NCBI GenBank assembly: GCA_029260075.1
Contig: JAJDDY010000058.1
Span: forward strand, 62,001 to 126,000
Direction: 5' to 3'
Source: Phycisphaerae bacterium
GTDB lineage: Bacteria; Planctomycetota; Phycisphaerae; UBA1845
DNA: 64,000 nucleotides
Position 1 is the stretch's first letter. Each line of letters begins with the position of its first letter. The notes beneath the pieces are model-generated. The model saw nothing but the letters and a program-made list of their open reading frames with translations. It ran no database searches and was not told where the DNA came from. A program made the position numbers and the translations under genes. Positions 1-64,000 of this stretch are shown here, in pieces.

Positions 1-213
1 CGCGTCCTCGTAACGGGCGGTCCGGCGCTTACGGTGGTCGTAGGCGTGGCCAGCGCGAGCGCGGTGTACGCTGTCCTGCTTTGGCGGTTCGCGGTGACCC
101 CGGCGCAACGGACGAGTATCGTTCGGCGTTTGTCCAGGCTTCGAGGGCCAAAGCGTGCGGCTCTTCAGCCGGCGTCGACTACGGCGAGAACTCGCGGCTC
201 CGATTCACAATGA
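1..213 (+). CDS. C-terminal end of an integral membrane protein, possibly a polysaccharide flippase (5' truncated)
   Basis: Frame 1 is open from the first base for 70 codons and stops at TGA 211-213. The visible residues form one hydrophobic helix (about residues 2-30, rich in Val, Ala and Leu), then LLWRF and a basic tail with VRRLSRLR. A last transmembrane helix followed by a positive cytoplasmic tail is typical of Wzx/MATE-type flippases, and the next genes are a glycosyltransferase and an ATP-grasp enzyme. Only the tail is present, so the family is inferred from context and shape, not from a motif. Confidence 0.45.
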   Translation, partial: RVLVTGGPALTVVVGVASASAVYAVLLWRFAVTPAQRTSIVRRLSRLRGPKRAALQPASTTARTRGSDSQ

Positions 214-397
214 CTCGGGTGAGCCACTCAATCCGCGCGTGACGAAGACGATCGGGTTCGGCTGGACGGCGGTGGGGCTTCGGTCGATAAAGGATTTGCA
301 GTGCGCGGTGCTAATGCCGGACGCACGTAGCATCCACGGTCAAGGTGTCGCGACGCACGGGTACTCTGTTACGACTCAAGTGACGGGTTCATCCGAT

Positions 398-418
398 CCG
401 AGCCGCGACCGTGAGGGA
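398..418 (+). repeat. Single arm of palindromic repeat family A
   Basis: The core GAGCCGCGACCGTGAGGGA matches the arms of the complete family A palindromes at 15.5, 23.9, 29.3 and 30.9 kb, but no second arm follows. It lies in the 214-535 gap between the truncated membrane protein and the glycosyltransferase. I see no gene in that gap. Confidence 0.6.
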
Positions 419-535
419 CTGAGCATTGCCAACCCGAACATTAAGGTGTGACAAAGCATTAGGCTGGTTATCGTGAGCAATCAACTTGAACTTGATGATC
501 CATGCCACCGGGAAGCACGCGTGCCTAGGAACGAT

Positions 536-1735
536 ATGAACGACCGAGCCGCGCGGGGGCAAGCCAAGCCGAGCATCTGCTTTGTCGCACTGAAGGCCTA
601 TGGTCTCCTCTCCGGACGCAAGGACATTCAGCACATCGGTGGGGCCGAGGTCCAACAGACGCTGATCGCCCGCGAATTGGCGAGGCGAGGCTACGCCGTC
701 AGTTTCGTCGTCTTGGACCATGACCAGCCCGATGGCGAAGTCGTCGATGGCATACGCGTGTTCAAGGCCTACCGCCCGAGCGCCGGTGTCCGTGGCGTGC
801 GTTTTGTCCACCCGCGCCTAACCGGACTCTGGTCGGCAATGCGCCGCGCCAACTCGGACGTTTATTACCAGCGTTGCGCCGGAACCGAGACGGGGTTGGT
901 GGCCAACTGGTGTCGGCGCAATCGGCGACGCTTTGTGTTCTCCGTGGGCGCCAACCCGGCTTGCGCCGACACGTTCTCTAGTCTGGAGAACACACGTGAG
1001 CGACTGCTCTACCAATACGGCTTGAGGCGAGCAGATTACGTCATAAGCCAGACGCGGGCTCAGCAAAGGCTTCTGATAGAGAAGTTCGAGCAACACTCCG
1101 TCGTGATTCCCAGTTGCGCGGTCGACCCTGGTGAGATCGTTCACGTGGCGCCGAGCCCACGCTGCCCGCCGCGACTCCTATGGGTAGGGCGGTTCTCGCC
1201 GGTCAAAGACCCGGATTATTTGCTCGATCTTGCGGAACTATGTCCGACCTGCCACTTTGACGTTCTCGGTGACGACAATGCCCTCTCCGCACTCGGCGAC
1301 AGCCGCGCCGGTTCGGCTTATGCGAATAGAGTCAAAGACCGAGCGCGCCAGATGCCCAACGTAGAGTTGCACGGCTGGGTACGCCACGCGGATACGGGGA
1401 AGTATTACAGCAGAGCCTCAGCTCTCGTATGTACGTCTCATTCCGAGGGCTTCCCGAATACCTTCCTGGAGGCCTGGAGCCGCGGACTTCCCGTCGTTAG
1501 CAGGATCGACATAGACGATGTGATTTCCGATCATCGACTCGGCGTCGTTCACGAAGACCGACGCGAGCTGGCCAATCGTCTGAATAAACTCGTAGGAACT
1601 ACGGTGAATTGGGAGGCGTGTTCTCGCCGGGTACGGGAGTACTTCATCCAGCAGCATACTATTGATCACGTCGTTGATCGCTACGAGGATGTATGGAATG
1701 GCGCCGTGCAATGGGCTATTGAGCGAAAGAGGTGA
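536..1735 (+). CDS. GT4-family glycosyltransferase
   Basis: A retaining GT-B glycosyltransferase of 399 residues, expected in the cytoplasm and probably adding a sugar during exopolysaccharide or glycoconjugate assembly. The C-terminal Rossmann half carries LLWVGRFSPVKDP (nucleotide-sugar domain start) and the family 4 motif SEGFPNTFLEAWSRGLPVV with its two spaced glutamates. The N-terminal half has GGAEVQQTLIARELARRG, the usual acceptor-domain opening. I take ATG 536 because AGGA lies 5 bases upstream; an in-frame GTG at 473 would add 21 residues with no convincing ribosome site. The downstream ATP-grasp gene starts 4 bases after this stop, so the two are probably cotranscribed. Donor and acceptor cannot be told from sequence. 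Confidence 0.87.
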   Translation: MNDRAARGQAKPSICFVALKAYGLLSGRKDIQHIGGAEVQQTLIARELARRGYAVSFVVLDHDQPDGEVVDGIRVFKAYRPSAGVRGVRFVHPRLTGLWSAMRRANSDVYYQRCAGTETGLVANWCRRNRRRFVFSVGANPACADTFSSLENTRERLLYQYGLRRADYVISQTRAQQRLLIEKFEQHSVVIPSCAVDPGEIVHVAPSPRCPPRLLWVGRFSPVKDPDYLLDLAELCPTCHFDVLGDDNALSALGDSRAGSAYANRVKDRARQMPNVELHGWVRHADTGKYYSRASALVCTSHSEGFPNTFLEAWSRGLPVVSRIDIDDVISDHRLGVVHEDRRELANRLNKLVGTTVNWEACSRRVREYFIQQHTIDHVVDRYEDVWNGAVQWAIERKR

Positions 1736-1739
1736 ACCC

Positions 1740-2714
1740 GTGGCTAAGTTGGGAATCTGCGTCGACAACGCCGCGTGGTACATGAAGTTGGCCAAGTACG
1801 CCAAGGAGGCCGGTCTGGACCATGAGACGATTGAGATGGAGCGGTCGGACTGGATGGACAAAGTTCGTCCTTGCTCCGTACTCCTATGGCGACCGAATCT
1901 CGATCCGCCGTATTGCGAGGAGGGGAAGGAGAAAATCTATTTTCTCGAGACGTTCCTACAAAAGAGGGTAGTCCCCAACTGGGCCACCTTTTGGCACTAC
2001 GACAATAAGCGCGCTCAAGCGTATTTCTTTGAGGCTGCTGCAATCCCAACGCCGCGAACCTGGGTCTCGTATTCCCGCGAAGACGCCATTAAGGCCGTTG
2101 GCGAAATGACGTTTCCCGTCGTCTCCAAGACCGCAGGCGGCGCAGCGTCTACCAACGTCAGGTTGCTGCGATCGGCTCGCGAGGCCCTGCGAGAGATCAA
2201 GGAGGTATTTAACGTGACCAGGGCCTCGAAGCTCCTTGCTCGCTTTGGTGTCGACTTCCGCCGTACGCCACGCACGCGAAATCGTTATGTGCTGTGGCAG
2301 GAATATGCGCCGGGCAATACGCGGGACTTACGTGTCACGGTTATCGGCAAGCGGCATGTCTTTGCTTTTTGGCGTCTTAATCGCCAAGGGGATTTTCGGG
2401 CGAGCGGCAGTGGGTCAATCGATTACGCCGTAGAGAATGTTGAGCGCGAATGCCTATATTGCGTCGAACTTTGTCGGCGTTACGACTTTGATAGCATGGC
2501 ATTTGACATCGTGTACAAAGACGGCGAGTTTGTCGTCTTGGAAATGTCGTATGCGTTCAACGACGAGGCCATCCACAACGCTCCGGGACACCACATCGTG
2601 AATGATGCTGGGGGGCTGACTCGTGCCGAGGGGCACACCTGGCCAGAGGAACTTGCCATCGAATATGCACGCCTTCTCCTCAGTGATAAGACGAACGTGC
2701 CTCAGACAGTTTGA
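1740..2714 (+). CDS. ATP-grasp family protein (carboxylate-amine ligase-like)
   Basis: 324 residues with an ATP-grasp fold, the family that joins a carboxylate to an amine or thiol through an acyl phosphate. Visible pieces are FPVVSKTAGGAAS (nucleotide-binding strand and loop), VLWQEYAPGNTRDLRVTVIG (grasp hinge) and the Mg-binding end DFDSMAFDIVYKDGEFVVLE followed by MSYAFND. GTG 1740 is chosen as start: AGAGGTGA just upstream overlaps the preceding stop, and the product then begins AKLGICVDN. The open frame continues upstream to 1662, inside the glycosyltransferase. Coupling to a glycosyltransferase suggests modification of a sugar or peptide in surface-polymer synthesis, but the substrate is unknown. 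Confidence 0.78.
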   Translation: MAKLGICVDNAAWYMKLAKYAKEAGLDHETIEMERSDWMDKVRPCSVLLWRPNLDPPYCEEGKEKIYFLETFLQKRVVPNWATFWHYDNKRAQAYFFEAAAIPTPRTWVSYSREDAIKAVGEMTFPVVSKTAGGAASTNVRLLRSAREALREIKEVFNVTRASKLLARFGVDFRRTPRTRNRYVLWQEYAPGNTRDLRVTVIGKRHVFAFWRLNRQGDFRASGSGSIDYAVENVERECLYCVELCRRYDFDSMAFDIVYKDGEFVVLEMSYAFNDEAIHNAPGHHIVNDAGGLTRAEGHTWPEELAIEYARLLLSDKTNVPQTV

Positions 2715-2884
2715 TTTCAGATTGTCATCTTTGGCTTCTGGTCGGAAGCGAGGGCCGCCGTTCCTCATCGATTCAGATCGATGAGGAACACTGTCGAACG
2801 AAGAAGCATGCGCGACAACCCCTGCGCGGTATCGGGTCTCGACATGTTCGTGAAATGCCGACACTGGCTTATTTCATAGTTTCG

Positions 2885-5800
2885 CTACTCCGCTTCGTAC
2901 GCTCCGATGTCCGGAGCGTTGCCGGTGTACGGCATGTGGATGCCCGATCCAGTGCCAAACGATACTGGAGTTTCGACTGTGATGCTGTTGGCGGTCATGC
3001 TGACGATGCGTGTGCGAACCATCGTGCCCGGAATCCCGTCACCATCATCTATCTGAATGAGATCAGCCGCGACGCCAATCGTGGGGATTCCATCGCGGAA
3101 GAATCTTTGCGGGTCGCGATTCACAGGAATGACGGTGGTGTTCGATCCGGCGGATGTAGTGTATACCGAGAAGCCGCCGGCGTCGATCAGCGGCGATCCG
3201 GGGGCTGGTCTGAGCAGCAGGGCGAGTTGGCTGAGGAAATACTGCCGCGTCACGTTTCCTGCGGCGTAGTCATCCGCCAGTTGTCGTGCTGCAAGTTTGT
3301 CCGTCAGTTGCGGCGCACCCGTGAACGAATTGGGACCGTGGTGGCTCATCCCAAACCCATCCATGACTAGGTTGTAGTCAGAGTCGAGGTTGCTCACCGT
3401 GCCGACGTTGAAGTCGTGGGATCCAGGGTCGGGGTTACCGTCAAAATCATAAGCATTGTCGAACGTACACACGTTGCGGATAATCAAGTCAGTGTTGTCA
3501 ACCGTGACGCCGTTTCGACTTCCTGGAGTGTTTTCGCCCGGCCGCTGAAACCCGTTATCAAATACCGTGATACCGTAAGTGGTTGTGGTGGGAGCGTTCG
3601 TCAGCATCACGCCTGCCATTGGGTTATCGAATGAAACCGACCGCCGCAAGATGGCCCGCGAAGCGCCACCGTGCAATCCGATCACAAGCGACCGTCCCTC
3701 AGCATCGCCTGTGCTCGTTGTACCCCAAGCCACGCAATCGTCGATCGTAAGGTCGGTTGGATCTACAGCGCCTATACTGGATGAAAGGTTCTCGTAGGCG
3801 ATGCATTTCCTGAATAAAAGATTGCTGATTGGCGTTCGCGCCGCGAACCCCTGTGCATTCTCAGGGATGAGCGCACCGTTTCGGTACGAGTCACATTCGT
3901 CCACGAGCACGTTCGAAATACCCTCAATACCGCGTAGTTGCAGACCTGCGTTGCCGTTACCGCTGAAGATGCATCGACGTATGATGATGTCGTGGACGGT
4001 TGGGCCTGAGCCAACTACGTTGATACCGTCGGTGATCGCGTCACGTGCGATACAGTCCTCAATCGTAATGTATTGAACGCCGCTCCCCAACGAAATATTC
4101 TTGTTCGCTGACTTTTCTACGATCAAGCCGCGAATCGTGATGTACTGTTGTTCGCTCGATATGGACAGGACGAATTGCCTTACGCCATCTCCGGTGAGGA
4201 TCACGTCGAGCGCACGATCATGCGCTGCCCCGGGATACCAGTTCTCGCTTTGGAGTGTAATGGGTGCACCGGGTAGGCCTGTTGCCTCACGGTTGCCTCT
4301 GAGGGCAACCCATTCCGGATAGGTGCCGGCCTTGATGATCACGGTGTCACCGGCGGCCGTGGCTTTGACGCCACCGTTGATCGTCTTGAACGGCGACGAC
4401 TCGGTTCCGGTGTTGCTGTCGTTGGCGTTGGGATCGTTCGTAGCGACATAATAGATGTTGCCTACGACAGGTGTGCAGTCGGTGGTGGATTCGGTGCATA
4501 GCTCTCCGGCGCTGCACGGACTACCCGAGGAAACGCACGAGTTGTTCACGCACGATTCGGTGCCGTTGCAAAACACACCGTCGTCTGGACAGTCAGAATT
4601 ACTCGTGCATTCGGTGCACGTATCAGTGCCCTCGTCGCAGATGTTCGCGCTGCACGGATCAGCCCCATCTTGGCATACGCCGCTAACGCACTGTTCGACG
4701 CCGTCGCAATAGAGGTTGTTCGAGCACTGACTGTGGATTTCGCACTCGGCGCAACTGTCGGTGCCTTCAACGCAATACGGCTGGGCTCCGGTGCACGGAG
4801 GCGTGCCCGAAACGCATGAACCGCTAACACATACTTCCGAGCCGTCGCAGAACAGGCTGTTCGCGCAGTCGGAATCGGCAAGGCACGCAACGCAGGAATT
4901 GGTCACCTCGTCGCAGGCCTGCCCCGGACAGGGATCGGAGCCGTTGACGCAGCGCCCAGCGAGGCAGGTTTCCGCCCCGTTGCAGAACTTGGCGTCCGCG
5001 CAGTCGGCGTCAATCGAGCATTCAATCGCTTCGCAAGCGTCCGTGGTGTCATTGCAGAGCTGACCCGAGCATGGCGTCGTTCCCTGTTGGCAAGTGTTGT
5101 TAATGCACCGCTCGATGCCGTCGCAGAAGACGCCATTCGAGCAATGGTTATCGCCGCTACACGCAACGACCGAGATGGACATCTCAAGTGATGGCGGCGA
5201 TGCGAGACCCTTGTTGTCTGTAACCACCAGGTGAATCAGGTGGTCGCCAACGGACAAATCGACCTGCGCCGATGCCCCGCCCGCGAACTCCGTCCACGCG
5301 CCGGCGATTTTTCGAAACCAAGCGTATGTTGCGACTGCGCCATCCGGGTCGTGGCTGCGGCTGCCATCGAGCACCGCCGTGGCCACACCGTCGCCGTCAC
5401 TGTCGACCAATGGGGCGCCCGGACCGGACGCCACAGCCACGGGTGCCACGTTGGTGGCACCGTCCGGCGGGGGCGGATTGGCAGGACTCAACGCTACAAA
5501 TGGCGCTTCGAGAAGATCAGTCTTGACCGCGTTGAAGAGACGCGACGGATTGTTGAAGGAATAGCCCGCGTGCTGGGCGGTGATCCTACCCGTCCAAGAA
5601 TAGGGCACGGCCACCTTGTACGTGCCATCCGCCGACGAGACAGCTGTTCTTCCGCCCTCATTCGCCGAGACGGTTACGCCGCTGATTGGATTGCCCGAGT
5701 CATCACGAACGTCGCCGGAGATAAACGGCCACGCCTCAACTCGGGCGGTTGACGTGCCTGACTGAATGCTCTGGCAACTGATCGTACTTGCGCCGATCGT

Positions 5801-6727
5801 CATCGCGAGCGTGATCGTGTGGATGCCGACCGTGGTAAACGTGCGCTTCATGCCAGCGTGATCGTTCCATAGCTCTGTCACGATGTCATCGTCAAACCTC
5901 CATGTAAGTGTTCCCCCGGCAGGATTCGCGGAGAGACTAGTGGCGGTTGCTTCGACGGTCAAGGGTCGTGGGCCTCCGTCGGGGTCGGACAGACTGGCGT
6001 CCAAGACCTCAACGAAGAACAAGCAGTTACTGTCTTCTATTCCGGCACCCGACAAGAGGTCGATTACATCAACGGCCAGTGACGCTTCTGACTCGTAGGT
6101 TCCATCGTCAACGACAAGCTTAAAGACCAAGCGGACGTCTTCCGTCACTGATGGCGCGACGAAACTCGCGATCGGGGTTGCGGCGTCGGTGAGGAAGACC
6201 GGGGGGCCGGCGATCTGCGTCCAGAAGAAGGTCAGCTCCTCGTCGTTCGGGTCGAACGAAGAACTTCCGTCAAGAAAGACCAAGGTGTTCTCGTCGGCAA
6301 AGAAGTCGTCGCCGACGGCCACTATGGGCGCCTGAAGGGTATCCGCGATCTCAAGTTCGAGCGTGAGCACGAAGAGCGCCCGTCCCGTCGCATCGAGGCC
6401 GGTGACGACGATAACGTGGAGCCCGGGCTCGTTGAATGAGAACGACTGTTCCGAACCCGACACAACTTCGCCACTGCCGAAGTCCCACTCGAACTCCGTG
6501 ACACCCCCCCTGTCGCGCCCGCGCGGTTCGACGCGGAAGTTCCAGGTGCCGGGCTTTGCCGACTCAGTGGCCATGATTGTGAAGTCGTCGCCATTGACCA
6601 CTGACGCCGGAAGAAGCAGGGGGTCTGTTTGGAGGGAATCCTCACTGCCGCATCCGGCAACGAGCGCGACCGCAAGGGACGATAACAACAGACCTCGTGT
6701 GCCTACGCCAAACGTTTTCGTGGTCAT
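2885..6727 (-). CDS. Large lipoprotein with PKD-like domains, Cys-rich repeats and a right-handed beta-helix
   Basis: A surface or periplasmic protein of 1280 residues. ATG 6725-6727 has AGGAGGGG just upstream and gives a lipoprotein signal with lipobox VAGC (Cys26). Domains in order: PKD-like folds (about 45-125 and 133-220, the second with LDGSSSFDPNDE), a carboxypeptidase-regulatory-like fold (335-408, GDVRDDSGNPISGVTV), another PKD (428-520, LDGSRSHDPDG), five Cys-rich repeats with the pattern FCDGxExC (523-753), and a parallel beta-helix of DUF1565/pectate-lyase type from about 758, opening YYVATNDPNANDSNTGTE and SSPFKTI. It ends NAPDIGAYEAE. Such beta-helices often bind or cleave polysaccharide; no catalytic residues could be assigned, so function is open. 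Confidence 0.85.
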   Translation of the reverse strand: MTTKTFGVGTRGLLLSSLAVALVAGCGSEDSLQTDPLLLPASVVNGDDFTIMATESAKPGTWNFRVEPRGRDRGGVTEFEWDFGSGEVVSGSEQSFSFNEPGLHVIVVTGLDATGRALFVLTLELEIADTLQAPIVAVGDDFFADENTLVFLDGSSSFDPNDEELTFFWTQIAGPPVFLTDAATPIASFVAPSVTEDVRLVFKLVVDDGTYESEASLAVDVIDLLSGAGIEDSNCLFFVEVLDASLSDPDGGPRPLTVEATATSLSANPAGGTLTWRFDDDIVTELWNDHAGMKRTFTTVGIHTITLAMTIGASTISCQSIQSGTSTARVEAWPFISGDVRDDSGNPISGVTVSANEGGRTAVSSADGTYKVAVPYSWTGRITAQHAGYSFNNPSRLFNAVKTDLLEAPFVALSPANPPPPDGATNVAPVAVASGPGAPLVDSDGDGVATAVLDGSRSHDPDGAVATYAWFRKIAGAWTEFAGGASAQVDLSVGDHLIHLVVTDNKGLASPPSLEMSISVVACSGDNHCSNGVFCDGIERCINNTCQQGTTPCSGQLCNDTTDACEAIECSIDADCADAKFCNGAETCLAGRCVNGSDPCPGQACDEVTNSCVACLADSDCANSLFCDGSEVCVSGSCVSGTPPCTGAQPYCVEGTDSCAECEIHSQCSNNLYCDGVEQCVSGVCQDGADPCSANICDEGTDTCTECTSNSDCPDDGVFCNGTESCVNNSCVSSGSPCSAGELCTESTTDCTPVVGNIYYVATNDPNANDSNTGTESSPFKTINGGVKATAAGDTVIIKAGTYPEWVALRGNREATGLPGAPITLQSENWYPGAAHDRALDVILTGDGVRQFVLSISSEQQYITIRGLIVEKSANKNISLGSGVQYITIEDCIARDAITDGINVVGSGPTVHDIIIRRCIFSGNGNAGLQLRGIEGISNVLVDECDSYRNGALIPENAQGFAARTPISNLLFRKCIAYENLSSSIGAVDPTDLTIDDCVAWGTTSTGDAEGRSLVIGLHGGASRAILRRSVSFDNPMAGVMLTNAPTTTTYGITVFDNGFQRPGENTPGSRNGVTVDNTDLIIRNVCTFDNAYDFDGNPDPGSHDFNVGTVSNLDSDYNLVMDGFGMSHHGPNSFTGAPQLTDKLAARQLADDYAAGNVTRQYFLSQLALLLRPAPGSPLIDAGGFSVYTTSAGSNTTVIPVNRDPQRFFRDGIPTIGVAADLIQIDDGDGIPGTMVRTRIVSMTANSITVETPVSFGTGSGIHMPYTGNAPDIGAYEAE

Positions 6728-7150
6728 TGCGGGCCCCTCCTCTTGCTCTGTGACCCGAAACTCGTGCCGCAGATACACTCGCCTTCCCTGAACTGCCTAC
6801 CTTGCCTAATGTGAACGGCAATCCTCCGATTCCAAGGGTTGGATATCTTCGCGTGCGAGGCCAGTGAAAAAGTGAGATAATTTCGCCGAACTTGGTGTCG
6901 CCAGCCAAAATCGTCGCGAACCGATAGAGCTACGGTGCAGCTGCGATGAGTTGATCGGGTTGGCAACATGCGCGATTCACGATCCATCGACCCACGGGAG
7001 AGTAGGAGGTGGGTGGGTAGGATGGCGCGGCGTTCGCGCCACGGTTTTCGGACGCCGTCAGTGCACAGGTTGCGGAGACGGTTGGTGTAGGCGACGTAGT
7101 GACGTCGACAATGTTTCTGTCGGGCGTGAAGGCTATTGGAGTGATGAGAC
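6728..7150. other. Intergenic region between divergent lipoprotein and exosortase locus
   Basis: 423 bases separating the lipoprotein gene (-) from the EpsI gene (+). It must hold both promoters, but I could not fix convincing -35/-10 pairs on either strand. Short frames here have no family resemblance and are not called. Confidence 0.5.
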
Positions 7151-7900
7151 GTGGATGATCGCGATACACCAACAGGGTCGTCGGCCAACACGAACGGGGC
7201 GGTCGCCTTGGCTGTCACACTGCTCGTTGCGTCGGGTATTGGTTATCGGGTGATGGGTGGCCGTCTTTCTGAAATCCATGCATCGGTACCATTGCCTCGC
7301 GGAACGCTGGGTCGGCTTCCGGTACAGATTGGCGAGTGGCGTGGCGTGGACACGCCGTTGGACGCCGCCGTAGTCGAAGCCACGGATACAGACGATCAAC
7401 TTTGTAGGTCGTACACGCGGCGCGGTGGGCGCGGTGCGGTTGCGCTGTTCGTGGGTTACGGCGTCCGCATGCGCGACCTGATGCCACACCGTCCCGACGT
7501 GTGTTATCCCGGTGCGGGGTGGACGCTGTCGTCGCGCAAAGCGCTCGATTTTCCGATGGAAGGTGGCGACGTTCTGCCCTGCATAGAGTATCGGTTCGAG
7601 AGGGGCGGGGCGAAGAACTCGCGCATCGCGGTGCTCAACTATTACGACATCAGCGGGACGTTGAATCGAGACGTTTCGCTGCTGAGGTCCAAGGCTTCGC
7701 GCACGGACGATGACGTGGATTATGTGGTTCAGGTACAAATGGTCACAGCCATCCGCCCGTTCGGCGGTGGCGGTGACACGCAAGGCGCCCAATCGTTCGC
7801 CGTTCAGATGGCCCCGCAACTTCGTGAGCTGCTGGCGGAAGTTGTGAGCGAGCAACGTGCCGAGGCGGAGTTACGGTCGCCGTCGAATGCAGCGAACTGA
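7151..7900 (+). CDS. EpsI-family exosortase-associated protein (DUF3485)
   Basis: 249 residues with one N-terminal membrane helix (about 17-33) and an extracytoplasmic EpsI domain. Visible family features are LPVQIGEWRGVDTPLD near the start, the conserved HRPDVCYPGAGW segment (H-x-P-x-x-C-Y) and a C-terminal strand after NYYDISGTLNRD. EpsI proteins accompany exosortases in exopolysaccharide and PEP-CTERM loci; their biochemical role is unresolved. The start is GTG 7151, with GGAG ten bases upstream. The exosortase gene follows after 71 bases on the same strand, so the pair is probably one transcript. In many genomes EpsI is fused to or follows exosortase; here it precedes it. Confidence 0.85.
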   Translation: MDDRDTPTGSSANTNGAVALAVTLLVASGIGYRVMGGRLSEIHASVPLPRGTLGRLPVQIGEWRGVDTPLDAAVVEATDTDDQLCRSYTRRGGRGAVALFVGYGVRMRDLMPHRPDVCYPGAGWTLSSRKALDFPMEGGDVLPCIEYRFERGGAKNSRIAVLNYYDISGTLNRDVSLLRSKASRTDDDVDYVVQVQMVTAIRPFGGGGDTQGAQSFAVQMAPQLRELLAEVVSEQRAEAELRSPSNAAN

Positions 7901-7971
7901 AGTGTTGGGTGCTTGAAGCGTAGGCAGTATGAACGCTGTCGGTGGACGTAGGCGTTTGACGGAGTTACGGA

Positions 7972-8889
7972 TTGTCCAAAGGGCATGCCAAAAAAGTTGT
8001 CGCACCCGCGTCGAGTCCGGCGTGGCCGAACCCGGTCCGGATCGTGTTGCCGGTATTGTTCATCGTCGCCGCGCTGGTCTGGTCCTACTGGGGGACCATC
8101 ATCGAGTTGATGGCCGACTGGCGCAACGACGACAACTATTCGGTTGGCGAGCTTGTGCCGTTCGCGGCGCTGTACCTCCTTTGGATCGATCGCAAGGCCG
8201 TGTTTCGGACCGAGGCTACGCCATGCTTATGGGGCCTGCTGATCATCCTCGTCGCGCAGGCGGCGCGAGCGTACGGGTTGCTCTACATGTTCGACTCGGC
8301 CGTTCGCTATTCCATGGTCCTGACGATCGTCGGCTTGGTCTTGCTTGTGGCTGGCCGGGCCGTCTTTCGACAAGTCTTCTGGATCCTCGCGTTCCTCTTC
8401 TTGATGGTTCCACTCCCCGGGCGAATCCACAACGCCATTTCCGGACCGCTTCAGACATTGGCCACGTCCGGTGCGGTCTTCTTTCTAGAGTTGGTCGGCG
8501 TGACCGTGGCGCGCGATGGGAACGTGATCCTGTTGAACGACTCCGTACCACTGGCCGTAGCTGAGGCGTGTAGCGGCCTTCGCATGTTGACTGCCTTTAT
8601 CGTCGTCGGGTACGTGCTCGCGTACGTGATCGAACGCCCAAAGTGGCAACGGGTCACGTTGGTCGTCTCCACCGTCCCCGTGGCCATTATGTGCAACTTG
8701 GTCCGTTTGGTCGTCACGGCTGTGCTCTTTCTCGTGACCACCAGCGATTTTGCGGAGCGCTTTTTTCACGATTTCGCCGGATTGACGATGATGCCCATGG
8801 CGATCGCGGCGTTACTCGGCGAGTTATGGATCCTTGCCCGTCTCGTCGAAACAGAGCCTGTGGGGGATGGGCAGGCACAACCGATGTAG
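7972..8889 (+). CDS. Exosortase (PEP-CTERM sorting transpeptidase)
   Basis: A polytopic inner-membrane cysteine protease/transpeptidase that recognises C-terminal PEP-CTERM tags and processes cell-surface proteins. 305 residues with about eight hydrophobic segments. The catalytic triad is recognisable: Cys200 in EACSGLRM, Arg245 in CNLVRL and His266 in FFHDFAG. TTG 7972 is the best start (GGAG at 7961-7964); no ATG lies nearby in frame. A DUF4114/PEP-CTERM protein at 9778-10527 is the obvious local substrate. No gene resembling an EpsH C-terminal fusion is present, since EpsI is separate. The exosortase subtype cannot be assigned without profile searches. Confidence 0.92.
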   Translation: MSKGHAKKVVAPASSPAWPNPVRIVLPVLFIVAALVWSYWGTIIELMADWRNDDNYSVGELVPFAALYLLWIDRKAVFRTEATPCLWGLLIILVAQAARAYGLLYMFDSAVRYSMVLTIVGLVLLVAGRAVFRQVFWILAFLFLMVPLPGRIHNAISGPLQTLATSGAVFFLELVGVTVARDGNVILLNDSVPLAVAEACSGLRMLTAFIVVGYVLAYVIERPKWQRVTLVVSTVPVAIMCNLVRLVVTAVLFLVTTSDFAERFFHDFAGLTMMPMAIAALLGELWILARLVETEPVGDGQAQPM

Positions 8890-9013
8890 CGGAATCGCCC
8901 CCGCATACCACCTGATCACCATTCTCTTGATTACCGGGCTAGGAACCGAGTTCTTGTGAAGTAGAGCACGCCAAGTTCGCTCAGCACTTTGTTCTGAATC
9001 TTCGTAGATTTCG

Positions 9014-9042
9014 TTGACATGCATCCCGAATATGGATATTCT
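9014..9042 (+). promoter_or_regulatory. Sigma-70-type promoter for the secreted protein at 9109
   Basis: TTGACA at 9014-9019, a 17-base spacer, then TATTCT at 9037-9042. The -35 is a perfect consensus and the -10 matches four of six. Initiation near 9049 would give a leader of about 60 bases. It separates this gene and the PEP-CTERM gene from the EpsI/exosortase unit, allowing the substrate to be made at a different level from the sortase. Confidence 0.65.
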
Positions 9043-9108
9043 TAGGGTGTAGCTTCGGACTGTTTCCGCGCGGGTTGAGCGCGGTGTTCGTGATATGTGA
9101 GAACAGGA

Positions 9109-9711
9109 ATGCGTTTTCGGATCGGAATGTTTGTTGCCCTCGCTTTGATGGTCGCGCCGGTTGTGCGTGCCGATCTAGGTGTGCGCGGCGACGACGTTGC
9201 GAAGGCGACAACCGACATTCTACTTTCCCTCAGCCGGTCCACTCCTTTAGGTGTCGACGCTAGTGTTGGCTCCGCTTCAACATCGCGTACGAGCGAGTTG
9301 CAAGAGAAGCTTGCTGCGGTTGGTGTTGGCGAGCTGCCATCGATCGCGTTCGACGGGCTCGACATTCCGGCTCCCGAAGTTGCAGTAATTGAACTTCCTC
9401 CGGCGCCAAGCAGTGCGGGCCTTTTCCTTTCGGCCATGCTGAGCGTTGGGGCTTGGCAGTTGGTCTGCTCTAGTCGCGACCTGAACCTGTCGGCTCTTCC
9501 TGATTGGTACCACACCGGCGGACCGGTCCAGATCGGACATGCGACGCCATTTGATTTGAACTTCAACGCCCTGGCTCTGTGTACTTTCACGCAGCCGGAA
9601 ACAGAGCGGACTCTTGCGTATGTGCCCCGTCGCGACGATCGGACGCGGCCCATCGATCAGCTTCACTCCTGCAGCGCGGACCCCCGCGGACCTCCTGCCC
9701 AGACCGTTTGA
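9109..9711 (+). CDS. Small secreted protein of the exosortase locus with an internal PAP-hydrophobic-Arg segment
   Basis: 200 residues, beginning with a clear signal peptide (MRFRIGMFVALALMVAP, then RA). I use ATG 9109; GTG 9097 is in frame but adds only four residues and has no ribosome site. Mid-protein (about 93-123) there is PPAPSSAGLFLSAMLSVG followed by a short hydrophobic stretch and CSSR, resembling a PEP-CTERM tag but placed internally. Downstream are PDWYHTGGPVQIGH and the ending ADPRGPPAQTV. From memory, short proteins ending in ADPRGPP-like sequence occur beside planctomycete exosortases; I cannot verify this here. It could be an exosortase accessory or a substrate. A promoter lies just upstream and the PEP-CTERM gene 66 bases downstream. 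Confidence 0.72.
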   Translation: MRFRIGMFVALALMVAPVVRADLGVRGDDVAKATTDILLSLSRSTPLGVDASVGSASTSRTSELQEKLAAVGVGELPSIAFDGLDIPAPEVAVIELPPAPSSAGLFLSAMLSVGAWQLVCSSRDLNLSALPDWYHTGGPVQIGHATPFDLNFNALALCTFTQPETERTLAYVPRRDDRTRPIDQLHSCSADPRGPPAQTV

Positions 9712-9777
9712 GCAGCATCTTTCGGTTTTTTGGGTTTGTAGATTTCAATTGCTATTTTGACAAACAGGAGTTTTCCG

Positions 9778-10527
9778 ATGAAGAAGTTTTTTGCAATCGC
9801 TTTGGTGGCCGCGCTTGCGTCGGCCGTTTCCGTTCAGACCGCGAACGCTGATGCGACTAACGTTCGTCCTTTGGCGTTCAATAGTGGGTCGCTACAGACC
9901 GAGTTGAACAACATCACGACAGCTGGTCCGGGCATCAACGCCACTACCGATCAGAGTTCAGCCGCCATTTTCGCGAGTGATGCGAGTGGCGGAGCCGTCG
10001 CGACGTTTATCATTGAAATCGCGGGTAACGCGAGCACGAATACGTTCGGTCTGTATGACTTCGGCACGCCCGCTACCTTCATTGAGATTTTTGCCGGTAG
10101 TGATGTCGGTGGGGACCAGGCGCTTGTGTCGTTCTTTGCCAACGGAAATATCAGTGTTACGGACGCTGGTGGCGTCACAACGGTCTCCGGTTTTTCCGGA
10201 CAGTTCGGCTTCTACCTCGGTGCCGGTGGCAGCACGCCCACCTTCTACACCGAGGACAGCTTGAACGCCGGCGGCAATGCTCAGGCGCTGATCTACCAGG
10301 GCGACAACGCGAGCACGCTTCAGATCAATCCGTTCGCCGCGGGTCTCTTCACGGACGACGAATTCATCATCGCCTTCGAAGACATCGCCTATGCGAGTTC
10401 GGACAAGGACTTCAACGACTTGGTCGTGATCGTTGAGTCGATCACGCCGGTTCCGGCCCCCGCAGCCATGCTGCTGGGCGCCATGGGGCTTGGCCTGGTT
10501 GGCTGGGTCCGCAAGCGCGTAAAGTAG
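9778..10527 (+). CDS. DUF4114 protein with PEP-CTERM sorting signal
   Basis: 249 residues, exported and probably the dedicated substrate of the neighbouring exosortase. ATG 9778 has CAGGAG upstream and opens a signal peptide (MKKFFAIALVAALASAV, cleavage after about residue 23). A DUF4114 module sits before the tag, with FEDIAYASSDKDFNDLV, a Ca-binding-like acidic pattern of that family. The last 26 residues are a textbook PEP-CTERM tail: VPAPAAMLLGAMGLG, a hydrophobic run ending GWV, then RKRVK. The tag reads VPAP where the canonical form is VPEP, a common variant. A strong terminator follows at 10692-10734. The passenger domain is of unknown function, perhaps adhesive or part of an extracellular matrix. 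Confidence 0.9.
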   Translation: MKKFFAIALVAALASAVSVQTANADATNVRPLAFNSGSLQTELNNITTAGPGINATTDQSSAAIFASDASGGAVATFIIEIAGNASTNTFGLYDFGTPATFIEIFAGSDVGGDQALVSFFANGNISVTDAGGVTTVSGFSGQFGFYLGAGGSTPTFYTEDSLNAGGNAQALIYQGDNASTLQINPFAAGLFTDDEFIIAFEDIAYASSDKDFNDLVVIVESITPVPAPAAMLLGAMGLGLVGWVRKRVK

Positions 10528-10691
10528 ATAAGTTGCGGCTGGACCTGCCCGTCGCTTAGGCGGGTGGGTCTTGTCGAAACAGGCGTTGAGTTTCGTTTCG
10601 CTGGACGGGCAACCGTTTGGCGGCGACGAGCTTCGCCGAATAGCCGTCGGTCGGGTTTTACGTGACGACCGTCGGACCAGTTTGTAGTAAG

Positions 10692-10734
10692 AGAGCAGAG
10701 GAAGCCGGATTCGGCGATCTCTGCTCTTTTTTTT
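10692..10734 (+). terminator. Rho-independent terminator after the PEP-CTERM gene
   Basis: A perfect 9-base stem (AGAGCAGAG at 10692-10700 with CTCTGCTCT at 10719-10727) has an inner GCCG/CGGC pairing and is followed by eight T residues (10727-10734). It closes the exosortase locus about 165 bases after the stop codon. Confidence 0.9.
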
Positions 10735-11153
10735 GCGCGCTTCGTGCGCCTTATGATTCGTGTGCTTGGTTCTAGGCTGCGAATCGGTGCGGCCTCTGCG
10801 CGCTTGGTGTTCCGTCGGCTACCGGATGAAATCGGTGTGGGTTCTGCGTCGTGGGGACGGCCCGTTCTCGCCCGGCTTGGCGTACGGCCGAGCTTGGGTG
10901 ACTCGTTTGGGCGACTTGGTCAGAAAAAACGTTCCGATACCGGTTTGCCACAACCCGCCGGCCTACTGCCGCCGGACGCGGGAAAAGTCGATGGTTTGGC
11001 CCACCAACTACCGATCTGAGGGGTGAGAGGGGTTGGCGGCGACGTGGGTTCTCTCGACGTCGCGCCGAGGATCAAGACAATAACATCGAGATCAAGCGGC
11101 GCATCCGCTTTTCGGCAAAGACCGGGATCGTCATGGAAATTGAGGGCAGAACT
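10735..11153. other. Intergenic region ahead of the TPR gene
   Basis: 419 bases between the terminator and the TPR gene. Short overlapping frames run through here, but they have shifted arginine-rich composition and no recognisable domain, so I call none. The promoter of the TPR gene should lie here; I could not identify it with confidence. Confidence 0.45.
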
Positions 11154-14100
11154 ATGAACGAAACACGTCGGGCCGCACGGATCAACATCAAGGCCGTAAT
11201 CATACTTGTGGCGGTTGTTGGCGTACTCGGCGCGGCTGCTGTCGGCGGTCGCTACTGGCGACGTCGTCATGCGGCGGCGAACGCCCTGATCGCCGGGAAA
11301 GCGGCGCTTGAGGCGAAGGATTGGAAGAGTGCGTCCAAACACCTGCGACTCTACTTAGCGTCGAACCCTGATGACGAGCCGATGCTCCGCGCGTACGCGG
11401 CGGCGAATCTTGACGTCCGTCCGGTTGGGGCAAGCCATGTGGGTGCGGCGATCAGCGCCTACCGAAGGTTGTTGCGTCATCACCCCGGTGACGAGGACGT
11501 CTCTCACAAGCTGGCACGCCTGTACTTTCAGATCAGGGAATTCTCTGATTGCGTGTACATTTGCGCGGAACGACTCAAGGTCGCGCCGGATGATGTCGTG
11601 GTACGGCTTCTTCGCGCTCGCGCTCTGTTCCTGTCGGAACACGTCGACGAGGCCGAGGTTGAGCTTACGGCGATCGTCGAAAAGCATCCCACGAATGTGA
11701 AGGCGTTCGCGCTGCTGAGCGCGATCGCGTTGAATGCCGATGGCGACCGGTCGGTGGCCGCTCAGCAATGGGTGGACCGGGCGGTGGCGAGTAATCCCGG
11801 GTCGGCCGAGGCATGGACGCAGCGGGGCCGGTATCGACGGATAGTCGGGCACGATTCGGCGGCGGCGCAGTCGGACCTTGAGGCGGCGATGAAACTATCG
11901 CTGGACGATCCGGTTGTCGCCCTATCGCTGGCCGATGAGTGGATCATTTGGAAGCGTTTCGATCAGGCGGCAGTGGCGCTTGCGGCGGTGGACCGTGCGG
12001 AGACGGCCACCCTTGAGCATCTGGATATCGACGCGGAGGCGCTGCGGTTAGCGAAGTTCGTAACCAACGCCAAAATGCTGTCCGATGATCCGTCAACTTC
12101 CGGCGAAGCGGAATTGGCGAATCGAGCGCTTGCGGAGTTGTCGGGTGTCCATCGCGATCGTTTCGTTCCGACGGCCATCGAGCTTTACCTCGTAGCTGGC
12201 GATGTCGGGTCCGCTGAGCGCGTTCTTGCCGACTACCGAAGCATGTTGGAGGAAAGAGTCTCCGGCGGCGTGGAGGGGAGCGAATTCTTGGTGGTCTCTG
12301 CCCGTGTGGCGCTTGCGGCGGGTCGGCCTCGCGAGGCCATCGCGTTGGTGTTGGAAGCGCGTGAGCGATCCGGTGACACTCCGGCGGGGCTGAAGATTCT
12401 TGCGTCGGCCCTGGCGGAAGCTGGCGATACTGTGCGGGCCAAGGATGCGTTGGTGCAATACGTGCGTTTGATGCCGCAGGACGGGCAGGCGCTGTTGGAG
12501 CTGGCTACGGCGCGTAGAAATCAGGACTGGTCGGAGGTGCTGAAATACGCGGTTGCTTCGGGTAAGGCGCAGCCGACGCTTCGTGCGAAATTGTTGGAAT
12601 TCGAAGCGCGCCTGGCGCTGAGTCGCGGCCGGGTGGATGAACCGGCGCGTTTGGGGGCGATGCGCGAGGCGCTCGCCGCGTTGCGCGATGAATATCCTGA
12701 GTCCGTGGGGGTCCGGTTGCTCGTGGCGTCCGTGGCGGTTCGACAAGAACGTGACGCCGATGCTGTGTCGGAGTTGCAGTCGGCGATACGCGATTGTACT
12801 CAACCGCTACCGGCGGCGCTGGAACTCATAGACCATTTCGTTCGCAAGGGTGCCATGGACGAGGCACGCGATGTGGCCACGGCGGCCGTGGGGCGACACG
12901 GCGATGTGGCGATTTCGTGGACGCGGCTGGCTGCGGTGCAAGATCGGGACGGCAAGCCCGAAGAAGCAGAACAGACGTTAACCAAAGCAGTGGCGGCGCT
13001 CGCCGGTGATGAGCGACTTGCAGCGCAGAAAGCCCTCGCCGAATTCTTACTGCTCCGGGGAGATCGCGACAGGGGTATATCGCTGTTGCGTGAAATTGTT
13101 ACGGAGCATACCGAGGAGATTCCGGCACGCCGGTTCCTTCTTTCGCTGTCGGAGATCCGAAAGAAACCGAGTGAAGCCGCGAAACTTGTCGATTCAATCA
13201 ACAAGATCGAGGGCGATGGGGGCGTTCAGTGGAAATTGGAACAGGCTCGATTGTGGCTTGATGCGGACGACTGGCACGATCATGTGTCGGATATTACCGG
13301 TTTGCTGTCGGCGTGTGTCGAGGCGACGCCAACCTGGGACGAACCCATTGTCGTCTTGGGCGACTTGAACCGGCGACTCGGTAACTTACGTGAGGCTGAG
13401 AGGGTCTACCGGGACCTACTGGCTCGGAACGCGGCGTCATTCGTGGTCGTGGATCGTCTTGTCGACTTGCTCAAACGACAGGGGCGTTTGGCCGAGGCTG
13501 AGGTGGTGCTGAAGGGTGCTCCGGGTCTTACCGACGCCTTGCGCGCGCATCGTGTGGACTTGGCCATTGGACGCGGAGCGATCGATGAGGCTGTTCGCGA
13601 TCTTGAACGGCGTGTGGCGGCACGTCCCGACGATGTGGCCGCTCGCATTCAGCTCGTACGCTTGGTCTATAAGACGACGGAGGATCGACCGCGCGCCCTG
13701 CGACTTCTGGACGAAGCGGCGGCAATCGCTCCGGACGATCCGGAGCTGTTGCGCGCCCGTGTGTCGTTGCTTCACGTTTCCGGCGAGAAGGACAAGGCCA
13801 TGGCACTTCTTGATTCGGAGGTGGCGCGCCTCGATTCGTTCGAGGTGTATTGGCTCCGAGCGAGGTACTTGGCTGAGTCCGGGATGTTCGATCGTGCCGA
13901 GCAGGACTATCGCCAGTTGACGACGCGTCCGGAATCGCGGACGGCGGCATATGGGTTGCTCGCCAGTTTTCTGGCCGGGCACGGTCGAACCGCCGATGCG
14001 ATCGAAGCGTTGGACGAGGGTCTGAGCCAAGACCCAGACAACGACGTACTGCAGAGGGGCTTGCTGGATTTGTTGGTCCGTTCCAAGGTGGCTTCGCATC

Positions 14101-15479
14101 GTGCGCGCGCCCGCGACTTGCTTGCGGAATTGAACAAGCGGTTTCCTGGCGATGCATCGCTGCTTCGCGCCTCGGCGAAGTTCGCCCTCACCGATACCGC
14201 GCCGGGCTCGCGTGACGTTGCGGCTGAGACGTTGGAGGCGGTGGTGTTACTGAATCCTGCGGACACGGCGGCGCACTTGAGCTTGGTGGCCTTGGCGCGG
14301 GCGCGTGGTGATTCGAACAAAGCCCGCTCTCTTGTGGCCAGAGGTCTGGTGACGAGCCCTGACAACGTGGGTCTCCGCATGGCGCGGATAAACGTGGAAC
14401 TGGACTTCGGCAATACCCGCGTAGCCGCTCAGCTTGGGCGCGACTTGTTTCAGGAAGACGAGTCCAATCTTCATGTCTGCGAAACTCTGGCGGGCATGTT
14501 CCGGCGAGTCGGTGACTTGGAATCTGCCCGAGCGTATAACGATCGTGCGCTTGAGCTTGCGCCGGACGATGAGGCTTCCAACCTATTGCGTGCGGTCATT
14601 CTTGCGAGTGGTGGCGATGCTGCGTCCGCACGGAAGCATCTTGAGGCGTATGTCGGCACCGCCGGGGCGGAGAGTGTTGGTGCGCACACGAGGCTAGCGG
14701 GACTTTGTACTGCGGATGGTGACTATGCGGCGGCGGAGCGATTGCTGTCAAGGGCTGACGAATTATCGCCGAACGATTCACGTGTAGCGGTCGAACGGCT
14801 GCGGTTGATTGGTACGCAGAAGCGTTTTGCTGAAGTGGCTGCGGTTGTGGCTCCGTTCGATAAGACGGTCGGGGGATCGGCTGTGGTCGTACTAGCCGGT
14901 GCGCACGTTATGGCGTCGTCGGTAGACGCACACGATCGCGAGTTGGGCCTAACGATGTTTCGCCGCGTTGTTCAGCTTGATCCGTTGAACTTCGGTGCCT
15001 ATCGGGGGATGGCCGGGCTAGCTTATGCGATGGGAGACTATGCCGGTGCAATCGCTGCGCTCAAATCCATACTCGCCATCGACGACGACGAAGTCAGTGC
15101 AATTAACGATTTGGCGTGGATGCTCGCGCACCATCGTGGCGCAGATGGCTTGAAGGAAGCGGAGCGGTTAGTGGGTCGCGGTGTGGCTCGCTATCCCACG
15201 GACATCCATTTGCTCGATACGCGCGGTGTGATTTTGTTCAAGCTGGAGCGCTATCCCGAAGCCCGTCGTGATCTTGAGCGGTGTATCGAGTTGGCTGAGG
15301 GAGAAGTGGCCACGCACGCGCACGCGCTGCTCCACCTCGCCCAGGTGTTGGTCAAGATGGACGGTGAATCGTCGGCAGCGCGGGCGACGCTCACGAAAGC
15401 CGAGGCTCTTGGCGATGCGCAACCGGTTTTCACAGACGAGGACCGCACACTCATCAAGCAACTTCTGGACGGGTTGTAG
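11154..15479 (+). CDS. Giant membrane-anchored TPR-repeat protein
   Basis: 1441 residues. An N-terminal membrane helix (about 15-36) is flanked by basic residues (RR before, RYWRRRH after), and the rest is a nearly continuous solenoid of tetratricopeptide repeats with typical ALALxP-like helices, for instance RALFLSEHVDEAEVELTAIV and DLAWMLAHHRGADGLKEAER. ATG 11154 is preferred over ATG 11133 because GAGGGCAG precedes it. TPR solenoids scaffold protein assembly. Large TPR proteins are known partners of PEP-CTERM and exopolysaccharide systems (PrsT-like), and this one directly follows the exosortase locus, so a role in surface-polymer or substrate assembly is a reasonable inference. It is separated from that locus by a terminator, so it is a distinct transcription unit. 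Confidence 0.88.
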   Translation: MNETRRAARINIKAVIILVAVVGVLGAAAVGGRYWRRRHAAANALIAGKAALEAKDWKSASKHLRLYLASNPDDEPMLRAYAAANLDVRPVGASHVGAAISAYRRLLRHHPGDEDVSHKLARLYFQIREFSDCVYICAERLKVAPDDVVVRLLRARALFLSEHVDEAEVELTAIVEKHPTNVKAFALLSAIALNADGDRSVAAQQWVDRAVASNPGSAEAWTQRGRYRRIVGHDSAAAQSDLEAAMKLSLDDPVVALSLADEWIIWKRFDQAAVALAAVDRAETATLEHLDIDAEALRLAKFVTNAKMLSDDPSTSGEAELANRALAELSGVHRDRFVPTAIELYLVAGDVGSAERVLADYRSMLEERVSGGVEGSEFLVVSARVALAAGRPREAIALVLEARERSGDTPAGLKILASALAEAGDTVRAKDALVQYVRLMPQDGQALLELATARRNQDWSEVLKYAVASGKAQPTLRAKLLEFEARLALSRGRVDEPARLGAMREALAALRDEYPESVGVRLLVASVAVRQERDADAVSELQSAIRDCTQPLPAALELIDHFVRKGAMDEARDVATAAVGRHGDVAISWTRLAAVQDRDGKPEEAEQTLTKAVAALAGDERLAAQKALAEFLLLRGDRDRGISLLREIVTEHTEEIPARRFLLSLSEIRKKPSEAAKLVDSINKIEGDGGVQWKLEQARLWLDADDWHDHVSDITGLLSACVEATPTWDEPIVVLGDLNRRLGNLREAERVYRDLLARNAASFVVVDRLVDLLKRQGRLAEAEVVLKGAPGLTDALRAHRVDLAIGRGAIDEAVRDLERRVAARPDDVAARIQLVRLVYKTTEDRPRALRLLDEAAAIAPDDPELLRARVSLLHVSGEKDKAMALLDSEVARLDSFEVYWLRARYLAESGMFDRAEQDYRQLTTRPESRTAAYGLLASFLAGHGRTADAIEALDEGLSQDPDNDVLQRGLLDLLVRSKVASHRARARDLLAELNKRFPGDASLLRASAKFALTDTAPGSRDVAAETLEAVVLLNPADTAAHLSLVALARARGDSNKARSLVARGLVTSPDNVGLRMARINVELDFGNTRVAAQLGRDLFQEDESNLHVCETLAGMFRRVGDLESARAYNDRALELAPDDEASNLLRAVILASGGDAASARKHLEAYVGTAGAESVGAHTRLAGLCTADGDYAAAERLLSRADELSPNDSRVAVERLRLIGTQKRFAEVAAVVAPFDKTVGGSAVVVLAGAHVMASSVDAHDRELGLTMFRRVVQLDPLNFGAYRGMAGLAYAMGDYAGAIAALKSILAIDDDEVSAINDLAWMLAHHRGADGLKEAERLVGRGVARYPTDIHLLDTRGVILFKLERYPEARRDLERCIELAEGEVATHAHALLHLAQVLVKMDGESSAARATLTKAEALGDAQPVFTDEDRTLIKQLLDGL

Positions 15480-15524
15480 CGACCTCGGATTGGCGTAGAG
15501 CGCGCATAGGAAGGGTTATGGCAA

Positions 15525-15595
15525 ACCGAGCCGCGACCGTAAGGGAGCGGTTTTCGCGCTCGAAACCGGACCGCTTCCTCACGGTCGCGGCTCCG
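15525..15595. repeat. Palindromic repeat family A, copy between convergent genes
   Basis: Arms at 15525-15550 and 15571-15595 (core GAGCCGCGACCGT... and its complement) form a stem of about 25 pairs around a 20-base centre containing TTTTCGCGCTCGAAACC. It sits between the stop codons of the TPR gene (+) and the ABC ATPase (-), where it could act as a bidirectional transcription barrier. Confidence 0.75.
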
Positions 15596-15616
15596 AAGAA
15601 GGAATCTCAATCACGC

Positions 15617-16756
15617 CTACGGCAGACGCTCGCCGAATTCGCCCGGCCCGAAGAAATGCAGGCGGGATGCGTCGGCGAACAGGTTCACCTTGTCGCCAAG
15701 TTGGTGGGCGACGCGGGGGGGGATTCGTGCCACGATTGTGGCATTGTCGGCCAATTGAACGTGCATATTGGTGATGTCGCCAAGCGGTTCGATCAGCTTG
15801 ATGTTCATCCGTCCCAGCGCGATTCGAGATTCGGCGTCCGTTGCGCCGGGTGACGCGGCGTGCTCGCTATCGGTGTGAATTGAATCCGGCCGTAATCCCA
15901 TGACCAGCGGTTTTCCCATGAGCGATTCCGGATTGCGAAGTGCGTCTTTCGGCAAGGGCCAGCGTCCCGCCGGCCCCGCGAATGCGTAGTTCTTGGTGTC
16001 GCCCGTCAACTCGCCGTCGATGAAGTTCATGGGGGGCATGCCGATGAATCCGGCTACGAAACGGTTGGCTGGGCGCTCGTACACGTCCATGGGCGCACCG
16101 ACCTGCATGAGCACGCCGTTCACCATCACGGCCAGTCGGTCACCCAGGGTCATCGCCTCTTCTTGGTCGTGCGTGACATGGATGATCGTCGACTGTAAGT
16201 CCTTATGGAGCAGTTTGATTTCGCTGCGCATTCGAACGCGCAAGCCGGCGTCGAGGTTGGAAAGCGGCTCATCGAACAGGAACACGCGCGGTCGCCGCAC
16301 GATCGCGCGGCCTAGCGCCACACGTTGACACTCGCCGCCGGAGAGCGCGGCGGGCTTTCGATCGAGTAGGTGCTCGATGCCCAGCAAATCGGCCACTTCG
16401 CCGACTTTGCGCTTGATGTCCACTTTGGGCACGCGCCGCATCTTGAGTCCGAAGGCCATATTCTTGAAGACGGTCATGTGCGGGTAAAGCGCGTAGTTCT
16501 GAAAAACCATGGCGATGTCGCGATCTTTCGGTGCGACACGTCTTACGTCTTCCCCGCCGATTTGGATTGTCCCGCCGGACAGATCGTCCAATCCGGCGAT
16601 CAGCCGTAGTGTGGTCGTCTTGCCGCAGCCCGACGGTCCGACAAGCACCAGGAACTCCTGGTCGGCCACGGACAGGTTGAGGTCGTCGACGGCGCGCACT
16701 TCGGTGCGACCGGTGCGGAAAACCTTTATGACGTGTTCGAGTGTTACGGCAGCCAT
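15617..16756 (-). CDS. ugpC: ABC transporter ATP-binding subunit, MalK/UgpC type
   Basis: A 379-residue ATPase of carbohydrate-uptake importers (CUT1). It has Walker A GPSGCGKTT, Q-loop FQNYALYPHM, signature LSGGECQRVALGRA, Walker B VFLFDEPLSNLDA and switch VTHDQEEA, then a C-terminal TOBE-like region of about 140 residues that binds regulators or substrates in MalK relatives. ATG 16756 is used rather than the upstream codon because the product then starts MAAVTLEHV like its family. No permease or sugar-binding protein is nearby, so it probably serves importers encoded elsewhere, as shared MsmK/UgpC ATPases do. The exact sugar cannot be read. Confidence 0.9.
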   Translation of the reverse strand: MAAVTLEHVIKVFRTGRTEVRAVDDLNLSVADQEFLVLVGPSGCGKTTTLRLIAGLDDLSGGTIQIGGEDVRRVAPKDRDIAMVFQNYALYPHMTVFKNMAFGLKMRRVPKVDIKRKVGEVADLLGIEHLLDRKPAALSGGECQRVALGRAIVRRPRVFLFDEPLSNLDAGLRVRMRSEIKLLHKDLQSTIIHVTHDQEEAMTLGDRLAVMVNGVLMQVGAPMDVYERPANRFVAGFIGMPPMNFIDGELTGDTKNYAFAGPAGRWPLPKDALRNPESLMGKPLVMGLRPDSIHTDSEHAASPGATDAESRIALGRMNIKLIEPLGDITNMHVQLADNATIVARIPPRVAHQLGDKVNLFADASRLHFFGPGEFGERLP

Positions 16757-16950
16757 GCGGTATTCCGGCGTCGACAAGGTGGCGATCGGCCAGCGCTGAC
16801 CGGTCCGTTTGGACCTTGTAGCGGATCGTGCGGATCAATTCAACTTGGTTGACTGTTGACCAAGGCCTATGATGCATCGGAGTGTTGCGTCGCGGACTGT
16901 GTCCTGGGCTGGTGCTCTGTCGTCGATGAGTTAATGGGTCGGGTGGCAGA

Positions 16951-16990
16951 AATCGCTAATGGATCACCGGCTGGAAGCCGGTGCCACACT
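16951..16990. repeat. Repeat family B, copy upstream of miaA
   Basis: A 40-base unit with core GATCACCGGCTGGAAGCCGG, itself a hairpin (ACCGGCT/AGCCGGT). It differs at a single base from the copy at 23769-23808. It lies in the 291-base gap between the divergent ABC ATPase and miaA and is followed by five T residues on the + strand. Confidence 0.75.
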
Positions 16991-17047
16991 TTTTGCGAGG
17001 GCCGGCTAGATCAAGCCGAACCGTGGGAGCGTGCATTGCCGCCGTCA

Positions 17048-17968
17048 ATGACGATCATCGTGGGTTGTACGTCCAGCGGTAAGGGTTCGCTGGGATTCGA
17101 GTTGGCCGGCCGAGCCGAAACCGCTGGCGAGATCGTGGTCATGGACTCGATGAAGGTCTATCGACGTTTGGACATTGGTACGGCCAAGCCGTCGCTGCAA
17201 CGTCGGGCCGACATACGTCATCATCTAGTCGACGTTGTCGATCCGTGGGACATTTTTTCCGTTGCGGACTATGTAGCGTCGGCGGAGGAAGCCATCGTGG
17301 ACATACGATCGCGTGGTAAGCACGTCTTCGTGGTCGGTGGAACGATTCTCTACTTCAAGGCGTTGACCGAAGGATTGTTCGACGGTCCTGGGGCCGATCC
17401 GGTGATTCGTGTGCGGTTGAATGGAGAGGCTGCCGTCGACGGATCGCAGGCACTACATCGTCGTCTGCTCGAAATCGATCCGGTGGCGGCCGGTCGAATT
17501 CACCCTAACGACTTGCGGCGTGTGGTACGGGCGTTGGAAGTTCACGAATTGACCGGGCGGCGGATCAGCGATCTACAGGAGCAGTGGGACCGGGAGCGGA
17601 CGAAGCACGATTTTCGACTCTTGGGTCTGCGCCGTAATCGCGACGATCAGGCCCGCCGGATCAACGCGCGGGTTCGGCGGATGATCGACGAAGGGCTTGT
17701 GGACGAAGTGGCCTCTCTGATGCGGGCACCGCGCGGTCTGAGCGTTACGGCGCGCAAGGCTGTGGGCTATGCTGAAATGATCGATCATCTCGAAGGCCGA
17801 TCATCCCTTGCGGACGGCATCGAAATGATCAAAATCAACACGCGTCAACTCGCCAAGTCCCAACGGACGTGGATCCGCCGCCTTCGCAACGTCGAATGGG
17901 TCGACGTGGCGGCGGATGCCGTAGCCGGAGAGATCGCGGACGAGTTGCTGAAGCGTCGGGATTCCTGA
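17048..17968 (+). CDS. miaA: tRNA dimethylallyltransferase MiaA
   Basis: 306 residues. MiaA transfers a dimethylallyl group to N6 of A37 in tRNAs that read UNN codons. The P-loop reads VGCTSSGKGSLGFELA, so the usual GPTASGKT form is altered (Cys-Thr-Ser-Ser, and Gly-Ser in place of Thr-Ala). Other hallmarks are intact: DSMKVYRRLDIGTAKPS (Gln replaced by Lys in the common DSMQVYR), HLVDVVDP, VVGGTILYFKALTEGLF and INTRQLAKSQRTWIRR. The start is ATG 17048; a longer frame begins at 16856 but would include repeat B. The stop overlaps the next ATG (TGATG), so the following ABC ATPase is translationally coupled. Confidence 0.92.
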   Translation: MTIIVGCTSSGKGSLGFELAGRAETAGEIVVMDSMKVYRRLDIGTAKPSLQRRADIRHHLVDVVDPWDIFSVADYVASAEEAIVDIRSRGKHVFVVGGTILYFKALTEGLFDGPGADPVIRVRLNGEAAVDGSQALHRRLLEIDPVAAGRIHPNDLRRVVRALEVHELTGRRISDLQEQWDRERTKHDFRLLGLRRNRDDQARRINARVRRMIDEGLVDEVASLMRAPRGLSVTARKAVGYAEMIDHLEGRSSLADGIEMIKINTRQLAKSQRTWIRRLRNVEWVDVAADAVAGEIADELLKRRDS

Positions 17969-18936
17969 TGGTCGACATCACCGAAATGACCAACTGGGGC
18001 GTTGACCTGATCGACGTACGCAAGACGTACGGGCGGTCGATTCATGCCTTGCGCGGAGTGAACATTCAGGTCGGGCGCGGCGAAATTTTCGGCCTCTTAG
18101 GACCGAACGGCGCCGGCAAATCCACGCTGGTCAAAATCATGATGACGGTCGTGCGTCCAACCCATGCGTTGGGCACGATTCTCGGTCGGCCGATCGGTCA
18201 CCACGGCAAGCTTGCGCGCACCGGATATCTTCCGGAAAACCATCGCTTCCCCGGATACCTAACCGGCAATCAGGTGCTCCACCACTTCGCGGCGCTCGCC
18301 CATGTGCCCGGAGCGGTACGGAAGAAGAATGCGGGTCGGTTGCTCGATCGGTTGGGCATGACGAAGTGGGCCGATACCCGTGTGAGTAAGTACTCGAAGG
18401 GAATGTTGCAGCGTCTTGGGATTGCCCAAGCACTGATGAACGCTCCGGAACTTGTCGTGCTCGACGAGCCGACCGACGGATTGGACCCGATGGGTCGGCG
18501 TGACGTTCGTGAGTTGCTCGTGGAACTCAAAGAGTCGGGTACGACGGTCTTTTTGAATTCTCATCTGCTTAGCGAGTTGGAGATGGTGTGTGATCGCGTG
18601 TCGATTCTGATCGACGGGCTCGTGGCGCGTCAGGGAAGACTTGCGGACCTGACCGACCAAACGGTCGAGTACCGAATTTCTTACACTGGAAATGCTGCGG
18701 CCGTTCGCGGCAAGCTTGTCGCACTTGGTGCGACCGTTGATGAAGGTGAAGCCATTCTAGCGGGTTGTGAGGCGGACAAGGTCAACCACGCCATCGATTT
18801 GATACGCGCCGCGGGGTTGATGATTGATTCGGTGATTCCCAAGCGAGTCAGCTTGGAAGATATCTTGGCTGAGGCGCTGGCTGATCGATCCGGTTCGGCC
18901 GATGCGGCGCCGGTGGCCCGCCCCGTGTCTCCGTAG
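17968..18936 (+). CDS. ABC-2 type exporter, ATP-binding protein
   Basis: A 322-residue CcmA/NatA-type ATPase that should power the permease at 19081. Walker A GPNGAGKSTLV, signature YSKGMLQRLGIAQAL (a Lys replaces the second Gly of LSGG), Walker B LVVLDEPTDGLDP and switch NSHLL are present. The C-terminal 100 residues form the accessory domain seen in many drug and polymer exporters. Start ATG 17968 overlaps the miaA stop. Substrate unknown. The coupling to miaA looks like chance operon packing rather than shared function. Confidence 0.9.
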   Translation: MVDITEMTNWGVDLIDVRKTYGRSIHALRGVNIQVGRGEIFGLLGPNGAGKSTLVKIMMTVVRPTHALGTILGRPIGHHGKLARTGYLPENHRFPGYLTGNQVLHHFAALAHVPGAVRKKNAGRLLDRLGMTKWADTRVSKYSKGMLQRLGIAQALMNAPELVVLDEPTDGLDPMGRRDVRELLVELKESGTTVFLNSHLLSELEMVCDRVSILIDGLVARQGRLADLTDQTVEYRISYTGNAAAVRGKLVALGATVDEGEAILAGCEADKVNHAIDLIRAAGLMIDSVIPKRVSLEDILAEALADRSGSADAAPVARPVSP

Positions 18937-19080
18937 TAGGCTGTTGAACAACGGATGTGTGTGACCGATTCTCCCGTCGGTCGTCTTGTGGGTATTGGCG
19001 GCGTTTGACCGAACGGAAAGTCGGTCTCACATATATTCAATGGGGCGTACGGCGACGTCTGTCGCATTGTGGGGTTGATC

Positions 19081-20016
19081 ATGCAGTTCTGGACATTGAT
19101 CGTCGACAGCTTTCGCGAGTCGCTTGACCGGAAAATTTTCTGGGTTCTTGCGGGTATTAGCGTGCTCGTTGCGCTCGCAATGCTTAGCGTGGGTATTGAA
19201 GAGCACGGTATGAGCTTCATGTTCGGCATGTGGGAGGTCGAAACAGGAAGGTACAGCCCACTGTCCGGTTTGGGTCGTGCTAACGTAGCCGGGCTTCTCG
19301 TCTACATCTTGATGAGTTTCTTTCTCGGATGGATCGGTGTGATTCTCATGGTCATCGCGACTGCAGACGTGTTCCCCCGCGTTATGGAACATGGTGCGGT
19401 GGACGTGCTGATTTCCAAACCGCTCAGCCGCCCGATGCTGTTCATGTATAAGTATGCGGCAAGTATGGTGTTCGTGCTCATTCAGGCTACGCTGTTCGTG
19501 GGGCTTACTTTTCTCGTGTGCGGTCTTCGGTGGGGTGTTTGGCTTCCGGGGTATCTATTATCCATCCCGTTGCTCGTCCTCCTATTCAGCTACGTCTATT
19601 GCGTTACGGTTCTTGTGGGTGTCAAGACGGGCAGCACGATCGCGTCCATCCTCATTAGTCTCGGGGCATGGATGTTGTTTACGGTGCCCGTTACCGCAGT
19701 TCAGACCTTTGAAACGTATCCGACACTGATGAAGCAAGAGCGCGTGTACCACGCCGCTCGTGTGTTGAGTTGGATACCCCCGAAGACGAGCGATATTCAG
19801 ATATTTGCAGCCAAGTGGGCAGGCGCCGGCAGCGCTTTCGATCTTTTTCCCAAGGGTGCAATTAAGGGTGCGGACGCTAATCAGATGGGCCGCGCTCGAG
19901 AGATGGACGAGCGCGAAATGCAAAAAAGCCCGCTGATGTCGATCGGTTCATCCGTGCTGTTCGAGGCCGTCGTGGTGTTGCTGGCTATGGTGAGCTTTTG
20001 CCGGCGCGACTACTGA
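19081..20016 (+). CDS. ABC-2 type permease
   Basis: 311 residues with about six hydrophobic segments, beginning QFWTLIVDSFRESLDRKIFW, the usual amphipathic start of this permease group. It follows its likely ATPase after 144 bases. ATG 19081 is chosen over the in-frame GTG 19069. A long extracytoplasmic or cytoplasmic loop lies near the C-terminus (residues about 220-285), with KTSDIQIFAAKW. Together with the ATPase it forms a two-gene exporter whose cargo is not evident. The tRNA-Val gene follows 70 bases downstream. Confidence 0.83.
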   Translation: MQFWTLIVDSFRESLDRKIFWVLAGISVLVALAMLSVGIEEHGMSFMFGMWEVETGRYSPLSGLGRANVAGLLVYILMSFFLGWIGVILMVIATADVFPRVMEHGAVDVLISKPLSRPMLFMYKYAASMVFVLIQATLFVGLTFLVCGLRWGVWLPGYLLSIPLLVLLFSYVYCVTVLVGVKTGSTIASILISLGAWMLFTVPVTAVQTFETYPTLMKQERVYHAARVLSWIPPKTSDIQIFAAKWAGAGSAFDLFPKGAIKGADANQMGRAREMDEREMQKSPLMSIGSSVLFEAVVVLLAMVSFCRRDY

Positions 20017-20085
20017 TCGAACGAGAGTATGTAGATCGTTGACATCAGTCGACGTCTGCGGTGCAATGAAGCCGGGTCACTAAGA

Positions 20086-20159
20086 GGGCGATTAGCTCAG
20101 TTGGTTAGAGCGCCTCCCTTACAAGGAGGAAGTCGGGGGTTCGAGTCCCTTATCGCCCA
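20086..20159 (+). tRNA. tRNA-Val (anticodon UAC)
   Basis: A 74-base cloverleaf: acceptor GGGCGAT/ATCGCCC, D arm GCTC...GAGC, anticodon stem CCTCC/GGAGG around loop CTTACAA (anticodon TAC at 20120-20122), T arm GGGGG TTCGAGT CCCTT with two G-U pairs, and discriminator A. CCA is not encoded. It reads GUA and other valine codons. Confidence 0.95.
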
Positions 20160-20228
20160 GTGACGTACGTTCCTCCGAACGCTTCAGATGGGGGGAATGT
20201 CCGATTTGCCGCGCGGCGGGAAGCGCCG

Positions 20229-21803
20229 TCACGCAGATCCGGTTAGTCGCTTGTCGATCAACTCGCCCACAAGCTTTGGGTCGGCTTTGCCTTGGGATTT
20301 CTTCATCACCTGGCCCCGAAGAAAACCGGCGGCGGCTTTTCGCTTCTTCGGATTCGTCATCGCATCCTGCACAGCTTGTTCATTCGCGGCGAACACTTCA
20401 TCGATCCACACATCGGTCGCAGCCGTGTCGCGCACCTGAAGCAATCGGAGTTCTTTGGCAAGCGCCAGCGGTGACGGGCATCGCGCGGCGTTATTCGCCT
20501 TGGTCGTGGGCAGGGTTCTCGCTACGGATGGTGTCACAGTGTCGCTTGCGTCTTCTGTTCCGGCGTCAAAACGGTTGCGTGCGAGCATGATCTCGGCGAC
20601 CCGGTCGGCGGCGGTCTTGCTTATGGTGCCGTCGGCGACGATCTGGGCGAGTTCAGCCATTCGTTCCGGATCAATTCCGAGATCGCCGATCGTCACACCG
20701 CGCTGTTTGGCATGGCTAAGCCAGACATTCACGAATTGTTTGATGACGATCGCAGGCGGTCCACCCGCGCTGATCACCGCGTCAAAAAGATCAGCCGTTG
20801 CGCGATGACCCACAACAGTCGCAGCGTCCTCGACGGACAGGCTATGATCTTTAACCCAGCGCGCCGTGCGGGCGTCGGGTAGTTCGGGCAGCGACTGCCG
20901 TATTTCGTTCAACATGGCGTCGCTGACGTTAACCGGCACCAGATCGGGATCGGGGAAATAGCGATAGTCCTGGGCGGCTTCTTTGTCTCGTTGAAACTCC
21001 GTTACCCCCCGGTCGGCGTCGAACCCACGGTTTTCATTCGGTGCAGAACCAAGTACATACGAATGATCTTCGTGCCACGCAGCAACCTGACGGTCAATCT
21101 CGAAGTCGATCGCGTCGCGCGCGGCTCGAAAGCTGTTGAGGTTTTTGATCTCGGAGATGGGCGTGCGATACTCGACCCCGTCATGTTCAATCGCTACGTT
21201 GACGTTCGGCTCGAACCGCATCTGACCTTTCTTCATGTTCCCTTCGCTGACGCCGAGGTACGTGACCAATCGGTGCAGACCGGTACACAAGGCGCACGCC
21301 TCTTCAGCCGAGCGCAAGTCCGGTTCGGTTACGATTTCGAGAAGCGGCGTGCCGGCGCGGTTGAGGTCGACAAGTGTATGACCACCGACGTCGTGAACGT
21401 TCTTGCCGGCGTCTTCCTCAAGATGGGCGCGGCGGATGCGAACGCGGTGCTCGCCGTGGCCGACGTCTACGTCAAGGTGGCCATTGCTGACCAGCGGGAG
21501 GTCGAATTGGCTGATCTGATAGTTCTTGGGAAGGTCCGGGTAGTAGTAACTTTTTCGATCCCACTTTGTGTGGGTCGCAATCGTACCACCGAATGCCAAC
21601 CCGGTCAGGATCGTAAGCTCGACCGCGCGGCGGTTGATGACGGGCAGTGCGCCGGGTAGACCCATGCAGACGGGGCAGACCAAGCTGTTCGGCGGGTCGT
21701 CGAACCGAACCGGGCAACCGCAGAACATCTTCGATCTGGTCAGAAGCTGAACGTGAATCTCCAGGCCGATGATCGGGCGAACTGCTATCTGTGCGTCAAC
21801 CAT
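20229..21803 (-). CDS. gatB: Asp-tRNA(Asn)/Glu-tRNA(Gln) amidotransferase subunit B
   Basis: 524 residues. GatB is the kinase-like subunit that activates mischarged Asp-tRNA(Asn) or Glu-tRNA(Gln) for amidation. Clear signatures: PIIGLEIHVQLLTRSKMFC at the start, DLNRAGTPLLEIVTEPDLRS, EIKNLNSFR, FQRDKEAAQDYRYFPDPDL, and the C-terminal YqeY-like tail ending KSQGKADPKLVGELI. Length matches the family. GatA and GatC are not in the window. The gene is convergent with tRNA-Val, whose end lies 70 bases away. Confidence 0.97.
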   Translation of the reverse strand: MVDAQIAVRPIIGLEIHVQLLTRSKMFCGCPVRFDDPPNSLVCPVCMGLPGALPVINRRAVELTILTGLAFGGTIATHTKWDRKSYYYPDLPKNYQISQFDLPLVSNGHLDVDVGHGEHRVRIRRAHLEEDAGKNVHDVGGHTLVDLNRAGTPLLEIVTEPDLRSAEEACALCTGLHRLVTYLGVSEGNMKKGQMRFEPNVNVAIEHDGVEYRTPISEIKNLNSFRAARDAIDFEIDRQVAAWHEDHSYVLGSAPNENRGFDADRGVTEFQRDKEAAQDYRYFPDPDLVPVNVSDAMLNEIRQSLPELPDARTARWVKDHSLSVEDAATVVGHRATADLFDAVISAGGPPAIVIKQFVNVWLSHAKQRGVTIGDLGIDPERMAELAQIVADGTISKTAADRVAEIMLARNRFDAGTEDASDTVTPSVARTLPTTKANNAARCPSPLALAKELRLLQVRDTAATDVWIDEVFAANEQAVQDAMTNPKKRKAAAGFLRGQVMKKSQGKADPKLVGELIDKRLTGSA

Positions 21804-21857
21804 GGATGGAGATCATAACGTCTTCGGCGGCGACCCAAAACTGTCTGCGACTTGTTG

Positions 21858-22610
21858 TTACGATCGACTCGCGATGGCTGTGGCCAGCGGGTTGACGAAG
21901 TTCGGCACGATCAGGTCCGTGGCGAGGGTGTCCGCCTTTTCGAAGAGCGTTCGGTAGGCGTCGTCGAGCGACACCGGACCGTCCACGCCCCAATATTTTC
22001 GCATGGTCAGAAAGACGCTGATCGGTTCACCCTCGAAGCTACCGCTGCGTACTTCAAACGTCGTCGTGCGGGACTTGACTTCAACGTAGGCTTGGATGTC
22101 GCAGTCCGGTGTCATGGCGATGCCGAAGTACGGCTGTGCGTCGATAATGTGCGCGGCGCTGTCGCCGAAAAGCATGCCTGTGCCCGCGTGGTCGCCGAGC
22201 AACGTCTCAGCCACAAGGGCATCGTGATTGCCGCGATACTCCAGATCAAAGCCGAAAATGACTTCGAGATGGTCGAAGTCGATATCGCTGAACGAAAGGT
22301 GGTAGGGTGCTTGCGTTAGGATCAACTCGCCGAACCGAAAGACATCGTTGGTATTTTCCGGTCCGAACTGTCCGAATCGGAGGCTGCCGGTGTCGAGGCG
22401 CAACCACCGACGCGGCGAGCGTTCGTCGGCGTCTTCCTCAAGAAAGAGTACGTTGTTTTCGCGGCGGCGCAGCTTGCACAGCGCCGGATATTCCTTGCGG
22501 ATACGATCGAAGAAGTGCAGAACGGTTTCCCGCTCAAGCCCCATGTCCAGCTTGAGGTACAAGCGACTGCTCACGTAGAAGTCGTCGCAGATGGCGCCGA
22601 ATTGGCTCAT
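21858..22610 (-). CDS. Conserved-looking protein of unknown function
   Basis: 250 residues, soluble, acidic, no signal peptide or membrane helix. I do not recognise the family. ATG 22610 has GGAGATC upstream and gives MSQFGAICDDFYVSSRLYLK; the upstream extension of the frame has odd composition. The sequence is rich in aromatic and acidic residues, with LRRRENNVLFLEEDAD, SFSDIDFDHLEVIFGFDLEY and MTPDCDIQAYVEVKSRTTT. It ends 55 bases before gatB on the same strand and may be cotranscribed with it. Coding character is convincing; function is not inferable. Confidence 0.75.
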   Translation of the reverse strand: MSQFGAICDDFYVSSRLYLKLDMGLERETVLHFFDRIRKEYPALCKLRRRENNVLFLEEDADERSPRRWLRLDTGSLRFGQFGPENTNDVFRFGELILTQAPYHLSFSDIDFDHLEVIFGFDLEYRGNHDALVAETLLGDHAGTGMLFGDSAAHIIDAQPYFGIAMTPDCDIQAYVEVKSRTTTFEVRSGSFEGEPISVFLTMRKYWGVDGPVSLDDAYRTLFEKADTLATDLIVPNFVNPLATAIASRS

Positions 22611-22910
22611 GATGATCTCCGATCCTCTTTCGCAATCAGTTCGACAGAACCGCCATGGGCTCCAGCCCGTACAATTGTTGGCCACACGCGATCACGCGGT
22701 GCGCGCCTCAGCAGGTCGCACACGCCACGCCAGCGTTTATTATTGCATCTGGCGAGATCGTTTTCAACCGGTTATCCCGGGAATGTCGATAGATAAGTCA
22801 CGCACGGTCTGATCAGGTGTTGGCCGCTGCTGAGACGAAATGCTATCGGCGATCACTGCGGATTCCGGCACGCGGCGCCACGCATTCATGCAAACGGGCG
22901 GGTTAGCGAC

Positions 22911-23681
22911 ATGAGTACGATCGAATCAGGAACAACGAGGGAGCGTGTGATTCGGACAACCGTTCCGTTATTGTTCGTCGTTGCGGCTGCCTCGGTGTTC
23001 CTTTATGACGGTTTCGTCGGTTACCCACTGGACAACGCGACCAAGTTCGTCGAATCACTTGGCTTGAGCGACGGGGCGGATCCTGTGGTCAACCCGGAAC
23101 TAACAGCCGATCGCGGCCAGGCTCTTGCGGCACGGTTCCCAAACGGGGCTGCGTTGGATGAACTCAAAGGAGAGGTCGCGGGCACGCCGGTGGAACACGG
23201 TCGTGACACGTACTTTGTTGGCCCGGGCGGTCAGCTTCACGTGCGGCATGTCGCCGGTCGCATTGAGCAAATCGGCTGGGTCGACGGCACGCACAGCGAG
23301 ACGGACATTACGCTTCAACGATGGTTGGGGTATGGGCTGATCGTTCTGGGTCTCGGGTTCGTTGGCCAGCTTATTCGCGTGCTTCGTACACGCGTGTGCG
23401 TTTCGGATTCCGGGTTGCAGATTGGCGGCGCTGCCGTCATTCCGTTTGAGTCCATGAAGATGCTTCGCTACCGCGAACCGGGTTTGACCGGCGAGATGGC
23501 GTTGGAGTATGCGACGGGCGAACGGACCAACGTCGTTGTCCTTGACCGCTACGTGATTCGGCACTTCGACGAGATCATAACTGCAATTTGCGAGCGGGCG
23601 GGACTCTCGCATCCGGCGCAAGCCGATGACGATGTGAGGCTGACTGATGCACCGACGGAGCAGCTTGTCGACAAGGGCTGA
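22911..23681 (+). CDS. Membrane protein of unknown function with two transmembrane helices
   Basis: 256 residues. One helix near the N-terminus (about 22-41), an intervening loop of about 100 residues with EIDxN-free, mixed composition, a second helix (about 143-162), then a soluble C-terminal domain of about 90 residues. The C-terminal part (from VCVSDSGLQIGG to YVIRHFDEIITAICE) resembles a small PH-like or DUF-type domain, but I cannot name it. ATG 22911 is the only plausible start. It is alone on its strand between gatB-side genes and aroK. Confidence 0.72.
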   Translation: MSTIESGTTRERVIRTTVPLLFVVAAASVFLYDGFVGYPLDNATKFVESLGLSDGADPVVNPELTADRGQALAARFPNGAALDELKGEVAGTPVEHGRDTYFVGPGGQLHVRHVAGRIEQIGWVDGTHSETDITLQRWLGYGLIVLGLGFVGQLIRVLRTRVCVSDSGLQIGGAAVIPFESMKMLRYREPGLTGEMALEYATGERTNVVVLDRYVIRHFDEIITAICERAGLSHPAQADDDVRLTDAPTEQLVDKG

Positions 23682-23683
23682 CG

Positions 23684-23820
23684 GTCTGTTGAACGATGCT
23701 GGTATTTATGCATGCCGTCGCCTCGAATCCACCTACGACAACGGGCTGCGTACCCGTCAAGACGGGAAAATCGCCAATGGATCACCGGCTGGAAGCCGGT
23801 GCCACACTTGTTCAACAGAC
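23684..23820. mobile_element. MITE-like element carrying repeat family B
   Basis: 137 bases bounded by perfect 11-base terminal inverted repeats, GTCTGTTGAAC at 23684-23694 and GTTCAACAGAC at 23810-23820. The right half holds the family B hairpin (23769-23808) that recurs upstream of miaA. No coding capacity is visible. It lies just after the stop codon of the two-helix membrane protein. A related half-end, GGCTGTTGAAC, occurs near 18941. Confidence 0.6.
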
Positions 23821-23860
23821 TGCTCGTGCTTTGTCATGCCTTATGTGAGGGGTTCGTCCG

Positions 23861-23944
23861 AACCGAGCCGCGACCGTCAGGGAGTGGTCTTTCGCTGTCC
23901 GCGCCGATTCTCAAACCTCCGCTCCCTCACGGTCGCGGCTCGGT
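23861..23944. repeat. Palindromic repeat family A, copy upstream of the aroK stop
   Basis: Arms at 23861-23884 (ACCGAGCCGCGACCGT...) and 23922-23944 (complement) with about 37 bases between. It occupies the space between a + gene ending at 23681 and aroK (-) ending at 23995, so a terminator-like role for both directions is possible. Confidence 0.75.
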
Positions 23945-23994
23945 AGACTCCTCATTTGTCGCGAGACCAATCTCTGGCACGGTTCAGCGGGCTT

Positions 23995-24537
23995 TCAATC
24001 GCTTAGTTGATTGGTGATCAAGGCGACAACGTCTACCGGGCCGTCGGTCGTGGTATCGATAACAAAGTCAGCCGCCTGCCCGTAGAGCGGTGTGCGCTCA
24101 AGCAGTAGACGTTCGACCTCGCCCAAGCCGGATTGATTCGTCAAAGCGGGTCGCTGCTGCGGCGTGACCGGGTCGGATGAGAGACGTCGATGCAGCACGT
24201 CGGCGTCCGCCGTCAACCAAACGACGGTCGCGACGGCTCGCAAGGCGTCGACGTTGCGCTTATCCATCACCGCGCCGCCGCCGACGCTGATGACCGTAGG
24301 TGCGGTTCGGCATGCTACTGCGATTGCCCGCCGTTCGCGCTCTCGGAATCCTTCCTCTCCTTCGTCTTGAAAGATCGCGGTTATCGATCGACCGGCGCGA
24401 CCGGCTACGAGGTCATCCGTGTCCAAACAATCGCCGCCCAGACGCGTAGCCAACAGTCGCCCGACCGTGGATTTACCGCATCCGCGCATGCCGATCAGTG
24501 CGATGGACGGTTTGCTTGTTATGGTTCGTGCCGCCAT
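23995..24537 (-). CDS. aroK: Shikimate kinase
   Basis: 180 residues, the usual size. It phosphorylates shikimate with ATP in the aromatic amino-acid pathway. Walker A is GMRGCGKSTVGRLLA, the shikimate-binding pair is in DTDDLV, Arg-containing FRERERRA matches the E-x-x-F-R/E-R region, the central loop is VISVGGGAVM, and the lid region has RPAL. Start ATG 24537. The AroD-AroE fusion lies directly upstream on the same strand, 123 bases away with a family A palindrome between, so three shikimate-pathway steps are clustered. Confidence 0.95.
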   Translation of the reverse strand: MAARTITSKPSIALIGMRGCGKSTVGRLLATRLGGDCLDTDDLVAGRAGRSITAIFQDEGEEGFRERERRAIAVACRTAPTVISVGGGAVMDKRNVDALRAVATVVWLTADADVLHRRLSSDPVTPQQRPALTNQSGLGEVERLLLERTPLYGQAADFVIDTTTDGPVDVVALITNQLSD

Positions 24538-24590
24538 GTCTTGTTCGTCTTTTTCGTCAAGAACGTGTTCAACAACAAGTCTCTTTCAGG

Positions 24591-24658
24591 GCCGAGTTCG
24601 TAAGGAAGCGGTCCGGTTTCGTTGGCGAAAACCGCTCCCTTACGGTCGCGGCTCGGTT
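24591..24658. repeat. Palindromic repeat family A, copy between aroDE and aroK
   Basis: Partial arms: 24591-24612 (decayed, GCCGAGTTCGTAAGGAAGCG) and 24630-24658 (intact ACCGCTCCCTTACGGTCGCG). The right end abuts the aroDE stop codon at 24661. GAACGTGTTCAA at 24561-24572 matches the outer end of the complete copies. Such a structure could reduce transcription from aroDE into aroK. Confidence 0.7.
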
Positions 24659-24660
24659 TG

Positions 24661-26262
24661 TCATAACCCAAGTTGTACTTGCTCTAAGACCTCACGTTCG
24701 AGCAAAGCGCATGCCGATTCCGTATCCGGCCGCTGGCCGGTCCACAATTCGAACTGCATGGCAGCTTGGCGCACGAACATGTCCAAACCGTTGAGTGTCT
24801 TGCACCCGGCTGCCTTTGCCTCAGCGAGGAACCGCGTCGCCAACGGGTTATAGATCAAATCGTAGGCGAGTGTGCATCCGTTGAAACACGACGCCGGAAG
24901 GGGCGATGCGGCAACGTCGGGCCACATTCCCACGCTCGTACAGTTGATCACCACCTCACCCGATCGGTGACTACGCTCGTCCCACGAGCGGGCTACGCCG
25001 TGGTGGTCCTCTGCAAGGCCGTTCGTTTTCTCCGGCGAGCGTCCATAAAACGTCAGCCGGCATCCGTATTCGTGCAACCCATGGGCCACCGCGCGCGCCG
25101 CGCCGCCAACGCCCAAGATGTCGATCGGCAACCGGGACAGATTCGCTCGCGAACAATCCAAAGCAGCCACAAGCGACGAGACGGATGCGTACGCATCGGT
25201 GTTGTACCCCTGCGTTCCATCGCTCGAAAACGCGAGTGTGTTGGCCGCCCCGATGCACCGTGACATGGAGTCCGCTCCACCGCCAAGCCAGTCGAGCGCC
25301 GATTGCTTGTGCGGCGTGGTCACGCTGAGCCCGGCGAGGTCCAACCATGGGCGGTTGCGACATCCGTCAAGGAATCGGGTGAGCCCTGCCGAACCGCCCG
25401 CAACACGTAGCGGAAGGTAGACGGCGTTGACGCCGGCGAGCCACGTATTGTGCAGAAATGGGCTCATGGATTGAGCGACCGGGTCGCCGATCACGCCGTA
25501 GATTTTGGTTGCGGCGTCGATATCGGGCCAGCGGTAGCGGTGGATCATTTCGGCGACCGTTAGTTGTCCCGGCGCCGTGGCGGCGCCGCGTTCGAGGCTA
25601 CAATAACTCGCGAACGCACCGAACTTCTTGGCGAGTACGCGAGTCCACAGCCCGTGGTCATCCATGGCCATGACCGCAAGCGGTGCCGTCGATGGGCCGG
25701 AAGATGACCCCGCGGTTTTTCGGGCACGACGATCTTGATCGCGACGAAGAAGATCCAGCGCCTCGAACGAATCGCAGATATGCCTCGCCCTATATGCGAG
25801 TTTGATCGAACCGGCTTGGGAAACGGTTCGCGCCGTTTGAAGTACATGCGCCAATTCGTCAAACGGGCCATCGAAATCATGCGCCGACAAGATCAACCGG
25901 GACGGACCGTCGCCGGGGACGGTCGATGCCGCCACGACGTCGGTTTGGGCCGCTGGTTGGCCTTCCCAGTCGCGTAGTTCAAAGTCGACGTAGGCGCCGC
26001 TGCCCTCCGCGACCGAGCGGAGCAGGGCAGCGCGGGTTGCTGCGTCGTCGTCGCAGCGTCCTCCCTCTTCAACGCTGCGACACGTGACGATCCACGTATG
26101 ATCCCGGTTGGCGCGAAGGTAGTCGCGAAGTGACTCAGGCTCGTCATTGTACTCGTCGATGCGCAGCTCCACCGCGTCACAACCGGATCGCCAAGCGCGC
26201 TCAGCCAGATATCTTACAGTTGCGAGGTTGTTGGCTGCGATGGATGTGACAAGCAGCGTCAT
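24661..26262 (-). CDS. aroDE: Fused 3-dehydroquinate dehydratase (type I) / shikimate dehydrogenase
   Basis: 533 residues carrying two consecutive shikimate-pathway enzymes. Residues about 1-215 are a type I dehydroquinase: ELRIDEYND, catalytic His in LILSAHDFDG and Schiff-base Lys in AGSIKLAYRA. Residues about 265-525 are shikimate dehydrogenase: GDPVAQSMSPFLHN (shikimate-binding serines), TTPHK catalytic Lys, ANTL, NTDA catalytic Asp, and the NADP loop GVGGAARAVA. ATG 26262 is preferred (GGAG six bases upstream) over TTG 26277. The same fusion is known from plants and from chlamydiae and planctomycetes. It heads a unit with aroK. Confidence 0.95.
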   Translation of the reverse strand: MTLLVTSIAANNLATVRYLAERAWRSGCDAVELRIDEYNDEPESLRDYLRANRDHTWIVTCRSVEEGGRCDDDAATRAALLRSVAEGSGAYVDFELRDWEGQPAAQTDVVAASTVPGDGPSRLILSAHDFDGPFDELAHVLQTARTVSQAGSIKLAYRARHICDSFEALDLLRRDQDRRARKTAGSSSGPSTAPLAVMAMDDHGLWTRVLAKKFGAFASYCSLERGAATAPGQLTVAEMIHRYRWPDIDAATKIYGVIGDPVAQSMSPFLHNTWLAGVNAVYLPLRVAGGSAGLTRFLDGCRNRPWLDLAGLSVTTPHKQSALDWLGGGADSMSRCIGAANTLAFSSDGTQGYNTDAYASVSSLVAALDCSRANLSRLPIDILGVGGAARAVAHGLHEYGCRLTFYGRSPEKTNGLAEDHHGVARSWDERSHRSGEVVINCTSVGMWPDVAASPLPASCFNGCTLAYDLIYNPLATRFLAEAKAAGCKTLNGLDMFVRQAAMQFELWTGQRPDTESACALLEREVLEQVQLGL

Positions 26263-26410
26263 GGGCGGCTCCGACAAGCTACGTAATCAATCCGTTGACC
26301 AAAGTCTTGCATAGGTTGTCCGGTCCCCTCGGCGTATGTCGCTCTTCCTCGTATCTTGTCGACTGATCAGATTTCTTCAACGCCGCTGGCATACTCCGTC
26401 CCATTTTGCG

Positions 26411-26440
26411 AATATAACTTAATCGGACGGTAGCGATCAA
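26411..26440 (-). promoter_or_regulatory. Candidate promoter of aroDE
   Basis: Read on the minus strand: TTGATC (26435-26440), an 18-base spacer, TATATT (26411-26416). Each hexamer has four or five consensus bases. It would give a leader of about 140 bases to aroDE and overlaps the upstream region of the divergent membrane transglutaminase gene. Confidence 0.4.
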
Positions 26441-26466
26441 CCGGTGTACGCGGATGTTGGAGCGAC

Positions 26467-27312
26467 ATGGCGGGCATACTTATCCTCAACAAGCTACGAT
26501 GGTATTGGCGTCTGCCGGTCAAGTGGCTGGTGTTCGGCCTGATTCTGCTGGTCGTGTGCTTCCCGTATCCGTCGCTCTTAGTCAAACATGTAGAGCATTG
26601 GCGCGATCCGAACGCCCTGATCGAACCTGATGCCGAGGCGCTCAAGCCGCTCGTAGCCGAGCTGCGCGGCAGGATGACGCCCAAAGCTGATCCCAAGCAG
26701 GCCCTCGCCACGGTCGAACGATTCGTGCTTGAAAAGGTGCGATACGATTGGGATTGGAATACCTGGGGCATGGCCGACTACATGCCGACGGTGGACGAGG
26801 TTCTTTCCAAAGGGAAAGAGGATTGCGACGGGCGTGCGGTCGTGGCGGCGTCATTGCTGCGCAACTTCGGGTTCGAGGCTCAGATCGCTACGGATTTCTC
26901 CCATGTCTGGGTCAAGACGGACAAGGGCGAAACGATGGGTCCGGGCAAACGCAAAGCCGTGGTCGCGACGAAAGATGGGCTGCGGGTTAGTCCCTGGGCG
27001 CTGATCGAGCTGACGCGCGGCTTGGCCTATGGTCTGGCGGTCTTCCCACTTGAGCGCGAGGCGATTCTTGTAATCGCGGCTTGGTTCTTGATGCTGGGCT
27101 CTTCTTCGCCGTATCGCTACGCGCTCATGGCCGTCGTCGGTCTGTTCGGTGGGCTCATGCTCCTCCGAAGTGGCGGATTGGATTATCGCCACCCGATCCC
27201 CTGGCAGCAGTGGGGCGGCGTTTTACTATGGATCGGCGCCGTAGCGGCGGTTTGGATTCCAAGATTTGGTCAACAGATGACGTCGAAGCACGTCACGAAA
27301 GTCTGTAAGTAG
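26467..27312 (+). CDS. Membrane-bound transglutaminase-like protein
   Basis: 281 residues. An N-terminal helix (about 17-36) anchors a transglutaminase-like domain (about 65-160) with the Cys segment KEDCDGRAVVAASLLRNFGF and the His in FSHVWVK; the third catalytic acid is not obvious. Three more hydrophobic segments follow (about 196-260). Proteins of this fold can be peptidases, transglutaminases or structural relatives, and the Cys-His pair suggests an active enzyme facing the periplasm or cytoplasm. Start ATG 26467 follows GGAGCGAC. Divergent from aroDE; sppA is 97 bases downstream. Confidence 0.78.
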   Translation: MAGILILNKLRWYWRLPVKWLVFGLILLVVCFPYPSLLVKHVEHWRDPNALIEPDAEALKPLVAELRGRMTPKADPKQALATVERFVLEKVRYDWDWNTWGMADYMPTVDEVLSKGKEDCDGRAVVAASLLRNFGFEAQIATDFSHVWVKTDKGETMGPGKRKAVVATKDGLRVSPWALIELTRGLAYGLAVFPLEREAILVIAAWFLMLGSSSPYRYALMAVVGLFGGLMLLRSGGLDYRHPIPWQQWGGVLLWIGAVAAVWIPRFGQQMTSKHVTKVCK

Positions 27313-27352
27313 TTGTGGCGATCGACAATCATGCTTCCTGAAAGCCGAACTT

Positions 27353-27364
27353 AATGATATCATT
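27353..27364. promoter_or_regulatory. Perfect 12-base palindrome upstream of sppA
   Basis: AATGATATCATT reads the same on both strands and lies 45 bases before the sppA start. It could be an operator for a dimeric repressor, or chance in a locally AT-rich patch. Confidence 0.3.
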
Positions 27365-27409
27365 GCGATAGGAATATCAACCGACCCTTTGCTCTGGAGG
27401 AACAAACCC

Positions 27410-29281
27410 ATGGCTCTTCGAATTCGAATGCTACTCGCGACGCTTGCCGTCTCGTTGCTCATTACCTCGCCCGCCCCTGCACAGCTCGACGCGCTCAAGA
27501 AGCTGGCCATGGGCGGCGGGAAGGGCGAAGTCGTCAAGAAGGTCGCCTACTTCAAGATCAAAGGTGCTCTGTCGGAAACGCCGGTCGAGATGCCGCCGCT
27601 CTTCGGTTCGGAACCGCCCATGTCGCTCAAGGGGCTGTTGGCCCGATTCAAGCAAGCCCGCTTGGATAACGAGGTTGTGGGCATTGTGCTTGACTTGCAG
27701 CAGGCGGCGCCGGGCGTCGCGCAGTTGCAGGAAATTCACGCCGCCCTACGCAAGTTCGCAGCCGTCGACAAGGACATCTTTATTCACGCGGACACGCTGA
27801 CCACGATGACCTATGCAGCGGCTACGGCCTCTTCACACATCAGCTTGGTCCCAACGGGTGATCTGTGGCTGACCGGACTCTACGGCGAACAGCCCTACAT
27901 CAAGGGTACGTTGGACAAAATCGATTGCCGTGCCGACTTCCTCTACTGCGGCGATTTCAAATCCGCTCACGAAATGTTTACCCGCACCGGACCCTCGGAA
28001 GACGCGCAGGCGAACGTCGACTGGCTGTTGGACGGTATCTATGAAGACATCGTAGCCCTCATCGCGGAAGGGCGGGGCATTAGCGAAGACAAGGTGCGGG
28101 CGCTCATCGACGGTGGTCCCTACTCGGCAGAGGACGCACTCAAGGCCGGCCTGATTGATTCCGTTCAGCACCGACAGGACTTTATCGCTGATCTCAAACA
28201 TCGCTACGGCGAGCACGCGGAATTTGTCACCGACTACGGCAAGACCGACTTGTTCGAAATACCGCAGGACAATTTCTTCGCGATGTTCGAATTCATGATG
28301 CAACTGCTCAACCCGAAAGCCAAGCAATACACCGAGCCGAGCGTTGCGATCGTCTACGTTGAGGGAGCGATTCAAACGGGTGCGGCTGAGCCTTCGCCGT
28401 TCGGCGGTTCCGAGGGCGCGTACAGCACGTCCATCCGCAAAGCCCTCGACAAAGCGGCCAAGGACGACACAGTGAAAGCCGTCGTGCTGCGTGTGGACTC
28501 GCCGGGTGGGTCGGCGCTGGCATCCGAGATCATTCTTGATGCCACCCGTCGCGTCGTGAAGAACAAACCGCTCATCGTTTCTATGGGCAACGTCGCAGCC
28601 AGCGGTGGATACTACGTCTCCTGCGCCGCGGAAACGATTTTCGCCGATAGCAGCACGATCACCGCGTCGATCGGCGTGGTCGGCGGTAAGATCGTTACGA
28701 CGGGGATGTGGGACAAGCTCGGCATCAATTGGCATGCGAATCAGCGCGGGGCCATGGCCGGCCTCTTCAGCACCGCCCGTCCGTTCAACGATGGCGAACG
28801 CGCCAAGCTCCGTCACTACATGGACAGCGTCTACGACATCTTCAAAGGACACGTGGTGGCCAGTCGCGGCGACAAGCTGACCAAACCCATCGACAAGCTG
28901 GCCGCCGGCCGGGTGTTTACGGGCAAGCAGGCACTCGAACTTGGTCTTGTAGATCGCCTTGGCGGGCTGGAAGATGCCATCAAGTTTGCAGGTAAGAAGG
29001 CTGGAATTTCAGACTACGACATACGTGTGATCCCGGAACCCCCGACAATCTTTGACCTCCTCGGCGGCGAATCTGGAGACAACGAGTTTACCAGCGCGGC
29101 GGTATTCGCCCGAGGCCCCATCATGGGACAACCGTTCATTCAGGCTATGCTGCCCGCGATGGCCACGCTGGATCCCCTTCGCACCAAAGCCATAATTCAC
29201 GCGTTGAAAGGGATTGAGTTGATTCATCAAGACGGCATTATGATGATGATGCCCGGCGAACTCGTGATTCAATCACGCTAG
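27410..29281 (+). CDS. sppA: Signal peptide peptidase SppA, 67 kDa type
   Basis: 623 residues with a signal peptide (MALRIRMLLATLAVSLL), so exported or anchored in the inner membrane. SppA degrades cleaved signal peptides with a Ser-Lys dyad. Two S49 domains are fused as in E. coli: the general-base Lys lies in the N-terminal domain (YCGDFKSAHEMF) and the nucleophile Ser in the C-terminal one (NVAASGGYYVSC), followed by STITASIGVVGG. ATG 27410 has GGAGG nine bases upstream. A short tail after residue 540 has a methionine-rich end (MMMMPGELV). Confidence 0.93.
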   Translation: MALRIRMLLATLAVSLLITSPAPAQLDALKKLAMGGGKGEVVKKVAYFKIKGALSETPVEMPPLFGSEPPMSLKGLLARFKQARLDNEVVGIVLDLQQAAPGVAQLQEIHAALRKFAAVDKDIFIHADTLTTMTYAAATASSHISLVPTGDLWLTGLYGEQPYIKGTLDKIDCRADFLYCGDFKSAHEMFTRTGPSEDAQANVDWLLDGIYEDIVALIAEGRGISEDKVRALIDGGPYSAEDALKAGLIDSVQHRQDFIADLKHRYGEHAEFVTDYGKTDLFEIPQDNFFAMFEFMMQLLNPKAKQYTEPSVAIVYVEGAIQTGAAEPSPFGGSEGAYSTSIRKALDKAAKDDTVKAVVLRVDSPGGSALASEIILDATRRVVKNKPLIVSMGNVAASGGYYVSCAAETIFADSSTITASIGVVGGKIVTTGMWDKLGINWHANQRGAMAGLFSTARPFNDGERAKLRHYMDSVYDIFKGHVVASRGDKLTKPIDKLAAGRVFTGKQALELGLVDRLGGLEDAIKFAGKKAGISDYDIRVIPEPPTIFDLLGGESGDNEFTSAAVFARGPIMGQPFIQAMLPAMATLDPLRTKAIIHALKGIELIHQDGIMMMMPGELVIQSR

Positions 29282-29285
29282 AAAC

Positions 29286-29415
29286 GTGTGTGAGAAGACG
29301 TACCAGGCGATCAGCGCTGAACCGAGCCGCGACCGTGAGGGAGCGCTCTTTCGACTGGTTGTCAAACGTCCACTTGCTGACGGGCGCGGCTCGGCAAGAG
29401 GATTCTCGCAAACGC
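29286..29415. repeat. Palindromic repeat family A, copy after sppA
   Basis: The inner arms lie at 29320-29344 (ACCGAGCCGCGACCGTGAGG...) and 29371-29394. An outer end GTGTGTGAGAAG at 29286-29297 matches the terminal repeats of the copy at 30890; the right end (near 29403-29415, TTCTCGCAAACG) is a degraded counterpart. It begins four bases after the sppA stop codon. Confidence 0.7.
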
Positions 29416-29440
29416 TGGGACGTGATTCCTATCTCGTCCC
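29414..29440. repeat. Repeat family C, copy 1
   Basis: 27 bases identical to 34154-34180, with an internal inverted pair GGGACG ... CGTCCC twelve bases apart. It overlaps the right end of the family A copy. Confidence 0.65.
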
Positions 29441-29578
29441 CCTGCTTTCGAGTAGCACCGGTCGCGGTGTACGTGGTACGATTCATCGCTCACGAGCAAT
29501 GACACACACGTAGACGCACGTGCGAGGCTGCGCTCAAACGGGTACACTGTCCAGCCGTACCGGCCACAGCGGTCCGGC

Positions 29579-30742
29579 ATGCGAGTGTGCCCTCAGTTTG
29601 AACGCATTTTGATCGCGTCGAAAACGCACATCCTTTACGTCATCACCGATCTTGAACTCGGCGGTGTACCGTTGCATCTGTTGCACCTGACGATCGCAAT
29701 GCGCGACCGAGGGTTTCGACCGACCGTGGTCTCGCTGTCGCCGCCCGGCCCGGTTGGCGATCGCCTTTGTGACGCGGACATCCCCGTGTTCGACTGCGAC
29801 GGTCGCGGCGGTTGGGATGTTCGGATCATTGCGCGGCTAGGCGCCTTGCTTCGAGACCTCAAACCCGATCTTGTCCACTCCCTGCTGTTCCATGCGAACA
29901 CAGCTGCGAGATTGGCCGCGTGGGATACGGGGTTCCCCGCGTCGCGGATCGCCTGTGAAATTCAGACGGTGGAAGTCGAGCGTCGGTGGCATCTCGTCAT
30001 CGATCGATGGACGCACCGTTTGTGTCGCTGCACGATTGGCAACTCGCCCTCTGTGATCGAACACCTCGCGACCGAAGCCCGAATTCCCCGCGATCGATTG
30101 CAACTTGTTCGAGGTGGTATCGATCCGACGCGCATGAGCACGGTTAACGCCATCGATCGGGTCGAACTCGGATTATCAGCCGGCGATCGGATGATTCTCT
30201 GGGTGGGGCGGGTCGATCCGGTAAAGGGGCTGAACTTATTGCTCGACGCATTTCGACGCCTGCGCGTCAGCGCCGATGTCCACCTTGTTCTCGCCGGCGA
30301 GGGGCCGACGCGCGACGAGCTTATGCATAAGTCCCACAGTCTCGGTCTGGCTGATCGCGTTCATTGGTTGGGGTCGCGCGACGACGTCGCCAGCCTATAC
30401 CGCGCGGCCGATCTGTTCGTGTTCCCTTCGCGAACGGAGGGCTTGCCCAATGCGTTGTTGGAGGCGATGGCCGCCGGCTGTCCCATCGTGACAACCGACG
30501 TGGCTGGCTGTCGCGATTTGATCGAGCATGACGAGACCGGCTTGGTGGTGCCGTTCGGTGACGCGGCTGCGCTGGCCGACGCGATGCACGAGTTACTCAA
30601 GGATCGCGAATTCGCACGCCGACTCGGTGACGCCGCCGCGCGTCGCGTGGCGTCCGACTGGCATATTGATCACACCTACGATGGCTATGCGGCTGTGTAT
30701 GCGCAGATGCTCAGCACGCTCAGTTCTACCAAGGAGCTATAG
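29579..30742 (+). CDS. GT4-family glycosyltransferase
   Basis: 387 residues, GT-B fold, unrelated in detail to the enzyme at 536. N-terminal DLELGGVPLHLLHLTIAMRD is the usual acceptor-domain opening; the C-terminal half has ILWVGRVDPVKGLNLLLDAF, the loop AGEGP, and the motif SRTEGLPNALLEAMAAGCP with both glutamates, then VTTDVAGCRDLIEHDETGL. The first dozen residues of the ATG 29579 frame are not conserved, so the true start may be slightly internal. It stands alone between two family A repeats. Expected to build a surface glycan or glycolipid. Confidence 0.88.
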   Translation: MRVCPQFERILIASKTHILYVITDLELGGVPLHLLHLTIAMRDRGFRPTVVSLSPPGPVGDRLCDADIPVFDCDGRGGWDVRIIARLGALLRDLKPDLVHSLLFHANTAARLAAWDTGFPASRIACEIQTVEVERRWHLVIDRWTHRLCRCTIGNSPSVIEHLATEARIPRDRLQLVRGGIDPTRMSTVNAIDRVELGLSAGDRMILWVGRVDPVKGLNLLLDAFRRLRVSADVHLVLAGEGPTRDELMHKSHSLGLADRVHWLGSRDDVASLYRAADLFVFPSRTEGLPNALLEAMAAGCPIVTTDVAGCRDLIEHDETGLVVPFGDAAALADAMHELLKDREFARRLGDAAARRVASDWHIDHTYDGYAAVYAQMLSTLSSTKEL

Positions 30743-30799
30743 CAGCGCGTTGGATGCCATGGCCAAGCGCAGCGCGGCCATGTGCTGGATGGGTCGAGA

Positions 30800-30826
30800 C
30801 ATGCCCGCGCCTTCGGCTTGGGCATG
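30800..30826 (+). other. Hairpin downstream of the glycosyltransferase
   Basis: CATGCCC (30800-30806) pairs with GGGCATG (30820-30826), with an inner GCC/GGC around TTC. No T-run follows, so it is a weak terminator at best. Confidence 0.35.
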
Positions 30827-30889
30827 GCACGCGAAAACTGAAGAACGTTTCTGGAAACTTAGCTAGAGGCTGAAAGTGCATCTTGGAAC

Positions 30890-31002
30890 GTGTTTGAGAA
30901 GTCTCATTCAGAGCCGCGCCCGTCAGGAAGCGGTCCGGTTTCAAGTGCGAGAACCGCTCCCTGACGGTCGCGGCTCGATTCGATGCACGCCTTCTCAAAC
31001 AC
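30890..31002. mobile_element. Complete family A palindromic element (MITE-like)
   Basis: 113 bases with perfect 12-base outer inverted repeats, GTGTTTGAGAAG (30890-30901) and CTTCTCAAACAC (30991-31002), enclosing the family A arms at 30911-30935 and 30951-30976. The centre reads TCCGGTTTCAAGTGCGAGAA. No coding capacity. It lies between the glycosyltransferase (+) and clpS (-) and nearly touches the clpS stop. A copy of exactly the same 113-base length lies at 58671-58783. Confidence 0.75.
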
Positions 31003-31022
31003 CCTCTTAGCAGGAACCGGCG

Positions 31023-31370
31023 TTACGCGGGCTCGATGGTGACGGAGAGCTGGAGCGATGCGAACTGTTCTGCGTATAGCTCGGCACGTTCACGGTGGGT
31101 CACCAAGAGCAGCGCGACGCCGGTCTCGTGGGCTTCGATAGCTTTGACCAGCGCATCTCGCGGTGACACGCTTGTAAGCTGAACGACGGAAAGTATGACG
31201 TGTTCAAACGTGTTGACCTCGTCGTTGTGCAGTAGCACGCGATAGGGTGGCAATTGCTTCGGTGTTCGTCGGGGGGGGGCGGAGGCTGGACGACTCGCCA
31301 TGGCCGTACCCGAGTCGGCGTTACCTGAAGACTGTTCGACTTGTTCCGTTTGAGCTGCTTTGTCAGCCAT
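31023..31370 (-). CDS. clpS: ATP-dependent Clp protease adaptor ClpS
   Basis: 115 residues. ClpS delivers N-degron substrates to ClpAP or ClpCP. The fold is recognised from YRVLLHNDEVNTFEHVILSV (Asn-Asp of the binding pocket), AIEAHETGVALLLVTHRERA and the C-terminal LSVTIEPA. ATG 31370 is used; the frame extends upstream to 31472 but that part is arginine-rich and unlike ClpS. The first 40 residues are low-complexity and longer than in E. coli. ClpA or ClpC is not in the window. Confidence 0.92.
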   Translation of the reverse strand: MADKAAQTEQVEQSSGNADSGTAMASRPASAPPRRTPKQLPPYRVLLHNDEVNTFEHVILSVVQLTSVSPRDALVKAIEAHETGVALLLVTHRERAELYAEQFASLQLSVTIEPA

Positions 31371-31704
31371 TTGCTCGCCACCACAAGAATCGTGCATGCA
31401 CCAGCCGACGGCGGTAGTGCGACGGCGGCGCGACGCGCGCGACACCAGCCTACGATTATAATGTGCGGTCACGCTAGGATCAAGGATTCTCTTGCCTGCA
31501 TGGAAAATCGGGTGCGTGACACAATCGTCGGGGGGCTCTGACAGGAACTACGGCGCAGACTGAATCGCGCACAGGTTCGATGATTCGCAATCCGCCAAGA
31601 GTGTCATACTCCCTGGAGAATCGGAGGATCGCAGCCGTCTTCGACCCTGCAGGGCAACCGATCGAGGTTCGATACTACCTACTCGGACATATCGCCTCGC
31701 CGGG

Positions 31705-32379
31705 TCACTCATCGCCGGTGTGGAGCGAAACTTCCTTCACCGCCGTAATTGTTCGCCCGGTGAGGTAGTCGACGAACCGCACGCTTACCGTCACCCGGCT
31801 CGAGGGCGTAGATTTGATATCCGGAGAAATCGGACAGCGTAATGTGTAGTGGTTCGTCAACCACCGACCGTGCCACAGCTTGCTAAGCTGACTCGGATCG
31901 TCAATGGTGTACGTCCCCAGAACGCGTGGATTCTCTAAGTCGGAGTTGTCCAACAGTTGCACTTCGATCCGTCCGGGGGCCTTGACCACATGGCCATCCG
32001 CGTCGATGGGCCGCAGGTGGACCGTGACGCCGTCGTCGCCGGGCTTTCCGTCGTAGTCGGCGCCGCCGGTCAGGCTGGCAATCTCGATGGCCACCGGTGC
32101 GAACACGTCGATTCGCTTACTCGGATCGAATCCGTTAATCGTCTCGATTTGAAGCTGCAGGCTCGTAATCTCGTCGTTCTTGTCGTATAGCGTTCGTTCA
32201 AGGTTTGCGGTCTTGACCTTGAGATCGTCGGCTTCTTTGACGGCGGCGTAGTATTCAGCGGACGAAATGCACCCCGATGGTGCGACCAGCATCGCCGCAA
32301 CGACGCCGAAGAACATCGCGCGAAATGGACCTTGCGGCAAATCGCTCAGAACCCTGGTGCTTGAACCACCCATCATCAT
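31705..32379 (-). CDS. Lipoprotein with a coiled-coil segment, unknown function
   Basis: About 224 residues; several adjacent ATGs (32379, 32376, 32373) could be the start, with GGGA just upstream. Lipobox region MLVAPSGC suggests lipid attachment and export. A short coiled coil follows (KEADDLKVKTANLERTLYDK and onward), then a beta-rich domain of about 130 residues with VTVHLRPIDADGHVV and SRVTVSVRFVDYLTGRTI. I do not recognise the family. A GTG at 32424 would lengthen it to 239 residues but lacks a ribosome site. Confidence 0.72.
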   Translation of the reverse strand: MMMGGSSTRVLSDLPQGPFRAMFFGVVAAMLVAPSGCISSAEYYAAVKEADDLKVKTANLERTLYDKNDEITSLQLQIETINGFDPSKRIDVFAPVAIEIASLTGGADYDGKPGDDGVTVHLRPIDADGHVVKAPGRIEVQLLDNSDLENPRVLGTYTIDDPSQLSKLWHGRWLTNHYTLRCPISPDIKSTPSSRVTVSVRFVDYLTGRTITAVKEVSLHTGDE

Positions 32380-32455
32380 TCCCGCTCGTATATACGCAAC
32401 GACCCGGCGACGCAACCACTTCACCGTTTAGGTGCGTCAGCGTCGCCGTAGCCAA

Positions 32456-32487
32456 AGTGTGGCACCGGCTTCCAGTCGGTGATCCAT
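32456..32487. repeat. Repeat family B, inverted copy
   Basis: Read on the minus strand it matches GATCACCGACTGGAAGCCGG with one change from the family core, flanked by GTGCCACAC. It lies just upstream of the lipoprotein gene. Confidence 0.65.
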
Positions 32488-32639
32488 AAACTCGGGCGAC
32501 GGGCCTGCGGCTTGTCGTCTACCTGCAAGTGCGCTCTGGATGTCGTCCTGAAGCGTAGAATCTAACGATCTCGTCGTTGCTACGCATGCTTCGCGTCACT
32601 TGAGGCGGGGAACTTGAAAACCCCCGCCGATTCGCATCC

Positions 32640-32659
32640 CCCACGGCTAAAGCCATGGG
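32640..32659. repeat. Short palindrome CCCACGGCT-AA-AGCCATGGG
   Basis: Near-perfect inverted repeat (one mismatched pair) about 25 bases beyond the aminotransferase stop. It resembles the hairpin logic of family B but has a different sequence. Confidence 0.45.
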
Positions 32660-32683
32660 CCACCCTGACTATCGGCCACCCTG

Positions 32684-33826
32684 TCAGCCGGCGGCCTCCG
32701 CAAAGACGGCCTGAGCAGCCGTAAGGCCATCGCCTAGGGTTACACTCTGCCCCTGCCCCTTAAGCGTCAACTCGAGTGCCGCGATCACGCCCAGTGTGTC
32801 GAAGGCGTCGACATAGCCCATGTGCGAAAACCGGATGATATTCCCTTTGAGCTCGCCCTGACCACCCGCGACTTGAAACCCGTATCGACTTCGCATGGTC
32901 TTGCGTAGTGCGGCTTCGTCGACACCTTCCGGGATGCAGATCGCCGTCACCGAGTCCACCGGGTCAGTTGCGAACACCTTCATCCCCAGCGCCACCACCG
33001 CCGCCCGCGTCGCCCGAGCAAGCGTGGTCGTTTCGGACCACACGCTTTCAAGGCCCCGCTCCTTGATGCCCCGCAGCACGACGTTGGCCCCGCGTACGAG
33101 CGAGACCGCCGGGGTGTATGGCGCGTCGAATGTTTCGAGGGACTTGCGGTAGGCTTTCAGATCGTTGTACAGCACGGGCATCTTGCCGCTGTCGATTCGC
33201 TCCCACGCCCGATCGCCGACCGCCGCAAACGCCAGACCGGGCGGCAGCATGAGCGCCTTCTGCGATCCGGTGACGTACGTGTCGATGCCCCAACTGTCCA
33301 TGCGGAGCGGAATCGCCCCGACGGCTGTGATGCCATCGACCAGCAGTAACGCCCCGCGCTCGCGCGTCACCTTGGCGATCCCTTCCACGTCGGACACCGA
33401 AGCCGTCGAAGTTTCGCTGTGTACGACGACCACCGTATCGATTTTCGGATCAGCCTTGAGGGCGGCGCTGATGTCGCTTGCCTTCGCGCCGCGACCCCAC
33501 GGAATACTCAGCGCGGTGTGGTCGATGCTGAACGTCTCGCAAACCTTGGCCCACCGTTCGGCAAACTTGCCGTTTTCTATCACCAGGGCTTTGTGACCCG
33601 GCGGGCAGCACCCGACGATGCACGCTTCCATGGCCGAAGTGCCGCTGCCGGTGAAGGTCAGGCACGTCCCCGTGGTTTGGAACAAGTACTGCAAGTTCTC
33701 GTGCAGCTCCTTGTGCATCTCGCGGTACCACCCGGTTCGATGATGCTCCATCGGCCGGGCCATTTCCAGCAACACGTCCTCCGGAACCATCGTAGGTCCG
33801 GGCGTAAACAATCGCAGCTTCTTCAT
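32684..33826 (-). CDS. Class V PLP aminotransferase (alanine-glyoxylate / serine-pyruvate type)
   Basis: 380 residues, full length. Opens KLRLFTPGPTMVPEDVL, the family signature, and has PLP-phosphate contacts FTGSGTSAMEACI, HSETSTASVSDV, the Asp of LLVDGITAVG and the Schiff-base Lys190 in TGSQKALMLPPGL. Members interconvert glyoxylate, pyruvate, alanine and serine, or release sulfur or phosphonate groups. Specificity among AGAT, SPT and related enzymes cannot be settled here. No phosphoglycerate dehydrogenase is adjacent, so a serine-pathway role is unproven. Start ATG 33826. Confidence 0.9.
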   Translation of the reverse strand: MKKLRLFTPGPTMVPEDVLLEMARPMEHHRTGWYREMHKELHENLQYLFQTTGTCLTFTGSGTSAMEACIVGCCPPGHKALVIENGKFAERWAKVCETFSIDHTALSIPWGRGAKASDISAALKADPKIDTVVVVHSETSTASVSDVEGIAKVTRERGALLLVDGITAVGAIPLRMDSWGIDTYVTGSQKALMLPPGLAFAAVGDRAWERIDSGKMPVLYNDLKAYRKSLETFDAPYTPAVSLVRGANVVLRGIKERGLESVWSETTTLARATRAAVVALGMKVFATDPVDSVTAICIPEGVDEAALRKTMRSRYGFQVAGGQGELKGNIIRFSHMGYVDAFDTLGVIAALELTLKGQGQSVTLGDGLTAAQAVFAEAAG

Positions 33827-34010
33827 AGTAATCCGCTTTCTGTAGTCCGTTTTCTAAGCAGCCTCGTTGCCCCGGGCTGACACAAATCAAACATGGCCGA
33901 CATTCTCGTGCGGCGCCAACTTCCAGCCCGTCTTAGCTTCCGCGAGGCACCGGGCTAAATCGATCGTCGATTCCGTATAACACCGGCGCTAGGCCGGTCG
34001 TCGATTCCGT

Positions 34011-34107
34011 GTGCACCGTGCTTCCAGCCGGTGATCAGTCCTGCGTGGCACCGTGCTTCCAGCTCGTGATCAGTCTTGTGTGGCACCTGCTTCTAGCCGG
34101 TGATCCC
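34011..34107. repeat. Tandem array of family B fragments, 34-base period
   Basis: Three degenerate units start at 34011, 34045 and 34079, each containing a form of GCACCGTGCTTCCAGCCGGT followed by GATC. The period is 34 bases both times. Confidence 0.65.
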
Positions 34108-34153
34108 ATCGCGATTTCCTCCTTAACCGGGATACCGCAAACGCAGAATCCTT

Positions 34154-34180
34154 GCTGGGACGTGATTCCTATCTCGTCCC
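34154..34180. repeat. Repeat family C, copy 2
   Basis: Identical over 27 bases to 29414-29440, beginning GCTGGGACGTGATTCCTATC. Both copies are preceded by AAACGC or similar within 20 bases. Confidence 0.65.
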
Positions 34181-34254
34181 TCCGCTCAAGCAGGATTCCG
34201 CACCCGCATTCTATGGACCAATCGCTCTGCGGGAAGGGGTTGCGCCGATTGTGG

Positions 34255-34358
34255 GTGCGAGAAAGGATTCACGCACCAGCCAGTTCCGGAGGTGCGAGAA
34301 AGGATTCACGCACCAGCCAGTTCCGGAGGTGCGGGAAGAGATTCACGCACCAGCCGGT
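34255..34358. repeat. Tandem array, 37-base period, nearly three units
   Basis: Units begin at 34255, 34292 and 34329. Each starts GTGCGAGAAAGGATTCACGC and contains GTGCG ... CGCAC as an inverted pair. The first two are identical; the third is changed (GTGCGGGAAGAGATTC) and incomplete. There is no spacer between units, so this is not a CRISPR array. Confidence 0.8.
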
Positions 34359-34369
34359 CATTGGGTTTG

Positions 34370-34468
34370 CTATGGCAAAACCCCGAAGGCGGCCTGGGAT
34401 CGGGCGAAGTCGAGCAGGTCGACGTGGTTGTCACCATTGAAGTCGAACGCAGCCAGGCAAGCGCTGAA
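34370..34468 (-). pseudogene. Remnant of a dockerin-like EF-hand C-terminus
   Basis: In the frame ending at TAG (34370-34372) the minus strand reads CLAAFDFNGDNHVDLLDF, then ARSQAAFGVLP and stop. The pattern D-x-N-x-D-x-x-x-D-L-x-D-F is a Ca-binding EF-hand like the dockerin-type repeats that end many exported planctomycete proteins. A TGA (34469-34471) interrupts the frame immediately upstream and no domain precedes it, so this is a fragment of a lost gene. Confidence 0.6.
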
Positions 34469-34675
34469 TCACTCAGGCGATGCTCATTCACCTTGGCCAA
34501 TGCGCAAATCATGTTCCTTTGCCTCGGCGTACATGCCGACGGTGTGGCGACACCTCGACATATGCACCGAGTATGCTCTGCTGCCAACGCGCGGGTCATG
34601 CTCCTTCACCCCTTATGCACCATGCGATGTTTTCGGGAACTATGTAGCGACGACGCAATCCCTTGCTCCCGAATC

Positions 34676-34729
34676 TACACACCCACTCGGTCCTACATAC
34701 CCACTCGGTCCTGTACACCCACTCAACCC
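34676..34729. repeat. Tandem array, 18-base period, three units
   Basis: Units start at 34676, 34694 and 34712, of the form TACACACCCACTCGGTCC with small changes. The sequence continues into the last codons of the zinc-ribbon membrane protein gene, whose stop codon begins at the array's final base. Confidence 0.7.
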
Positions 34730-35685
34730 TACACGCCCATGAACAGCGCCGTGGCGATGCGAAGGCTTGCGAGGAAGGCGATGACTTGTGTGGCTAGAAC
34801 CGTGGCGAAGGGGCGGTCGAACCGCAAATAGCAGCGGTAGGCGACGTACAAGCGGTAGGCGAAGAACAAACCGCCGATCGGTCCGACGATGATCATCGCA
34901 TCCCCCAAGGCTGCGCCGGGGTTCGGCATGTTACCGCCGGCCAACGTAACCGAGGCATAGACCAGCGAAACCATTCCGATCCACACGACGCTATCGAAGC
35001 TGTAGACCACGCACCGAAGCACATGTCGAGGGCTCACCTTGGCCCGGCTCATGGATATTTGAAAGATCATCATCGCGGCGAACGTCGCGATCGGAAAAAT
35101 GAGGCAAACAATAAGTAGTTTCCTTTGCGGCCCCCCTATGGTTTCGTCCAACATCCTCCGAAGCATGGGCTGGTTGATTCCGGTTGGCGCGATGATGTCA
35201 AGGTAATTCTTGAGCGATCCGTAGCGCGACACGGCCCAGTCAAGTCGCTCCGGATATCGCTTGGCCGAAACTTGCAGTCGCCGACGGAACTGCGCCGTTG
35301 ATTGCAAATCCGAAATCGTCAGCGGAACGAAGACTGAGAATACGGTCATTACGAGAAGGGCGATCGTAACGCACACGTATGCGGTCAGTCGCTTCGGTCG
35401 TGAAGGTTGGGCCGGGTGAAGCGATGTCCAGAACTTCGTTGGTCTCAATCCGCCGAGCAGGGTTTGAATGAAAGAACGGACGTTACGCTCGGGGTGGTGT
35501 TCGAACACGTAGGGATGGGCGCGGCGGGTCGGGTCAAGCAGGGCGGGCCACTCGAATCGGAAGCCGCACTCCGGACAGCGCGGCTCAATCAACCCGCGCA
35601 GGTTGTAGTCGCACATCGGGCAGCGGATTTCCTCCGCGAGCGTATCCCAATCCGGCGGCGCGTCGACAATCTGTTCGTCAGCCAT
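34729..35685 (-). CDS. Membrane protein with N-terminal double zinc ribbon
   Basis: 318 residues. ATG 35685 has GGGAAGAA upstream. Residues about 21-42 hold two Cys pairs, CPMCDYNLRGL and CPECGFRF, a zinc-ribbon layout seen in many Phycisphaerae membrane proteins. Five or so hydrophobic segments follow (about 90-110, 190-210, 230-250, 255-280, 295-315). The soluble middle has RRLQVSAKRYPERLDWAV. Function unknown. The last codons overlap an 18-base tandem repeat, which may have altered the C-terminus. Divergent from phzF. Confidence 0.8.
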   Translation of the reverse strand: MADEQIVDAPPDWDTLAEEIRCPMCDYNLRGLIEPRCPECGFRFEWPALLDPTRRAHPYVFEHHPERNVRSFIQTLLGGLRPTKFWTSLHPAQPSRPKRLTAYVCVTIALLVMTVFSVFVPLTISDLQSTAQFRRRLQVSAKRYPERLDWAVSRYGSLKNYLDIIAPTGINQPMLRRMLDETIGGPQRKLLIVCLIFPIATFAAMMIFQISMSRAKVSPRHVLRCVVYSFDSVVWIGMVSLVYASVTLAGGNMPNPGAALGDAMIIVGPIGGLFFAYRLYVAYRCYLRFDRPFATVLATQVIAFLASLRIATALFMGV

Positions 35686-35781
35686 ATTTCTTCCCAAAAT
35701 CCGTCTGACCATGATGACGTGTTCGCTACTGAGATGTTAGGCATGCTTTCCGCCATCGGCCACACACGCGGGGCGCACGCA

Positions 35782-35809
35782 TTGGCATCGATCGAAATCG
35801 CCATACACT
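35782..35809 (+). promoter_or_regulatory. Candidate promoter of the PhzF-like gene
   Basis: TTGGCA (35782-35787), 16-base spacer, TACACT (35804-35809). Initiation near 35816 would leave a leader of only a few bases before ATG 35819, so the mRNA could be leaderless or nearly so. Confidence 0.35.
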
Positions 35810-35818
35810 ATCAGGACT

Positions 35819-36763
35819 ATGAATCGCGAGTACTTCGTTGTCGATGCCTTTGCTAGCGAGCCCTTCACCGGGAACCCGGCGGCTGTGTTGTTGGACGCTG
35901 ACGGTCTCGACGATGTGCGCATGGCGTCGATCGCCGCAGAGTTCAACCTGAGCGAGACGACGTTCGTCTTGCCACCGAGCGAACCTGAAGCCGCCGATTC
36001 CGGATCGGACGCGCCAGGTCTCTCCGTTCGTTTCCGATGGTTTACACCAACCGCCGAAGTGGACATGTGCGGCCACGCCACGATCGCCGGCGTTCACGCC
36101 CTAGTTGAGACCGGTCGGATTCCGGTGAAGGGCGTTGGTGAGACGAGTGTCGTGCATATCGAGACGCGGTCCGGATTGCTCACAGCCTACGTCGAGCGAA
36201 TCCCGGGCGCGGAATCAGGCCGCATGATTTGGCTCGATTTGATCGATCCGATACTCACACCGCAAGACCTTTCGCTGGACGAATTCGCAGACGCGCTTGG
36301 GCTATCCGCCGGGGTGTTCGATCGATCGCTGCCGCCCATTCGCTCGCAGGACCGCGACGCGCTTGTATTCGTTGGAGATGCAGCTGCACTCAACAACGCG
36401 CGACCGGACTTTGCCAGGTTGATGACGTTGCTCGAACGTTACGATCTCCGCGGTTTGAGTTTGGCCACCACGAACACGCTGACGCCGTCGATCAATGTTC
36501 AGTCGCGGTTCTTCGCCCCCACTGCGGGGATCAACGAGGATGCGGTGACGGGTAGTGTCCACGGCCCACTAGCGGCGTATCTCGTGCAGCAAGGCTCCGT
36601 GCCCGTTCATGAGGGGCTCGCGGGTTTAACTTGTGTGCAAGGCATCCCCGACCGTCGCGCGGGGTTGGTGAACGCTCTTGTTCAGCCCTTGGATGGTGGG
36701 GGGTACGCGGTGCGTATTGGTGGCCGAGCGATCACCGCGATGACCGGTGTCATTGTCGTATAG
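35819..36763 (+). CDS. PhzF family isomerase/epimerase-like protein
   Basis: 314 residues with the two-lobed diaminopimelate-epimerase fold of PhzF proteins. Typical marks are FVVDAFASEPFTGNPAAV at the start, Glu46 in NLSETTFV (the catalytic acid in PhzF), DMCGHATIAGVHAL, SRFFAPTAGINEDAVTGSVH and GRAI near the end. PhzF of pseudomonads isomerises a phenazine precursor; most homologues have unknown substrates and no phenazine genes are here. The lipid-kinase-like gene follows after 17 bases, so the two may be cotranscribed. Confidence 0.9.
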   Translation: MNREYFVVDAFASEPFTGNPAAVLLDADGLDDVRMASIAAEFNLSETTFVLPPSEPEAADSGSDAPGLSVRFRWFTPTAEVDMCGHATIAGVHALVETGRIPVKGVGETSVVHIETRSGLLTAYVERIPGAESGRMIWLDLIDPILTPQDLSLDEFADALGLSAGVFDRSLPPIRSQDRDALVFVGDAAALNNARPDFARLMTLLERYDLRGLSLATTNTLTPSINVQSRFFAPTAGINEDAVTGSVHGPLAAYLVQQGSVPVHEGLAGLTCVQGIPDRRAGLVNALVQPLDGGGYAVRIGGRAITAMTGVIVV

Positions 36764-36780
36764 TGGGGTTGGATTGGCGC

Positions 36781-37668
36781 ATGGGACGACACATCTACGC
36801 GATCGTGAATCCGGTGTCCGGTCGACGCGACCCGCTGCCATTGATTGCCGAGGTTCAAAAGCACGTCGAAAGGCTCGGCGGTTCATTCCGACAAGAGGTT
36901 ACCGAACGAGCCGGTCATGCATCCGAGCTTGCAGGCAACCTACCTACCGAGACCGAAGCACTCTTGGTGGTTGGTGGAGACGGTACCGTCAGCGAAGTCT
37001 TGAGCGGGCTCGGAGATAGCACGGTGCCCATGGTGCTGTTTCGCGGCGGAACGGAGAACCTCTTGGCTGAGGAACTCTGCATGCCCAAGAAGCATGACGA
37101 AGTCGCAGAGACGTTGCTGTTCGGTCAGCCGTTCAGTTTCGATGTGGGAACGGTCAACGGTCGTCGCTTCGGAATTATCTTCGGCGCCGGCTTCGATGGC
37201 GAGTGTGTCCATGAAGCGTCGCGCGTGCGCACCGGGCACATCACGCGGCTGCACTATGCGTTACCCATCGCTCGAACCCTCTGGCGACATCGCCCGGCGC
37301 ATGTGCGCGTTGACGCGGACGGTGAGCGAATTTTCGAGGGCCGCGGCCAGGTGGTGGTTGGGCTCATCGCGCGCTACGGCGGCGGCATGCGAATATTGGC
37401 CAAGGCGCGGTACGATGACGGGCTGATGGATGTATGTATTTTCCCCTACGTATCACGTCCCGGTCTGGCCTGGCATGGTGTACACATCGCGCTGCGGCGT
37501 CATTTCCGTCGTCGGCGCGTGACTTATGTGCAGGCCAAACATGTAGTCATCAACTCCGACGAACGCGTGCCGATTCAAATAGACGGCGATCCGGGCGGTT
37601 GGCTTCCGGCGGAGCTTGCGATTGCACCGGCGGCCGCGAGTTTCCTTCGGCGCACCGAAGTGTGCTAA
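36781..37668 (+). CDS. Diacylglycerol-kinase-family lipid kinase
   Basis: 295 residues of the DagK/YegS fold. It has the P-loop-like AIVNPVSGRRDPLPLI, the catalytic loop VVGGDGTVSEVLSGLG, FRGGTENLLAEEL in place of the usual GTxNDFA motif, and the second-domain FGAGFDGECV with Asp. Members phosphorylate diacylglycerol, sphingosine or undecaprenol-like lipids. The ATG at 36781 is preferred; the frame opens at 36631 inside phzF. Substrate is not determinable. The usual ND of GT-N-D is replaced by EN, so nucleotide or lipid preference may differ. Confidence 0.85.
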   Translation: MGRHIYAIVNPVSGRRDPLPLIAEVQKHVERLGGSFRQEVTERAGHASELAGNLPTETEALLVVGGDGTVSEVLSGLGDSTVPMVLFRGGTENLLAEELCMPKKHDEVAETLLFGQPFSFDVGTVNGRRFGIIFGAGFDGECVHEASRVRTGHITRLHYALPIARTLWRHRPAHVRVDADGERIFEGRGQVVVGLIARYGGGMRILAKARYDDGLMDVCIFPYVSRPGLAWHGVHIALRRHFRRRRVTYVQAKHVVINSDERVPIQIDGDPGGWLPAELAIAPAAASFLRRTEVC

Positions 37669-38027
37669 GAAGAGGCCGCGAAAAAATCGCGAGAATCGTC
37701 TTGACCTACTCTGTGAAAAACGGAACAATGTGTCGGTGGGAGCCAGCAACGGCTTCCGTGGGCCGTTCCGGGCCAGATCGTCCGGCCGTCGCAATACAGA
37801 TACAACTGAGTACGCGCTGCACAAGCTAAGGGCGGCGGCATGAGTCGCCGCCCAAGCTCCGCGAGGAATTTGTGAAGTTTTTCACACACTACGTGTGGTA
37901 ATCGTAGCTTCGCAGGTAGTTACGAGCCGATCGCTTGCACGCGGCGTGAAATGCATGATATTGGCGGCCTGAGCGCCTGGTTTCGTGCCGGCCGCATGAG
38001 TCGGGTTTCATTGGTGGGCCTTTCGCT
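37669..38027. other. Intergenic region before the respiratory operon
   Basis: 359 bases. Just after the kinase gene is a small hairpin, CGCGA-AAAAA-TCGCG (37678-37692). Further on, TGTGAA-GTTT-TTCACA (37871-37886) overlaps CACAC-TAC-GTGTG (37885-37897). TTGACC near 37700 is followed by AACAAT at a 17-base spacing, a weak promoter candidate. The promoter of the bc/oxidase operon should lie here, but none is convincing. Confidence 0.4.
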
Positions 38028-39164
38028 ATGGGCAGTGACGTGCCTCACGAACAAGTGGATTCACCGAATGTCTTGGCGAAGGCCGAGATAGAGGACATGA
38101 ATTCGCCCGACGCGAACGATCGCCCCGATCTGGAACCGATGACCATGTCGCTCATGGGTCGGCTCTTCGGCTTGCCGCTCTTGATCATCGGTGGCATCGT
38201 CGGCGGCGCCGTTGTAGTCGTGCTGTTGTTCGGTGGTCAGGCGGCGCCGCGCGAGCACTCGCTCGACGAGCTAGTGACCACGTTGGAATCCAGCAGTGGC
38301 GAAAAAAGCCTGGGCGTGTTGTTGCCGCGAGAGAAGGAACTTTGGCAGACCGCGCTTGAGCTAAGCATGTGGCTCAAAGATAAGCAAAGCGGTCTTGCAC
38401 CCGAAGAGGTCGAGGCGTTGGCGATGCGGCTTGGTCGGATGGTCCAGACCGATCTGGCCAATCTGACAAATGTTCCCACCGTTGGCGATGATCGAGCGAA
38501 TCAGCTGAGTGTTCGATCCAAACGGACGGAATTCCTAATCCATGCGTTGGGTCGCACCGGTCATCCGGTTGCGGTGCGGACGTTGGTTGACGTCTTGAAC
38601 GCCGGACGCGAACCGTTCGTTCAGCCGGCCATGCAAGAGCTCGCCGAGCTGCACGAGTTGCCGGCGACGCGAGCGGCCGTCGCCCCTATGCTTGCGCTTC
38701 TTGTGCGACCGACATCGGTCGAGACGAAGTTGGTAGCCTGTACCGCGCTTTCCGTGGTGGCTCGGTCGGGCGATCAGTCGGTGATTGATGGATTGACGCG
38801 CGTGCGATTGGCCGATGATGGCGACGTGGCTTGGGTGGCGTCGCTTGCGCTTGCCCGTTTGGGCAGTGTCGCCGGCAAGACGACGTTGCTGGATTTGCTG
38901 GACCGTACATTCCTGGAATCGGGCGATCGTTACCATGTCGTCGACGAGAGTGGAAAGACCGTGCGCTATCGCATGCCACCTCAACGCGTTGAGGAGATAC
39001 TCAAAGCAGCGATCGACGCCGTGACTTATTTGGCCGACGCCGATCTTTGGGGCATGGTCGATCGCCTCAAGTCGGATCCGTCACCGGCGGTGCGCGGCGT
39101 GGCGATGGCCGCGTCTGAGGCACAAAGTTGCGCGACGATCGACGGCTATTTTGCAGGGAACTAG
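38028..39164 (+). CDS. Membrane-anchored HEAT-like repeat protein, first gene of the respiratory operon
   Basis: 378 residues. A single helix (about 47-69, FGLPLLIIGGIVGGAVVVVL) follows an acidic cytoplasmic leader; the remainder (about 80-378) is helical with HEAT-like pairs, e.g. RTEFLIHALGRTGHPVAVRT and VAWVASLALARLGSVAGKTT. It binds no visible cofactor. Its stop is only 4 bases before the Rieske gene start, so it is certainly in the operon. HEAT solenoids mediate protein contacts, so an assembly factor or structural subunit of the bc complex is a fair inference. ATG 38028 is followed by other in-frame ATGs (38097, 38139) that could also serve. Confidence 0.78.
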   Translation: MGSDVPHEQVDSPNVLAKAEIEDMNSPDANDRPDLEPMTMSLMGRLFGLPLLIIGGIVGGAVVVVLLFGGQAAPREHSLDELVTTLESSSGEKSLGVLLPREKELWQTALELSMWLKDKQSGLAPEEVEALAMRLGRMVQTDLANLTNVPTVGDDRANQLSVRSKRTEFLIHALGRTGHPVAVRTLVDVLNAGREPFVQPAMQELAELHELPATRAAVAPMLALLVRPTSVETKLVACTALSVVARSGDQSVIDGLTRVRLADDGDVAWVASLALARLGSVAGKTTLLDLLDRTFLESGDRYHVVDESGKTVRYRMPPQRVEEILKAAIDAVTYLADADLWGMVDRLKSDPSPAVRGVAMAASEAQSCATIDGYFAGN

Positions 39165-39168
39165 ACCG

Positions 39169-40251
39169 ATGGCCACGAAAGAAGTCATAACGAAGGTTTG
39201 GATCGAAGAGGGTTGCATCGTCTGCGATGCGTGCGAAACCGCCGCCCCGGAAGTGTTCGAGGTACTGGAAGAGACGTGCGTGATTCGCCCGGATGCCCTG
39301 AGCGCCGAGTTTACGAAGCCGCGATCCGAAGGCATCGTCGACGCGGCAGAAGAATGTCCCACCGATGTAATCAAGTTTGAAACGGTGACGGTGGAAGCTT
39401 CCGATGCAGACGCTCCCGTCGAACCGGTTGTCTCTGCGGAAGAATCTCCAGCGGAGCAGCCGGTTGCCAAGCCTGCACCTGTCGTCAGCAAGACGACTGA
39501 ACCATCAGCCCCCAAAGCCGCGACCGCGAAGGCGAGTCCGGTCGTTTCGTCAGGCGCTGGCGATCCTGATCCTGCCATCGCGGCGTTGTTGCGTGCGGCG
39601 AAGTCGCGCGGCGGTAGCGCCGGTATTCTCGCCAACGAGGCGGCGGTACCCGGTGAAGCCGGGGCACTGCGCGGTAAGGCGGCGGCGGACCTTCCGCCGG
39701 ATGCAAGGCAGGCCAAGGTGCAAGAAGCCGCCCGTAAGGCGCGCAAGGATCCGGACGCAGCCCGTCGATCATTGATCAGCAGTGCAGCCCTTGGTATCGG
39801 ATGGAGCGCATTCGGCTTAGGAACCGGCGTCGCAGTCGGCCCCGCCTTCGCCCGTTTCATGATGCCCAACGTGCTTGAAGAGCCGGACCCGCGCGTTCGG
39901 GTTGGCCCGCTCCGGCGTTACGCAGAGATGGAGCCGGGGGCGGTCATCGAAGACTTCAAGCCGCAGGGTGTATGGATGATTCGGACACGGAATCGGATCG
40001 CCGCCCTGAGCATCATCTGCACGCACTTAGGTTGCATCCCGAACTGGTTGCCGAACGATCGAAAGTTCAAATGTCCTTGCCACGGCAGCGGGTACCGACA
40101 GAGTGGCATCAATTTCGAGGGCCCGACACCGCGTCCGCTCGAGCGGTTCCGCCTCGTCGTTGAGGATGGCGTGGTCATCGTCGACAAGAGCAAGAGGTAT
40201 CAGTTCGAATTGGGTCAGTGGGATCAGCCGGGTAGCTACCTGGAAGCATGA
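39169..40251 (+). CDS. Ferredoxin-Rieske iron-sulfur fusion protein
   Basis: 360 residues with three parts. Residues 1-70 resemble a single-cluster ferredoxin: C16-x2-C19-x2-C22 and a distal Cys63 in EECPTDVIKF. Residues about 75-195 are a Pro/Ala-rich linker. Then an ARR twin-arginine and hydrophobic anchor (about 197-232), and a Rieske domain with C284-T-H286-L-G-C289 and C302-P-C304-H305-G-S (cluster ligands C284, H286, C302, H305; C289-C304 disulfide). Rieske proteins pass electrons from quinol to cytochrome c. The ferredoxin module before the anchor would stay in the cytoplasm, an unusual arrangement. Start ATG 39169. Cytochrome b follows at 40410. Confidence 0.88.
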   Translation: MATKEVITKVWIEEGCIVCDACETAAPEVFEVLEETCVIRPDALSAEFTKPRSEGIVDAAEECPTDVIKFETVTVEASDADAPVEPVVSAEESPAEQPVAKPAPVVSKTTEPSAPKAATAKASPVVSSGAGDPDPAIAALLRAAKSRGGSAGILANEAAVPGEAGALRGKAAADLPPDARQAKVQEAARKARKDPDAARRSLISSAALGIGWSAFGLGTGVAVGPAFARFMMPNVLEEPDPRVRVGPLRRYAEMEPGAVIEDFKPQGVWMIRTRNRIAALSIICTHLGCIPNWLPNDRKFKCPCHGSGYRQSGINFEGPTPRPLERFRLVVEDGVVIVDKSKRYQFELGQWDQPGSYLEA

Positions 40252-40409
40252 TTTCGTGTAACGCAGAGGTGGACGCTGCATCAGAAGCGGATAGACTACC
40301 GCGCCGTGTTGTTCGGGTTGCGGCCTATAGACAGGTTAATGAGGAACGATCTCCTCGCTGGTCGAAGCGCGCGGCGATTCTCATGCGGTGTTGAGGTCAT
40401 GGAATAAGT

Positions 40410-41189
40410 ATGCTAGCGCGAATTACAAATTGGGTTCGAGAAGGGCAGATTTGGGGAAGCGTGTTTCGGCACGGCATTCCTCGGGACCGCCGTACTCGCG
40501 CCATGGCGATCCTGAGCAACGTGTTCTTGCACCTTCATCCGGTGGCGGTCCGAAAGAGCGGAATCCGCCTGTCGTTCACTTGGTGCATGGGCGGGCTGAC
40601 GTTCTTCCTGTTTCTTGTCGAGATCATCACCGGCGTGCTGCTGATGTTCTACTACCGTCCGACGGTGGAGTACGCCTACTTTGATATTGAAGGTCTTCGC
40701 GCCCACGTGACGCTAGGTCTTCAGCGCGAGCTGCACCGATGGGGTGCGCACGCGATGATCATTACGATCTGGCTGCACATGCTGCGCGTGTTCTTAACCG
40801 GCAGCTACAAACCGCCGCGCGAATTCAACTGGAGCGTCGGCGTTATTCTGCTTGTGCTAACGATGCTGCTGTCGTTCACGGGCTACCTGTTGCCGTGGGA
40901 TCAGTTGGCGATGTGGGCGATCACGGTGGGTTCGAACATGGCCCGCGCTACGCCGCTGGTTGGCTACGAAGGTCCGGGCGCCGCGTTCATTCAGATTGGC
41001 GGCGTGCCACTCGTTCATTCGGGATCGGATGCCCGATTCGGTCTCTTAGCCGGAACGTTCGTCGGGCCTAACGCGCTGCTGCGTTTTTACGTGTTGCACT
41101 GCGTGTTCATTCCGTTGGTTGTCACGGTTCTCCTTGCTGTGCATTTCTGGCGCGTTCGCAAGGATGGCGGAATCAGTGGGCCGCTGTAG
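40410..41189 (+). CDS. petB: Cytochrome b N-terminal half, b6-like
   Basis: 259 residues, four main transmembrane helices. Haem b ligands are the histidine pairs H109/H123 ([10 protein letters not shown] and [11 protein letters not shown]) and H230/H245 (FYVLHCVF and [12 protein letters not shown]). The 14-residue gap between the second pair is the b6f spacing. Cys59 in FTWCMGG aligns with the cysteine of b6 (FYCLGG) that covalently binds haem c-i. [11 protein letters not shown] and the end GGISGPL also match b6. It forms the quinol-oxidising half of cytochrome b together with the next gene. Start ATG 40410; 158 bases after the Rieske gene. Confidence 0.92.
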
Positions 41190-41299
41190 TTGGGCTGTTG
41201 AAGAAATCGGGCGTTGCGCGTGGCTGGGCGTTGTCCGTACGGCCGGTTCGTTGAGCGAGGCATCGGTCTCGGTAGTCAGTTAGTACTGGGTTGATATTC

Positions 41300-42406
41300 A
41301 TGCCAGGCGTACTTGCAGAAGGATCGGGTTTCGACACGATCAAGCATTGGGTCAACGTCCTTTGCCAGCCGCACTGGTTTATGATCATTGCGGTGGTCTT
41401 GCTGATTGTTTTTCTTGTGGGTTACCGGAAGGTGACCAAGCCGGTCATTGCGGGTCCGCTGGCCGCATTCGCTACGCTTGCCTTCCTGGCGAGTTGCTTT
41501 GACCCGAACTTCATACTGATCGTCAAGAAGGCGGACAACGTTCCTATCGTAATGATGATCGTCTCGATGACGTTCTTCATCTGGCTATCGTTTCGTCAAG
41601 CGGCGATCAACGACGAGCGGATGGAAAACGGGCAGCCGCTCCTTGAGGCAGGGGCTGATGACAAAGTGCTTGTCTGGCCTGATTTGGTCTACATCGAACT
41701 GATCGCCCTCGTGCTTTTTACAGCGTTCTTAATCGTGTGGGCGATCTTGTTGCGGGCTCCTTTGGAGCAACCGGCCGACCCCAACGTCGCCCCGAATCCC
41801 GCCAAGGCCCCGTGGTACTTCCTCGGTTTGCAGGAAATGCTCGTCTACTTCGATCCGTGGCTGGCGGGCGTGGTCTTCCCCGGTTTGATTGTCGTTGGAC
41901 TTATCGCTATCCCGTACATGGATAAGAACCCCCGCGGTAACGGCTACTACACGTTCAAGGAGCGGCCGTTCGCGATTAGTACGTTCATGTTCGGTTTCGT
42001 TATTTTGTGGTCTGTGTTGATCGTGTTTGGGACGTTCCTGCGGGGTCCGAACTGGAACTTCTTCGGTCCGTACGAATTCTGGGACCACAACCAGCCGGCT
42101 GCGCTGTTGAATCGCGAACCGCGAGATTTATTCTGGATCGAAATGCTGAATCGCCCGATCCCGGGCAACTACCTCTTGCGCGAACTCCCCGGAATTCTCT
42201 TGTTGGGCGGCTATTTCATTCTCGGTCCGGCCGTGTTGTATGTATTGTTTTTCCGAAAGCTCTGCCGCCAGGTCGGCATGTTGCGGTACGGGATGATGGC
42301 CTTTCTGCTGCTGACCATGCTGCTCATGCCGATAAAGATGGTGTTGCGCTGGTCGCTGAATCTGCACTATGTTGTCGCTATTACGGAATGGTTTCTCAAT
42401 GTTTGA
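41300..42406 (+). CDS. petD: Cytochrome b C-terminal half / subunit IV-like, with extra helices
   Basis: 368 residues, more than twice the size of subunit IV of b6f (about 160). Two or three helices precede the conserved core (about 26-97); the core starts near DLVYIELIALVLFTAFLIVW. The Qo-site motif is APWY at 170-173 (AKAPWYFLGLQEML) instead of PEWY. After the core, NPRGNGYYTF is followed by a helix, an FFGPYEFWD segment, and two more C-terminal helices ending LTMLLMPIKMVLRW. ATG 41300 is preferred over TTG 41291. The 110-base gap and independent start show that cytochrome b is split into two genes, not frameshifted. Confidence 0.88.
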   Translation: MPGVLAEGSGFDTIKHWVNVLCQPHWFMIIAVVLLIVFLVGYRKVTKPVIAGPLAAFATLAFLASCFDPNFILIVKKADNVPIVMMIVSMTFFIWLSFRQAAINDERMENGQPLLEAGADDKVLVWPDLVYIELIALVLFTAFLIVWAILLRAPLEQPADPNVAPNPAKAPWYFLGLQEMLVYFDPWLAGVVFPGLIVVGLIAIPYMDKNPRGNGYYTFKERPFAISTFMFGFVILWSVLIVFGTFLRGPNWNFFGPYEFWDHNQPAALLNREPRDLFWIEMLNRPIPGNYLLRELPGILLLGGYFILGPAVLYVLFFRKLCRQVGMLRYGMMAFLLLTMLLMPIKMVLRWSLNLHYVVAITEWFLNV

Positions 42407-42500
42407 CCGCGGTGTCATGAACATTGCTGTTTCAGGTCAACAGTCGTCAGGCGGCGATTTCTTCGCACCGACGGCGCCTTGGAATCGAGGAAGCTGACGG

Positions 42501-45500
42501 ATGCCCGTCCCCGAACAACGTCTGTATAGTCCGAACAAGCTCAATCGTTGGTTCGCGTTCAGCAGCGTGATCATGACGGCTTCGCTGCTTTGGCTTATCG
42601 AGATCGACTACAATCGACCGTGGCGCGGTTTCCAGGAGGGGTACTTCGTCGACAAGGCAGCGCTGGCCCACTTGGACTATCTCGATGCCATGCGCAGCGA
42701 TCGGCAGCAAGAAATTGCCGAGGCGGAGCAGCGCGTTCGCGATGCCGAGGAGCTTCTTGAGCACACCAGCGGGGCGAAGCGTAGGGCGCTTGAGACGGAA
42801 CTGGTCCAGGTCGGTTTGAAGTTCAACGTAGCCGACGGCCGGTGGAGCCGCGACAGTCAGGTTCTTGAGGTCACGCGAGACGCCTACGAAAAAACCCTCA
42901 ACCGCAACGGTGCCGACAACCCCAAGACCAAGGCCGCGAACGCGAAGCTTCTCGCTGATGATGAGAAGGTGTCGCGTTTGCTTGCTGAAAAGGAAAAGTA
43001 TCAGGACGAGCAGACGCGAATAAAAGGAGCGCTTGAGGCGATTACCGTAGGCGTTCGCGGCCTGAGCAAGGTCGTACGGGACCTACGTGCGGTTGCTGAG
43101 AGCGCGATGAAAAAGGACCGCGAATATCGCGGCGTGCTGGAAGCGGGTGGCCTGCTCGGCGACTTGCCTATCGTCAGTGCGGTCATTAACGCGCCGCTGT
43201 TAGACTTTCTTGCGGCGAAGACCGCCCTTCGTCATGAGCACGTGCGCCAGCTGGTCTTGCCCGATATCCGACAGCGCCTCAATTACCTGGAAACCTATAC
43301 CACCGATCGGTGTACGACCTGTCATATTGCTATCGACGATCCAGAGTTCTCCAAAGATCGTCTTGCACGTAAGTTGGAACGATCGCTCCCCGGCATAAAC
43401 GAGGAGCTTCAGCGTCGTGGCAAAGATGGCCTAGAGCTGCCACCCGTTCCGTTGTTGACCGGAGAGGAGAAGGCTCTTCCCCCGGGCAAGGTCACCGATT
43501 ACTGGGATAAGCTGGATCGGCCACAGCAGGATGCCTATTTTGACGTGCTCTTGGGCATGGTCAATGACTACTTGAAGCGTACCGGGCGCAACGCGATCGA
43601 TCTTGGTCAACCGTTGCTCGCCCACCCTGATCTTGACTTGTACATCTCGGTCGACTCGCCGCATCCCATGTCGGCGATGGGTTGCACGGTCTGTCATGAG
43701 GGCAATCCCCAAGAAACAGACTTCGTTCAAGCCGCCCACTCTGCCGCAACCCATGAACAACGCGAGCTTTGGGAAGAGGAATACTACACTTCCGCGATGG
43801 GCCTCCCCAACGTCACCTTTGAGACTGTAGAGCACTTTTGGGATCGGCCGATGCGGCTTCGCGAGCACACCGAAGCGGCGTGCGCCAAGTGCCACAGCCA
43901 GATCACCGACATCGCCCGCTTCAACGGCGAGCGTCGAGGTGCGCGGATCAACCAGGGTCGATTCCTGTTCACGTCTGTCGGTTGTATCAATTGCCACCAG
44001 ATCGAAGAGCTTCCGGATGCGCGGCGCGTCGGTCCAAACCTCGCATACATCGCCGCCAAGCTTCAGCCCGAATTTGTGGAACAGTGGATCTACTTCCCGC
44101 AGAGTTTCCGTCCGTCTACGCGCATGCCGCACTTTTTCCTTCAAGAGAACAATCTTGACGCGACAGGCACGCCGCTTGACGAAACTCCTGAACTGCGGAC
44201 AGAAACTGAAGTGGCCGCCATAACGAAGTATCTGTTTTCCGTGTCGAAAGAGTGGACGCCGATAGAGCGCCCGGCTGACGTGACCGGCGATGCGGATCGT
44301 GGTCGGAAGCTGTTCCGATCGCTTGGCTGTCTTGCCTGTCACGCGAATCTTGCCGAGTTTGGCGAAGAATGGATCACAACCGATCTCGTTCAGCGTGAGC
44401 GTCTTGAGGAGGAGACGGCGCGTCACCGATTCCTGGGGATGACCTATACCCAGCGTGTCGAATACGCCATGGAGCATTTCCCTGGCGACATGGATACTTT
44501 TCTTCATCCTGAGAAGGCACGTTTCGATCCGAACACTGACGACAACAAGCCGACCTTCACACGCTTCGCGCCGGAACTGTCGGGTATTGGTTCCAAGGTT
44601 TCAGAAGATTGGCTGTACTCGTGGGTGATGGAGCCGACGCACTACTCGCCGGACACCATCATGCCGAGTCTGCGGTTGTTACCCGGCGAGGCTGCGGACA
44701 TCGCAGCGTATCTGGTGACGCTCAAGAATGCGGATTTTGAAGCGGGGCGGTTCGAGATCAATGACGAGCGTGGCCGCGAGGTCGACGATCTTCTTTTCTT
44801 GCTCCTTTCGTCCCAGCGGTCGGAACGCGCAAGCCGGTCTATCATTCATGACGAGGGCGGCGAGCTGACGGAGATGATCAAGGCGTTGCTCGTAGTATCG
44901 TTGGACGTGGAGCAGGCGGCGGAGGAGAAGAAGTGGGCCGCAGCGCTGGTCGCCCCGATGAGTCTTGAAGAGAAGAAGCTCATGTATCTTGGTAACAAGA
45001 TGATTGGTCACTACGGCTGCTATACGTGCCACAACATTTACGGCTTCGAGACGACGACCCCGGTGGGTACGGAGCTTACGGCGTGGGCGGAAAAACCAAT
45101 CTCTCAGCTTGACTTCGCTTTCTACGACCATGCATTCCACGATATGCGTGAGCAGCGCGAAGAAGACTTCGGTTACGTATATCGCCAGGAAGACTGGGCT
45201 AGCGAATTACGTCGGCGGTCTCCGACTGACGATGACATGCGTGAGCAGATCACACATACGCACGCCGGGTTCGCCAAGCATAAGCTGCTCAACCCCCGCA
45301 TTTGGGATCGCGAGAAGATCAAGCTGCCGTACGACAAGCTCAAAATGCCCAACTTCTATTTTACCGAGGATGAGGCTGACGCGCTGTCGACGTATCTGTT
45401 GTCGCGCATTCCCCCACGCGTAAACGACGTGCTCAAGATTGACTACAAGGGGGGTGACTTAGGGCCGATCGCCAAAGGCCGCAACCTCACGAGAGAGTTC

Positions 45501-46733
45501 AATTGCATCGCGTGCCACGAGATCGAGGACAATGTCCCGACCATCCAGCAATACTTCCGACGATCGATCGCAGACGAAGTCGAGTTCGATGCGGTCAACG
45601 CACCACCGTCGTTGTGGGGTGAGGGGGCCAAGGTTCAATACAACTGGTTCCATCGCTTCTTGCAGCAGGTTGAACCGCTACGTCCGTGGCTTCAGGTGCG
45701 GATGCCGAGTTTCAACATAACCGGCGAACAGGCTACGGTTCTTGCGGAGTACTTCGCCGCACTGAGCAACAAAGACGCCAAGGAACTGGCTGCGGCACGC
45801 ACACCAGTGCGCGCGTACATGGATTCTCAGGCGGCGCAATCCGTTGGGGCCAGCAGGAACGACGCCGCGCTCGCTGGTACGGATTGGTTCGAGCAGGATT
45901 CGCTTGCAGACGAAGCAGCGGACTTGAGGCGGTGGGGGGTCGAGCGGAAGCTTATTCGCGCCGCTGAGTTCGATCAATTGGTGGCACCGCACGCCAACGT
46001 GATTGACGCTCATCGTAGGCTTCTGGTCGGCGTGGATTTCATGCAGTCGCTATACGACGTCGCCTACCCGTTCGTGGAACCTCCGCGCGTGCATGCGCCG
46101 CGCGAACAGTTTGAGCGGGGGCAAAGGTTCTTCACCGACATGGGTTGCCTCCAGTGTCATGTATTGGGCGATATGCTCCCCGGTCCCGCAAACAATACGG
46201 ACGACTTCGTTCAGATATACCGCCTCGATGCGGTTCGCGGCGAGGGGGAAGAGGCTGTGGCGACGATCAACGGTACGCCGTATCCGGTCGGCACGGTGAT
46301 TGACGGCCTCACGATGACCGGGGCGGAGACCGTTGTGTACCCATCCGGCGATGTCGAGACTAAGGCTTATTTCTCGGGTACCAACAAGGCTGGCGAGGAC
46401 GAGCAGATCATGCTCCAAGCCGCCAGTGCTCCGAACTTGTCGTTGACGTATAGGCGTCTGCGGCGTAGCTGGGTCTATCAATGGATGTTGCAGCCCGGGT
46501 GGATTCAGCCTGGTACGAAGATGCCGCAGAACTTCGCAAACGGCGTGAGCCCGTTCTTGGGCGATCCGAGTTACCCAGGGACCAGCGCGGACCACATACA
46601 CCTGCTGGTCGACTATTTGTATCAGGCAGGTGCGACCAGTGAGCGCGCGGATCTGCCGAAACTGGTAATTGAAGACGAGGGCGAATTCGACGAGGACGAT
46701 GGTGCCCTTGACGACGAGGACTTCGACGACTAA
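42501..46733 (+). CDS. Giant membrane-anchored octaheme cytochrome c
   Basis: 1410 residues with one N-terminal helix (about 17-34), a long charged, partly coiled-coil segment (about 55-215), then eight CxxCH haem sites: C271 (CTTCH), C395 (CTVCH), C461 (CAKCH), C495 (CINCH), C610 (CLACH), C840 (CYTCH), C1002 (CIACH) and C1216 (CLQCH). Several sit in cytochrome-c-like folds with a distal Met, e.g. MPHFF, MPSLR, MPNFYF, MPSFN and MPQNFAN. The acidic C-terminus DEDDGALDDEDFDD is unusual. Position suggests it is the electron carrier from the Rieske/cytochrome b pair to the oxidase. It looks like several mono- and dihaem cytochromes fused. Start ATG 42501. Confidence 0.92.
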   Translation: MPVPEQRLYSPNKLNRWFAFSSVIMTASLLWLIEIDYNRPWRGFQEGYFVDKAALAHLDYLDAMRSDRQQEIAEAEQRVRDAEELLEHTSGAKRRALETELVQVGLKFNVADGRWSRDSQVLEVTRDAYEKTLNRNGADNPKTKAANAKLLADDEKVSRLLAEKEKYQDEQTRIKGALEAITVGVRGLSKVVRDLRAVAESAMKKDREYRGVLEAGGLLGDLPIVSAVINAPLLDFLAAKTALRHEHVRQLVLPDIRQRLNYLETYTTDRCTTCHIAIDDPEFSKDRLARKLERSLPGINEELQRRGKDGLELPPVPLLTGEEKALPPGKVTDYWDKLDRPQQDAYFDVLLGMVNDYLKRTGRNAIDLGQPLLAHPDLDLYISVDSPHPMSAMGCTVCHEGNPQETDFVQAAHSAATHEQRELWEEEYYTSAMGLPNVTFETVEHFWDRPMRLREHTEAACAKCHSQITDIARFNGERRGARINQGRFLFTSVGCINCHQIEELPDARRVGPNLAYIAAKLQPEFVEQWIYFPQSFRPSTRMPHFFLQENNLDATGTPLDETPELRTETEVAAITKYLFSVSKEWTPIERPADVTGDADRGRKLFRSLGCLACHANLAEFGEEWITTDLVQRERLEEETARHRFLGMTYTQRVEYAMEHFPGDMDTFLHPEKARFDPNTDDNKPTFTRFAPELSGIGSKVSEDWLYSWVMEPTHYSPDTIMPSLRLLPGEAADIAAYLVTLKNADFEAGRFEINDERGREVDDLLFLLLSSQRSERASRSIIHDEGGELTEMIKALLVVSLDVEQAAEEKKWAAALVAPMSLEEKKLMYLGNKMIGHYGCYTCHNIYGFETTTPVGTELTAWAEKPISQLDFAFYDHAFHDMREQREEDFGYVYRQEDWASELRRRSPTDDDMREQITHTHAGFAKHKLLNPRIWDREKIKLPYDKLKMPNFYFTEDEADALSTYLLSRIPPRVNDVLKIDYKGGDLGPIAKGRNLTREFNCIACHEIEDNVPTIQQYFRRSIADEVEFDAVNAPPSLWGEGAKVQYNWFHRFLQQVEPLRPWLQVRMPSFNITGEQATVLAEYFAALSNKDAKELAAARTPVRAYMDSQAAQSVGASRNDAALAGTDWFEQDSLADEAADLRRWGVERKLIRAAEFDQLVAPHANVIDAHRRLLVGVDFMQSLYDVAYPFVEPPRVHAPREQFERGQRFFTDMGCLQCHVLGDMLPGPANNTDDFVQIYRLDAVRGEGEEAVATINGTPYPVGTVIDGLTMTGAETVVYPSGDVETKAYFSGTNKAGEDEQIMLQAASAPNLSLTYRRLRRSWVYQWMLQPGWIQPGTKMPQNFANGVSPFLGDPSYPGTSADHIHLLVDYLYQAGATSERADLPKLVIEDEGEFDEDDGALDDEDFDD

Positions 46734-46773
46734 TTCGAGAAATTCATCCGTTGCACGGGCTTGGGGCCCGGTA

Positions 46774-46802
46774 TTGATCGGCGACGACTTCAAGCGTATA
46801 AC
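46774..46802 (+). promoter_or_regulatory. Candidate internal promoter before the cupredoxin gene
   Basis: TTGATC (46774-46779), 17-base spacer, TATAAC (46797-46802). The -10 matches five of six and the -35 four of six. It would let the cupredoxin and oxidase genes be transcribed apart from the bc genes. Confidence 0.5.
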
Positions 46803-46843
46803 CCGGACCCAATGTTCGGGAACGTTCAACCAGGAGAAGCATC

Positions 46844-47569
46844 ATGCATCGCGGTAAGGCAATAGTATTAGCGCTTGTGGGCGCGTTGACGATGGGATGG
46901 GGATGTCAGGCGATGGCGGACGATAACGCCGTCATCAAGGGCAAAATCGTATTCAAAGGCGACGTGGCCAAGTACAAGCGGAGCACGATCAAGACAAACA
47001 AAGATCCGCAGTGTAAGAAATCGAAGAAGAAGATCGGCACGTACGCGGTCATTTTCAATAAGAAGACCGACCCGATCACGGTCAGGAACGTCATGGTCTA
47101 CGTCAAGGATGGTCTGGGCGATCGTACGTATAAGGCGCCAGACGAGCCCGTCCTGCTCACACAGTTCGGTTGCGAATACAAACCGCATGTCTTTGGGATC
47201 ATGGCGGGACAGACGCTTACCGTCAAGAATGGGGATGCTACGAACCACAACATCCACTTTCAGTCAAAAGTCAATACACAGCACAACTTCACGCAGCCGA
47301 AGAAGGGCATGACTAAGGACTTGACGCTGCTCAAGGAAGACACGTTCTTCGTTAAGTGTGACGTGCATCCTTGGATGGGTTGTCATATACAAGTGTTCGA
47401 TCACCCATTTTTTGCCGTGACGGGCAAGGACGGTACGTTCGAGCTTAAGGGTCTTCCCGCCGGCAAGTACACGATCGAAGCGTTCCATGAGAAATTTGGC
47501 AAGATGTCCATGACGGTCGAAGTGGCATCCGGCGAAACCAAGACGGCGGACTTTACGTACGCGCCGTAG
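46844..47569 (+). CDS. Exported cupredoxin-like copper protein
   Basis: 241 residues. ATG 46844 has AGGAGA upstream and opens a signal peptide (about 1-25; a Cys at 21 may allow lipidation, though the lipobox is not canonical). The cupredoxin core has HNIHF (H135, H138) and KCDVHPWMGC (C172, H175, M178), the ligand order of plastocyanin-like sites. From about 186 there is a carboxypeptidase-regulatory-like tail (FFAVTGKDGTFELKGLPAGK). In this operon it may carry electrons to oxidase subunit II or donate copper. It lies between the octaheme cytochrome and coxB. Confidence 0.83.
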   Translation: MHRGKAIVLALVGALTMGWGCQAMADDNAVIKGKIVFKGDVAKYKRSTIKTNKDPQCKKSKKKIGTYAVIFNKKTDPITVRNVMVYVKDGLGDRTYKAPDEPVLLTQFGCEYKPHVFGIMAGQTLTVKNGDATNHNIHFQSKVNTQHNFTQPKKGMTKDLTLLKEDTFFVKCDVHPWMGCHIQVFDHPFFAVTGKDGTFELKGLPAGKYTIEAFHEKFGKMSMTVEVASGETKTADFTYAP

Positions 47570-47701
47570 GCTGTGTGATTGGACCGGATTCGCGGTTCGG
47601 CAGGCGCCGACGACGCACGAAGAGTGTTCATTGGAACGGTCCTGCTGTTGGGTCGTTCGCTGGCGACGGATTTTCGATTGGCTGACAAGAAGAGCCCATC
47701 C

Positions 47702-48592
47702 ATGTATAGAAACCTGTTACGCATGTTGATCTTGGTGATTGGCGGTTGTGCCTTGATGGCGATTGTGTCGCCGGCGATGGCACAGGACGCGACCGCACCG
47801 TCGTTTGACGTCGAGATCACCGGTACGTATGGCCCGTTTCTACCGCCCGATGTGTCCACAACCGGTCATCAGTCTGACTTGTTGATCAACACGTTGCACT
47901 GGTTCATGGGCGTGCTGTTTGTGGGGTGGGGAATCTTTTTCGTCTACTGCCTCGTAAAGTTTCGTCAGCGACCCGGTCACAAAGCCGATCCCAAGCCTGT
48001 CAAGGCGAAGGTGTCGAAGTATGCGGAAATTGTCGTCGCCGTTTTCGAGGCTGCGCTGTTGGTTGGACTGTCCATCCCGGTTTGGGCGGAGGTGAAGGAA
48101 GGATTTCCTACGGAAGAGGAAAACCCCCAGCACGTTCGCGTAGTGGCCGAGCAGTTCGCGTGGAACTTCCACTACCCCGGCCCTGACGGCGTGTTCGGTC
48201 GCGCCGGTCCTCAGTTCATAGATATGGCCAGCAACATTCTCGGGATCGATCCGGACGACGAGCACGGCGCCGACGACATCGTTAGCGGTGAGTTACATGT
48301 TGTTGCCGGGCGACCGGTGATCGCTGACGTCACATCCAAAGATGTGATTCATAGCTTTTCGATACCGGTGCTTCGGCTGAAGCAAGATGTGATACCGGGC
48401 ATGCGCATACCCGTTTGGTTCAATACCAAAGATGACTCAGCCGGAAACTACGAAGTCGCCTGCGCCCAGTTATGTGGGAACAATCACTATTCCATGAGGG
48501 CGCTCATGGTCATCCACGCAACGCAGAGTGACGTCGATGCGTGGTTGGAATCGGCCAAGCCGGAAGAGTTTGACGAAGACGAATTCGATTAA
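47702..48592 (+). CDS. coxB: Cytochrome c oxidase subunit II
   Basis: 296 residues with a signal peptide, two transmembrane helices (about 61-83 and 109-128) and a periplasmic CuA domain. CuA ligands: H217 in VIHSFSIP, and C254-x-Q256-x-C258-x3-H262-x2-M265 in CAQLCGNNHYSM. Gln replaces the more common Glu at position 256, whose backbone carbonyl is the ligand, so CuA should still form. No fused cytochrome c domain is present, so electrons must come from a separate carrier. ATG 47702 is used; the frame is open to 47579 but without a signal peptide. Ends in an acidic DEDEFD tail. Confidence 0.95.
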   Translation: MYRNLLRMLILVIGGCALMAIVSPAMAQDATAPSFDVEITGTYGPFLPPDVSTTGHQSDLLINTLHWFMGVLFVGWGIFFVYCLVKFRQRPGHKADPKPVKAKVSKYAEIVVAVFEAALLVGLSIPVWAEVKEGFPTEEENPQHVRVVAEQFAWNFHYPGPDGVFGRAGPQFIDMASNILGIDPDDEHGADDIVSGELHVVAGRPVIADVTSKDVIHSFSIPVLRLKQDVIPGMRIPVWFNTKDDSAGNYEVACAQLCGNNHYSMRALMVIHATQSDVDAWLESAKPEEFDEDEFD

Positions 48593-48604
48593 GGATAAGC
48601 CTGC

Positions 48605-50401
48605 ATGAGTGGCGAGCACCACAAAGAATTGGGTTTCTTCAGGAAGTACGTGTTTTCGGTCGACCACAAGGTCATCGGAATTCAGTATGGCATTACGGCG
48701 CTGTGCTTCCTGTTCTTCGGTTTCTGCCTCATCATGATGATACGCTGGCAGCTCGCCTATCCTGGAGAGCCAATGCCGTTAATCGGTGGTCTGCTTGAGC
48801 GCTTGATGGGGGCGAAGTGGGCTGAGGAGTTCATGCCTGGCGGGCGAATGACGCCTGATTTCTACAATGCGCTCGGGGCCATGCATGGAACGATTATGAT
48901 CTTCCTCGGCGTGGTCCCGCTCCTGGTAGGTGCGTTCGGAAACTATGTCATGCCGTTGCAAATCGGCGCTCCAGACATGGCGTTTCCGAAAATCAACATG
49001 GCCAGCTATTGGTGCTTCGCCGCCGGTGGCGTCATTATGCTCTCAAGTTTTCTCGTACCCGGCGGGGCAGCCAACTCTGGTTGGACGTCCTATCCGCCGC
49101 TGTCTGCCATCGCGCAGCCCCCCGCAGCCGGTTGGCCCATACTCTTTTCCGGTCAAACATTGTGGCTGGTCGGTATGGTGGCGTTGATCACGTCGTCGCT
49201 TCTGGGTTCGGTCAATTTCATCGTGACCATCATTCAGTTGCGGGTTAAGGGTCTTACGATGTTTCGCCTTCCGTTCTTCGTCTGGGCTCAGTTCGTGACG
49301 TCGTTCCTTCTTCTCCTGGCCTTCCCTCCACTCGAGGCGGCCGGTGTATTGCAGCTCATGGATCGCGTAGCCGGAACGAGTTTCTTCCTCCCTGAGGGGT
49401 TGGTGGTGAGCGGTCAGGTGGCCATGGTACAGGGTCGAGAGATAGCGGGTGGAGGTAATCCACTCTTGTGGCAGCACCTGTTTTGGTTCCTCGCGCATCC
49501 GGAGGTATATGTGCTGATTCTTCCCGCGATGGGGATTGTTGCAGAGATCATCGCCAACAACACACGTAAGCCGCTTTGGGGCTATCGAGCGTTGGTTTAC
49601 TCCACCGTGTTCCTCGGTTTCATGTCGTTCATCGTGTGGGCGCACCATATGTTCATGACGGGGATGGGCACGTCGATCAGTGCGTTCTTTGCCACGACTA
49701 CGATGATCATTTCGATACCGTCGGTGATCATTCTCACCGCGCTCATCATCAGTCTGTACAATGGCGCGATTCGCTTCACCACGCCGATGCTCTTTGCGCT
49801 CGCGTTCCTGCCGATGTTCGCGATCGGCGGGCTTACCGGGCTGCCGCTTGGCCTGCCCGTATCAGACATCCCGCTCCACGACACCTACTATGTAATCGGT
49901 CACTTTCACTACGTCGTCGCACCGGGAACGATCCTGGCCATTTTCGGGGGCATCTATTACTGGTTTCCGAAGATCACCGGTCGAAAGATGAACGATACAC
50001 TCGGCAGGTTGCATTTCGTGTTCACGTTCATTTGCATGAATGTGGTGTTCATGCCCATGTTCTTCCAGGGATTGGCTGGCGTGTCGCGCCGTCTGTTCGA
50101 CCAAACTCAGTATTCTTGGGGTGCGGCTGTTCAGGGGTGGACAATCACGTCGTCGTGGGGTGCGTGGATGCTCGGCGTGGCTCAAATCTTCTTCTTCATT
50201 AACTTCTTCTGGAGTATTTGGGGCGGAAAGAAGGTTTCAAACAACCCGTGGGAGGCGACGACCATCGAATGGTCGGCGCCGTCACCGCCGCCACATGGCA
50301 ACTTCGCGACCGAGCCTGTTGTGTATCGTGGTCCCTACGAGTACAGCGTTCCGGGTATGTCCAAAGATTTCTTCCCGCAAACTGCGGTTACGGAGGCGTA
50401 A
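48605..50401 (+). CDS. coxA: Cytochrome c oxidase subunit I
   Basis: 598 residues, about twelve helices. Haem a and haem a3/CuB ligands are present: GAMHGTIM near the start, AHPEVYVLILP (CuB His, Glu and the cross-linked Tyr), WAHHMFMTG, and HDTYYVIGHFHYVV. D-channel entrance Asp lies in GAPDMAFPKIN. In the K-channel helix, the lysine of PTGIKV is replaced (PSVIIL, Ile376). Starts 12 bases after coxB; ribosome site AAGGA. The C-terminal tail has a 30-residue proline-rich segment. Type A heme-copper oxidase, proton-pumping presumed. Confidence 0.96.
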   Translation: MSGEHHKELGFFRKYVFSVDHKVIGIQYGITALCFLFFGFCLIMMIRWQLAYPGEPMPLIGGLLERLMGAKWAEEFMPGGRMTPDFYNALGAMHGTIMIFLGVVPLLVGAFGNYVMPLQIGAPDMAFPKINMASYWCFAAGGVIMLSSFLVPGGAANSGWTSYPPLSAIAQPPAAGWPILFSGQTLWLVGMVALITSSLLGSVNFIVTIIQLRVKGLTMFRLPFFVWAQFVTSFLLLLAFPPLEAAGVLQLMDRVAGTSFFLPEGLVVSGQVAMVQGREIAGGGNPLLWQHLFWFLAHPEVYVLILPAMGIVAEIIANNTRKPLWGYRALVYSTVFLGFMSFIVWAHHMFMTGMGTSISAFFATTTMIISIPSVIILTALIISLYNGAIRFTTPMLFALAFLPMFAIGGLTGLPLGLPVSDIPLHDTYYVIGHFHYVVAPGTILAIFGGIYYWFPKITGRKMNDTLGRLHFVFTFICMNVVFMPMFFQGLAGVSRRLFDQTQYSWGAAVQGWTITSSWGAWMLGVAQIFFFINFFWSIWGGKKVSNNPWEATTIEWSAPSPPPHGNFATEPVVYRGPYEYSVPGMSKDFFPQTAVTEA

Positions 50402-50404
50402 TCA

Positions 50405-51028
50405 GTGTCTTCAGAGTTACTACCCTATACCGTCAAACCGCATCCCGTGACGGGTGTCTACAGCGGCAAGCTGGGCGTTTGGCTCTTCCTGGCGTCCGAG
50501 GTCATGCTGTTCGGCGCGTTCTTCTCGGCGTACATTCTTCTCAAGGTCGGGGCACCGCTGGAAGGGCCTGCACACTGGCCTCTCCACTCTGAGCGTCATA
50601 TGAGCTGGATGATCGGGGGGTTCAACACGCTCGTGCTGATCATCTCCAGCGTCACCATGGTGATGGCCTGGGTGTCGCTCAAGTCGGGCAACTTCGGCAA
50701 GGCCAGGATGTTGCTCGGCGCCACGGTCGCGCTGGCGGTTCTGTTTCTCGTGATCAAGATTACGATGGAGTACATACCGCATTGGCGCGATGGCCTGACG
50801 ACCAACACGAGCAACTTCTGGGGCATCTACTACACAATGACGGGGCTTCACGGCGTGCATATTCTCGGTGGCATTGTCGTCATAAGTTACTTCATCGGGC
50901 CAGGGAGCAAGTTGTGGCACGAGAATCCGGAGTATTACACGAACCGGATCGAGTGTACGGGGTTGTACTGGCACTTTGTCGACTTGGTGTGGATTTTCCT
51001 GTTCCCGACGTTGTACTTGATGAGCTAG
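50405..51028 (+). CDS. coxC: Cytochrome c oxidase subunit III
   Basis: 207 residues, five helices, the shorter form of subunit III. It stabilises the D-pathway of subunit I. Recognisable: GKLGVWLFLASEVMLFGAFF, HTxGLHGxHILGG-like TGLHGVHILGG, and the final EYYTNRIECTGLYWHFVDLV. The start is GTG 50405, three bases after the coxA stop; no in-frame ATG is near. A CAGTTTAC inverted repeat and the subunit IV gene follow. Confidence 0.94.
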   Translation: MSSELLPYTVKPHPVTGVYSGKLGVWLFLASEVMLFGAFFSAYILLKVGAPLEGPAHWPLHSERHMSWMIGGFNTLVLIISSVTMVMAWVSLKSGNFGKARMLLGATVALAVLFLVIKITMEYIPHWRDGLTTNTSNFWGIYYTMTGLHGVHILGGIVVISYFIGPGSKLWHENPEYYTNRIECTGLYWHFVDLVWIFLFPTLYLMS

Positions 51029-51083
51029 AGCGGTTGCGGTTATGCTACAACACTTGGCAGTCCGTTTCGATTGATTATGCTCG

Positions 51084-51101
51084 CAGTTTACTTGTAAACT
51101 G
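51084..51101. promoter_or_regulatory. Perfect inverted repeat between coxC and the subunit IV gene
   Basis: CAGTTTAC-TT-GTAAACTG, an 8-base perfect stem around two bases, 21 bases before the ATG and overlapping the leader. It could be an mRNA hairpin or an operator. Confidence 0.45.
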
Positions 51102-51122
51102 ATCATGCATTAGGAGGCCGAT

Positions 51123-51497
51123 ATGGCTGATGCACACGCGGATGTCAGCAAACACGTTCGGGTATATTGGATAGTGTTTGGGGCGCTGATCGTGGGGACT
51201 ACGCTGACCGTGGTTGTGGCCAACATTGATCTTGGCCACACGACCAATCTTGTGTTGGCGCTAATGATCGCCGCCGCCAAGGGCACGCTGGTCGCGGCGA
51301 TTTTCATGCACCTCAAGTGGGAGCGTTCCGCGAGCGTTTGGATTTCCCTGGGGTTGTGCGCCGTGCTTTTCACCGTGCTCATGACGCTCCCCGTGCTTAC
51401 CGTAAACGACTATCCGCCGGGCGTTAAGCACGACCGCACGGGTTCCTGGGATATGTTACCGGCGACAACTGTTGTCGAGCACGAAGGTGGGCACTGA
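51123..51497 (+). CDS. Cytochrome c oxidase subunit IV (prokaryotic type)
   Basis: 124 residues with three helices, as in CtaF/CoxD. The family pattern is HVRVYWIVFGALIVGTTLTV, then HTTNLVLALMIAAAKGTLVA and AAIFMHLKWE. It helps assembly of subunits I and III. ATG 51123 has AGGAGG upstream, the best ribosome site of the operon. Follows coxC after 94 bases. Confidence 0.9.
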   Translation: MADAHADVSKHVRVYWIVFGALIVGTTLTVVVANIDLGHTTNLVLALMIAAAKGTLVAAIFMHLKWERSASVWISLGLCAVLFTVLMTLPVLTVNDYPPGVKHDRTGSWDMLPATTVVEHEGGH

Positions 51498-51645
51498 TGA
51501 CCCTGGCGCGATCAAATGGTAGTCGCATCGAGCGTCTCTGCACTGTGTCCCGGTCCGGACTGCGCAGCAAGAATGACGTCGCTGGTCGGTTCATTGCTGC
51601 GACGCCTGCGTCGCCAAGGCCTGTTCTCAAGAAACGAGTGCGACT

Positions 51646-51852
51646 ATGTCACTAAAAGCATTCCACATCGTTTTCGTAATCATTTCGACGCTACTTTGCG
51701 TGGCGTTTGGCTTCTGGGCGTTTGACGCGCGTAGCGCCGGCGACGATACGTCGTTGTTGATCGCCGGATCTGCATCGCTTGCGTGCAGCGTGGCGCTTGT
51801 CGTGTACGGCGTTTGGTTCCTACGTAAGCTCAAGGGGGTCAGCTACCTGTGA
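51646..51852 (+). CDS. Small two-helix membrane protein of the oxidase operon
   Basis: 68 residues with two hydrophobic segments (about 6-27 and 36-59) and a basic end KLKGVSYL. No motif I recognise. Its stop overlaps the next ATG (TGATG), so it is translationally coupled to the CAVCFGD protein. Its place among oxidase genes suggests an accessory subunit or assembly factor. Confidence 0.7.
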   Translation: MSLKAFHIVFVIISTLLCVAFGFWAFDARSAGDDTSLLIAGSASLACSVALVVYGVWFLRKLKGVSYL

Positions 51853-52127
51853 TGCGCCCCCTCCGTTCCATGATGATTCCGGTTTCGGTCGCCGTCGCGT
51901 TGCTCGTGGCCTCCGATCAGGCGTGGGCCTGTGCGGTTTGTTTCGGCGATCCGGAGTCGAAGATGGCGAAAGGTGCCGTAGCTGGTGTACTGTTCCTCGT
52001 GGGAGTTGTGACGTTCGTACTAGCCGGCGTGGTCGGAACCGGGTTGCTCTGGGTTCATCGGAGTCGCCGGATCGATCGCGGTGAGTTGATCATGTCGAGC
52101 GGCGATGCTGTAAATCATGACGCCTGA
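51852..52127 (+). CDS. Small CAVCFGD membrane protein of the oxidase operon
   Basis: 91 residues. A signal-like helix (about 8-25) ends at ACAVCFGDPESKMAKG, in which a C-x-x-C pair faces the periplasm; a second helix (about 43-66) and a basic tail follow. ATG 51852 overlaps the preceding stop, and the 3' end overlaps the ctaA start by 11 bases. The CxxC pair could bind copper or exchange disulfides during oxidase assembly; that is inference from motif and position. Similar small CAVCFG proteins occur beside oxidase genes in related bacteria, from memory. Confidence 0.75.
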   Translation: MRPLRSMMIPVSVAVALLVASDQAWACAVCFGDPESKMAKGAVAGVLFLVGVVTFVLAGVVGTGLLWVHRSRRIDRGELIMSSGDAVNHDA

Positions 52128-53058
52128 CGTGTCCGGCGAATCACCGTATGGGCCTGGCCTGCATCGCTTGGCCGTGGTCGTGGCCTGTGCCGTTCTACCC
52201 CTCGTCGTGGTGGGCGCGAGCGTAACCAGCAAAGACGCGGGTATGGCCTACCCCGACGGTTTTCACTCCTCCGGCTACGTCATCTCAAACCCCCCCGGCT
52301 GGTGGGACAAAGACGACACACGATGGGAGCATGGTCACCGTGTGCTTGGCAAGATCGTAGGCTTGCTGGCGATTTCGCTTGCGATTTGGTGCTGGCCACG
52401 CGGCGGCGTGGTCCGGCGGCTAGGAGTGATCAATCTAACGGCGATTTGCGTGCAGGGGGTGTTCGGCGCCTTGCGTGTGGACGAGATATCCACGACGCTG
52501 GCCATGGTGCATGGTGTGTTCGGTCAACTTTGCTTCTGCTTGGCGTGCAGCGTGGTGTTGGTTACAGGTCGGACATGGCGCGAAGGGAGGGGATCGGTCT
52601 CAGGAGCGGGGTCGGTTCTTCTGCAGCGGTTGTGTCTCGTTGGTGCGGTTTGCGTGCTGCTCCAACTCGTCGCCGGTGCCGCCCAGAGGCACTTTGCTAG
52701 CCAGACTACTTTGATCATACACATCCTAGGTGCCATGCCGGTGACATTCCTTGTCGGCTGGATTGCGATGTGGGTGATGGGACAGCAGAGCGGTCCCCGA
52801 CTGTTTGTTCTTCTGGGCCGTGTGCTGGCTGTGCTCATGGCGATCCAGTTGTTGCTCGGCGGGGCCGCGTTCTTGGTGACCGTCATGGGTGCGAGTAAGT
52901 CGGCGTTGTTGCTGTGGGCGGTGCCGACGGCGCACGTTGTCGTCGGGGCGCTGCTACTGGTTTCGATGGTTATGCTAACGATGTGTGCATACCATCTGCT
53001 TCGCCCGGCGAAACGGGTTACTTCGCAAGACGCAACGATGTCGATATCTACGATATGA
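52117..53058 (+). CDS. ctaA: Haem A synthase (COX15/CtaA family)
   Basis: 313 residues, about eight helices in two four-helix halves. Oxidises the C8 methyl of haem O to a formyl group. Conserved histidines lie in WEHGHRVLGK, MVHGVFGQ, IIHILGAMP and TAHVVVGA. The first extracytoplasmic loop is long (PDGFHSSGYVISNPPGWWDK). Start ATG 52117 lies inside the end of the CAVCFGD gene; the stop overlaps the ctaB ATG (ATGA). Confidence 0.92.
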   Translation: MTPDVSGESPYGPGLHRLAVVVACAVLPLVVVGASVTSKDAGMAYPDGFHSSGYVISNPPGWWDKDDTRWEHGHRVLGKIVGLLAISLAIWCWPRGGVVRRLGVINLTAICVQGVFGALRVDEISTTLAMVHGVFGQLCFCLACSVVLVTGRTWREGRGSVSGAGSVLLQRLCLVGAVCVLLQLVAGAAQRHFASQTTLIIHILGAMPVTFLVGWIAMWVMGQQSGPRLFVLLGRVLAVLMAIQLLLGGAAFLVTVMGASKSALLLWAVPTAHVVVGALLLVSMVMLTMCAYHLLRPAKRVTSQDATMSISTI

Positions 53059-53972
53059 GTGATATTCTTGACATTCAAGACGACGCACCCGGTATGATCC
53101 GCATGCGCCTCGGTGCCTACTGGGAGCTAACCAAGCCGCGGATTTGCACCTTGGTGCTGGTCGTGACCGCCTTGGGTTTCTACCTGGCGCTGCCCGCGTC
53201 CAGCGAGCGGTCTGTCCTTCCACTGCTCATTCCCGCTATGTTGGGCACCGCGCTCGCCGGCGCCGGCGCCAATATGCTCAATCAATACATCGAGGCGGAT
53301 TACGATCGGCAGATGATTCGTACGGCCGGCCGGCCGCTTCCTACCGGTCGGGTTCTTCCCGGCGAGGTGCTCGCGCTCGGTCTGGCCACTTCGGTGGCCG
53401 GTGTGATCTGTCTAGCCGTGGCTGTAAATGCGTTGACCAGCCTGCTCGCCGCCATGTCCATTCTAAGCTATACGCTATTGTATACACCGCTAAAACGAAT
53501 CAGCCCCCAGTGTGTATATGTTGGGGCGGTGTCTGGGGCACTGCCCCCGGTCATGGGCTGGACCGCGGCGAGTGGTTCTGTGGGCATTGGCGGACTGTGC
53601 TTGTTCGCGATTCTGTTTTTCTGGCAGCTTCCGCACTTCGTCGCCATCGCTTGGCTTTATCGTGAAGATTACGCCAACGCGGGCTATCGCATGCTCACGA
53701 CGATTGATCGGGTGGGCACGCGAACGAATCTACACATGATCACGCACACCGTTACACTCTTAGCGGCCAGCCTCCTGCCGTTCGTGTACGGGCTGGTCGG
53801 GCCGCGCTATGTGGTTGGGGCCATGGTTCTCGGGCTGGTGTTCCTCGGTTTTGGCGCTATTTTCGTCGTGAAGAAAACTCAGGAAACGGGGCGAATGCAC
53901 TTGATGGCCTCAGTTATTTATCTCCCGCTTCTGTTCGCGCTCATGGTGTGGGACAAAGTGGTTTCCGGTTGA
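53055..53972 (+). CDS. ctaB: Protohaem IX farnesyltransferase (haem O synthase)
   Basis: 305 residues, UbiA-type prenyltransferase with about nine helices. The two Asp-rich motifs are NQYIEADYDRQMIRTAGRPL and YREDYANAGYRML; ELTKPRICTLVLV opens the protein. It adds farnesyl to haem B, giving haem O for CtaA. ATG 53055 overlaps the ctaA stop by four bases (ATGA), so the two are coupled. It provides, with CtaA, all haem A synthesis for the oxidase. Confidence 0.96.
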   Translation: MSDILDIQDDAPGMIRMRLGAYWELTKPRICTLVLVVTALGFYLALPASSERSVLPLLIPAMLGTALAGAGANMLNQYIEADYDRQMIRTAGRPLPTGRVLPGEVLALGLATSVAGVICLAVAVNALTSLLAAMSILSYTLLYTPLKRISPQCVYVGAVSGALPPVMGWTAASGSVGIGGLCLFAILFFWQLPHFVAIAWLYREDYANAGYRMLTTIDRVGTRTNLHMITHTVTLLAASLLPFVYGLVGPRYVVGAMVLGLVFLGFGAIFVVKKTQETGRMHLMASVIYLPLLFALMVWDKVVSG

Positions 53973-53981
53973 GTGATCACT

Positions 53982-55022
53982 ATGGCACACGAAACGTGTG
54001 AGAGCGAGCCCGAAACGTCGGACGATGTCGCCGCGCCTACCTTTGAACGTCAAGACGCCGCCGGCAGCGAGTCCACTGGTGACCCTGTCGTGGTAACCGA
54101 GTCGCTGACCCGTTCATACGATTCGAGGGTCGCGCTCGATGCGGTCAACCTGACGGTAGCACGCGGCAGTCTGTTCGGTCTTCTCGGTCCCAATGGCGGC
54201 GGCAAGACCACACTGTTTCGAATCCTGTCCACACTGCTTACCCCAGATTCCGGATCTATCAAGGTGGCCGGGTTCGATGCGGTCAGCCAGCGACATGCGG
54301 TGCGCCAGCGGATTGGGGTTGTGTTCCAATCTCCGAGTCTCGACGGCCAACTGACGGTGGCGGAAAACCTCGAACACCAAGGTCACCTTTATGGCCTGTC
54401 CGGCCGCACGTTGCTCGCCCGAGTCGCCGAGGTGCTCGAGCGGTTCTCCGTGCTCGACCGCGCCGACGACCGCGTGTCCATTCTGTCGGGCGGTCTCGCT
54501 CGAAGAGTCGAAGTCGCCAAAGCGATGTTACACCAACCGGAGGTGCTCATTCTCGACGAGCCTGGGACAGGTCTGGACCCACGGGCTCGTGCGGCCATGA
54601 TGGACGAGCTGATGCGTGTGCGCGACGAGGGCGGCGTTACCGTGCTGCTCACGACGCACCTTATGGATGAAGCGGGTTGCTGCGACACGCTCGGCATCTT
54701 GGATGAAGGGCGTCTCATTACGACGGATTCGCCCGCGGCGCTGAAGCGCCTCGTCGGCGGCGAGGTCGTCTCGATTACGACACCGAATCCGGAAGCATTC
54801 GCCACGGCCGTGTCGAAGCGCTTCGACACCAAAGCCGCAGTGGTCGGCGGCCTTGTGCGTATCGAGCGTGATCGCGGGCACGAATTCGTTCCCGAATTGG
54901 TTGAAGCGTTTCCTGGCGACGTGGATAGTGTCACGGTAGGGCACCCGACCCTCGCGGATGTTTTCGTTCACCTTACCGGTCACGGTCTGTACGAAGAACG
55001 CACACAAGACGAAGGAACGTAG
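53982..55022 (+). CDS. ABC-2 exporter ATP-binding protein of the oxidase operon
   Basis: 346 residues, CcmA/NodI-type ATPase. An acidic N-terminal tail (about 1-35) precedes Walker A GPNGGGKTTLFRI; then Q-loop FQSPSLDGQLTV, signature LSGGLARRVEVAKAM, Walker B VLILDEPGTGLDP and switch TTHLMDEA. ATG 53982 is chosen over GTG 53973. It starts 9 bases after ctaB and pairs with the permease at 55032. Position between haem A synthesis and Sco suggests export of something needed for oxidase assembly, such as copper, haem or a thiol, but that is inference. Confidence 0.9.
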   Translation: MAHETCESEPETSDDVAAPTFERQDAAGSESTGDPVVVTESLTRSYDSRVALDAVNLTVARGSLFGLLGPNGGGKTTLFRILSTLLTPDSGSIKVAGFDAVSQRHAVRQRIGVVFQSPSLDGQLTVAENLEHQGHLYGLSGRTLLARVAEVLERFSVLDRADDRVSILSGGLARRVEVAKAMLHQPEVLILDEPGTGLDPRARAAMMDELMRVRDEGGVTVLLTTHLMDEAGCCDTLGILDEGRLITTDSPAALKRLVGGEVVSITTPNPEAFATAVSKRFDTKAAVVGGLVRIERDRGHEFVPELVEAFPGDVDSVTVGHPTLADVFVHLTGHGLYEERTQDEGT

Positions 55023-55031
55023 GTAATCATA

Positions 55032-55853
55032 ATGACGACCATGCCGATGAGTGCATCGCCGACGCGATCGACAAGACCGCTGTTGATGCGGCCGGCGATT
55101 TCCCTTGCCCGCCGCGAGGTCACGCGCTTCCTCCGTCAAAAGAGTAGAATCGTGGGCGCCGTCGGAACACCTTTGTTGTTCTGGTTGGTGATCGGTTCGG
55201 GACTGCGCAACTCGTTCCGCATGCCGGCCGTCGGTGGGGGGATGAACTATCTTCAGTACGCCTTCCCCGGCACCGTTGTGCTGATCCTGCTGTTCACGGC
55301 AATCTTTTCGATGATCTCCGTAATCGAAGACCGGCGCGAGGGGTTCCTGCAGGCCGTCCTGGTTGCTCCGGTGAGTCGCACGGCGATTGTTCTGGGCAAA
55401 GTACTTGGCACGACGGCACTGGCTGTGGGACAGGCAGGATTGTTCTTAGTGCTCGCACGCCTCGCGGGCGTACCTATCGGCGTCGTCTCGTTCGTAGCCG
55501 CATTCGGCGTGCTGATATTGCTCGGATTGGCGCTGAGCGGTTTGGGGCTATTGATCGCCTGGCCGTTGAACTCCACACAGGGCTTTCACGCGGTGATGAA
55601 CCTATTGCTCATGCCGATGTGGCTGATGTCCGGAGCGTTTTTTCCAGCCGACGGTGCGTCGAGGTGGATGGGGACGTTGATGAAGCTCAACCCGCTGACG
55701 TACGGCGTGGCGTTGCTTCGTCACGCGATGTACTTCGGTGCATCCGAACAGCCGGGGCACCTTCCGTCGCCGCTCCTTTGCTTGGTCGTTACGGTCGGCT
55801 TCGCGGCCCTCATGTTGTTCGTGGCTACGCGGCTCGTTCAACGGTCCGGATAG
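55032..55853 (+). CDS. ABC-2 type permease of the oxidase operon
   Basis: 273 residues, six helices, NodJ/DrrB-like. Typical are YLQYAFPGTVVLILLF, FSMISVIEDRREGFLQAVLV (with the E-x-x-x-G-x-x-x coupling loop) and LMPMWLMSGAFFPAD. It forms an exporter with the ATPase 9 bases upstream. Start ATG 55032. Cargo unknown. Confidence 0.88.
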   Translation: MTTMPMSASPTRSTRPLLMRPAISLARREVTRFLRQKSRIVGAVGTPLLFWLVIGSGLRNSFRMPAVGGGMNYLQYAFPGTVVLILLFTAIFSMISVIEDRREGFLQAVLVAPVSRTAIVLGKVLGTTALAVGQAGLFLVLARLAGVPIGVVSFVAAFGVLILLGLALSGLGLLIAWPLNSTQGFHAVMNLLLMPMWLMSGAFFPADGASRWMGTLMKLNPLTYGVALLRHAMYFGASEQPGHLPSPLLCLVVTVGFAALMLFVATRLVQRSG

Positions 55854-55928
55854 GAATGCCGCGATTCCGCGCGCGATGTTGTTTCTCTGCTGACTCTGCT
55901 TACCTGGTGATACGAGGCGTGTCCGTCG

Positions 55929-56546
55929 ATGATTTCAAGGTCGATCGCTACTCATTGCTTGCTGGCTTCTACCTGTATGCTCGTGGCGTCTTGCTCGCGG
56001 AACGACCCACCGGACACAACCGATCCACTTCCCGTCCTGTTCCGTTTGCCAAGTTTTGCGCTCACCGAGCGTAGCGGAAAGGTCGTCACGCTTGATGATC
56101 TTTCGGGTGTGGTTTGGGTCGCGGATTTCGTATTTACGACGTGTTCGGGACCGTGCCCGGAGTTGTCCTTGCGCATGGCCAGTCTTTCGTCCGGCCTGAA
56201 GCGCTTCGCCGGTAAGGCCAAGACCGTGTCGTTCTCCGTCGACCCGACGTACGATCGCCCGGCTGTGCTGCTCCGCTATGCGGACAAGTTTCAAGCGGAC
56301 CCGAACGGCTGGTGGTTTCTGACGACCGACGACGAAGTCGTCATGCACGAACTGGTCACGGGAGGATTTCTTCAGTCGCTCGCTCCGTCGAAGGGTGGCA
56401 ACCCGATCATCCACAGCACGCGATTCGTACTCGTCGATCAAGCCGGCCGTGTTCGCGCGTTGTACGACGGCATGGACGCGTCGTCGAAGTTCGCCATCAT
56501 CCGTGACGTTGCGCGACTGCTTGACGAAGTGAACGCCGCGCCATGA
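55929..56546 (+). CDS. SCO1/SenC copper chaperone lipoprotein
   Basis: 205 residues. Lipobox VASC (Cys22) after a short signal. Thioredoxin-like fold with copper ligands C72 and C76 in TTCSGPCP and H162 in IIHSTRF. It helps load CuA of oxidase subunit II. Starts at ATG 55929, 75 bases after the permease; the stop overlaps the next ATG (ATGA). Fits the assembly role of the whole 3' half of the operon. Confidence 0.93.
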   Translation: MISRSIATHCLLASTCMLVASCSRNDPPDTTDPLPVLFRLPSFALTERSGKVVTLDDLSGVVWVADFVFTTCSGPCPELSLRMASLSSGLKRFAGKAKTVSFSVDPTYDRPAVLLRYADKFQADPNGWWFLTTDDEVVMHELVTGGFLQSLAPSKGGNPIIHSTRFVLVDQAGRVRALYDGMDASSKFAIIRDVARLLDEVNAAP

Positions 56547-56977
56547 ACGTCGACGTCCTCCCCACCGTGAACGCGACGCTCAACTCGCTCAGCTTCGTGC
56601 TGCTCCTGTCGGGATATGCCATGATCCGTTGCGGCCGCGTGACGGCGCACAAACGATTCATGATGGCGGCGTTCGGCGTGTCGACGATGTTCCTTGTTTC
56701 CTACTTGACCTACAAATTTTTCGGCGAAGAAAAACGCTTCGGTGGTCAAGGCGGTGTTAGGATGATCTACTTTTTCATTCTTATCACACACATCGCCCTC
56801 GCCATTACGGTACCGGTGTTGGGTAGTATCACGCTCTATCTCGGCCTGCGCGGACGCCTAGACCGGCATCGACGTTTGGCGCGTATCACGCTGCCGATTT
56901 GGCTCTACGTTTCGATAACCGGGGTTATTGTTTACGTGATGCTGTTTCGAGTGTACGGACCTGCAGGGACGGTCTGA
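56543..56977 (+). CDS. DUF420 membrane protein
   Basis: 144 residues, four helices. DUF420 members (CtaM-like) occur in oxidase assembly loci and are needed for haem A or copper steps in some bacteria. Recognised from VTAHKRFMMAAFGVSTMFL, HIALAITVPVLG, HRRLARITLPIWLYVSITG. ATG 56543 overlaps the sco stop. Last gene of the operon; the next gene is convergent. Confidence 0.88.
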   Translation: MNVDVLPTVNATLNSLSFVLLLSGYAMIRCGRVTAHKRFMMAAFGVSTMFLVSYLTYKFFGEEKRFGGQGGVRMIYFFILITHIALAITVPVLGSITLYLGLRGRLDRHRRLARITLPIWLYVSITGVIVYVMLFRVYGPAGTV

Positions 56978-57052
56978 TCGGGCGCTGACGGCGTGCGGCG
57001 TCGGTCGAGTGGAAGGTCTTTGAGGCTGCGTCGGGCTGGCAAATCGCGACGT

Positions 57053-57835
57053 CTACAGCTCGCGCAAGTGCCAACCTCCGTCCACGTGAAAGACGGCGCC
57101 GGTGCTGAACGGGAAGTGTCCCTTGGCGATGGCGGCGACGGCCAAAGCGACTTCTTCCGGTTTCCCCCAGCGGTTGATGGGCGCCATGCCCGCCGCCATC
57201 TTGGCGTTGTAATAGTCGCGCACGCTGTCCGACGACGTCATATCGGTCTCGATAATTCCAGGGCTGATTTCGTAGACGTTGATGCCCAGCGCCGCGAGTC
57301 GCGCGGCGAAGAGCTTGGTTACCATGCTCAGGCCAGCCTTGCTGATGCAATACTCGCCGTAGTTTGCCGCAGCGGTGTAGGAGCGAAGCGACGAGATGTT
57401 AACTACGGCGGCGCGTTCGATATGACCATTCGAGATCAAGTCGATCATTTCGGTCGCAACGCGCTGCGTTAGAAAGTAGGGGGCGCGAAGGTTGGCGTTC
57501 AGCACGCGGTCGAAGCTCTCTTCCTCGGTTTCGAGGACGTCCTTTCGTTCCCGCGGCGCGATGCCGGCGTTGTTGACCAGTATGTCGACCCGCCCGAACC
57601 GCTGCATGGTGAAGTCAACCAACAAGTCGCGGTGCGATCTGGCGGTGATATCGCTCTGGTTGATTTCGACGGGGACGCCGATCACTTCGATGGCCTGTCG
57701 CGTTTCTTCCGCGGCTTCGAGGTTCTCGTTGAAGTTAACGAGAATGGCGTAGCCGGCGCGAGCGAGTTCAAGACTGATCGCGCGTCCGATTCCTCTAGAT
57801 CCACCAGTTATCAACGCGACTGGTTTGTCGATCAT
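57053..57835 (-). CDS. Short-chain dehydrogenase/reductase, FabG-like
   Basis: 260 residues, Rossmann fold. NAD(P) motif TGGSRGIG (10-17), NNAG core, catalytic Ser in NISSLRSYT and Y-x-x-x-K in NYGEYCISKAGL; the end PFSTGAVFHVDGGWHLREL matches 3-oxoacyl-ACP reductase-like proteins. Substrate is uncertain. It is convergent with the DUF420 gene (75 bases apart), with no sign of functional link to the respiratory operon. Confidence 0.9.
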   Translation of the reverse strand: MIDKPVALITGGSRGIGRAISLELARAGYAILVNFNENLEAAEETRQAIEVIGVPVEINQSDITARSHRDLLVDFTMQRFGRVDILVNNAGIAPRERKDVLETEEESFDRVLNANLRAPYFLTQRVATEMIDLISNGHIERAAVVNISSLRSYTAAANYGEYCISKAGLSMVTKLFAARLAALGINVYEISPGIIETDMTSSDSVRDYYNAKMAAGMAPINRWGKPEEVALAVAAIAKGHFPFSTGAVFHVDGGWHLREL

Positions 57836-58202
57836 CGTATTGCCTTCTCCGGGACGCGACTTGTTGCATAGTTATTCCGCGCGCTACCGTAGCACACCGC
57901 GACGTCTTGGCTGCGGTGATTGCGGGCTCGCAGTCTATCCGCAAGATGCGACCTCGTCACATCGACCGGACGTTCATTGTGAACTGTGCGATTGGCGTGC
58001 ATTACGTTTTCGGCGGGTGCCTCATTCTTCGCTGTAGGCGAAGGGTGAGGGGCGAATAGTTCACAAGAAGACCAGCAGTTCCCGTCGCAAGAGACGGGGA
58101 GTCAACATAGAGCGAGTCAGTGGCGCGGAAGAGGCGCAACGAGTTAGCACGTTGACGTAACGACGTCAGGCATGGGCAGCCGAAACCAATTGCGACTGCC
58201 TA
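57836..58202. other. Structured intergenic region between the SDR gene and rpsU
   Basis: 367 bases without a gene. A 13-pair stem (58020-58032 with 58038-58050, loop TGTAG, two G-U pairs) is enclosed by GTGAACT (57979-57985) / AGTTCAC (58058-58064). A second hairpin, TCCCGTC-GCAAGA-GACGGGGA, starts about 58080. No T-run follows on either strand, so these are not simple terminators. An undescribed RNA or 3' element of rpsU is possible. Confidence 0.4.
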
Positions 58203-58412
58203 CTACTGCTTCTTCGGGGCCACTGGTTCTTCGCGAGCCTTCTCGATCTTGCGAATGGCCTTACGTTCTTGGCGGCGTTTGCGCTCGGACGGTTTTTCGT
58301 AGTAGCTGTGACGCTTCATGTCGCGTGTCAACCCCTCGCGCTGACACAGGCGCTTAAAGCGCTTCAACATTTGCTGGATCGATTCGTTACCTCGAGGTCT
58401 AACCTTTACCAC
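58203..58412 (-). CDS. rpsU: 30S ribosomal protein S21
   Basis: 69 residues. Recognised from VKVRPRGNESIQQMLKRFKR, LCQREGLTRDMKRHSYYEKP and the basic tail. The start is GTG 58412, with GGGAGG five bases upstream; longer frames run to 58559 but do not look like S21. S21 is a small, labile 30S protein involved in initiation. Basic, Lys/Arg-rich, as expected. Confidence 0.93.
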   Translation of the reverse strand: MVKVRPRGNESIQQMLKRFKRLCQREGLTRDMKRHSYYEKPSERKRRQERKAIRKIEKAREEPVAPKKQ

Positions 58413-58670
58413 TACGCCTCCCGTCACTGAGATCGGACATTGTCGTACGTCGCGTTGCCCACCAACCATCACGGCCACCAAGCCGAACGTGGGAAGCGGG
58501 CAGTCTAGGGCATCAGATCGGTCACCGCCAGCGGCTTCTGATGGATTTCTTGTGGTCAAGCTCGCACGGAAGCGTGGCGGCCGGCTCGACGTCCGATAAT
58601 CGATATGCGAATCGGGTCGGCCCGTTGTAGCTCAAAGTCGGTTGCTGGGTTCTTTTCTTGTTCCTATGGA
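58413..58670. other. Leader and spacer upstream of rpsU
   Basis: About 250 bases upstream of rpsU reaching to the family A element. It should hold the rpsU promoter; no clear -35/-10 pair was found. Confidence 0.35.
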
Positions 58671-58783
58671 GTGTTCAGAAAGGGGTGCTTCGAAGAGAAC
58701 CGCGACTGTCAGGAAGCGGTTTTCGCGCTTGAAACCGGACCGGTTGCTTACGGGTGCGGCCCTCCAGGCGACCACTTGAACAC
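58671..58783. mobile_element. Complete family A palindromic element, second full copy
   Basis: 113 bases, the same length as 30890-31002. The outer ends GTGTTCA (58671-58677) and TGAACAC (58777-58783) are inverted. Inner arms carry degenerate forms, GAACCGCGACTGTCAGGAAG and TTGCTTACGGGTGCGGCC. It ends five bases before the hslU stop codon. Confidence 0.65.
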
Positions 58784-58787
58784 GTTC

Positions 58788-60122
58788 CTAGAGAATGAAT
58801 CGGCTTAAGTCGCTGTCGTCGGTGGCGTCCTGCAGCCGGTCTTCTACATAGGCGCGGTCAATCTTGAGCGTATCTCCGCGTCGGTTCGGAGCGTCGAAGC
58901 TGATCTCTTCCATCACACGCTCAATGACGGCGACAAGTCGCCGGGCGCCGATGTTTTGCGTCGACTCGTTCAATCGCGCCGCGGTGGCAGCCAACGCGGC
59001 GACGGCGTCTTCCTTGAATTCAATCAATACGCCTTCCGTGGCAAGTAGCGCTACATGTTGCTTGGTCAGCGCGTTTTGTGGTTCGGTGAGGATCCGAATC
59101 AAGTCCGCTTCGGTCAAATCGTCCAACTCGACACGCAGTGGCAGACGCCCCTGAAGCTCCGGCATCAAATCGCTTGGTTTGGCGTCGTGAAACGCACCGG
59201 CTGCGATGAATAGGATATGGTCAGTCTTTACGGGACCGTATTTCGTCGTGACGGTACACCCCTCGATGATCGGGAGCAGGTCACGCTGAACGCCGGCACG
59301 CGATATGTCGGGTCCGTGTGAATGCGATGGCGCCGCAAGCTTATCGAGCTCGTCGAGAAATACGATACCGCTGTTTTCCGTGCGCCGCAGCGCGGCTTCG
59401 GTCACTTTGTCACGATCGATCAACTTGTCGCACTGTTGGTCGAAGATGATCCGACGGGCTTCGCGAAGGGCTACCGATCGCCGCTTCGCGGCTGTTGGCA
59501 CCAAACGTTCAAGGAGGTTCTGCGTGTCCGGATCAACCTGATCCATACCGAACGAGGCCATAATGCCCACGGCGCCCGACCGACCCTCCACTGTCAACTC
59601 CACGACTCGGTCTTCGAGTTCGCCGGACTGAAGTTGCACGCGCATTTTCTCGCGACTTCGATGCCTACGCTCGGCGGCGTCGGCCTCGACGGCGTTATCG
59701 TGCACGGCCGGCGGGATCAGCAGATCGAGAAGTTCTTCTTCGGCAAGACGCTCAGCCTCGGCGCGGACGACCTGCGTTTGTTCATCGTGGACAATGTGAA
59801 TGGCCAACTCGACCAGATCTCGAATCATGCTCTCCACGTCGCGCCCGTGGTACCCGACTTCGGTGTACTTCGTAGCTTCGACCTTGATGAAGGGGGCGTT
59901 GACTAGTTTGGCGAGGCGGCGGGCGATTTCCGTTTTCCCCACGCCGGTGCGACCGATCAGGATCATGTTGGTCGGACCGACTTCCTCGCGAAGTTCCTCG
60001 GGCAACTGGCGCCGACGCCATCGGTTACGAATAGCCACGGCCGCGGCGCGTTTGGCGGCGTTTTGGCCGATGATGTGTTTGTCCAGCAGGTCGACCGTTT
60101 CTTGCGGGGTGAGTTCGTTCAT
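58788..60122 (-). CDS. hslU: ATP-dependent protease ATPase subunit HslU
   Basis: 444 residues. HslU unfolds substrates for the HslV peptidase. Walker A is GRTGVGKTEIARRLA, Walker B SGIVFLDELDKLAA, and the C-terminal tail DLSRFIL, which docks into HslV, is intact. The pore-loop motif reads GYHG (EVGYHGRDVESM), where GYVG is usual. Sensor II is present (IGARRL). It starts 3 bases after the hslV stop, on the same strand. Start ATG 60122. Confidence 0.96.
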   Translation of the reverse strand: MNELTPQETVDLLDKHIIGQNAAKRAAAVAIRNRWRRRQLPEELREEVGPTNMILIGRTGVGKTEIARRLAKLVNAPFIKVEATKYTEVGYHGRDVESMIRDLVELAIHIVHDEQTQVVRAEAERLAEEELLDLLIPPAVHDNAVEADAAERRHRSREKMRVQLQSGELEDRVVELTVEGRSGAVGIMASFGMDQVDPDTQNLLERLVPTAAKRRSVALREARRIIFDQQCDKLIDRDKVTEAALRRTENSGIVFLDELDKLAAPSHSHGPDISRAGVQRDLLPIIEGCTVTTKYGPVKTDHILFIAAGAFHDAKPSDLMPELQGRLPLRVELDDLTEADLIRILTEPQNALTKQHVALLATEGVLIEFKEDAVAALAATAARLNESTQNIGARRLVAVIERVMEEISFDAPNRRGDTLKIDRAYVEDRLQDATDDSDLSRFIL

Positions 60123-60125
60123 AGT

Positions 60126-60710
60126 TCAGCCGCCCTGACGGTTGGCGTCCTTCGCTTGTTGGTCGAGTGTTTGCACACTGATTTCGTGATTCGTGTAGAC
60201 GCAAATATCGGCTGCGATGTGCATCGCTTGCTCGACGATGTCCTTGGCGGGGAGATCGGTTTGAAGCAATAGGGCTTTGGCCGCCGCCGTCGCATACATG
60301 CCCCCGGACCCGATGGCGATCACACCGTCCGATGGTTCGATGACGTCGCCGGAACCACCGATCATCAACGTCGTGTCTGAAGATATGGCGATCATGAGTG
60401 ATTCGAGTCGGCGCATCGCGCGATCGGTACGCCATTCCTTGGCGAGCTCGATGGCCGCGCGGCGAAGGTTGTCTTTGTTTGCTTCGAGCTTACCCTCGAA
60501 TCGTTCGAGCAAGGCGAAGGCGTCGGCTGCCGAACCTGCGAACCCGCAGAGCACGCGCCCGTTCGCCAGGCTACGAATTTTTGAGGCGTCGTGTTTGATC
60601 ATCGTATCGCCGAGCGAGACCTGCCCGTCGCCGCCGATGGCGACCTCTTGGCCTCGACGGACGGAGAGGATCGTCGTCGAACGAATCGGTTGTTGTGTGC
60701 GGATTGACAT
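60126..60710 (-). CDS. hslV: ATP-dependent protease peptidase subunit HslV
   Basis: 194 residues. Threonine peptidase of the HslUV protease. ATG 60710 has AGGAACACC upstream. The catalytic region is RSTTILSVRRGQEVAIGGDG, in which Thr12 is the probable nucleophile, preceded by an 11-residue propeptide (E. coli has only Met). GGDGQVSLGDTMIKH and GFAGSAADAFALLERFE are conserved. A longer frame reaches 60800 but is not supported. Divergent from the small lipoprotein gene. Confidence 0.95.
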   Translation of the reverse strand: MSIRTQQPIRSTTILSVRRGQEVAIGGDGQVSLGDTMIKHDASKIRSLANGRVLCGFAGSAADAFALLERFEGKLEANKDNLRRAAIELAKEWRTDRAMRRLESLMIAISSDTTLMIGGSGDVIEPSDGVIAIGSGGMYATAAAKALLLQTDLPAKDIVEQAMHIAADICVYTNHEISVQTLDQQAKDANRQGG

Positions 60711-60802
60711 AGGTGTTCCTGCATCCTTCCTGGGTGGGGGACGGTACAATACGCAGGCTGATTTGGCAACCATCCGAACGCGAGACACAGGAGACGGCAC
60801 TG

Positions 60803-61300
60803 ATGAAATCGACGATGCGGGCTAGCTGTTGTGTGCCTTCAAGAAGCCTCGCCCTTTGCCTGTCGATGTGTTCGGCTGGGTTCTTGCTCCCTGTGATTGG
60901 ATGTCAATCGCCGACAGCGTCATCGTCCGCAAGCGACACCGAACCCGCCTCCCAGAAAGCACCTGTGAATTCGCCGGCGGAAGTCGCTCCACCGGCGGCG
61001 ACGGACGTCAATACTGATGATCTACTCGATCCGAACCGATGGCTCGTCGTGACCAAGTCGCGGCCCAAGTCGGACGGCGGTTGGGCGACGGCGTCGTTCG
61101 ATCAAGACAGCAACAAGCTGACGATCAAGACGCGCGGCGTGCAGCGATTCACAATCGACACCGGGCGCATCCCTATCAATTGGGAGCGAGTCGTAGTGCT
61201 GAGTCTCAACGGACGCAACAGCGAGCTGCGCCAGCGCAAGGTCGACGTGCTCCATTTCGAACGCGGCGGGCACGGCCAATGGATCATCGTCGACCCGTAA
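60803..61300 (+). CDS. Small lipoprotein of unknown function
   Basis: 165 residues. ATG 60803 has GGAG nine bases upstream. Lipobox LPVIGC after a signal region; a Ser/Ala/Pro-rich linker (about 35-70) follows, then a compact domain of about 95 residues with DPNRWLVVTKSRPKSDGGWA, FTIDTGRIPINWERVVVLSL and the ending GGHGQWIIVDP. I do not recognise the family. It is divergent from hslV and convergent with the O-antigen ligase-like gene. Confidence 0.75.
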   Translation: MKSTMRASCCVPSRSLALCLSMCSAGFLLPVIGCQSPTASSSASDTEPASQKAPVNSPAEVAPPAATDVNTDDLLDPNRWLVVTKSRPKSDGGWATASFDQDSNKLTIKTRGVQRFTIDTGRIPINWERVVVLSLNGRNSELRQRKVDVLHFERGGHGQWIIVDP

Positions 61301-61320
61301 CGAGGTCATCCAACTTTGAG

Positions 61321-63573
61321 CTATGGTGACGGGCGCGCTTGAAGCAGATCAATTTGTTGTTGAATCTTCGCCCGTTCTTTCTCGCTGAAACTTCGAAGCG
61401 TCTCCCATTTCAATCGTCGTCCGTCCATGTCGAGCGCTCGTTGAAACACCGTCGCCGCTTCGGAACGCAGGGCGTCGTCGTTCAGTGCCGTGCCCATCTC
61501 AACCTGGCGCTCCGCGAGTGCCGCGAGGCCGTAAGGGTTGAGCGGATAGAGTTCGAGCACTTCCTTGGCGGCGTCGACCGCGTTTCGATAGTAGATTGCT
61601 TTACCCGTCTTCTTGGCCAGTCGCTGGTTGAGTTGCATACGCATGCGTCTCAACTTCGTGCTGTTCGGATCGCGATCAATGGCACGATCGAGCAAGTCAG
61701 TCGCTTGCACGAGTTGGTCGCTGCTACCACCCGGGGCCGTCGACAACCGGGCCAACCACCGAGCGTGCTCAACAAGCGGGGCGGGATCGAGTGCGTCGGC
61801 TCCAGCCGCCGCGTTGAAATTCTCCATCGCCATGTACGCGGATGATCCGCGAAAAGGGAAGATGCCAGCATACGCCTTCGCCACCGAAAGGTCGTACCTC
61901 ATGCGGGAAACGGGAAGGAGACCGAACAGCAACGCGGCTGCAATCGCGGTTGCGGCCGCTACGCCAACGGCGGGCCACCGGTTGCGCCGGCCCGCTTGTG
62001 GAGACAACGTTTCAGCACGCTCTGCCGTGTAGGAAAGACGGCAGCCGAGTAGGGCGAAGAACGTGGTGGCTGACGCCGGAACGAACAGGGCGAAGTTGAT
62101 CAGGTCGTGGACAAGGAACGTCAGCAGGCCGATCGCAATTCCGGTCGCCATCAGACGATCCACGAGGCGTTCCCCATCGCGCGTCGTGCTCGACGTCCCG
62201 GCGATCATGGCGAAGCCGATCAGCCAAACGACCGTCGTCGAAACAATCGTGTAATACACAAAGCTCGCATCGCTCGAGCCGATCAGCGGAATCCGGCCCA
62301 CCGTGAGCACAGCGGTCAGACCGATCGCCCACGCAGCCCACGTGAAGAACGCGGGGCCTTCGTCGTCGTCGTCAACGTTGCCGTCGTCGCCGCGTCGCCG
62401 CGTGACCACAAGCGAGCAGCCGACAAGCATCACGCACATCCCGAAAAGACCGAGCAAGCCCCAATCCGACGCCGCCTGCACGAACAGATTGTGCGGATTC
62501 GCCACCTCCTCCGGGCTTTCGATTGGCTTGTACTTCAGATAGTGGCGGCCGAAGTTCTCGCGCCCCACGCCGGTCCATGCATGATCGGCCACGAGCTCGG
62601 ACGACGCGCTCCACCACTGCCACCGGAACGTCAACGAGATACTTGGCAGCGTGCCGTGGTACCACCCGTGACCGACGACCGCCACAAGGCCCGCGAGCAC
62701 GCAACACCACCCGACGACGGTCGCCCGCCTTCGATTAGCGTCGATCCGTGCGCGCAGAAGATGCGCGATCAGCCAAAAACAGAGGCCTCCTGCGCCGGAG
62801 ACGAGTGCGCCGAGGCTGTTGGTTAACGAAGCTGCGTAGAGCACCGCGCCGGCTGCGACCGCAAGTGCAACGCCGCCCATGCGCCGGTCACGAGACCTCA
62901 ACGTGCCGATGGCCAGGCCAAGAACCGCCAGACCGCACAGCACGAGATACGATCCTGCCACGTTGCTATGCGGCAGGAACCCCGTCGACTCGCGTGAGAG
63001 AATCCGGCGTTCGAATTGCTCGACGCGAGGTGAGTCGACGTCCACGCCCTGACGCGCCCAGAAGTCGGCCTTGTTGGATTCGTACTGTGACCAAGTGTCG
63101 TCGAACGTGAAGTAGTATTGGTCGACGCATTGGAGGACGTTGGCGCATGCAGAGCTCAGAACCACAGCCATGACCAACCGGCGATGCCACGGGCGTACGA
63201 GAAGTTGCGTAAGCACGATCGCAAGAACGGGAAGACAGAGCCAATCGATCGCTCCGCTGATTGCAATCCGCTTGTTGCCCGCGAAGACACACGACACAAT
63301 CGCAGCGACGAGAACCAACGCCGCGCCCCATTCAAGACCCGTTCGGCGATACGACGGCCCCCTCCCGCTCGCGCGTCCGAGTAACCACCCGGCGGCGGCC
63401 AGCAGAATGAGCAGATCGAAGACCAGCGTCGTGACCGGAGACGGGTCGGTCACTTCACCGAGTGCAGCCGTGAACGGGCGGCTGGCGGCGTCGTACGTCT
63501 CGCTCACCAGAGGCCGAACCGCGACCACGGCGAGAAGGATGAACAGTGAACCTGTCTTGAGAACTCGTGCCAC
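61321..63573 (-). CDS. O-antigen ligase/polymerase-like membrane protein with a TPR-like tail
   Basis: 750 residues. About 12 hydrophobic segments in the N-terminal two-thirds, with the Wzy_C/O-antigen ligase region in NFGRHYLKYKPIESPEE, PHNLFVQAASDWGLLGLFG; the His-Asn pair matches ligases and polymerases. The C-terminal 190 residues are a TPR-like region with RAIDRDPNSTKLRRMRMQLN and AAKEVLELYPLNPYGLAALA. GTG 63573 is chosen because TAGGAG lies five bases upstream; an ATG at 63690 is in frame but sits inside repeat sequence. It would join or polymerise sugar units of a surface glycan. Confidence 0.85.
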   Translation of the reverse strand: MARVLKTGSLFILLAVVAVRPLVSETYDAASRPFTAALGEVTDPSPVTTLVFDLLILLAAAGWLLGRASGRGPSYRRTGLEWGAALVLVAAIVSCVFAGNKRIAISGAIDWLCLPVLAIVLTQLLVRPWHRRLVMAVVLSSACANVLQCVDQYYFTFDDTWSQYESNKADFWARQGVDVDSPRVEQFERRILSRESTGFLPHSNVAGSYLVLCGLAVLGLAIGTLRSRDRRMGGVALAVAAGAVLYAASLTNSLGALVSGAGGLCFWLIAHLLRARIDANRRRATVVGWCCVLAGLVAVVGHGWYHGTLPSISLTFRWQWWSASSELVADHAWTGVGRENFGRHYLKYKPIESPEEVANPHNLFVQAASDWGLLGLFGMCVMLVGCSLVVTRRRGDDGNVDDDDEGPAFFTWAAWAIGLTAVLTVGRIPLIGSSDASFVYYTIVSTTVVWLIGFAMIAGTSSTTRDGERLVDRLMATGIAIGLLTFLVHDLINFALFVPASATTFFALLGCRLSYTAERAETLSPQAGRRNRWPAVGVAAATAIAAALLFGLLPVSRMRYDLSVAKAYAGIFPFRGSSAYMAMENFNAAAGADALDPAPLVEHARWLARLSTAPGGSSDQLVQATDLLDRAIDRDPNSTKLRRMRMQLNQRLAKKTGKAIYYRNAVDAAKEVLELYPLNPYGLAALAERQVEMGTALNDDALRSEAATVFQRALDMDGRRLKWETLRSFSEKERAKIQQQIDLLQARPSP

Positions 63574-63661
63574 GAAGGCTCCTACGCAGCCCGGACCGCT
63601 CCGGACTGACGAATCTAGTGCCGTTTCCAAGATAGGCTGTGCCGCGAATCTGTGCCATGAA

Positions 63662-63728
63662 GCTGTGCCGTGAATCCCTTCTCGGCACAACTCAAACCTA
63701 GGCTGTGCCGTGAATCCCTTCTCGGCAC
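63662..63728. repeat. Two direct copies of a 27-base hairpin, 40 bases apart
   Basis: Copies at 63662-63688 and 63702-63728 begin GCTGTGCCGTGAATCCCTTC; each has GTGCCG ... CGGCAC as a stem. A degraded third piece, GGCTGTGCCGCGAATC, precedes them near 63635. They lie upstream of both flanking genes. Confidence 0.7.
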
Positions 63729-63833
63729 TTCTTCAATATCTCGCCGTCCCCTACTGCGCTTCTGCGGAGAATGCTATAAGATGCAATCGGGCCGCTGGGC
63801 GGTCCCTGTCCATGATGTTTGGTGGTATCTCCG

Positions 63834-64000
63834 TTGTCCAAAGACGTCCACAAAAGCCTGACCGCCCTCGGTGGCCGTTCGTTGCCGCAGGAGCTGAGCA
63901 TCCAGGGTCGCAGTTACAGGCTCGATCGCGTCTTCAAGAACGACTTCTTCGCCGTAACCGCCCGGTACGAAGGTGACGGCGGTCGAGTCATTGTCAAGGT
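63834..64000 (+). CDS. N-terminal end of a probable kinase-fold protein (3' truncated)
   Basis: A frame open to the window edge begins at TTG 63834 (alternatives GTG 63822 or TTG 63819; start uncertain). It reads SKDVHKSLTALGGRSLPQEL and then YRLDRVFKNDFFAVTARYEG, followed by GGRVIVKV. The beta-strand pattern ending in an invariant-looking VKV fits the N-lobe of a protein-kinase-like or lipopolysaccharide-kinase-like fold, with the Lys as ATP contact. Only 55 residues are visible, so this is provisional. Confidence 0.5.
   Translation, partial: MSKDVHKSLTALGGRSLPQELSIQGRSYRLDRVFKNDFFAVTARYEGDGGRVIVK

Follow-up and report, generated by a model that had tools for sequence, protein, structure and literature searches.

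The ferredoxin-Rieske gene described here lies in a 64,000-nucleotide stretch of a Phycisphaerae contig, hereafter the window. The gene order is HEAT-repeat protein, ferredoxin-Rieske, cytochrome b6-like subunit, subunit IV-like protein, a cytochrome c with eight CxxCH motifs and a CarboxypepD_reg-domain protein, on which a cupredoxin match fell below the cut-off; these are followed by COX2, COX1, COX3, CtaA, a UbiA-type gene, two ABC-transporter genes and SCO1. The principal features are:

38028..39164, + strand: HEAT-repeat protein gene (HEAT_2 26.9 bits, under the cut-off of 27.7).
39169..40251, + strand: ferredoxin-Rieske fusion gene, 360 aa (translation, Pfam, homologues).
39169..39396, + strand: ferredoxin domain, residues 1-76, Fer4_13, with C16/C19/C22/C63 and the invariant C37 (profile, sequence, model).
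39391..39753, + strand: Ala/Pro-rich linker, residues 75-195 (composition, alignment, model).
39763..39864, + strand: twin-arginine motif R199-R200 and predicted membrane anchor, about residues 199-232 (RR in 38/38; anchor read from sequence).
39895..40242, + strand: Rieske [2Fe-2S] domain, residues 243-358 (Pfam; closest solved chain 9rk3_A).
40410..41189, + strand: cytochrome b6-like subunit, with the four haem histidines kept.
41291..42406, + strand: subunit IV-like protein (Pfam, alignment).
42501..46733, + strand: large cytochrome c, 1410 aa, with eight CxxCH motifs.
47579..51028, + strand: COX2, COX1 and COX3 genes of a haem-copper oxidase adjoining the complex.

Ferredoxin, linker and Rieske domain are encoded in one open frame, whose start ATG (39169) comes 4 bases after the end (39164) of the preceding HEAT ORF. 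When the window protein was searched against Pfam, Fer4_13 matched residues 13-69 (27.1 bits against a cut-off of 24.5, E 6.8e-6) and Rieske matched residues 268-327 (31.8 bits, cut-off 20.3); Fer4_15 scored 17.9, below its cut-off of 22.4. Both Rieske boxes are complete (C284-T-H286-L-G-C289 and C302-P-C304-H305-G-S307). The linker (residues 75-195) is composed of 26% Ala and 12% Pro and contains a predicted helix, DPxIxALLxAAxxRGG, near residues 134-149, and R199-R200 lies directly N-terminal to a hydrophobic stretch. The arrangement proposed in an earlier note on this DNA, C16-x2-C19-x2-C22 plus Cys63, a linker, a twin-arginine anchor and a complete Rieske domain, was borne out in full by the translation and the Pfam matches.

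Fifty-one fusion ORFs were read from the window and from the loci of relatives, and 38 of these are distinct. Since the three parts form one open frame here and in the 38 distinct fusions, the fusion is not an assembly join; a chance motif or a sequencing join was likewise ruled out by the conservation and the profile scores. Loss of the ferredoxin cysteines from orthologues had been set beforehand as a refuting test. C16, C19, C22 and C63 were found in 38/38 distinct fusions, as were P64, C37, R199-R200 and the Rieske residues C284, H286, C289, C302 and C304. H305 and S307 are present in 37 of the 38, the remaining row ending at a contig edge; in the 37 rows that have the column S307 is always kept, and position 309 is Y in 20 and F in 17. 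Mean pairwise identity among the distinct fusions (lowest value in parentheses) is 0.71 (0.45) for the ferredoxin, 0.67 (0.47) for the Rieske domain and 0.37 (0.16) for the linker. The DPxIxALLxAAxxRGG motif is found in most of the 38 and is weaker or absent in L169, L177, L084-L086, L189 and L190. C37 (window positions 39277-39279) is a fifth ferredoxin cysteine, invariant in all 38; among 16 aligned sequences, a cysteine able to pair with it was seen only in L084-L086.

In sequence, the N-terminus most resembles the [4Fe-4S] ferredoxin of Bacillus thermoproteolyticus (1iqz, E 9.8e-5). An AlphaFold2 model of residues 1-76, built from 37 sequences, reached modest confidence (pLDDT 74.5, pTM 0.57). 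Foldseek searches with this model returned 9a4s_A and 1iqz, both at E 7.6e-4, and Desulfovibrio africanus ferredoxin I (1fxr) at a target TM of 0.73; 2 of the 194 matches had E values of at most 0.001. The proposal that residues 1-70 are ferredoxin-like is therefore upheld both by this modest-confidence model, which matches [4Fe-4S] ferredoxins, and by the Fer4_13 score above cut-off. The domain shares its cysteine pattern and modelled fold with the single-cluster [4Fe-4S] ferredoxins of B. thermoproteolyticus (1iqz) and D. africanus (Fd I), but differs from them in being tethered to a membrane subunit and in having the extra invariant C37. As judged from sequence and model, it is a single-cluster [4Fe-4S]-type ferredoxin, presumably with its cluster bound. 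The full-length model (13 sequences) had a mean pLDDT of 54, with linker residues 79-137 under 50 and an anchor of low confidence. Rieske proteins have an N-in topology. Because the ferredoxin precedes the twin-arginine anchor of such a protein, it is predicted to be cytoplasmic, its arm probably lying at the inner face of the membrane. We know of no Rieske protein from the known bc and b6f complexes that carries an N-terminal ferredoxin domain.

In a sample of the class, 67 of 397 genomes gave matches at E values of at most 1e-20; the genome searches scored the top few candidates per genome, and the 67 were sorted by hand. The same two-domain order, which the earlier note had suggested seeking in other Planctomycetota, recurs as a full-length fusion in 50 of the 67. 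G718 has a fusion with a short linker, the fusion of G691 is spread over two contigs, and those of G733 and G700 end at contig edges. In G524 (L172) an ORF for ferredoxin plus linker and a Rieske ORF overlap by 29 bases in different frames; this was not counted as a separate state because an assembly frameshift is possible. Six of the 67 have a Rieske match without ferredoxin (G561, read as L180, and five genomes of genus g268, of which G409 was the one read), and G632 and G694 have a free ferredoxin match alone. In a sample of the phylum, 227 of 392 genomes gave a match; among the matches listed, the four full-length rows are the window's own genome and three others of its class. Among the best 80 of 161 hits in a scan of named genomes there were 12 full fusions, all from Planctomycetota MAGs, two more at contig edges and two Rieske relatives without ferredoxin (L018, L019). 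A plasmid origin was rejected: tblastn against plasmids returned 20 records with partial matches, none covering 80%.

The ferredoxin also occurs as a separate gene. In family f103 all four genomes with an unfused Rieske match (G608, G614, G712 and G730) have it as the gene that comes after subunit IV on that strand. The ferredoxin ORF directly follows subunit IV in L175, L176 and L178; in L179 (G730) cytochrome b and subunit IV form one ORF and the ferredoxin ORF lies 366 bases further on. CxxCxxC and C-P are kept in all four separate proteins, and that of L175 (G614), searched alone, matched Fer4_13 at 40.7 bits. No ferredoxin gene was found near the ferredoxin-less complexes of L087-L140 and L142 (three flavodoxin loci set aside); many of these loci end inside subunit IV, so that a gene beyond it would have escaped notice.

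A flavodoxin occupies the same place in a second group. Among the matches listed, 4 of 392 phylum genomes encode a flavodoxin domain before the twin-arginine Rieske anchor, all in family f30 (G265, G151, G068 and G226; loci L182-L185). These genes lie upstream of cytochrome b, subunit IV and a multihaem cytochrome c. The G265 protein, searched alone, matched Flavodoxin_1 at E 2.5e-20, and the four proteins match the G151 query along its length with 81-100% identity; the matched stretch of G226 contains one TGA, and its own 429-aa ORF is open. At least 12 further f30 genomes match over the flavodoxin part alone, and at eight such loci no Rieske or cytochrome b match was found within 1.5 kb or less on each side.

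A cytochrome b tree was made by a quick method from 62 rows (61 plus spinach, whose branch is very long; the partial L142 was left out), with the root placed for drawing only. The 21 ferredoxin-linked rows, 17 fused and four with a separate ferredoxin, form one set (SH-aLRT 99), with one change between the ferredoxin rows and the rest, and may all trace to one event. The four flavodoxin rows form another set (SH-aLRT 99), which sits inside a set of SH-aLRT 100 together with two module-less rows and four rows labelled anammox-type; that label is a guess, residue numbering having been compared for L140 alone. Since the ferredoxin and flavodoxin rows fall in separate sets, at least two lineages would have placed a small low-potential carrier on the n-side.

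Among the other long Rieske N-termini compared, a ferredoxin motif was seen only in L084-L086, from the same class; in the remainder there are Ala/Pro stretches of low complexity, repeats of the KSTADILAAARAQ type, zinc-ribbon-like repeats (L090/L104) or a flavodoxin. Ahead of the Rieske anchor, L104 (G061) has a pair of CxxC repeats that resemble zinc ribbons; L103 (G130), which also belongs to family f56, has comparable repeats that lack the cysteines. STADILAAARAQ-like motifs, often repeated, occur in the Rieske N-termini of L108, L111, L112, L117, L119, L121, L123-L126, L128, L131 and L133. They resemble the DPxIxALLxAAxxRGG helix of the ferredoxin-fusion linker, and from this similarity the two are perhaps a common n-side docking motif.

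The fusion is encoded with cytochrome b and subunit IV in the window and in most relatives; G303 (family f9) is an exception. In that family (L188, which is G303, L085 and L086) the HEAT-like and ferredoxin-Rieske genes stand apart from the cytochrome b-subunit IV genes, which in G303 are on a different contig. A relative of the HEAT gene lies upstream of most fusions read, L084/L187, L177 and L191 being without one. Among the 14 window proteins scanned between 38028 and 56546, an interval in which, beyond 48500, the scan took ORFs of at least 180 aa, neither a cytochrome f nor an NAD(P) oxidoreductase was found; the eight-CxxCH cytochrome c follows the complex in place of the former.

Residues that could ligate n-side haems were compared by alignment. 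C59 of the window cytochrome b aligns with C35 of b6, which we take to hold haem c_N. When subunit IV is aligned with its b6f counterpart, E136 stands at residue 40 (F) and is a candidate for the second ligand of that haem. The cysteine is lost in G718, G730 (L179) and all four flavodoxin rows, and was discarded as a requirement. H41 of the window cytochrome b aligns with His62 of the L140 protein. In L140, His62 is the first His of N-x-F-x-H-x-H-P and is followed by R266-K267; these are the residues that the available text of PMC12954380 names for Kustd1481. R250/K251 of the window protein align with residues named for the predicted interface haem of Kustd1481 and are also kept in ordinary b6. 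The motif N-x-F-x-H-x-H-P is present in 62/62 cytochrome b rows, 33 of them labelled as without ferredoxin or flavodoxin (spinach b6, whose N-terminus is outside the alignment, is not among the 62), so that the interface-haem motif (HxHP) was ruled out as a mark of ferredoxin function.

The closest solved chain to the Rieske C-terminus is 9rk3_A, named a Rieske protein (E 1.5e-36), which we take to be one of the Kuenenia structures of PMC12954380. The available part of that paper discusses how electrons may leave anammox Rieske/cytochrome b complexes on the n-side for an NAD(P) oxidoreductase, and predicts an interface haem b in these complexes, with residues named for Kustd1481. Judged against that text, the Kuenenia stuttgartiensis complexes (Kuste4569-4574 and Kustd1480-1485) and the window complex have in common a b6-like cytochrome b with subunit IV, a multihaem cytochrome c and a low-potential redox module, which in the window complex is predicted to be on the n-side, and the c_N cysteine and interface-haem His align. 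The same text (PMC12954380) describes the Kuenenia module as an NAD(P) oxidoreductase in its own right, carrying FAD and several FeS clusters, whereas here it would be a one-cluster ferredoxin fused to the Rieske protein. The best reading of this analogy is that the ferredoxin arm would be the counterpart of the NAD(P)-oxidoreductase subunit.

Compared with chloroplast and cyanobacterial b6f, whose ferredoxin is soluble rather than tethered and whose Rieske protein, to our knowledge, has no N-terminal ferredoxin, the window complex has the eight-CxxCH cytochrome c and no cytochrome f was seen in the proteins scanned. It shares with b6f the split cytochrome b6 and subunit IV, the c_N cysteine and a proposed n-side ferredoxin entry, which for b6f (a ferredoxin-FNR-haem c_n route) is put forward for cyclic electron flow in the available text of PMC9342900. 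According to the accessible part of PMC11266412, a genome survey of the class, no Phycisphaerales genome has a bc1 complex, and the word ferredoxin does not occur in its main text. Fusions of a carrier with its partner enzyme would escape the 200-residue limit of PMC7039249, as far as its available text goes. The titles and abstract beginnings listed from the open-licence literature yielded no description of a ferredoxin- or flavodoxin-Rieske fusion. An n-side module on a Rieske/cytochrome b complex is already known from anammox bacteria; a ferredoxin or flavodoxin fused to the Rieske protein appears new within the open-licence literature searched.

We propose that the gene product serves as Rieske subunit in a b6f-like Rieske/cytochrome b complex, and that a swinging arm of Ala and Pro would tether a [4Fe-4S] ferredoxin to the n-side end of this protein. 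At the p-side its Rieske domain would, like that of related complexes, accept the first electron from quinol and send it on towards the eight-haem cytochrome c and the oxidase. At the n-side the arm would let the ferredoxin dock close to the dimer centre and exchange electrons with b_N, c_N and an interface haem b of the kind predicted for anammox complexes, before swinging away to a cytoplasmic partner. The complex would then combine two activities, quinol:cytochrome c oxidoreductase and ferredoxin:quinone oxidoreductase. That the putative cluster acts as such a tethered n-side relay between a cytoplasmic partner and the cytochrome b haems is, in our estimate, somewhat better than an even bet. 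Together, the fusion and its flavodoxin variant suggest that the complex itself wires the quinone pool to the cell's low-potential carriers. A redox carrier accounts better than a structural component for the separate ferredoxin gene of relatives and for the flavodoxin that another lineage has in this position. Of the three roles suggested in the earlier note, a sensor, a link to the quinol site and a structural element, the electron link is accordingly the one best supported, with electron passage itself presumed.

For the direction of flow we lean modestly towards input, from reduced ferredoxin to quinone, over output by quinone-based bifurcation, because input is downhill and two POR-family loci in the genome could reduce ferredoxin. 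The same genome has one NuoF, and a Fer4_13 profile search of it gave no match besides the tethered ferredoxin. POR is a weak indicator of direction and says little about it, since it was found in 8/8 genomes tested, whether with fused ferredoxin, separate ferredoxin or flavodoxin, and also in 11/14 control genomes. In the output form, quinol bifurcation, its high-potential branch leading to Rieske and oxidase, would drive the second electron onto the tethered ferredoxin and so supply the cell with reduced ferredoxin, as proposed for NAD(P)H in anammox bacteria. Consistent with this are the related Rieske type (9rk3_A as best solved match, S307 kept in 37/37), the Glu aligned at the c_N ligand position of subunit IV, the oxidase next door as an acceptor, and the alignment of cytochrome b H41, R250 and K251 with the predicted interface-haem residues of Kustd1481 (PMC12954380, available text); yet R250 and K251 are kept in ordinary b6 too. 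Output would also need n-side quinone reduction to be suppressed, a larger problem by the account of PMC12954380 itself in its available part, POR-family enzymes could already reduce ferredoxin, and a partner for the reduced product is hypothetical. We give this form a small though appreciable chance; it is the lesser share of the relay explanation and is not to be added to it.

Two further explanations dispense with net electron flow or with a redox role in the complex. The cluster could report the cytoplasmic redox state and alter Rieske mobility or the activity of the complex, a role with which the invariant fifth cysteine C37, to which no function is assigned, and the position of the arm on the moving Rieske subunit would agree. 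A sensor or gate of this kind is nevertheless quite unlikely in our view: the flavodoxin and free ferredoxin of relatives fit an electron carrier better, and an Ala/Pro linker of 121 residues is expected to be a poor transmitter of movement. The ferredoxin might instead aid cluster insertion, hold the precursor folded before export or merely anchor neighbours; in favour of this, Rieske proteins receive their cluster ahead of Tat export, and many planctomycete Rieske proteins do have other long N-terminal extensions without ferredoxin. The large number of relatives lacking the domain and the retention of its four cluster cysteines in all 38 fusions argue against a maturation or structural role, which we consider the least probable of the explanations.

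Taken with its relatives, the tethered relay leads to a wider and tentative idea, for which we would put the chances a little short of even: the planctomycete Rieske/cytochrome b complexes may be a single family whose low-potential modules on the n-side are interchangeable (a ferredoxin either tethered or encoded in the operon, a tethered flavodoxin, or an NAD(P) oxidoreductase), in which complex III would serve as a ferredoxin/flavodoxin:quinone oxidoreductase or as a quinone-based bifurcating enzyme, hard-wired in the genome. Research on cyclic electron flow has long asked whether ferredoxin feeds a b6f-type complex directly on the n-side, and low-potential reductions driven by a Rieske/cytochrome b complex are an open proposal for anammox bacteria. 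A covalently attached ferredoxin, with relatives that have flavodoxin at the same place, offers a ready test object for both.

A comparable arrangement was observed in complex I of Acidobacteriota (Holophagaceae), where NuoC is preceded by a tandem pair of ferredoxin domains that belong to this type and come with Ala/Pro linkers. Four such sequences were compared (L023:5995-7488, L028:5995-7530, L030:5995-7626 and L038:5995-7506), with Complex1_30kDa matched by Pfam in L023, L028 and L030; L025, L032, L039, L040 and L044 are included solely by ferredoxin matches on longer ORFs. In L028 the genes run NuoA-B-C-D-H-I-J-K-L, and NuoE, F and G are absent from the place between D and H. By its predicted domain order, the Holophagaceae ferredoxin-NuoC protein is again a tethered ferredoxin on a respiratory complex.
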